Virus record (IMG/VR): IMGVR_UViG_3300043436_002073
Location: 1-25,912 of that record
DNA: 25,912 nt
Direction: 5' to 3' (one strand)
Source of the DNA: a virus
Below the pieces are notes generated by a model. The model saw nothing but the letters and a program-made list of their open reading frames with translations, did no database searches and was not told the origin of the DNA. The translations under genes were made by a program, and so were the position numbers. Numbering within the stretch: position 1 is the first letter of the stretch; each line of letters opens with the position of its first letter. Shown piece after piece: positions 1-25,912 of the stretch.

Positions 1-809
1 TCGTAACGACCTCAGGGCGGACTATCGTTTTACATACCGAGGATAATCATTTATCTCAAGTCATTACAACCCTCAGCACAGGCGTAAACGCGATTAATGG
101 CATAACGGCCCAGGTTCAAAACCTCGCTACGGGTACGGCGGGAACCGATTTCGCGATTAGCTCGGCGGGTTCGACTCATACGTTTAATTTGCCCACGGCC
201 TCGGCGGCAAATCGGGGCGCGCTCTCGAGTGCGGATTGGACCACGTTTAACAGTAAACAAAATTCTATTGGTTTAACTACGGTTGGAACTAACCTCGCGA
301 CATTACCCAACCCGAGCGACGTTCGTTACCTCAGAATAAACGCCGACAACACGGTGAGCGCGTTAACGCTCGCTCAGTTAAAAACCGACCTTTCGGTTGG
401 CTCGGATATTTCGGTCGTTCTCGGCTCAAACGTGACCAACGTCGGAACGGCTTTCGAGGACGTTACGGGGCTGAGCTTTGCGGTAACGGCGGGCAAAACT
501 TATAAATGGCGGGCCACGATTTCGTTTACATCCCTGGCCGCCGTTATTTTTTCGAGCAACGGACCAACCGCGCCACTAAACAACGCAAGATTTACGCTCG
601 CCCTAGCCGCCACGTCGAACGTAATTAGCAACCAAGCGACTTACAACACGGGAACGAACGGAGCCGCCTCAGGAAACGGATTATGTACGGCCGACGGTAT
701 ATTTACGGTAAGCGCCTCGGGTACGTGGACGATACGGTTTAGATGTGCAACGGCGGGACTTTTCACAGTAAGAGCGGGAAGCGTCCTCGAATATTCGGAG
801 GTATTATAA
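1..809 (+). CDS. Phage tail fibre / receptor-binding protein, C-terminal part (5' truncated)
   Basis: The reading frame is open from base 3 to the TAA at 807-809, so the start lies outside the window; the TTG at 189 is internal. Visible part: a Ser/Thr/Ala-rich shaft followed by LSSADWTTFNSKQ, a motif I know from tail-fibre and collar-fibre proteins of Bacteroidota phages. After about residue 130 of the visible part comes a beta-rich C-terminal domain (TAGKTYKWRATISF, then alternating hydrophobic strands to the end) like the jelly-roll heads of phage fibres. It probably binds the host surface at the tail tip. Its stop codon overlaps the next ATG by one base, so it is co-transcribed with the tail genes. 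The general fibre role is fairly safe; the receptor is unknown. Confidence 0.7.
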   Translation, partial: VTTSGRTIVLHTEDNHLSQVITTLSTGVNAINGITAQVQNLATGTAGTDFAISSAGSTHTFNLPTASAANRGALSSADWTTFNSKQNSIGLTTVGTNLATLPNPSDVRYLRINADNTVSALTLAQLKTDLSVGSDISVVLGSNVTNVGTAFEDVTGLSFAVTAGKTYKWRATISFTSLAAVIFSSNGPTAPLNNARFTLALAATSNVISNQATYNTGTNGAASGNGLCTADGIFTVSASGTWTIRFRCATAGLFTVRAGSVLEYSEVL

Positions 810-1333
810 TGGCAAAACTCGAGACATATAGGCCTGTTTTAGATGAATTCGGGGCGCGAGTGATTAAACGCGCTCAAGCTAACCTCAGGAAAAAACGAAC
901 CATTCGCGGGCGGTCGGTTAACCGCGTTTATCGTGGTAACTTGTTAGCCGCTTTGACTTGGGGATATTTTAAACGAGGCCCTCAGATTCTCCAATGGTTT
1001 GGCGTTAAACCAAACGACCCGACGCGCAATTATGCGGACGTAATAGAAAAGGGACGCCGCCCAAATAACGACCCGAAAACGTGGCCCCCCGTTTCGCCAA
1101 TTTACGATTGGATGAAGGCCAAAAGCCTGTTTAAATCAGACAACCAAAAAACGAAACTTTGGGAGGCGGCGAGAATGGCGCGCCGAATCGGTACCCGTGG
1201 AATCGTGGGGATAGATTACATGCGCGACGCGTTCCAAGATGAATTCCGTAAAAGCGGTAAAGAATTCCGTTTATTTTATAGAAACGAAATATTTAAGCAA
1301 GCCCGTTTAAAAGCGGATAAATACATTAAATAA
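809..1333 (+). CDS. HK97 gp10-like head-tail / tail completion protein
   Basis: 174 residues, basic. The ATG at 809 is preferred over an upstream in-frame start at 743 because GGAGG stands at 797-801 with a 7-base spacer and the stop of the fibre gene overlaps it (TAATG). This is one of the few clear Shine-Dalgarno sites in the window. The layout resembles HK97 gp10-type tail completion proteins: an N-terminal helix with many Arg/Lys, a central YADVIEKGRRP segment with WPPVSPIYDWM, and a C-terminal ARRIGTRGIVGIDYMRDAF (the usual basic, Gly-rich segment followed by an aromatic-Met-Arg helix). Such proteins sit at the head-tail joint or end of the tail tube. Placement beside tail-tip genes rather than head genes is unusual. 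The family assignment rests on motif memory. Confidence 0.6.
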   Translation: MAKLETYRPVLDEFGARVIKRAQANLRKKRTIRGRSVNRVYRGNLLAALTWGYFKRGPQILQWFGVKPNDPTRNYADVIEKGRRPNNDPKTWPPVSPIYDWMKAKSLFKSDNQKTKLWEAARMARRIGTRGIVGIDYMRDAFQDEFRKSGKEFRLFYRNEIFKQARLKADKYIK

Positions 1334-1335
1334 AA

Positions 1336-2625
1336 ATGGCGCTAACGATAAACGAACAACCTTACGATTGGACGCCGCGCGGCCAAAAACTCATTTACGA
1401 TTTAACGAGCTCCAATAGCGGGAACGCTGGCTTTCGATTTGGTATTGAGGTAACCGAAACGGCCTCGGGGAAAGTGTATTTTTTCTATTTACAACCGAGC
1501 CCCGACGGACATATTTATTTTGATTTGAGCCCGCTCATTAACTTGCATAATCAGGAAGGGACTAACGTCCACGTTTCGACCGCCGCAACTTATACGGAAA
1601 CCATTGGCAACGGGTGGAACGTTTACGAGTTAGTTTTTTCTGAGTGGTGGATCGTCGACGGGGTGCTGACTCAAAACGAGGGCGTGGATGAAACCGCCGA
1701 GACAGCGGTATTTAATGCCTACTACCAACCTACCGACGGATTTCGCCCCAATGTTTTCGGGAGCTCAAATTTTGATATAAGATTTTCGCTCAATAGTGCC
1801 AACGCTTACGCCATGAGCGACCGCAAAACAAATACCCACGTTTGGCCGCTGGCGGAAAGTATGGGGATAGTGTTAACCGCTGGGCAGGTTTTTATTCCAA
1901 CGCTCGATAGCGATTACGGTTTATTGATGGTGCCAGGCGTTGCGACGTATTTATCGCCAACCCTCGCGGCTAAATATCGCGTTACGCTCGTAAGCGCTAC
2001 GGGTTCGACCTCAATATTAGATGTAAATTTTGCCGAAAACCCTCTCGAGGGTATCCCTTGCGGGCCTCAGAACTTAAAAAATAGCACGGTCCCAAGTATG
2101 CCCGACCCGACCTCAAGCCCAGGTTGGCGTTATTATATTATCCAATGCTACTCAAAGGCCTCAGCACAGGCGAGCGTTAGATATTATTTTTATAACGCCG
2201 AATATTACGGGCAATACGATTGCCGTTACGATAACGTCCGTTTAGCTTGGGTAAATTCTCGCGGCGGATGGGATTATTTCAATTTTATAAAGAAAAGCGA
2301 AATAACGGATAACGTCGAGCGTAAACAGTTTAAACGGGTTTTATTTAACGGGACCTCCTCAATATTTACGCCCTACGATCGTCAGCTTTACGACCGCCAA
2401 AACATAGTAACTCAAAACCTAACCGTTACGTCGGATTGGATTCAGGAAAACGAATATATTTATTTGAGGTCGTTACTCGCGTCGAATCAGGTTCAACTAT
2501 TAACGGGCACGGATATGCGTCCCGTATCATTAACGGAAACGAGTTTTTTGGAGCGCCGCGAGCGTAATGGAAAGTTATATAACGTCACTTTGAAATTAAG
2601 TTACAGTCAAGACTATTGGACATGA
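1336..2625 (+). CDS. Tail-associated structural protein (tail tip / baseplate-like)
   Basis: 429 residues, beta-rich with many Tyr, Trp and Asn, no signal peptide or membrane segment. The C-terminal half contains AWVNSRGGWDYFNF followed by VERKQFKRVLFNG and SDWIQENEYIYLRSLL, an order I recognise from a conserved tail-tip protein of Bacteroidota phages; its exact role is not established. It ends in an ATGA overlap with the much larger tail protein downstream, and the two are probably partners in the tail tip. It could equally be a distal-tail-like protein or a fibre anchor. Confidence 0.5.
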   Translation: MALTINEQPYDWTPRGQKLIYDLTSSNSGNAGFRFGIEVTETASGKVYFFYLQPSPDGHIYFDLSPLINLHNQEGTNVHVSTAATYTETIGNGWNVYELVFSEWWIVDGVLTQNEGVDETAETAVFNAYYQPTDGFRPNVFGSSNFDIRFSLNSANAYAMSDRKTNTHVWPLAESMGIVLTAGQVFIPTLDSDYGLLMVPGVATYLSPTLAAKYRVTLVSATGSTSILDVNFAENPLEGIPCGPQNLKNSTVPSMPDPTSSPGWRYYIIQCYSKASAQASVRYYFYNAEYYGQYDCRYDNVRLAWVNSRGGWDYFNFIKKSEITDNVERKQFKRVLFNGTSSIFTPYDRQLYDRQNIVTQNLTVTSDWIQENEYIYLRSLLASNQVQLLTGTDMRPVSLTETSFLERRERNGKLYNVTLKLSYSQDYWT

Positions 2626-5600
2626 TAAATGAAGTTCATTTAATAGTTAGAAGGGGCCAAAATATTGAGGGCGATTTCGAGGAGCCGTCCGCCGTATATG
2701 TGGGTTCCTCTAATAAAATTGGCGTTAACTTTTTCGACGGTATTTTTTCGCTTGTGGGCTTACCGATTACGATTATAGGCGCCGACCTTACTGAGTACGA
2801 TGGGGGGTTAATTACCGCGGTAAATTTTGAAGCCGTTTGGCCTGGGCTTTACGATATTAATTACGAAAACGACCCAACGCTCCCCGATTGGGACGGCGCC
2901 ACGTTTCGCATTGGCGCAGTTTCGGAAACTTACCTCGATTTGTACCCGCTCGAATCCATTTCGCAAAATTGGGCTTTTCAGGACGTTGGTAATTTTCAGG
3001 CCCTCGGAGATTTTACGCGAGAGTTTCGCATCCCCGCCAGCGACCGCAACGTTACCGTTTTCGGTTTTTTGGATGACTCCAACTATTTAGACTCGGAGAA
3101 TATTTACGCGACCAAAATAGCGGCGGAGATTCGGGTCGATACGGTTCCAATTGTGCGGGGACATTTGCGGGTAATGAAAACCTTTCGCCAAAATGATTTA
3201 CTAACCGACATTCAGGTTACCTTTTACGGTGAGACGCCCGATTTATTCCGCTCCATTGGGGACGGGTTACTCGGGACGATTTCGAGACTGCCAACTTATA
3301 ACCATGTTATCCAATACGGAATAACTCAGGATGATTTTATTACCGAAACGGGGGTAATGGCTACCAACGTAAACATTGGCGAAACGGATTTTTTTTACCC
3401 GTTACCCGTAACGACTGAGCTCATAGGTTTTACCATTCGATTTGATAACGGAACTAACATAACGAACCGAATAATAACAAGCGTCGACATTCCTAACAGT
3501 TTAGTTATTTGGAACGTTGGCGTTAGTTTTAATTACACCTCGGGCGACATTTGGAGTTTAGTCGATTTGGACCTGGGGAATTCAGTTCAATGGGGGTTAG
3601 TTGATCGCGGCCAAAATTGGGACCAACTCGGGAGCCCGAATTCGAGGCCCGTTAGTAATTCCGAGCAACCTTTATACGCGGCGGATTTAACGCCGTTCCT
3701 TAACGCTTGGGAACTATTCGAGGGGATTATAACCGACGCGGGTTTTACGTTGCTACCAACCCCCTTAGAATCAATTCTAACAGGTTATTGGGTTCCGTGG
3801 ATAAACAGCCAACGCGTAATAACTGAGGAAACTGCGAGCGATATTTATTTTAACGCGGGATTAACCGCCGCCACTACGGCCGTAACTGATAACGACCCTA
3901 TTTTATTTGGGGCGCTTGTCGATAACGGGGGAAATTATAGCGCTACGGGTTTCGTCGCGCCGAATGATGGGTTTTACACTTTCCGTTTTTTCGCTCACGT
4001 TCAACCCGTGGGCTCATTCGGGGCCAATACTGCGGGTATTACTTTTCGACGATATACCACGCCTTTAAATTATACGACCGTCGTTAACTTGGAAATCGCC
4101 GTTTCGGGTACCGACCAAAATAACGGCGTAATCCAAACAATTCAATTTACGACGGACCCGCTTTTTATGGAGGCTGGGGATGAAATGCGGCCCTATTCGA
4201 GTTTTCCCGCGACGCCTTTATTTATTGGCTCAGCGACTAACGACCCGTTAACGGGCTCAGGTTGGGAGCTTGTGGATTATTTCCGCCTTTACGGGGATAC
4301 TTTCGACGCGGCGGCCAACGCTCCCGTTATCAAAAAAATCGATTTCGTTAAGGACGTTTTAAACATGCATGCTGGCGTGATGATTCCGAGCCGTGACGTT
4401 CCCCGAGAAATTTTAATAGTACCGATTAAGGATTATATAAATTCAGGGGTTACAGAAAATTGGACGCAAAAGCTCGATATTTCCAAGGACGTAACCCTGA
4501 GCCCTACGACGGAATTTCAGAAACGGAATTTCGATTTTACTTACAAAGGCGGCGGCGACCAATTTAGTAAATTCTTTCAGGATAACGGCCGCGTTTACGG
4601 TCGGTTCCAAATATTAAACGGATACCAAATAAATTCAACCGCTGAGCCGAATGAGTTTGCAAACGGGGATTTAAAAATCCAACTCACGGCCGAAAGTACG
4701 CCAGCGACATACATCGACGGGAGCGCGATCGTAATCCCGAAATTTATTAACCCCGCCCGCGAGTTTGTTATCCCTAACCTTCGGTTTTTATTCCTGGCGG
4801 ATATCGCAACCGTTCAACTTTTCGACGATAGCGCCCAGGACGTTGCGGCTACGGCGGTAAATATTTTTAATAATTACTCAAGCGTCGATGCAAGCGTAGC
4901 GGATTTCGATTTAAACTTTGCCCCCGAGACGCCGTTACATGCGATTACCGCCCCACCGTTTCGAAACCTGTTTAACGAATATTGGCGCCCGTATCTTAAC
5001 GGGCTTTATTCACCTCAGGCCCGAATTATGGAGGCTCATTTGGCGTTAGATTTTAGCGACGTTCTTTCGTTTGGATTTAATAACCGCTATTGGATTAAGG
5101 ATAGCTATTGGAGAATCCTCGAAATTTCCGATTATAAAATAGGGTTGCAAGAATCGACAAAACTCACACTTTTAAAAGTGCTCGAGGACGTTCCCGATTG
5201 CTCATTAGTTCCCGTTGCGGTAACCGTTACGGAGGGTCAAGTTCAGGAGGTAACCTTTGAGGATTTTAACGGCGACCCCCAACCCGCTAACGAAATTTGT
5301 TGCACCCGCTACGGTTATACGTGGAGTGAAGTCGACGGGGGGCGGTGCCTTGCATTTGGCGAGGGTATTGATACCCCAAACGGCCCAGGTGGCGGAGGCG
5401 CGGCCGCGGCTATCATGCTTGGGACGCCATCGGTAAACAGGCCCACCAACGTACTCGCGGCAACGGCCAACGCGATCGTTAGCCCCGAAACCTCGTTTAG
5501 CGTTTTAGCTGGCGAAAAGTTGACTATTGAGGACGGTAACCCCGCCACGCTCGCAGTTGGATCAACTTTAAAACTTGAGGGGGCGAATAAGGGGACGACG

Positions 5601-6083
5601 ATTCTCGGCCGTAACGCTTACGCCAACGTTTTCGGGTTCCATTTCGGAGGCGGTGACCGTACAACCTCGGGAGACTTTGGAGCGGCTCAGGCGGGAACGG
5701 TTATATTTTCAAACGCCCGTGGATTTACGGCCGTTTCTCAGGTCCTCGAGTTATTCCCGTCGAATGATGTGGCGGCTCGTTTATCGATACCCGATTCGAC
5801 GACGTGGGTTGTGGATTTCATTTTACACGCGAGCGACGTTAACGGGCTTTGGATTTACGAAACGGGCTCCTTTTACATGCAAAAAATAGCGGGGGTAACG
5901 GCGGCGTCGGCTCCCGTTTCAATTAGCTCAGCGAATAGCGGGACGGGTTTAACGCTGGCGTTTACAATTGATACCGCGACCGATACGAGTGAGCACCGTT
6001 TTAAAGTAACCTCGGGCGGCTCGGGCTTTCCTTATACGGGCGTTAACGTACTTTTGAGGCTTAACTATACACAAATCAGATAA
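2622..6083 (+). CDS. Large tail tip protein with C-terminal fibre-like domain
   Basis: 1153 residues. The ATG at 2622 is chosen because it forms an ATGA overlap with the preceding stop (2623-2625); the TTG at 2616 is an alternative. The first ~860 residues are beta-rich and look like a tail hub or tip protein. Near residue 890 is a Cys-rich knob, EICCTRYGYTWSEVDGGRC, then a Gly/Ala-rich hinge (PGGGGAAAA). The last ~230 residues look like a separate fibre domain: ILGRNAYANVFGFHFGGGD, then repeated short strands ending VLLRLNYTQIR. This suggests a hub that carries its own receptor-facing domain. Two bases (ATAA then ATG at 6084) separate it from a small ORF before the tape measure. Function is inferred from size, composition and position. 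Confidence 0.55.
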   Translation: MINEVHLIVRRGQNIEGDFEEPSAVYVGSSNKIGVNFFDGIFSLVGLPITIIGADLTEYDGGLITAVNFEAVWPGLYDINYENDPTLPDWDGATFRIGAVSETYLDLYPLESISQNWAFQDVGNFQALGDFTREFRIPASDRNVTVFGFLDDSNYLDSENIYATKIAAEIRVDTVPIVRGHLRVMKTFRQNDLLTDIQVTFYGETPDLFRSIGDGLLGTISRLPTYNHVIQYGITQDDFITETGVMATNVNIGETDFFYPLPVTTELIGFTIRFDNGTNITNRIITSVDIPNSLVIWNVGVSFNYTSGDIWSLVDLDLGNSVQWGLVDRGQNWDQLGSPNSRPVSNSEQPLYAADLTPFLNAWELFEGIITDAGFTLLPTPLESILTGYWVPWINSQRVITEETASDIYFNAGLTAATTAVTDNDPILFGALVDNGGNYSATGFVAPNDGFYTFRFFAHVQPVGSFGANTAGITFRRYTTPLNYTTVVNLEIAVSGTDQNNGVIQTIQFTTDPLFMEAGDEMRPYSSFPATPLFIGSATNDPLTGSGWELVDYFRLYGDTFDAAANAPVIKKIDFVKDVLNMHAGVMIPSRDVPREILIVPIKDYINSGVTENWTQKLDISKDVTLSPTTEFQKRNFDFTYKGGGDQFSKFFQDNGRVYGRFQILNGYQINSTAEPNEFANGDLKIQLTAESTPATYIDGSAIVIPKFINPAREFVIPNLRFLFLADIATVQLFDDSAQDVAATAVNIFNNYSSVDASVADFDLNFAPETPLHAITAPPFRNLFNEYWRPYLNGLYSPQARIMEAHLALDFSDVLSFGFNNRYWIKDSYWRILEISDYKIGLQESTKLTLLKVLEDVPDCSLVPVAVTVTEGQVQEVTFEDFNGDPQPANEICCTRYGYTWSEVDGGRCLAFGEGIDTPNGPGGGGAAAAIMLGTPSVNRPTNVLAATANAIVSPETSFSVLAGEKLTIEDGNPATLAVGSTLKLEGANKGTTILGRNAYANVFGFHFGGGDRTTSGDFGAAQAGTVIFSNARGFTAVSQVLELFPSNDVAARLSIPDSTTWVVDFILHASDVNGLWIYETGSFYMQKIAGVTAASAPVSISSANSGTGLTLAFTIDTATDTSEHRFKVTSGGSGFPYTGVNVLLRLNYTQIR

Positions 6084-6263
6084 ATGAAGGCCAATACCAT
6101 AACCCCAACGCTCAAGCTCCTCAGAATGGGCGTGAAATCAAAAACGCCCTCTTATGCTTTAAAGGGTAAACGGCTTTGGCTTTTCCGTTTATTTAAGTGG
6201 GGCTCGTTTTCCATTTGGTGGGGCTTTATTATTTACCTAATATTTAATTGGTGCAATGGCTGA
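6084..6263 (+). CDS. Small membrane-anchored ORF between tail tip and tape measure genes (59 aa)
   Basis: 59 codons, beginning ATG AAG GCC directly after the TAA of the tail protein and ending in a TGA that overlaps the tape measure start by 8 bases. The N-terminal half is basic (MKANTITPTLKLLRMGVKSK); the C-terminal part is hydrophobic and aromatic (SFSIWWGFIIYLIFNWC), a likely single membrane segment. This is the place where many siphoviruses carry tail assembly chaperones, but the protein does not look like one and no slippery site is evident. The perfect packing between neighbours supports a real gene. Function unknown. Confidence 0.55.
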   Translation: MKANTITPTLKLLRMGVKSKTPSYALKGKRLWLFRLFKWGSFSIWWGFIIYLIFNWCNG

Positions 6264-8505
6264 GGAAAATTTAAAAGCGCAAGTAATTTTAACGGTCGAT
6301 GACTCGGGCGCTACCAAAAGCATCGACAACCTCACGGGCGCCATTAACGAGGCGGGGGCCTCGGCTCAAGGTTGGGCCCAGCAAGTGGGGGACCTTAAAA
6401 AGCAATTGGCCTCAGTCGATCCAAGCTCGCGGGAATGGGCCGAGCTCGCATTACAGTATAAAGAACTCGGCGGCTCCTCGAAAGTTGTTAGCCAAAGCGT
6501 CGACGAATTAAAAGGGCGTTTAAATGATTTGGGCGCCAACGTACCGACGGAACCCGTTAAGAATTTCCGCCAGCAGATAAAGGACCTTACAAACGAGTTA
6601 CAAACTACCAACCTCCCGAAAACCTCCGCCGAATATCAGAATTTAAAAACGCGGCTCGAGCAATTAAAGGACGCTCAAAAGGATTTTAACGAGGAGATTG
6701 GCGCCAACGCGGGCCCAGCGTTCGAAAGCGCGGGGAATAATTTACGCAACCTCCAAAGCCGTCTCGGGTCGCTTGATTTCGGAGGCGCGGCGGATAGTCT
6801 TAACGGACTCGCCAAAAATGTAAAAGGGCTAAATTTCTCAGGCGCTACGGAAGGCTCGGGGGCTTTTACCAAATCGGTTTTAAACCTTGGTAAAGCGCTT
6901 TTAACTAACCCTATATTTTTAATAGGTTCGGTTATCGCCCTTATAATTACGAATTTCGATAAACTCGCCAATATTATTCCTGGCGTTGGAACTGCTTTCG
7001 AGGTGATTGGCTCGGTAATCAGTACCGTAAAGGATGCCATTACAGGATTTACGGACGCCATTGGTTTAACGGCGGTCGCGGCGGCGGATGCGGTGGACTC
7101 CGCTATCGCTAACCTCGAGGGGAATCAGAAAAAACTCGATAACGCTCGGAGGCTGGCGGTCGCTAACGCTCAAAAAACGGGCGGCGATGTCAAGGCGATT
7201 AACGACGAATATCGTAATAAGGAAATCGCCGAAAATCAAAATTTAATTGATGACGTAAACGAGCTCGAGAAAAAAGGAGTTCTTTTAACGAAAGAACAAC
7301 TCGACGCGCGATCCAAAGCAATCGCGGCCAATACCGAAATTAATATAAAATCGGTAGAAGATGAAGCCAACACGGCCGAAAAAATACGCAACGACGCGGC
7401 GGCCGAGGAGGAGAAACGAATCGAGCGCGCAAAGCAAGCCGCCCAGCAACGCGCCCAACAAATTAAGCAAAACGAGGCGGAGGTAACCCAAGCCATAACC
7501 GACGCCCGCGAGGCTCGTTTTCAGGCGGGTTTAAGTGATGAAGATAAAGAACTCCGCCAGCTCGATTTAAAATATGAAAAGTTAAAAACTCAGGCGGGCA
7601 ATAATCAGAATTTAATTAATCAAATCGCGGCCGAAAAGGAAGCGGAACGCCTTGGGGTACTTAAAAAATATTCGGACCTCGAACTCGCCCAGCAAGCCGA
7701 AAAGGATAAGGCCCTCGCCGACCAAGTCCGCCAAAATGCACTAAATGAGGCGGCGGAACTTGAGGCGCTTGAGGAGGCTAATTTTCAAGCGGGACTGAGC
7801 GCAAAGGATCGCGAATTACAGGCGCTGCGAGATTCCTATTTTGAACGCATAGAAATTTTAAAGGCGGCGGGATTGGATGCGTCCAACCTCGAAAACGAAT
7901 TATTAACCAAAGAGGGGGAAATCCGCCAAAGGTATCGCGATGAGGAAACCAAAAAACAGGAAGACGCCGCCAAAGCCGAGGCGGATAAGGCGAAACAATT
8001 AAGCGACGCCCGAATCCAAGCGGCGAGTAATACCGTTTCGACCTTACTCTCGTTAAACGAGGCCTTTGCGGGTAAAAGCCAGCAAAGCCAAAAGGCCGCT
8101 TTTCAGCGCCAAAAAGCCCTCCAAATCGCTCAGACGGGTATTGAGACGTATAAAGCCGCTCAAGGTGCTTACGCGTCCCAATTGATTCCTGGCGACCCTA
8201 CATCGGTACCCCGCGCATTTATCGCGGCGGCGGCGGCCGTTGCGGCGGGATTGGCCAACGTTGCAAAGATTAAGGCGACGACATTCAGCTCACCCGCTCC
8301 GAGTGGGGGAAATAATACGAGCGTCCCAAGCCTGAGCGCTCAAGGCGTGGCGGCCTCGGGTGGAACCGTGCCCGAGTTTAACCCGCTGGCGGCGTTTAAT
8401 ATTCAAAACCAACCCCAGCAAGCGCAACCCGCTTACGTTCTCGCTGGCGACGTTGCGAGTTCACTTGAGGCGCGGGCAAAAGTTCAAGACCTCGCGAGAC
8501 TATAA
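6256..8505 (+). CDS. Tape measure protein
   Basis: 749 residues, mostly helical. N-terminal coiled coil (residues 1-150, rich in Asp, Lys, Gln), a hydrophobic stretch at about 216-260 (LLTNPIFLIGSVIALI and the following GVGTAFEVIGSVI), then a very long Glu/Lys/Ala/Gln coiled coil (about 290-590) and an Ala/Gly/Pro-rich tail. This is the classic layout of siphovirus tape measure proteins, which set tail length and help pass DNA through the membrane. At the usual ~0.15 nm per residue, 749 residues would correspond to a tail of about 110 nm (rule of thumb). A segment near residues 419 and 507 is duplicated with an 88-residue period (ARFQAGLSDEDKEL and ANFQAGLSAKDREL). Start chosen at ATG 6256, overlapping the small ORF upstream. 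Confidence 0.85.
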   Translation: MAEENLKAQVILTVDDSGATKSIDNLTGAINEAGASAQGWAQQVGDLKKQLASVDPSSREWAELALQYKELGGSSKVVSQSVDELKGRLNDLGANVPTEPVKNFRQQIKDLTNELQTTNLPKTSAEYQNLKTRLEQLKDAQKDFNEEIGANAGPAFESAGNNLRNLQSRLGSLDFGGAADSLNGLAKNVKGLNFSGATEGSGAFTKSVLNLGKALLTNPIFLIGSVIALIITNFDKLANIIPGVGTAFEVIGSVISTVKDAITGFTDAIGLTAVAAADAVDSAIANLEGNQKKLDNARRLAVANAQKTGGDVKAINDEYRNKEIAENQNLIDDVNELEKKGVLLTKEQLDARSKAIAANTEINIKSVEDEANTAEKIRNDAAAEEEKRIERAKQAAQQRAQQIKQNEAEVTQAITDAREARFQAGLSDEDKELRQLDLKYEKLKTQAGNNQNLINQIAAEKEAERLGVLKKYSDLELAQQAEKDKALADQVRQNALNEAAELEALEEANFQAGLSAKDRELQALRDSYFERIEILKAAGLDASNLENELLTKEGEIRQRYRDEETKKQEDAAKAEADKAKQLSDARIQAASNTVSTLLSLNEAFAGKSQQSQKAAFQRQKALQIAQTGIETYKAAQGAYASQLIPGDPTSVPRAFIAAAAAVAAGLANVAKIKATTFSSPAPSGGNNTSVPSLSAQGVAASGGTVPEFNPLAAFNIQNQPQQAQPAYVLAGDVASSLEARAKVQDLARL

Positions 8506-8534
8506 AAAGAAAAGGCCCCCACGTTTGGAGGCCT
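8504..8534 (-). terminator. Intrinsic terminator facing leftward between tape measure and protease genes
   Basis: Read on the - strand: AGGCCTCC, loop AAACGT, GGGGGCCT, then TTTCTTTTT. The stem has 8 pairs including one G-U and is followed by a T-rich tract, which fits an intrinsic terminator. On the + strand the same G-U becomes a C-A mismatch and no T tract follows, so the signal points leftward, against the surrounding genes. See the linked promoter at 8574-8604. Confidence 0.45.
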
Positions 8535-8568
8535 CGATAAACTAAATATCAAATCTAATAATCAATAG
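8504..8568 (-). ncRNA. Candidate antisense small RNA (about 60 nt)
   Basis: A possible leftward transcript would begin near 8567-8569, a few bases after the TAAATTTG box, and end at the terminator whose T tract overlaps the tape measure stop. It contains no plausible ORF, so an RNA product is the simplest reading. It would be complementary to the leader between tape measure and protease genes. This is inference from sequence signals only. Confidence 0.25.
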
Positions 8569-8573
8569 AGCCG

Positions 8574-8604
8574 CAAATTTATATAAAAAAAAAATGGATT
8601 CAAA
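8574..8604 (-). promoter_or_regulatory. Candidate leftward Bacteroidota-type promoter (TTTG-N19-TAAATTTG)
   Basis: On the - strand TTTG (8604-8601) is followed after 19 bases by TAAATTTG (8581-8574), a full match to the Bacteroidota TTTG / TAnnTTTG consensus with a suitable spacing. The interval includes the A-rich leader and ATG of the + strand protease gene, whose poly-A stretch raises the chance of a fortuitous match. Confidence 0.3.
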
Positions 8605-9178
8605 AAAAATATTTAAGTGCGTAATTGGCCCCGAGGGGAGCCTAGGAGTCGAGGCGATTTCATTAGTTGAATTTCCCGCCATTGAGTCCAATTGGATCGC
8701 ATTAAAAAAGGAAGTGAAACTCGAGGCCCTCGATAATGAGCGGCGCATGTTATACGGCCCCGCGCTTATTCCTGATAAACCAATTTTGAGGATTGATAAG
8801 GAAACGGGCGAGGAGTATTATATCGTTTTCGATAAAGAAACGATTTATAACTGCGCTCATGCCTTTATGAAAAACGGGTTTCAAAATGCTCATACTTTTG
8901 AACATATGAAACCAATTGAGGGCGTCACCGTAGTAGAATCATGGTATAAGGAAGGCGACAACGACAAAAGCGCTTTTTTAGGTATGGACGTCCCCGTGGG
9001 AACCTGGGTTATCGGTTCCAAAGTAGATAACCCCGAAATATGGGCGAGCGTTAAGGAGGGAAAGGTTAAAGGGTTTTCGATTGAGGGTTACTTTGACCAC
9101 GTCGGTTTAACGATGGGGGCGGTAAGCCCCGAGGCGTTGGCCCTTCAGGAAATAGAAAAGTTATTTAATTCATTTTAA
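8594..9178 (+). CDS. Prohead protease, XkdF-like phage serine protease
   Basis: 194 residues. Matches the XkdF-type putative phage serine protease layout: ALIPDKPILRID near residue 57, AHTFEHMKPIEGVTVVESW (residues 99-117) with His100/His104, then PVGTWVIGSKVDNPEIW and VKGFSIEGYF (residues 158-167) with Ser162 as the likely nucleophile. These enzymes cleave scaffold and capsid proteins during head maturation. The gene is followed by a strong terminator and then scaffold and capsid genes, which fits. It lacks the longer C-terminal region carried by many XkdF proteins; a domain I associate with that region is here fused to the portal instead. Start ATG at 8594 follows an A-rich leader of ten As without a Shine-Dalgarno site. 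Confidence 0.8.
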   Translation: MDSKKIFKCVIGPEGSLGVEAISLVEFPAIESNWIALKKEVKLEALDNERRMLYGPALIPDKPILRIDKETGEEYYIVFDKETIYNCAHAFMKNGFQNAHTFEHMKPIEGVTVVESWYKEGDNDKSAFLGMDVPVGTWVIGSKVDNPEIWASVKEGKVKGFSIEGYFDHVGLTMGAVSPEALALQEIEKLFNSF

Positions 9179-9225
9179 AGCATCGCCGCGAGGTGAGTTT
9201 TTGGTTCAAGTGTTTATAGGGTGAA

Positions 9226-9265
9226 GCTAAAAAGGGTTCCTAACGAGGAGCCCTTTTTTCGTTTA
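9226..9265 (+). terminator. Intrinsic terminator after the protease gene
   Basis: AAAAAGGGTTCC, loop TAACGA, GGAGCCCTTTTTT, with one G-T pair: a stem of about 12 pairs ending in six Ts. Flanking GCTAAA and TTTAGC extend the pairing. It separates the tail/protease block from scaffold and capsid, which implies a promoter in 9266-9327 or readthrough; I could not identify a convincing promoter there. The rest of the 149-base gap (9179-9327) shows nothing else. Confidence 0.8.
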
Positions 9266-9327
9266 GCATTTATTCTAATTGGGGAAATAAATAGGCCTTT
9301 CCGTTACATACGCAAAACATTATACGC

Positions 9328-9936
9328 ATGTCAAAAACCAATTTAAAAGACTCTTTGAAAAATATATTTTCAAAGTTTGGGATTGATCCAAGCGTTCACG
9401 GTATTAAACTCGAGGAGGTTAAACTCGAGACGGAAGGCAAATTAATGGATGGGACTCCCATTTATACAAGTGCCGAAAGTTTCGCGATTGGCGCCGAGGT
9501 TTATACTAAGGACGCCGAGGGTAATATGGTCCCAGCCACCGCGGGCCGCTATGAGCTCGAGAGCGGTGAATTCATCGACGTTAACGAGGCTTCTCAAATC
9601 GCCGAAATGGGCCTCCCCGAAATGGAGGAGGAAATGAGTTCGGACGATTTACTGAGCGCCATTAACAAACTGAGCGAGCGCGTTTCGACCCTTGAGGGCG
9701 AAAAAACCGCGTTGGAAACTGAATTGGCGGCGGTGAAAAATGAGGCTTCAAAAGCTACCGAAAAGCTCGGAGCGGTTAAAGCTGAATTGGCCGCTGTTAA
9801 AAAGCAACCCGCGACCGTATCGGTAAAAGAAAAAAATCCAACTCGCGTAATTCTCGGCGAGCAAAAAGCGGAAAAGCCATTTTCACAAATGACGCTCCGC
9901 GAACGTATCATAAATAACATCGAAAAAATTAAATAA
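9328..9936 (+). CDS. Capsid scaffolding protein
   Basis: 202 residues, acidic in the middle, basic at the end. The N-terminal half has a small beta-rich region (DGTPIYTSAESFAIGAEVYT); residues ~105-160 form a clear coiled coil (LLSAINKLSERVSTLEGEK, then repeated Glu/Lys/Ala heptads); the C-terminal tail is basic (MTLRERIINNIEKIK), as expected for a capsid-binding scaffold tail. It lies between the prohead protease and the major capsid gene, 11 bases before the latter. This arrangement and composition are typical of scaffolds in HK97-fold phages. No sequence motif is diagnostic, so the call rests on context. Confidence 0.7.
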   Translation: MSKTNLKDSLKNIFSKFGIDPSVHGIKLEEVKLETEGKLMDGTPIYTSAESFAIGAEVYTKDAEGNMVPATAGRYELESGEFIDVNEASQIAEMGLPEMEEEMSSDDLLSAINKLSERVSTLEGEKTALETELAAVKNEASKATEKLGAVKAELAAVKKQPATVSVKEKNPTRVILGEQKAEKPFSQMTLRERIINNIEKIK

Positions 9937-9947
9937 AAAAATCAGTT

Positions 9948-10847
9948 ATGCCAACTACTGCAAATCTTACTACAACCTACGCGGGAAAATACGCTGGGGA
10001 GTACATTAAAGCGGCGTTCCTTGCTAATGAATCATTGCAACACGTAACCGTTAAAGAAAATATTGATTACAAACAAGTCGTTAAAAAACTCGTTGACGAT
10101 ATAACATTCGAGGCTCCAACTTGCGACTTTACGCCGCTGGGTACTGTGACTATTACCGAGCGCGTTTTAACGCTTGAGAAATTCCAAGTTCAGCGAAACC
10201 TGTGTAAAAACACTTTCCTCGCGGATTGGGGCGCGAACTACGTTCAAAACGGTGAACTCGAGCCAGCTTTGAGCGAGACTTTGATCGCAAACATGCTCGA
10301 GGGAATCGCGGCGAAAAATGAGGAAATTTTGTGGACGGGCGTTAACGCTACGGCGGGCCAATACGACGGACTTTTGACCCTTATGGATGCGGCGGGTTCG
10401 GGCGTTAATTTCGTATCTACTCCCGTGGCTATCGATTCGACTAACGTAATTTCTAAAATCGCGGCTACCGTGGCGGAGTGCCCAACGCCTGTAAAGCGTG
10501 CAATTGAGAAACCTATTATTTACATCGCTCAAAACGTATGGGAGGCATTTATGCAAGCCAGCGCGGCGGCGGGTAACGGATGGTACACTTACGGCGGTCC
10601 TGAAATGCCTAAATCTTATTTGGGTTATCAGTTGGCAATTTGCCCAGGCATGCCCGATAATACGATCGTAATGGCTCAAAAATCTAACCTTTGGTTTGGT
10701 ACAAATATTCTGAGCGATTGGAATAATATTCAGGTCGTTGACATGGGCCAATTCGCTGAGGATAACGTTCGTTTTAGTGCGAAATTCTTTGCGGGTGCTC
10801 AGTTCGGTATCGGTAACGAAATCGCGGCCTACGGAACATTCTTCTAA
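9948..10847 (+). CDS. Major capsid protein (HK97-fold)
   Basis: 299 residues. Follows the scaffold gene and resembles major capsid proteins of Bacteroidota phages: N-terminal ANLTTTYAGKYAGEYIKAAF, a central NLCKNTFLADWGANYVQNGE region (probable E-loop/spine helix), NGWYTYGGPEMPKSYLGY, and C-terminal NVRFSAKFFAGAQFGIGNEI. Codon use is more even and optimised than in neighbours, as is usual for a very highly expressed gene. It forms the icosahedral shell after proteolytic maturation. An obvious delta domain is not visible because scaffolding is encoded separately. Confidence 0.85.
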   Translation: MPTTANLTTTYAGKYAGEYIKAAFLANESLQHVTVKENIDYKQVVKKLVDDITFEAPTCDFTPLGTVTITERVLTLEKFQVQRNLCKNTFLADWGANYVQNGELEPALSETLIANMLEGIAAKNEEILWTGVNATAGQYDGLLTLMDAAGSGVNFVSTPVAIDSTNVISKIAATVAECPTPVKRAIEKPIIYIAQNVWEAFMQASAAAGNGWYTYGGPEMPKSYLGYQLAICPGMPDNTIVMAQKSNLWFGTNILSDWNNIQVVDMGQFAEDNVRFSAKFFAGAQFGIGNEIAAYGTFF

Positions 10848-10856
10848 AAATTAAAT

Positions 10857-10877
10857 GGGGGGTTTAAACGCCCCCCC
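10857..10877 (+). terminator. GC hairpin after the capsid gene
   Basis: Six Gs (10857-10862), loop around TTTAAACG, and seven Cs (10871-10877). No T tract follows, so it may protect the capsid mRNA 3' end or attenuate rather than fully terminate transcription. Confidence 0.45.
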
Positions 10878-10898
10878 TAACTTTAAAAATATAATACT

Positions 10899-11453
10899 AT
10901 GCCATGTTTGCTAAGTTCGGGCTTTTTGCTCGATTGTAACGAAGGGGTCGGCGGGGTCAAAAACGTATATTTCGCGAATTGGGAGTTTTTCTCGAGCGGA
11001 GTAACGTTAGACCTTAACGGAATTATCGACGGCCTGCCAGGCGTTGCGGGAAGCGTTGATATATTCCAATACCAACCGAACCGAAATACGGGCGCCCTTA
11101 CTGTGGTCCCAACCGCTAACCTCGAAAACGGAACTTTATACTACGATCAAACGGTCGAGCTCACCTTGGGTAAACTTTCTAACGCTAAAAAGAAAGAACT
11201 CGAGCAAATGAGTAAAGCGAAACTTATCGTTTTCGTTCAACTTTACGATAATCAAATCGTTTGCGTAGGCCGTACCGATGGAGCGTTTTTAACTACGGGT
11301 TCTTATCAATCAGGAAAGGCGAAAGGAGACCTTAACGGTTATCAAATTACCGTTAACGCTCAGGAGCCTAACCAGCCCGATTTCCTAGAGGAGTATTTCC
11401 CCGCGAGCGACGTTCCTTTTAGTAATTTCGCGGGTATTACGGTAGTTCAATAA
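10899..11453 (+). CDS. Probable major tail (tube) protein
   Basis: 184 residues, beta-rich. Features: LLSSGFLLDCNEGVGGVKNVYF at the N-terminus, GTLYYDQTVELTLGKL, then KKKELEQMSKAKLIVFVQ, and a Gly/Thr-rich DGAFLTTGSYQSGKAKGDLNGYQITVNAQE. The strand-helix-strand order, the acidic-to-glycine loop and the closing NGYQITV strand match tail tube-like structural proteins of Bacteroidota phages that I recall. It is flanked by a hairpin and a terminator, consistent with a highly expressed monocistronic unit. Placement between capsid and portal is unusual for a tail tube, so a capsid-associated structural role remains possible. Confidence 0.55.
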   Translation: MPCLLSSGFLLDCNEGVGGVKNVYFANWEFFSSGVTLDLNGIIDGLPGVAGSVDIFQYQPNRNTGALTVVPTANLENGTLYYDQTVELTLGKLSNAKKKELEQMSKAKLIVFVQLYDNQIVCVGRTDGAFLTTGSYQSGKAKGDLNGYQITVNAQEPNQPDFLEEYFPASDVPFSNFAGITVVQ

Positions 11454-11483
11454 TATTCGTTAAAGGGTTATATATTAAAAACG

Positions 11484-11513
11484 GGGGCGGGCGTTAAACC
11501 TCGCCCCTTTTTT
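11484..11513 (+). terminator. Intrinsic terminator / attenuator after the tail tube gene
   Basis: GGGGCG (11484-11489) pairs with CGCCCC (11502-11507), an inner GG/CC pair extends it, and six Ts follow. The next ATG is only 8 bases after the T tract, so the portal and lysis genes must depend on readthrough unless a promoter lies upstream. Confidence 0.75.
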
Positions 11514-11521
11514 ATAAGAAA

Positions 11522-11917
11522 ATGAATTATTTAAATACAAATCAGGCGGGGCAAACTTTATATTTAAGTTTGAACGAATCGCGACAATATTTCGCGACGG
11601 CCTTTACCCATTATTTATTTATTTTAATTCACGAGGAAAATTCAACCGTTGGTGAGGAGCTCGCCCAGGTGCCCACGATCGTAATCGAAAACCAACGAAT
11701 TACCCAATTAACCGTAACGACGCTCGGGTTAACCCTTCCTGGGCGTTATCGTTACTATGTTTACGGCCAAAATTCGGCCGTAAATTTGGATCCAACTAAC
11801 GCGGCGGTCGTTGGCCTGTGCCGAATCGGTTGGCTCGATTTAAAGAGCTCGACGATTTATTACGATGTACCCAATATAACCATTAACGACGACATTATTT
11901 ACAATGGAAACCCATAA
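11522..11917 (+). CDS. Conserved small virion-region protein, function unknown
   Basis: 131 residues. NYLNTNQAGQTLYLSLNESR and FTHYLFILIHEEN at the N-terminus and LPGRYRYYVYGQNSAVNLDP in the middle recall a small beta-sandwich protein that usually precedes the portal gene in Bacteroidota phages. No catalytic motif, signal peptide or membrane helix. It overlaps the portal gene by 14 bases, implying translational coupling. Possibly a head decoration or head-tail accessory protein; this is inference only. Confidence 0.6.
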   Translation: MNYLNTNQAGQTLYLSLNESRQYFATAFTHYLFILIHEENSTVGEELAQVPTIVIENQRITQLTVTTLGLTLPGRYRYYVYGQNSAVNLDPTNAAVVGLCRIGWLDLKSSTIYYDVPNITINDDIIYNGNP

Positions 11918-14033
11918 CGTAAAACGAATAAGCCTCGCGGATTATACCGTGAGGAGCTCAGCCGAAAAAACCGACCGTTCGGGCTGGGTTAATTACGGCG
12001 TCGACAATTTATTTCCTCAGTATCTTTCTGAGCTCGCCGCCACGGGGGCCGTTCACGGTTCTCTGTGTATTTCCATTGGCGATATGTTTGCGGGAAAGGG
12101 GCTCGAGGCTGGCGTTTATAACTCAAGATTGGAGGCGCTCAGCGCTTACGATGTTTTTTACGGTTGCGCTCATGATTATAAAAAATACGGCGGTTATTAT
12201 ATCGAGGTTATTTACTCAATTGACCGCCAAAACATCGCGAAAATTCGACATTTACCCTTTGAGGAGTGTCGAATAGCTGTTACAAATGAGGAGGAGGAAA
12301 TCGTCGGCGTTTATCATTCTAACGACTGGGCGAATACACGAAAGAAACGCAATAAACCCGAGTTTTTACCCGTATTTAATCCAACGAATAACGCCGAGGA
12401 GCCGCGCCAAATATTTTATAAATTCGCTTATTGTGGGGCTAATATTTACCCGAGGCCTGATTATTATTCCGCTATAAATTCCATCGAATTAGCGCGCGAG
12501 ATTAGCGTTTACCACGTAAATAATATCATGAACGGCTTGAGCCCTTCTATGATTGTAAGCTTATTCCAAGGCGCGCCCGCTCCCGATGAACAACAACAAA
12601 TTAAAAGGGATTGGGAAAGGGAATTAACGGGCGCCAGGAACGCGGGTAAATTCATAATGACGTTTAACGAGCGCGATACGCCGAAACCCGATATAACAAC
12701 CTTTCCACTTTCGGACGCGGATAAACAGTATGAGTTCCTTTCGAAGGAATCGACCTCGTTAATTATGGTCGCTCACCGCGTGGTGACTCCTTTGCTTTTT
12801 GGTATTCGTGACGTGGGCGGTGGGTTCGGTTCGAATAAGGACGAAATGGCGGTCGGCCTTCAGATTTTTACAAATCAGGTCGTCGATCCCGCACAAAGAA
12901 AATTAGCCTCAGGCCTTGAGGAAATTTTAAGCTACGAAATGCCAAATATTAGTATAACCGTCATTCCAAACTCGCCATTAACTAACGCGGGCGAAATTGC
13001 GGTTAATACGCCATCGGCTCAGGTTCCCCCTTCATCCGCTCCCGTAATGGCTGAGGATGAAAAAAAAAAGTTTTGTAACTGCGAGAATTTAGCCGACTCA
13101 TTCGAGCCAACGAATGAGATGAAAACGGCCGCCGAATTGGGTTTAAAATGGCGGGCCGAATATAACAGGGGCGGGACCGAGGTCGGCGTAGCGCGTGCCC
13201 GCGATATTTCTAACGGCCGAAATTTATCCATTGAAACCATTACCCGAATGAATAGTTATTTTGCCCGTCACGCCGTCGACAAAGAGGCGAGCGGGTGGAA
13301 TCAGGGCGAGGAGGGTTTTCCGAGCGCGGGGCGAATAGCTTGGGAACTTTGGGGCGGTGACGCTGGGCGCGATTGGGCCGCGAGAATGGCTCAGAGAATC
13401 GAGCGGGAAAACCTCAGTTCACAAATCGCCGAGGAGTTGATAGCCCTCGGCGAGGACGCCCCCGAGGGATTTATTTTAATAGATTCCTATGAGGTCGATT
13501 ACGAAAATGACGACGCCGAAAACGAGGAACTCGTTAAAATAACCGCCCACGAATTAGCCTCGACGGGAAGCGCGAAACCAATGAAGCCAAGCGACCAGGA
13601 CGAAACAAATTACGCGGGCGTTACATTCATGACGCGGTATAGATATAAGGGGCGCGCCACTACTGAGCGGGAATTCTGTAAAAAAATGATTGCGGCGGAT
13701 AAACTTTACAGGAAGGAAGATATTGAGGCAATGGAGGATAAGGCTGTTAATCGTGGGTGGGGTCCTTACGGGACCGATTATTACTCAATTTGGCTTTATA
13801 AAGGCGGCGGAAACTGTTACCACTTTTGGCAAAAGGAAGTATATATAAATGCGAAAGGAATAAACCCGCTCGCAAATGATTCCCAAAAAATAGCGGTTAA
13901 AAAAGCTGAGCGCATGGGTTACACGGTTCGCAACGATATACGCGTCGCGCTTTTGCCCGTGGATCAAGATTTTAACGGATTTCTCGAAACAAATCCCGTC
14001 TATGGAAAGGACGGAAAAAATTATAGAAGATAA
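11904..14033 (+). CDS. Portal protein fused to two C-terminal domains, the last MuF-like
   Basis: 709 residues, far longer than a typical ~400-500 residue portal. Residues 1 to ~360 are portal-like: SGWVNYGVDNLFPQYL near 26-41, GYYIEVIYSIDRQNIAKIRHL, YHSNDW, YYSAINSIELAREISVYHVNN, and ESTSLIMVAHRVVTPLLFGI. Residues ~361-402 are a Pro/Ala/Ser linker with CNCE at 391-394. Residues ~403-500 form a domain (VGVARARDISNGRNLSIETI, FARHAVDK, AGRIAWELWGGDAGRDWA) that I associate with the C-terminal part of XkdF-type protease proteins. Residues ~565-650 hold TEREFCKK, YRKEDIEAM and KGGGNCYHFW, resembling the C-terminal segment of Mu gpF / SPP1 gp7 minor head proteins. The portal is the head vertex and DNA channel; the fused parts probably sit inside the head. 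Confidence 0.75.
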   Translation: METHNVKRISLADYTVRSSAEKTDRSGWVNYGVDNLFPQYLSELAATGAVHGSLCISIGDMFAGKGLEAGVYNSRLEALSAYDVFYGCAHDYKKYGGYYIEVIYSIDRQNIAKIRHLPFEECRIAVTNEEEEIVGVYHSNDWANTRKKRNKPEFLPVFNPTNNAEEPRQIFYKFAYCGANIYPRPDYYSAINSIELAREISVYHVNNIMNGLSPSMIVSLFQGAPAPDEQQQIKRDWERELTGARNAGKFIMTFNERDTPKPDITTFPLSDADKQYEFLSKESTSLIMVAHRVVTPLLFGIRDVGGGFGSNKDEMAVGLQIFTNQVVDPAQRKLASGLEEILSYEMPNISITVIPNSPLTNAGEIAVNTPSAQVPPSSAPVMAEDEKKKFCNCENLADSFEPTNEMKTAAELGLKWRAEYNRGGTEVGVARARDISNGRNLSIETITRMNSYFARHAVDKEASGWNQGEEGFPSAGRIAWELWGGDAGRDWAARMAQRIERENLSSQIAEELIALGEDAPEGFILIDSYEVDYENDDAENEELVKITAHELASTGSAKPMKPSDQDETNYAGVTFMTRYRYKGRATTEREFCKKMIAADKLYRKEDIEAMEDKAVNRGWGPYGTDYYSIWLYKGGGNCYHFWQKEVYINAKGINPLANDSQKIAVKKAERMGYTVRNDIRVALLPVDQDFNGFLETNPVYGKDGKNYRR

Positions 14034-14596
14034 TGGCTGAAATACTTTTAATATCTGACGTATATATTAAAAAATATACTAACGTTAACGGGGCGGTCGA
14101 TCCTAATTTACTTTATCCTTCCATTTATTTGGCTCAGGATAAATTCCTCGCGCCGTATCTTGGAACGAACCTTTACGAAAAGATTAAAAACGACGTGGCC
14201 AATAATACCCTGGCGGGCGATTATTTAACCCTTGTGGACGATTACGCGCGCCGCGTTGTTTTGTGGTGGGCGATGGTCGAAGCGGCCCCCGCGTTAACCT
14301 ATAAAATTGATAACGCGACGATGGTACAAAGGACCTCCGAGGATTCAACCCCCGTGCCCGATGTGGTTTTTAAGGATCAACTAAATAAATGGCAACAAAA
14401 CGCCGAGCATTATACGAGTTTGATGGTCGATTATTTATGTGCTAACTCGAGCCTATTTCCCGAGTACACGAATAACGTTTGGCCCCAACGCTGTCCGATT
14501 GGAATAACAAAAGGTTCAAATACTTATTTATTTAGTTCGGGAAATACCGCCTCTAGCCGTACTTATGGCGTGAGGAGAATTAACCAAATTCCCTAA
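14033..14596 (+). CDS. Head-tail connector (adaptor) protein, DUF6712-like
   Basis: 187 residues, mostly helical. Shape: ISDVYIKKYTNVNG at the N-terminus, LYPSIYLAQDKFLAPYLGTNLYEKI, a middle DDYARRVVLWWAMVEAAPAL helix, and a flexible C-terminal tail ending SSRTYGVRRINQIP. The early ...I..AQ...I.P.LG..L...I pattern is shared with connector proteins of Bacteroidota phages (DUF6712-like, from memory). It probably binds the portal ring. The start overlaps the portal stop by one base (TAATG). Confidence 0.65.
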   Translation: MAEILLISDVYIKKYTNVNGAVDPNLLYPSIYLAQDKFLAPYLGTNLYEKIKNDVANNTLAGDYLTLVDDYARRVVLWWAMVEAAPALTYKIDNATMVQRTSEDSTPVPDVVFKDQLNKWQQNAEHYTSLMVDYLCANSSLFPEYTNNVWPQRCPIGITKGSNTYLFSSGNTASSRTYGVRRINQIP

Positions 14597-14599
14597 CGG

Positions 14600-14692
14600 A
14601 TGAAGAAACTAACTGAAAAAAAGCGCGTGCAACTTGAGGCCCTCAAGCGGTATGAAAAAGAGCTTTTACTAAAAACTAAAAAACGAAAATGA
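14600..14692 (+). CDS. Very small basic ORF coupled to the holin (30 aa)
   Basis: 30 codons: MKKLTEKKRVQLEALKRYEK followed by ELLLKTKKRK, a single amphipathic, strongly basic helix. It begins 3 bases after the connector stop and ends in an ATGA overlap with the holin. The exact fit between neighbours supports translation; it may mainly couple holin translation to the upstream gene. No known family. Confidence 0.5.
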   Translation: MKKLTEKKRVQLEALKRYEKELLLKTKKRK

Positions 14693-15015
14693 GCTTTCTC
14701 GATGCCTTTACGGATTTCCTTTCGAACGTCCAAAATTGGGTTTTTGGAATCGTGCTCGGTACGATGGGGAAAATATCTTACATGTTATACATGAAACGAA
14801 CCCTAACCGTCATTCAATGGGTGGCCGTTATCGGGCTTTCCGTTTTTTCGGGTTATATGACCTCAATTTACTGCGAGAATAACGGTTACAGTGTTGAGGC
14901 CAGCTGGGCGGTTCCTATGACGACCCTAATGGGGGAAAAACTGTTTATTTACGTCATGGCTAATTATAAAAAAATTATTTCGGGGGTTCTTTCTTTTTTA
15001 ATGCCTAAAAAGTGA
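14689..15015 (+). CDS. Holin
   Basis: 108 residues with hydrophobic segments at about 17-35 (WVFGIVLGTMGKISYMLYM), 41-62 (VIQWVAVIGLSVFSGYMTSI) and 72-92, and a charged tail ending MPKK. The conserved-looking GTMGK and LMGEKLFIYVMAN segments recall the LysA-type holins of tailed phages. It makes inner-membrane holes that release or activate the endolysin. Followed by a GTGA overlap with the next gene and two genes upstream of the endolysin. Confidence 0.7.
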   Translation: MSFLDAFTDFLSNVQNWVFGIVLGTMGKISYMLYMKRTLTVIQWVAVIGLSVFSGYMTSIYCENNGYSVEASWAVPMTTLMGEKLFIYVMANYKKIISGVLSFLMPKK

Positions 15016-15593
15016 ACGAAAAAAAGAAAAATAAAAAGCCCATTGGCGAGCGAATTAAGGGCTCAAAATTCGGCGCGTTCGTTCGGGATAAGGTTAAACC
15101 CGTCGCGGGCGATATCCTCGAAATAGCGGGCGATATTACAGGCGTTCAGGCCCTCGAAACGGTTGGCGCCTGGCTTAATGGTCAAAAGCATAAAAGCGAC
15201 GAACACAACGCCCTTGCTTTGGAGTTCGAAAAGATGCGTTTAAACTTTGACCTCGAAATGACCCGCCTCGATTTAACGACTGAGCTCGAATTTTACCGCG
15301 CTGAGGTCGACGATCGTAAAAGCGCCCGCGAACGTGAGGCGGCTTTCCTGAGCGCAACGGGTAAACGAGATTGGTTATTCGCCGCCGTCGTTATTATTGG
15401 GCTGAGCCTATTAATTGGCGTCGTTTTATCGCTAATATTTATCGTAATCCCCCACGAAAACCAACGCCTCGCGGATATGACATTCGGGAGCGTTCTGTCG
15501 ATTGGGACCTCGATTTTTGCCTATTACGTCGGAAGCTCTCGGGGCTCGAGAATGAAGGATGAAACTTTAAGAAAATGGCAAGCCGAAAATTAA
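15012..15593 (+). CDS. Lysis-cassette membrane protein with two transmembrane segments
   Basis: 193 residues starting at GTG 15012 (GTGA overlap with the holin stop); there is no alternative ATG nearby. The N-terminal ~60 residues are basic, residues ~65-115 form a charged coiled coil (LEFEKMRLNFDLEMTRLDL), followed by membrane segments at ~120-147 (LFAAVVIIGLSLLIGVVLSL) and ~158-173 (GSVLSIGTSIFAYYVGSS) and a short SRGSRMKDETLRK tail. This layout is common in Bacteroidota phage lysis cassettes. It may be a second holin, an antiholin or a spanin-like factor; I cannot tell which. The end overlaps the endolysin start by 19 bases. Confidence 0.6.
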   Translation: MNEKKKNKKPIGERIKGSKFGAFVRDKVKPVAGDILEIAGDITGVQALETVGAWLNGQKHKSDEHNALALEFEKMRLNFDLEMTRLDLTTELEFYRAEVDDRKSAREREAAFLSATGKRDWLFAAVVIIGLSLLIGVVLSLIFIVIPHENQRLADMTFGSVLSIGTSIFAYYVGSSRGSRMKDETLRKWQAEN

Positions 15594-15961
15594 CCGACTG
15601 CGATTACCGACTCCAAAGGGCTTACACGCTGGCGGCCCATGAATTTCGGGCGTTATACCCAAACGACCCCCAGCCCTTTTTAACATGTACGTTTCGGAGT
15701 AATGAGGAGCAAGCGGAACTCTACGCAAAGGGGCGAACGGTGGCGGGTAAAATCGTAACCAATATCAAAACGGGGGGAAAACACAACGTTAAACCCGCTC
15801 AGGCTTTCGATATTGCATTTAAAGACTCGGAAGGGGTACTCGATTGGTCCCCTGAGTTATTCGCCAAATTTGCGGCGATAATTAAAGCCAATTTTAACGG
15901 CCTTATAAAATGGGGGGGCGACTGGAAAAGGTTTCCCGACCGCCCCCATTTTGAAATTTAG
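15575..15961 (+). CDS. Endolysin, M15-family peptidase (L-Ala-D-Glu / D-Ala-D-Ala type)
   Basis: 128 residues, a minimal M15 metallopeptidase domain. Zinc and active-site residues: His70 and Asp79 in KHNVKPAQAFDIAF, and the C-terminal WGGDWKRFPDRPHFEI with Asp122 and His125. FRSNEEQAELYAKGRT earlier is the usual helix of this family. It cuts peptide bonds in peptidoglycan stems during lysis. There is no signal peptide, so it needs a holin, which is encoded upstream. The protein ends right at HFEI and its 3' end doubles as a hairpin terminator (15907-15952); the stop codon overlaps that of the opposite-strand gene. Confidence 0.85.
   Translation: MASRKLTDCDYRLQRAYTLAAHEFRALYPNDPQPFLTCTFRSNEEQAELYAKGRTVAGKIVTNIKTGGKHNVKPAQAFDIAFKDSEGVLDWSPELFAKFAAIIKANFNGLIKWGGDWKRFPDRPHFEI
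15907..15952. terminator. Bidirectional terminator hairpin inside the endolysin gene
   Basis: AAAATGGGGG (15907-15916) pairs with CCCCCATTTT (15943-15952), and an inner GGAAA-AGG-TTTCC stem sits at 15924-15936. The A run on one side and T run on the other make it usable from both directions, where the two operons meet. Confidence 0.65.
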
Positions 15962-16152
15962 CGTTTGTTATAAATCTCATTTCCTGTTAACTCATACAAA
16001 CGTTTGTTAATCGCCCTTATCCGCTTATAATGGGACTTATATTCATGGGTTGAATAATCGATTTCCTGTTTTAATAACTTGATTCGCTCAGCCCTCAGGG
16101 CGTTAATTTCCGCGATTAGTTTAAATTTTTCGTCTAAGAGGTTTTTTTTCAT
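15958..16152 (-). CDS. Small charged coiled-coil protein, function unknown
   Basis: 64 residues, Lys/Arg/Glu-rich, predicted helical throughout (LLDEKFKLIAEINALRAERI). It ends LYELTGNEIYNKR, which matches the C-terminus LYKLTGNERYKLNS of another small protein at 16540-16701, suggesting a related pair. Start in an ATGA overlap with the upstream 56-residue gene. The TAA overlaps the endolysin TAG on the other strand. No known domain. Confidence 0.6.
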   Translation of the reverse strand: MKKNLLDEKFKLIAEINALRAERIKLLKQEIDYSTHEYKSHYKRIRAINKRLYELTGNEIYNKR

Positions 16153-16319
16153 AACTCGCGGTCGTGTAAATTTTGCGCCAAGTGGCGGGCCTCCCTTAGG
16201 CCTTGAATGTACCCGCGTAATCCGTCCGAAAGTTGAGTATTTCGGCCGTCATAGTTGGCAATTAAGGCGGTTAGCTGGCTGATTAAATCAGAAAGGGAGG
16301 TCGTTGGATTGGTTTCCAT
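16149..16319 (-). CDS. Small helical protein (56 aa), function unknown
   Basis: 56 codons: METNPTTSLSDLISQLTALI then ANYDGRNTQLSDGLRGYIQG and a helical end LREARHLAQNLHDREL. It overlaps the end of the SSB-tail-like gene by 32 bases and ends in an ATGA overlap with the next gene, packing perfectly into the operon. Amphipathic helices suggest a small binding protein. No family recognised. Confidence 0.55.
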   Translation of the reverse strand: METNPTTSLSDLISQLTALIANYDGRNTQLSDGLRGYIQGLREARHLAQNLHDREL

Positions 16320-16521
16320 TAGCTGGCGTTTCGGTTGGTTTCTTTTCGCTGATTTGGAGGCTTAAAAATTTACCACTCTTTCCCTCTTTTACCCACGCGC
16401 TTAATCGCATCTCGCGGCCGTTCACGATAACCGTCCCGCCGTAATCGGGGGATTTCTCATTCTGTTTTTTGTCGTTTTTGAAAAGGGACCCCTGTCCCTC
16501 CTTTGGTTGAAAATTACTCAT
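16288..16521 (-). CDS. Small protein with single-strand-binding-protein-like C-terminal tail
   Basis: 77 residues. FQPKEGQGSLFKNDKKQNEK, then a short beta region YGGTVIVNGREMRLSAWVKEG and FLSLQISEK, then a flexible Pro/Asn/Thr linker and the tail SNDLPF. That design, a strand-rich core, low-complexity linker and acidic tip ending in Pro-Phe, is how bacterial SSB proteins recruit partners. The core is too short for a full OB fold (about 100 residues), so it is at most SSB-like. Similar small phage proteins exist but I do not know their role. The leader contains AACCCTTAAAA, also seen upstream of other genes here. Confidence 0.6.
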   Translation of the reverse strand: MSNFQPKEGQGSLFKNDKKQNEKSPDYGGTVIVNGREMRLSAWVKEGKSGKFLSLQISEKKPTETPANGNQSNDLPF

Positions 16522-16539
16522 TTATTTAAATTTTAAGGG

Positions 16540-16701
16540 TTAACTATTTAATTTGTATCGTTCGTTTCCTGTTAGCTTATAAAGCTCCGCCATTATACTC
16601 CATTGGCGGGCGTTTTCGGTAACGCATGGGCGGAGTGATCGCCGCGCCATTAGGATAAACAACTCGTTTTTTAATTCCTTTATTCGCTCCTCGTTTTCCA
16701 T
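16540..16701 (-). CDS. Small protein with LYxLTGNExY C-terminus (53 aa)
   Basis: 53 codons: MENEERIKELKNELFILMAR, a Cys-containing middle, and ...WSIMAELYKLTGNERYKLNS. It overlaps the NinG gene end by 22 bases. The last segment matches that of the 64-residue protein at 15958-16152, so the two may be diverged paralogues or share a binding motif. Function unknown. Confidence 0.5.
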   Translation of the reverse strand: MENEERIKELKNELFILMARRSLRPCVTENARQWSIMAELYKLTGNERYKLNS

Positions 16702-17216
16702 TCGTTTACTTTCTTTTTATAATGCGCGGTAAGTTCTTTTATTTCCTCGAGGCTCAGGCGTAACGGCTCGTTTCTGAGTAGCATTAATTTCGAGGCCCGC
16801 TCGAACCCTATTCGGTCGGTTAACCTGGGCGCGTATTCGAGGAGGTTTCCGTGTTTGTGTTGGTTACACTCGACGCATTGGCCGTGAACGTTATCCTCGT
16901 TAAACCTCAAATTCGGATAACTCCCCACGCTATAAAAGTGCCCAGCGTCATATTTAGCGGGTAACGGTCGGCCGCAACTTATACACGGTTGTTTTGAGTC
17001 CCTGAGCCTTATAAATTCGTTAAACACTTTTTGAAGGTCGCGGCGGTATTGGCTGACGCTTTTAACGTTCTCTCGCATTTGCCTAATTTCCCGTTTCGCT
17101 TTTTTGCGCTCAGCCATTCGGCCCCATTCAATTAGGCATTGGGGCTTTGTGCAAGTGGCTTGCAAGCTCGAGTAACTCGGCGTAAACGGTTGCTTACATA
17201 TTTTGCAACGTTTCAT
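16680..17216 (-). CDS. ninG: NinG/Rap recombination protein
   Basis: 178 residues from ATG 17216; a longer TTG start at 17273 would run into the methyltransferase gene and is rejected. N-terminal zinc-type cysteines Cys4, Cys7, Cys22, Cys27; helical arginine-rich middle; then CISCGRPLPAKYDAGHFYSV (Cys78, Cys81, His93) and NVHGQCVECNQHKHGN (Cys114, Cys117), an HNH-like zinc site typical of NinG. In lambda this protein (Rap) resolves branched recombination intermediates. Here it lies in the same operon as the annealing protein and YqaJ exonuclease, which it would complement. Confidence 0.85.
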   Translation of the reverse strand: MKRCKICKQPFTPSYSSLQATCTKPQCLIEWGRMAERKKAKREIRQMRENVKSVSQYRRDLQKVFNEFIRLRDSKQPCISCGRPLPAKYDAGHFYSVGSYPNLRFNEDNVHGQCVECNQHKHGNLLEYAPRLTDRIGFERASKLMLLRNEPLRLSLEEIKELTAHYKKKVNEWKTRSE

Positions 17217-17226
17217 AAATAGATTT

Positions 17227-18054
17227 TTAGCTCCATAATGTTGGCTGTATTTTTTCCAATTTAGATTTATCAAAACCTAATTCAACAATATTCTTTTTGC
17301 TTTGTTTCTCATTTTCAAGCCATTTATTTGCTTTGCTCCAAAACTCTTTTTTAATCTCGAATCCATACCCCTTACGATTTACCCGCTCAGCGGCTATTAA
17401 CGTGCTCCCGCTGCCAGCGCATGGATCAATAACTACATCACCTTCATCGGTAAATATTTCGATCAATGTTTTAAGTAATTCAACGGGCTTTTGAGTTGGA
17501 TGTATTTTTTCGCTATCATTATCTCGCGGCCAATCAATACAGTTAAAAATCATTTTACCGTTATTTCGAAATTTGGGCAAGCGGTCGCGATAAAGAACTA
17601 ATCCATATTCACAATTGCCCACTATTTTCATATTTGCTTTGAGCACCTGGGCGGAAAAGTTCTTACGGAAAACTAAATTTATATAGTTATTTAGTCCGTA
17701 TCGCTTTGCTAATTCAATGAGATACATTTGTTGATCAAATGCACAAAAAATAATCATGCATGGCGCTTCGCTCTTTTGTCGCTTTTCTCCATCAACTTTT
17801 TGCTTTTTAGGTTCTGACTTTAGCATCGTACTGCAAAAATGCATAAACTCAGCGGGCCTAAAATCTTCATCAGTATCAAAAAAACTTTTTCCCGCCAGGT
17901 CACTCTCCCCATTAGTATTATCTCCATCTTTATACCATGCGGGGTTTGATGCATAGGCGTTATTTCCTAAATTGTAAGGAATATCCGCAATAATTAACTG
18001 CGCTTTTGGTATTGCGTAGCTTTTGTAGTTTTGAAAGTGGTCTCGATATATCAT
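17227..18054 (-). CDS. DNA methyltransferase, N6-adenine/N4-cytosine type (beta class)
   Basis: 275 residues. Motif IV DIPYNLG at 24-30 comes before motif I DPCAGSGSTLIAA at 210-222, the permuted order of beta-class enzymes; HPTQKPVELL (185-194) is typical of the N6_N4_Mtase family. Motif IV has Ile in place of the usual Pro of DPPY/SPPY. It uses S-adenosyl methionine to methylate the exocyclic amine of A or C. No nuclease partner is nearby, so it is an orphan, probably protecting phage DNA or regulating. Sampled stretches are about 30-42% G+C while neighbours are around 50% or more, which suggests recent transfer. Target unknown. Confidence 0.85.
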   Translation of the reverse strand: MIYRDHFQNYKSYAIPKAQLIIADIPYNLGNNAYASNPAWYKDGDNTNGESDLAGKSFFDTDEDFRPAEFMHFCSTMLKSEPKKQKVDGEKRQKSEAPCMIIFCAFDQQMYLIELAKRYGLNNYINLVFRKNFSAQVLKANMKIVGNCEYGLVLYRDRLPKFRNNGKMIFNCIDWPRDNDSEKIHPTQKPVELLKTLIEIFTDEGDVVIDPCAGSGSTLIAAERVNRKGYGFEIKKEFWSKANKWLENEKQSKKNIVELGFDKSKLEKIQPTLWS

Positions 18055-18065
18055 TTTCTTAGTTA

Positions 18066-18260
18066 TTATATGGGTTTCTTTTCAATCAGTTGTTTAAATT
18101 TAGCAACCTCCCGAGGGATTCGGGTTAGTTGTTTCTCATTATGGCGCCAGCGTTCCGTTACGTGGCCCACAAGTTTACATTGGTTTGAGTTCACGTGAAA
18201 CAATAGCCCCGCGGGCGTTAGTACGTCAAACGTTCCCGTTTTATTCTTATAAACTTTCAT
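18066..18260 (-). CDS. Small basic protein, function unknown
   Basis: 64 residues. Beta-rich N-terminus (MKVYKNKTGTFDVLTPAGLL), TERWRHNEKQL, and a basic helical end (REVAKFKQLIEKKP). A Shine-Dalgarno GGAGG (18267-18271, 6-base spacer) precedes the ATG, rare in this window, and lies inside the end of the upstream 59-residue gene. No domain recognised; small and basic, so nucleic acid binding is possible but unsupported. Confidence 0.55.
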   Translation of the reverse strand: MKVYKNKTGTFDVLTPAGLLFHVNSNQCKLVGHVTERWRHNEKQLTRIPREVAKFKQLIEKKPI

Positions 18261-18426
18261 TTTTAACCTCCTTTATTCTTTCCTGAAAAGATTTTTTCTC
18301 TTTTTGAATCGTTTTGCTGTGCTCGAAAAAATAAAGGAGCAACGATTTAGTTATTGAAGATATAATTAGATTGTAAAGGAGTAACCCCAAACAAACATTA
18401 AAAATAAGTTCTATATTAATTTTCAT
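18247..18426 (-). CDS. Small membrane protein (59 aa)
   Basis: 59 codons. A long hydrophobic stretch IELIFNVCLGLLLYNLIISS and ITKSLLLYFF (residues ~5-36) is followed by a charged cytoplasmic-type tail (EHSKTIQKEKKSFQERIKEV). Overlaps the upstream gene by 11 bases and the downstream gene by 14. A/T-rich like the neighbouring methyltransferase. One membrane helix, inside-out orientation uncertain. Function unknown; early membrane proteins in phages are often exclusion or host-takeover factors, but nothing here shows that. Confidence 0.55.
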   Translation of the reverse strand: MKINIELIFNVCLGLLLYNLIISSITKSLLLYFFEHSKTIQKEKKSFQERIKEVKNESL

Positions 18427-18646
18427 CAGTTCCGAATGTTTCTTTTATGTATTTAAATGCCTTATATTCTATTTGGCTAATAACCTCATAATCTTTCGTT
18501 TTTTCGTAATCCTGAGCGGATTTAACAAAGGCGTCGGCGATTTGCTGGCGTTCCATTTCGAGCGCTTTTAATAGCATTTCGGGCGTTATTGGTGTTTCTT
18601 GTTCTAAAAACCAACTAAGGGCGGTTTGTTTTTTTATAGTTCCCAT
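18416..18646 (-). CDS. Small conserved phage protein, function unknown
   Basis: 76 residues: IKKQTALSWFLEQE, then LLKALEMERQQIADAFVKSA, and a C-terminal helix YKAFKYIKETFG. The TALSWF... and EMERQQI.DAF pattern is recurrent in Bacteroidota phage and island proteins that I recall, without a known role. Its start overlaps the DnaB stop by 13 bases. Confidence 0.6.
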   Translation of the reverse strand: MGTIKKQTALSWFLEQETPITPEMLLKALEMERQQIADAFVKSAQDYEKTKDYEVISQIEYKAFKYIKETFGTDEN

Positions 18647-19968
18647 GATTCGTTAATTATTGTTTTGTTTTGAATGTCGGTATAATGCATCGTTTCGGGG
18701 GTAAAATTCACGCTCAGCATCCCCGTGCGCCCATTTCGATGTTTGGCGATTATAAACTCGGCCCCGTTGGTGGCTGAGTTGGTGTCGTAATACCCAGCGC
18801 GGTAAAGAAACGCTACGACGTCGGCATCCTGTTCAAGGCTTCCTGAGTCCCTTAAATCCGAAAGGAGCGGGCGTTTATCCTGGCGGGCTTCTACGGCTCG
18901 GCTTAATTGGCTTAATGCGATTACGGGAATGGCGTTCTCTTTTGCGATCAACTTGAGGCCTCTCGAAATCGTGCTTATTTCCTGCTCACGGCTCCCGAAA
19001 TTCTTTTTATTACCCGCGCTCAGTAGTTGGACGTAATCAATAAACGCCGCCTTTACGTTTGAACGTTCGGCCAAAGTTCTAACGCGGGTTTTTAAATCGA
19101 GTATTGAAAGGCCTGGGCGATCGTCGATGTATATCGGTAGGGCGTTTAAGCGGTCGACGGTTTGGTAATAGGTTTTTTTATCTTCGGTATTGAGGGTATA
19201 TTTCGCGAGCTTCTCGGCGTTTATTCCCGAAAGGATGGACGCCAGCCTAAAAACCAATTGAGCCCGCGACATTTCGAGTGAAAAGAACGCCACGGGATAC
19301 CCGCTCTGAGCCATATTGAGCGCCACACTTAAGGCGAGGGCGGTTTTCCCCATGCCTGGGCGGGCGGCTATGTAAACGAGGTCCCCTTTTTGATGTCCTC
19401 CGAGAATTTGGTCGACTGTCCTAATTCCCGTCGGTATTCCGCTCAAGCCGTGGCGCTCGCGCTCCTCGATGCTTTGCGTCGTTTCGGGGGTAATTTGTGA
19501 AATATGCGAGGTTTCGCCCTTGAGGTTTGATTTAATGAGGTCGGTTAATTGGATTGAATAGCTGTTATAAAGGTCGAATGGATCGTGCTCAGGCGATAAC
19601 GCCTCCTCAGCTAACCGCGCCGCCATTTTGGCGAGTTCCCTTTTTAGGTACATTTCGACCATTTGGAGCGCCCACGTTTCGAGGTTGGCGGTTGAACTTA
19701 CGCGGGTGGTGAGTTCGGATAGGTAAATGGGCCCCCCCGCCGCGCTCAATTGTTTAGATTTTCTGAGCGTTTGGGTAACGGTTAAAATGTCAATCGGTAA
19801 ATTCTCGCTTTTCAGTTTTTGAATTGCATCGAAAATAAGCCCATTACGCGGGTCAAAAAACTTTTCGGGCGTTAGGATACCTTCGACGCGTTTAAGTGCG
19901 TTAAAATCGAGTAAAATGGCTCCTAAGGCTATTTTTTCGAGTTCGGTATCGTTGGGCGGTGTTAACAT
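18634..19968 (-). CDS. dnaB: Replicative DNA helicase, DnaB family
   Basis: 444 residues, the usual bacterial and phage DnaB length. N-terminal domain (LEKIALGAILLDFNALKRVE, FFDPRNGLIFDAI), linker, then RecA-like domain: Walker A ARPGMGKTA at 202-210, FFSLEMS at 228-234, Walker B FIDYVQLL around 309-316, ALSQLSRAVE and DLRDSGSLEQDADVV (sensor-type residues and DnaB-specific DSGxxEQDAD), with the arginine finger region RNGRTG near 411-416. It unwinds DNA at the phage fork as a hexamer. It lies 15 bases after the DUF6291-like gene, its likely loader or initiator. Confidence 0.95.
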   Translation of the reverse strand: MLTPPNDTELEKIALGAILLDFNALKRVEGILTPEKFFDPRNGLIFDAIQKLKSENLPIDILTVTQTLRKSKQLSAAGGPIYLSELTTRVSSTANLETWALQMVEMYLKRELAKMAARLAEEALSPEHDPFDLYNSYSIQLTDLIKSNLKGETSHISQITPETTQSIEERERHGLSGIPTGIRTVDQILGGHQKGDLVYIAARPGMGKTALALSVALNMAQSGYPVAFFSLEMSRAQLVFRLASILSGINAEKLAKYTLNTEDKKTYYQTVDRLNALPIYIDDRPGLSILDLKTRVRTLAERSNVKAAFIDYVQLLSAGNKKNFGSREQEISTISRGLKLIAKENAIPVIALSQLSRAVEARQDKRPLLSDLRDSGSLEQDADVVAFLYRAGYYDTNSATNGAEFIIAKHRNGRTGMLSVNFTPETMHYTDIQNKTIINESWEL

Positions 19969-19983
19969 GGGTATTTTTTGGGG

Positions 19984-20634
19984 TTATCCGTGGGGGTTAT
20001 ATTTGTAAAGGATGTCTGAGCCTGGGACCAATTCACGATCGAGCGACCGATAAACCTCCTCGGGTTTGGTTTGGGCGGTTGGTTTATCCTCAAGCCAGCG
20101 CCCCCCGCGCATTTTTTGGCGCCAATTCTTAACGGGGTTCCCTTTGGAGTCAACCCAATCCCCATCGGTATAATATTGCCACGCTTTGGCGCCAGCCTGA
20201 GCGGTGGAACCGTTTTCGATAAACCAAGTTTTTACCTCCTCAAGGGTTGGCGGGGTAAATTCTTTTTTTATAGACTTTTTTTCTTGAGTAACATTACCAT
20301 TACCCTTTACATTACCCTTTACATTTACATTTACCGCTACGTTTGCTAAGTCCTCGTTAGCTAAATTAGCATTTGCTAGCATTTGCTTGGATTTGCTGAG
20401 CCCACCTTTTCGGCCGTTTTCCTTTCTTATTTCGGCAATGCGTTCCCATTTTTCTAAATCGCGCTCCCATTGGTTAATGAAGGGGGTTAGCGCCAGCTTT
20501 ATCCAAAATTCGGTTGGCATTTCGCCCGTTAAATGATAATTGTAAATCGCTATAAATAACTCGCCCGCTTGCTGGGTGTTTAGATTGCTCAAAATATTGA
20601 GCGAATCAATGTAGAGAATAAAAGATTTTTTCAT
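19984..20634 (-). CDS. DUF6291-like replication protein (putative initiator/helicase loader)
   Basis: 216 residues. N-terminal ~85 residues fit a DUF6291-like domain: KSFILYIDSLNILSNLNTQQ, AIYNYHLTGEMP and RKENGRKGGLSKS. Residues ~86-118 are a low-complexity linker of Asn-Val-Lys-Gly repeats (VNVNVKGNVKGNGN). The C-terminal part (PPTLEEVKTWFIENGSTAQ, AWQYYTDGDWVDSKGNPV, NWRQKMRGGRW) matches the end segment of phage replication proteins that act with DnaB. It sits directly upstream of dnaB and downstream of a strongly structured leader. An initiator or loader role is inferred from position and architecture. Confidence 0.65.
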   Translation of the reverse strand: MKKSFILYIDSLNILSNLNTQQAGELFIAIYNYHLTGEMPTEFWIKLALTPFINQWERDLEKWERIAEIRKENGRKGGLSKSKQMLANANLANEDLANVAVNVNVKGNVKGNGNVTQEKKSIKKEFTPPTLEEVKTWFIENGSTAQAGAKAWQYYTDGDWVDSKGNPVKNWRQKMRGGRWLEDKPTAQTKPEEVYRSLDRELVPGSDILYKYNPHG

Positions 20635-20639
20635 TTAAG

Positions 20640-20715
20640 ATAAACCCACCGCCACGCGCAACGGCTACCCAGCGCACGGATGTGCTAATGGCATTACGGT
20701 AACGGTGGGATTTAT
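20640..20715 (-). promoter_or_regulatory. Structured leader with 12-pair outer stem before the replication gene
   Basis: ATAAA(T)CCCACCG at 20715-20703 pairs with CGGTGGGTTTAT at 20651-20640 on the - strand: twelve pairs with one bulged base. Inner pairings include TTACC/GGTAG, GCAC/GTGC and TAAT/ATTA. The stem ends five bases before the ATG of the DUF6291-like gene. It could be a translation control element, a weak terminator after the winged-helix gene, or part of a replication origin. The whole gap is 20635-20750. Confidence 0.45.
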
Positions 20716-20727
20716 AAATGTTTTCAT
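20665..20727 (-). CDS. Possible 20-residue leader peptide
   Basis: MKTFINPTVTVMPLAHPCAG, ATG at 20727 and TAG inside the structured leader. Translating it would open the outer stem. No ribosome binding site is clear, so this is weak. Confidence 0.2.
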   Translation of the reverse strand: MKTFINPTVTVMPLAHPCAG

Positions 20728-20750
20728 TACTGAGTAGCGACGCAATAATA

Positions 20751-21269
20751 CTAAATCTCTTTAAATTCCGTCGTCGGTTTCAAAACTTTATAGCCGTGAC
20801 TTTTCAACAGCTTAACCGCCTCCTCAATATGGTAAGCATCCACCCGCTGAAAATCCCAATTATTATCTTTTAACGTTTCCGCCAGGTCTTTAAAACTTTT
20901 TTCGACGTCGATGCTTAATTGCGCTGGCGTAAATTCATAGGGTTTTTCATTGGCCACGCTATCGACGAGGTTTCGTAGCTTTTTCATTTTTGCCCTTCTC
21001 TTTCCCTGTATTATTTGGCGGCGGCTCTTTTCATACTTTGCAATGTCTTGAGCGATTTGTTTTAAATCCTTATGGAAATAGTCGCATTTGTAACCGTGCC
21101 CGCGATCGTTAACAATGTTTTTCGTAGCAACTAACGCGCTCAAAAGCGGGCTAATCGTTCCCTTTGGCTCGCCTGTTATTTCGGCAATTTCCTGAGAAGA
21201 AAAAAAGCCGCCGCGGCTTAAGACGTCGTAAATTTTGTGAATTCGGGCAAAAGTGTTGTTTTTTTTCAT
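20751..21269 (-). CDS. Winged-helix DNA-binding protein, function unknown
   Basis: 172 residues. Residues ~10-60 look like a winged helix: IYDVLSRGGFFSSQEIAEI, GEPKGTISPLLSALVA (recognition helix) and NIVNDRGHGYKC (wing). The middle is basic (SRRQIIQGKRRAKMKKLR). The end (AVKLLKSHGYKVLKPTTEF) is a motif I remember from Bacteroidota phage proteins. Starts one base after the previous stop (TAAAATG). It may regulate early genes or act in replication next to the DUF6291-like gene. Confidence 0.6.
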   Translation of the reverse strand: MKKNNTFARIHKIYDVLSRGGFFSSQEIAEITGEPKGTISPLLSALVATKNIVNDRGHGYKCDYFHKDLKQIAQDIAKYEKSRRQIIQGKRRAKMKKLRNLVDSVANEKPYEFTPAQLSIDVEKSFKDLAETLKDNNWDFQRVDAYHIEEAVKLLKSHGYKVLKPTTEFKEI

Positions 21270-21270
21270 T

Positions 21271-21588
21271 TTAGAATAGATTTAATTGATTTTTTAAATA
21301 ACTGAGGTCGGCGATTTCAATACGGCCGCTTTGAGCCTGGCGGGCTTCCCATTCGGAGCCCCTAAGCTCGGGGATATCTTCCTGAATTTTCCGCCATATG
21401 CGATCGATGGTTTTAACGGAACTCAAGCGCTCGCTAAAAAATGCGTTATAATAATCCTCACGCGGTATTGATAGGACCGTCATTTCGAGGTCGTGGATAT
21501 GCTTAACACAAATAATCATGTTATCGCGGGCCTCCTCGTTTTCCTTCAGGAATACGAAAAGGGATTTAGTAACGTAGTTATTAAGCAT
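21271..21588 (-). CDS. Conserved phage protein near recombination genes, function unknown
   Basis: 105 residues, helical. SSVKTIDRIWRKIQEDIPEL followed by RGSEWEARQAQSGRIE resembles a common short phage protein with a S.e.I.R..RkiQe..pelRg pattern, of unknown role. It overlaps the YqaJ gene by 8 bases and shares its operon, so a link to recombination or replication is likely but not shown. Confidence 0.55.
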   Translation of the reverse strand: MLNNYVTKSLFVFLKENEEARDNMIICVKHIHDLEMTVLSIPREDYYNAFFSERLSSVKTIDRIWRKIQEDIPELRGSEWEARQAQSGRIEIADLSYLKNQLNLF

Positions 21589-22285
21589 TTACCCAAGCGG
21601 TTTTAATTGATTCTTTATAGCGGTGGGCGGATTCCATGCGCTCGCAAAGTTCATTAAGGGCGTCGATTTCGGCCTCGATTACGACGTAATGAAGGCGGCG
21701 GTTTTCAGGTTGGCGCGGGTCGTAGCTGGCGAATATCCACGCGGGAAGATTAAAGGTTAACATGTTTCCCATAATCTGCCAGTAGTAATCGGGGTTAACT
21801 TTTTTTAGGTCCTCGGCGGTTTCAACTTGGGAATGGAGATAGTGGTTAACCGAGTTCCACGGGCACTTAATTTCAACCCCAACGGCTCCGAAATTCGGCT
21901 CAATCATAAACGCATCAGGTGAGCACCCAAAATAATCGTTAAACAGTTTAAACGACGGTTTGAGTTCAGTCGATTCATCAGGGCTCCCGAGGGCTTTTTT
22001 GAGCTCGAGTAACGCGTGCTCTTCCCATTCATTCCCCCAGTCGATCGCGCGAGACGTGGCCTCGTTAGCGCTTTGGCCTGTGACCTCCTCCATAACTTTC
22101 TCGTAAATGTATTTTTTAGCGGTTTCGCTGAGCTCTTTGGCCTCCTTTGCGGCCTTGGTTTTCGGGCCTGTCATTAGGGCGCTAATTCCTGAGCCTGTAA
22201 AGCGGCCGAGGCGTAGTTTATCCCAGGCGGCCGTTTGTTGGTTAACTCCCGCCATATATTCGGCGAGGTAAGGGTTAATTTCCAT
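21581..22285 (-). CDS. YqaJ-type viral exonuclease (recombination nuclease)
   Basis: 234 residues. WDKLRLGRFTGSGISALMTG (21-40) is the typical entry; WGNEWEEHA (83-91), YFGCSPDAFMIE with Asp124, VGVEIKCP with Glu138 and Lys140, and YYWQIMGNML with Gln170 match the PD-(D/E)XK nuclease core and the Gln of YqaJ/lambda-exo enzymes. It resects DNA 5' to 3' to supply single strands for the annealing protein encoded just upstream (11-base overlap). Together they form a two-component recombination system like Red. Confidence 0.85.
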   Translation of the reverse strand: MEINPYLAEYMAGVNQQTAAWDKLRLGRFTGSGISALMTGPKTKAAKEAKELSETAKKYIYEKVMEEVTGQSANEATSRAIDWGNEWEEHALLELKKALGSPDESTELKPSFKLFNDYFGCSPDAFMIEPNFGAVGVEIKCPWNSVNHYLHSQVETAEDLKKVNPDYYWQIMGNMLTFNLPAWIFASYDPRQPENRRLHYVVIEAEIDALNELCERMESAHRYKESIKTAWVNA

Positions 22286-22970
22286 TTTCTTTTTGGATTA
22301 AAAGGGTTTGTAAATTGGTTTTTTGTTCGGGGCTTAGATGGGCCTCGAGGGCTTTGATAGCCTCAGCGGCTTGGGGGTCACCGTTAAGGATGCCAACCTC
22401 AAGGCGTGATATAAGCGCCTCGGGTAGTTCGCCCGCGCTGGGTATCTTGAATGGTTTATAAACGTCCTTATTTTTCCTGTTAAGGTCACGGCCAAAGATG
22501 GGCCCGAGGCTTTGGGCGGCGTTCTTTAAACATTCGCTTTTGAGCTTTCCGAATGCCATATCGAGGGCGTTCGGTTTTTTGTTGGATGGGTTTAACGCCC
22601 ATTGGTTACGTTCCTGGCCCGCGAGGTTTTCGGGCGCACGATCCACCATAATAACTATCGAGGCGGCTCCCGTACGGCGTATTTCGTAGCCTGTTACGGG
22701 GTGGATTACAACGAGCTCAAGGGCGCCTTGGATTTCGTTGGCTATGGGGCTCCATTTAAAATTTTCGGTTTTCCATTGGCCGAAAAAAAGTTCGTCGAGC
22801 GTCATTTCGATGTGACTAATAACTACCGTCGAGGCCTTTCGGTCGGGGGTTTGTTCTACGCTCAGCGGGTCGGGCTGGCTGTTAAGGCGCTGGGTAAACT
22901 TTTGGATTTGCGCCATGGTTTCGGGGTTCAAAGGGTACATCTTAAGGGGTTTTAAAAGTTCGCTAAACAT
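22275..22970 (-). CDS. Single-strand annealing protein (Rad52/Sak or Erf-like)
   Basis: 231 residues from the ATG at 22970. An in-frame extension to 23066 would give a Cys-rich N-terminus overlapping two upstream genes, and an internal ATG at residue 11 (KMYPLNPETM) also exists; neither is preferred. Key features: HIEMTLDELFFGQWKTENFK, LELVVIHPVTGYEIRRTGAA, and ALDMAFGKLKSECLKNAAQS followed by LGPIFGRDLNR. The last is the helix-plus-FGRDLNR signature I associate with phage Rad52-like annealing proteins. It would coat ssDNA made by the YqaJ exonuclease and pair it with homologous DNA. Confidence 0.75.
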   Translation of the reverse strand: MFSELLKPLKMYPLNPETMAQIQKFTQRLNSQPDPLSVEQTPDRKASTVVISHIEMTLDELFFGQWKTENFKWSPIANEIQGALELVVIHPVTGYEIRRTGAASIVIMVDRAPENLAGQERNQWALNPSNKKPNALDMAFGKLKSECLKNAAQSLGPIFGRDLNRKNKDVYKPFKIPSAGELPEALISRLEVGILNGDPQAAEAIKALEAHLSPEQKTNLQTLLIQKENGN

Positions 22971-23056
22971 TGGTTTAATTCCTCGCAGTATTCGAGGAGG
23001 GCGTAAATAGCCAGCGTCCACGCGGCATATTTTACAAATCGGGCCGCGCGTCTCAT
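22952..23056 (-). CDS. Tiny membrane peptide ORF (34 aa)
   Basis: 34 codons: MRRAARFVKYAAWTLAIYAL then LEYCEELNQCLANF. Basic start, one hydrophobic stretch (AAWTLAIYALLEYC). It begins in an ATGA overlap with the 97-residue gene stop and overlaps the annealing protein start by 19 bases. Good packing but short; function unknown. Confidence 0.4.
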   Translation of the reverse strand: MRRAARFVKYAAWTLAIYALLEYCEELNQCLANF

Positions 23057-23346
23057 AGCTTCTCACGTATTTCGTTAATCGCTAACAGGGCCTCGTTATA
23101 CACGCGAAAGAACTCCTCGCGGTCGATGGGTTCGGCTTCCCATGCAAACGCCTGTTTAACGCTCGCCGAGGAGCGGACGATGTCAAGCATGGGCGCTTTT
23201 ATGGAGCTGAAATTATACACGCGCAAGGCCTCGAGCGGGTCAATTACGGCGTAATAGCAATTAAGATGTTTAGCAAAATAAGGGAGTTCGAATTCGATAA
23301 CTTCAATAGTCGCGGGGCGTTCGAGTTCAATTGTCATGGTTTTCAT
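23053..23346 (-). CDS. Hypothetical early protein (97 aa)
   Basis: 97 residues, acidic, no recognised domain. N-terminal strands (TIELERPATIEVIEFEL), YYAVIDPLEALRVYNFSS in the middle and a helical end (EEFFRVYNEALLAINEIREK). The second Met, at residue 4, is an alternative start. The leader carries ACCCCTTAAAACCCTT 8 bases before the ATG, a motif shared with the 64-residue gene upstream. Confidence 0.55.
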   Translation of the reverse strand: MKTMTIELERPATIEVIEFELPYFAKHLNCYYAVIDPLEALRVYNFSSIKAPMLDIVRSSASVKQAFAWEAEPIDREEFFRVYNEALLAINEIREKL

Positions 23347-23369
23347 AATAAAAAGGGTTTTAAGGGGTT
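23347..23369 (-). repeat. Shared leader motif, copy before the 97-aa gene
   Basis: On the - strand ACCCCTTAAAACCCTT lies just before the ATG. A near copy precedes the gene at 23370-23564, and CCCCTTAAG/AACCCTTAAAA variants occur before other starts. It may act as a translation enhancer or operator; A/T-rich leaders replace Shine-Dalgarno sites in Bacteroidota. Confidence 0.35.
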
Positions 23370-23564
23370 TTAAATATTTAAATAAACTTCAATGTCGTAA
23401 TCGTGGCCAATACCGCCAGCGGTTGGGAAATCGCCTTCCCATTCATACTCATAGCCTTTGGAGTCGCAGATTTCGCGGAATGAGTTAAGGCATTGCCCGA
23501 GCTTTACATACTCGAGAACTTGGGCGGTGTTGTTTTGACGGTGTTTAATAATGATCTGATACAT
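23370..23564 (-). CDS. Hypothetical early protein (64 aa)
   Basis: 64 residues: YQIIIKHRQNNTAQVLEYVK, CLNSFREICDSKGYEYEWEG and GGIGHDYDIEVYLNI. A small alpha/beta fold is likely. It follows the terminator of the 59-residue gene and carries the repeated leader motif. No known family. Confidence 0.55.
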   Translation of the reverse strand: MYQIIIKHRQNNTAQVLEYVKLGQCLNSFREICDSKGYEYEWEGDFPTAGGIGHDYDIEVYLNI

Positions 23565-23570
23565 GTTATA

Positions 23571-23587
23571 AGGGTTTAAGGGGTTGC
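23571..23587 (-). repeat. Shared leader motif, copy before the 64-aa gene
   Basis: On the - strand CAACCCCTTAAACCCTT ends about 6 bases before the ATG at 23564. It differs from the copy at 23347-23369 by one A and its edges. Confidence 0.35.
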
Positions 23588-23592
23588 GTTTT

Positions 23593-23616
23593 AAAAATGC
23601 GCGTTACAGTCGCGCC
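23593..23616 (-). terminator. Intrinsic terminator after the 59-aa gene
   Basis: GCGCG (23615-23611), loop ACTGTAA, CGCGC (23603-23599), then ATTTTT on the - strand. Five GC pairs with a short T tract; likely a partial terminator, because further genes follow in the same direction without a visible promoter. Confidence 0.55.
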
Positions 23617-23627
23617 CCTGGGGTTTA

Positions 23628-23807
23628 TTAACCTTTACAAACGACCTGAGTCGCGAACATGTAAAGGATGTTAACTTTATTTTCGTTCCACTCTTTAGCG
23701 GTGATGCCTACTTTTTTGGCAACCTCTACACAAGTGGCGCGAAACTTTGGGCAGTTAATTAATGTTTCGATTTCGTTGCAAATGCTTTCGGTAGTTACTG
23801 TGTTCAT
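23628..23807 (-). CDS. Small early protein (59 aa) in its own transcription unit
   Basis: 59 codons: MNTVTTESICNEIETLINCP then KFRATCVEVAKKVGITAKEW and NENKVNILYMFATQVVCKG. Helical, with four Cys residues. VAKKVGITAKEWNENK resembles a helix-turn-helix spacing, but no family is recognised. It has a candidate Bacteroidota promoter about 25 bases upstream and a terminator 12 bases downstream, so it looks like an independently expressed gene between the terminase and the recombination genes. Confidence 0.6.
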   Translation of the reverse strand: MNTVTTESICNEIETLINCPKFRATCVEVAKKVGITAKEWNENKVNILYMFATQVVCKG

Positions 23808-23831
23808 TGGGTTCGTTTTTTAATTGTTGAG

Positions 23832-23864
23832 CAAATATATTGTTGCTTTTTTGCTACATCCAAC
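23832..23864 (-). promoter_or_regulatory. Candidate Bacteroidota-type promoter for the 59-aa gene
   Basis: - strand: GTTG (23864-23861, one mismatch to TTTG), 21 bases, TATATTTG (23839-23832, full match to TAnnTTTG). Start would be near 23825, leaving an 18-base leader. Just upstream, TTAACAAAT is repeated twice (around 23868-23886), a possible operator. The rest of the 111-base gap to the terminase stop shows nothing else. Confidence 0.5.
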
Positions 23865-23918
23865 TATTTAACAAATTTTAACAAATCGGTTATTGAAAAT
23901 CAGCGTTTTAGCTATTTT

Positions 23919-25214
23919 TTAGGCGTATGAATACCGCCCGTAATTGGGGAAAAGCTCGAAAAACATTCGCATGGCGATAGCGTCAGCATAATCGGGTGAC
24001 ATACCGTGAGTTCGTTGGATTTCCTCCTTTCCTGTTACTGCGAGTTTTCCGTCCCCATCGGGGTTTTTGCGGCGGATTAAATCGAGTTCTTTTACGATCG
24101 TGTCGCGGTGGCCCTGGGGGAATACCATTCGATTGAGCTCGATAAACTCAGCCAGCTTAAAAAAACATTCAGCCTTGAGGTTAACGAACCGTTCGGGCTT
24201 GGTGGCTCGGGAACCGTTGCGAAACTCGCGACATTTCAAAACATCCACTAACCCCGCCCCGAGCCCGTCGGCGTCGGCGAGTACGTTCGAGAGTTTAACT
24301 TTGTGATGGTCCGCCATTGCACGAATAACGGCGGCGGTTTCGTCGATTTTCTTTTTTCTGAGTTCGGTTATGTGAATGAGTGACAACCCACGCCAAAGGG
24401 CGATTACCGTCCTATCCTTTCCCAGGCGCGCAACGTCGGCCGTTATATACAGTTCCCCATCCGTTTGAGGATCGCGAAAAGCCCTCAGGATATCGTCGGT
24501 AATAAAAAGGGCGTCGGCCGTTTCGTCGTAATCCCAATCCCCCTCCAATAACCTTTTGCGGTCGATTTCGGGCAACCTCGCGAGCGTTTCGGCATAAGTT
24601 GGGGGTAAATGTGGATTATCAGTAACGCGGGACGGTATAAAGGAAATAAACTCGGGCAGATTCTGAGCCCGCCAGGGGGCGTAAATTTCGTTATATAACC
24701 AACCTTTCGACGGGTTACATGTTAGCAAGGTTTTCGGGCTTAAATTGTATTGGGTTAGTTTATATCGGATACGGCTCCTAACGATGTCAACCGCCTTTTT
24801 ACTCACTTGGCTACATTCGTCTATAAATGCGTCGCTAATTTCAAGCGATCCAAGCGAATCAAACGACGGATCCGAGGGGTAAGCAAAAAGGTCTTTTAAA
24901 ATTATTTCGGAGCCATTGTAAAACGTTATAACGTTCGACTGTGCGTTAAATTGGTAATGTTCATTCGCTCGGAGCCCGAATAGCTGAGCGACCTCAAAAA
25001 AGGTTTTTAGCGTCGTTTTCTTGAGGGTGTCAAGTTTGGACCGCCCAATTAGCCCGCGCGTTCCTGGGTACTTTAAACGCCGCTGAATTTGCCACGCGCA
25101 ACCCGTGAACGACTTTGCCCCGCCAGCGGCCCCGCCAAATAAAACGACCTCGGCGGGGGAATCTAACCCGAGGGCGTTAAGACATTCAATTTGCTTGGGT
25201 AAAAAAGTAACCAT
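23919..25214 (-). CDS. terL: Terminase large subunit (TerL)
   Basis: 431 residues. ATPase: Walker A GGAAGGAKS (27-35), Walker B AFIDECSQV (129-137), coupling motif TCNPSKGW (165-172). Nuclease: ITADVARLGKD with Asp260, LADADGLGAG with Asp314/Asp316, and SPDYADAIAM with Asp408/Asp411. It cuts and pumps DNA into heads through the portal encoded on the other strand ~11 kb away. The start directly follows the stop of a small HTH gene (TAAATG), so that gene may serve as a small partner. Position in the replication operon rather than next to the portal is unusual. Confidence 0.95.
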   Translation of the reverse strand: MVTFLPKQIECLNALGLDSPAEVVLFGGAAGGAKSFTGCAWQIQRRLKYPGTRGLIGRSKLDTLKKTTLKTFFEVAQLFGLRANEHYQFNAQSNVITFYNGSEIILKDLFAYPSDPSFDSLGSLEISDAFIDECSQVSKKAVDIVRSRIRYKLTQYNLSPKTLLTCNPSKGWLYNEIYAPWRAQNLPEFISFIPSRVTDNPHLPPTYAETLARLPEIDRKRLLEGDWDYDETADALFITDDILRAFRDPQTDGELYITADVARLGKDRTVIALWRGLSLIHITELRKKKIDETAAVIRAMADHHKVKLSNVLADADGLGAGLVDVLKCREFRNGSRATKPERFVNLKAECFFKLAEFIELNRMVFPQGHRDTIVKELDLIRRKNPDGDGKLAVTGKEEIQRTHGMSPDYADAIAMRMFFELFPNYGRYSYA

Positions 25215-25400
25215 TTAAACGAGTTCGGTTAAGGGTTTCCCCGTGAGCTTTGCGAGGCGTTTAAGGGCTTTTAAATCCATCCTTTCGGGGTTATCGAGCC
25301 AACGGTAGGCCGTCCAACGGCTAACCTTCATTTTGAGGGCGAATTCGTTTCGGGTGCCAAACGTTTCGGAGATTAGGTTATTAAGTTTCTCGGGATTCAT
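25215..25400 (-). CDS. Mini helix-turn-helix protein abutting terL
   Basis: 61 residues, almost only a Cro/C1-type HTH: NEFALKMKVSRWTAYRWLDN with the recognition helix, then MDLKALKRLAKLTGKPLTEL. Stop and terL start are adjacent. It could be a transcription regulator or a minimal terminase small subunit; small terminases normally carry an HTH plus an oligomerisation region, which is missing here. Overlaps the upstream gene by 20 bases. Confidence 0.65.
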   Translation of the reverse strand: MNPEKLNNLISETFGTRNEFALKMKVSRWTAYRWLDNPERMDLKALKRLAKLTGKPLTELV

Positions 25401-25566
25401 TTTTTACAATTGTTTGAGCCCTTACGGCTAATTCTTTATTTACGTTTTTAAGGGTGTAACATATCCGAGATTCCTCGGTTTTATTTTTGGCCTGGCTGGC
25501 TAATAACTGCCAACGTAATTGGCGTAAGTCCTCACGCGATAACAGGCTCATCTCCTTTCGTTTCAT
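25381..25566 (-). CDS. Small hypothetical protein (61 aa)
   Basis: 61 residues, basic and helical (LSREDLRQLRWQLLASQAKN, TEESRICYTLKNVNKELAVR). The ATG at 25566 gives a 35-base overlap with the upstream gene; an in-frame ATG at 25551 is an alternative with AGGAG immediately before it, too close to act well. No family recognised. Confidence 0.5.
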   Translation of the reverse strand: MKRKEMSLLSREDLRQLRWQLLASQAKNKTEESRICYTLKNVNKELAVRAQTIVKNESRET

Positions 25567-25777
25567 AATGGCTTTTTAAATCTTCAAACGCGGCGCGGTA
25601 TCCTTCGAGATACGCTTCGCGAATTAATTGGGCTTCCTTAACTATCAACTCGGGGCTTTCGTTTATGAATTCACGGTAAGCCATTGCCGAAAGGCTCAGG
25701 GGGTTAGAGTTTAACTTTTTTCGGGTTTTTTCAACCCATTCGTTAATTGGCGTTTGGTTTTCGGGTTCTTTATTCAT
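25532..25777 (-). CDS. Small hypothetical protein (81 aa)
   Basis: 81 residues, acidic and helical: PINEWVEKTRKKLNSNPLSL, AYREFINESPELIVKEAQLI, EAYLEGYRAAFEDLKSHYET. The AYLEGYRAAFEDLKSHY helix recalls short phage early proteins with a conserved Y..G...A pattern. Starts inside the end of the truncated upstream gene (8-base overlap). Confidence 0.55.
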   Translation of the reverse strand: MNKEPENQTPINEWVEKTRKKLNSNPLSLSAMAYREFINESPELIVKEAQLIREAYLEGYRAAFEDLKSHYETKGDEPVIA

Positions 25778-25912
25778 TTTCGATCGTGACTTTTTTACCT
25801 GTTTTCGGATTCATTATTGTGACTCTTTTTATATTCTTATCCATAGGCCCACAATTAGACTCAAGCCCTTCATTTTCGGCCTCCTTTTGCTCATGGTGTT
25901 TGTACTCGGATA
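25770..25912 (-). CDS. Hypothetical protein, C-terminal part (5' truncated by window end)
   Basis: Open frame running off the window: 46 visible residues, SEYKHHEQKEAENEGLESNC then GPMDKNIKRVTIMNPKTGKK and VTIENE. A shorter gene from the Met of GPMDK is possible. The stop overlaps the next ATG by 8 bases, as elsewhere in this operon. No function can be given. Confidence 0.45.
   Translation of the reverse strand, partial: SEYKHHEQKEAENEGLESNCGPMDKNIKRVTIMNPKTGKKVTIENE

Follow-up and report, generated by a model that had tools for sequence, protein, structure and literature searches.

The stretch of DNA analysed here (the window throughout) is the 25.9-kb record of an uncultured virus. Its terminase is 47% identical to the terminase of Flavobacterium phage 11b, and the window was therefore assigned to a Bacteroidota phage. 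Up to position 15,961 the genes are rightward and comprise tail genes, the tape measure gene, a protease gene, genes for a likely scaffold and a likely capsid protein (both named from gene order and size) and the portal gene. All genes beyond 15,961 are leftward, with the early operon running leftward from 25.8 kb. The gene for the tail length tape measure protein (positions 6256–8505, plus strand; PHROG tape measure, E = 1.6e-15) is separated by 88 bases from the head maturation protease gene (8594–9178, plus strand; PHROG head maturation protease, E = 6.8e-15), and both flanking genes are rightward. A sequence-only reading of the window had placed in this region a leftward promoter match and a leftward terminator that face each other against the direction of all surrounding genes, and the position and sequence of both elements were borne out.

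Protease relatives from viral contigs and loci obtained by a DNA-pattern search were used for comparison. The gap hairpin was found in 23 loci (the window, L001–L016, L053, L108 and L189–L192), which contain 12 distinct stems. A search of named phages for DNA relatives of the window gave one short match, which was spurious. In bacterial genomes, a protease profile search gave no relatives, and a search for the pattern of the unit gave two isolated matches only, in non-Bacteroidota bins. No Rfam family reached gathering score in the window and ten related loci.

Several other hairpins were noticed. The last rightward gene, which is peptidase-like, ends in a long hairpin that forms on both strands (15909–15949), where the two operons converge. 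The hairpin GGGGGGTTTAAACGCCCCCC (10857–10876) stands directly behind the likely capsid gene; its shape is kept in all relatives examined, most of which have no plus-strand T tract at this place. In a more distant phage group, represented by L130 and L114, a perfectly two-way hairpin, CCCCCTAAACGTAGGGGG, flanked on each side by a T tract, lies behind the protease gene, between it and the scaffold gene.

Leftward terminator in the gap

The putative terminator (8504–8535, minus strand) consists of a stem at 8535–8512 with the loop AACG and a T tract at 8511–8504, and it overlaps the stop codon of the tape measure gene. It reads GAGGCCTCCA-AACG-TGGGGGCCTT with the tail TTCTTTTTAT and was detected by a terminator scan as a 10-pair minus-strand match. 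The scan of the whole window returned 38 terminator-like sites against 31.1 ± 6.4 expected, a total within chance; this site rises above chance when relatives are compared, and not on the strength of the window by itself.

The two strands of the hairpin are not equivalent. Folding of the same 48 bases gave −18.7 kcal/mol for the minus-strand RNA and −12.6 kcal/mol for the plus-strand RNA. As had been claimed from the window, a U.G pair of the minus-strand stem becomes a C.A mismatch on the plus strand, and a T tract follows the hairpin on the minus strand and not on the plus strand. Since the plus-strand stem is thus broken and lacks a U tract, late rightward transcription should pass the hairpin.

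In all 23 loci the hairpin sits directly behind the tape measure stop codon, and in every version examined the minus-strand fold is more stable than the plus-strand one. The loop is AACG in nearly all distinct versions, and each of the 12 has six to eight T residues in the 12 bases after the stem. When pairs were counted with the loop as anchor, the 12 distinct stems contained, on the minus strand, 93 Watson-Crick pairs, 20 G-U pairs spread over six stem positions, no A-C pair and one other mismatch. A minus-strand A-C is a plus-strand G-U, so selection for a plus-strand stem would invert this count. The rightward terminator behind the protease gene (9229–9259, plus strand), which was folded and counted as a strand control, has 14 G-U and 0 A-C pairs on the plus strand, also in 12 distinct stems. 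Shared ancestry accounts for many of the 20 G-U pairs, most notably for the U.G at the fourth pair, so the number is one of sequences rather than of events. Relatives give strong support to the leftward terminator and to the G-U argument for the minus strand. Nor was the stem lost from close relatives, an outcome that was to speak against the unit; it is kept by all relatives in the protease clade of the window. We regard a leftward intrinsic terminator at 8535–8504 as close to certain, as far as sequence can settle the matter.

The hairpin shares its core stem and loop with an intrinsic terminator core of Bacteroidota phages, CCTCCAAACGTGGGGGC followed by a T tract, which viral contigs carry in 63 distinct contexts, among them a rightward position behind the protease gene of relatives. 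The copy in the gap differs in pointing against its operon. With genome sequences as the only input, the G-U versus A-C contrast reveals the transcribed strand of a phage hairpin, so that such units can be searched for in uncultured viruses.

Putative promoter boxes and the predicted RNA

The minus strand at 8604–8574 reads TTTG-AATCCATTTTTTTTTTATA-TAAATTTG, with a 19-base spacer, and matches the Bacteroidota sigma-A promoter. By itself this match is weak, because the pattern TTTG-N17-21-TAnnTTTG occurs three times in the window, where 0.83 matches are expected, and three are also reached in 5 of 100 shuffles. The two boxes fared differently in relatives. The −7 box (8574–8581, minus strand) is intact in 16 of the 23 hairpin loci, as TATATTTG in 14 and as TAAATTTG in two, despite divergence among the loci of the stretch from the box to the hairpin. 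It is broken in the other seven (L013, L014 and L016; L189–L192), which form two lineages and carry TATATTAG, an alteration of a nearly invariant T. The −33 TTTG (8601–8604, minus strand; inside codons 3–4 of the protease gene) is found at a spacing of 17–23 in the window only and is absent at that distance from the relatives. Thus, of the promoter claimed earlier, the −7 box is supported by conservation and the −33 box is not. According to PMC7366714, no −33 motif was identifiable in F. johnsoniae, so its lack is compatible with a promoter.

The box of the window fits the refined −7 consensus TAHHTTTG (PMC6847099), and no other TAHHTTTG is present on the minus strand across the protease gene of the window. 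A second minus-strand −7-like match, TAGATTTG (8550–8557), was rejected, as it carries a G that this consensus excludes. TATATTTG is nearly unique within the loci of about 10 kb. The box lies in the A-rich start region of the protease gene, and shuffled versions of the gaps contained some TAnnTTTG in 4–20% of cases and TATATTTG in 0–4%; since the loci are related, these frequencies cannot be multiplied across them. The same TATATTTG box is part of the conserved early promoters of the family, TTnGGATGTAGCAAAAAAGCnAC-N2-TATATTTG. In the window the early leftward promoter (23832–23870, minus strand) has an operator-like inverted repeat, GTAGC-AAAAAA-GCTAC, between its −33 and −7 boxes, and in several relatives a further copy of the family early promoter stands about 2.1–2.6 kb away.

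The −7 box lies 38 bases upstream of the terminator on the minus strand. By the position rule for this box (T at −12 to G at −5; PMC6847099, PMC9723704), transcription would start near 8569, and we consider this start probably real. An RNA of about 66 nt (8504–8569, minus strand) is predicted; its fold has a z-score of −3.9, owed mostly to the terminator stem. We favour, with somewhat better than even confidence, a promoter–terminator unit that produces this cis-antisense RNA.

According to this model, the RNA polymerase of the host would initiate near 8569 and terminate near 8504, and the resulting leftward RNA would be fully complementary to untranslated late mRNA just ahead of the protease gene. 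The U.G pairs would make the terminator one-way, with a full stem and a U tract for leftward transcription and a C.A mismatch and no U tract for rightward transcription. Complementarity of the predicted RNA is confined to the untranslated gap and the tape measure stop codon. Its expected 5′ end (8569) falls about 25 bases short of the protease ATG (8594) and leaves the start site uncovered, so a simple block of ribosome binding as by sar is not expected. Duplex formation or polymerase collision may instead lower protease output or uncouple the protease from the tail genes, through cleavage of the duplex between the tail part and the head part of the message or through interference between opposing polymerases. 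The antisense RNA could possibly time head versus tail protein synthesis, as the sequence-only reading had suggested.

Gain and loss of the unit and alternative readings

The unit is not a fixed part of the operon. In L017, L187, L188, L193 and L194 only about ten bases separate the tape measure and protease genes, with neither hairpin nor box, and these five relatives fall inside the two carrying clades. The whole unit is absent from the distant relatives L019–L036, and loci that lack the hairpin also lack the −7 box before the protease ATG. On the protease tree, five changes are required to explain where the unit is present or absent, at least two of them imposed by well-supported branches. 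The unit thus appears to be optional and dispensable, and to have come or gone more than once. The gap body of the window differs from those of L001 and L002, whose flanking genes are 91–94% identical in DNA to those of the window, which indicates that the body is free to change or is exchanged. It is conceivable, if improbable, that a promoter-to-terminator cassette with a fast-changing body is repeatedly gained and lost at the tail/head boundary of Bacteroidota tailed phages, that the antisense RNA made from it fixes how much head protease is produced relative to tail proteins, and that the G-U pairs act as a one-way valve by which the same DNA stops antisense and not late transcription.

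Two further features were seen in the gaps of L013 and L189, members of the two lineages with a broken −7 box. Each has a tiny plus-strand open reading frame, MENFRR or MENFRG, just before the protease ATG, and the two gaps have in common an inverted repeat, CGAAAATGGAAAATTTTCG, on the plus strand.

The main rival to the antisense unit is a barrier without a promoter of its own or any regulatory RNA, in which the leftward terminator keeps stray antisense transcription, whether from spurious promoters or from early-operon read-through, out of the tail genes. The retention of the hairpin in the seven loci with TATATTAG agrees with such a barrier, as does the lack of conservation of the −33 box. 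Against it stand the −7 box, kept in 16 of 23 loci within an otherwise diverged gap, and the absence of the hairpin from some relatives. Moreover, incoming leftward transcription could already be stopped by the hairpins at 15909–15949 and 9229–9259, both of which fold on the minus strand and would screen the gap from read-in; past them the nearest plausible leftward source is the −7 box itself. Because other leftward sources would be screened and no other TAHHTTTG lies on that strand across the protease gene of the window, we prefer a local short RNA and hold the plain barrier to be a serious but rather unlikely reading, most plausible in the lineages with a broken box.

The conserved box could also be read from the other strand. 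Its plus-strand counterpart, CAAATATA, lies in an A-rich stretch 6–12 bases before the protease ATG and might be kept for translation start, leaving a leftward role to the hairpin alone, or none; this would fit the A-rich start contexts without Shine-Dalgarno sequences that Bacteroidota use (PMC6847099). Against it, the distance to the ATG varies among loci over this range, no other late gene in the window is preceded by CAAATATA, and it is missing from hairpin-less relatives that nevertheless keep the protease. Given the variable spacing and the absence before other genes, we judge this role quite unlikely.

It is very improbable that the gap holds by chance a trans-acting phage small RNA aimed at host or other phage messages, for, even though a comparable unit from −7 box to terminator, conserved in its 3′ half and set beside other genes, occurs in another Bacteroidota phage group, the RNA body is not conserved between lineages, its exact complementarity to other parts of the window extends over nine bases at most, and the 5′ word it has in common with L086 is frequent inside genes. 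This word, GCRGCTCTATT, had suggested a mobile RNA, a candidate rejected on the same count.

Comparison with known antisense systems

The preferred antisense unit resembles two kinds of known system. DonS RNAs of Bacteroides are cis-antisense RNAs of 78–128 nt that oppose susC homologues of polysaccharide loci, and the sigma-A −7 box consensus is present for about half of the B. thetaiotaomicron cis-antisense RNAs (PMC7366714). The predicted RNA would likewise be short and antisense, belongs to the same phylum, has the same −7 consensus and adjoins its would-be target gene. Unlike DonS, it would measure about 66 nt, is placed within the late operon of a phage and would pair in a gap without reaching the start codon; no susC homologue stands beside the unit, its neighbours being the tape measure and head protease genes. 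Like sar of P22 and OOP of lambda and P22, it would be a short phage antisense RNA with its own promoter and terminator against an oppositely directed operon (PMC13397905); the targets of sar and OOP are early or switch genes (ant, cII/C1), whereas the candidate lies between structural genes. Its expected pairing, unlike that of sar, stops before the start codon of the downstream gene. Since the defining features of DonS (a susC neighbour) and of sar/OOP (overlap with the target start) are lacking, we assign the predicted unit to the general kind only, cis-antisense RNA.

The switch regions of enterobacterial phages are a well-known site of antisense control. Within a literature coverage that was incomplete, we found no report of antisense control in a structural operon of a Bacteroidota phage, and nothing relevant on antisense RNA and tape measure genes.

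A further unit was noticed in a group of different Bacteroidota phages (L086, L090, L099, L100, L112, L132, L144, L146, L161 and L167). It is about 85 nt long, leads from a TAnnTTTGC box to a similar terminator and adjoins a gene ending in VSNYRIVNGKIR. Most of these loci have kept the 3′ half of the unit (GTTATTGATTgAACtAGCCC...), which makes it a candidate phage small RNA.
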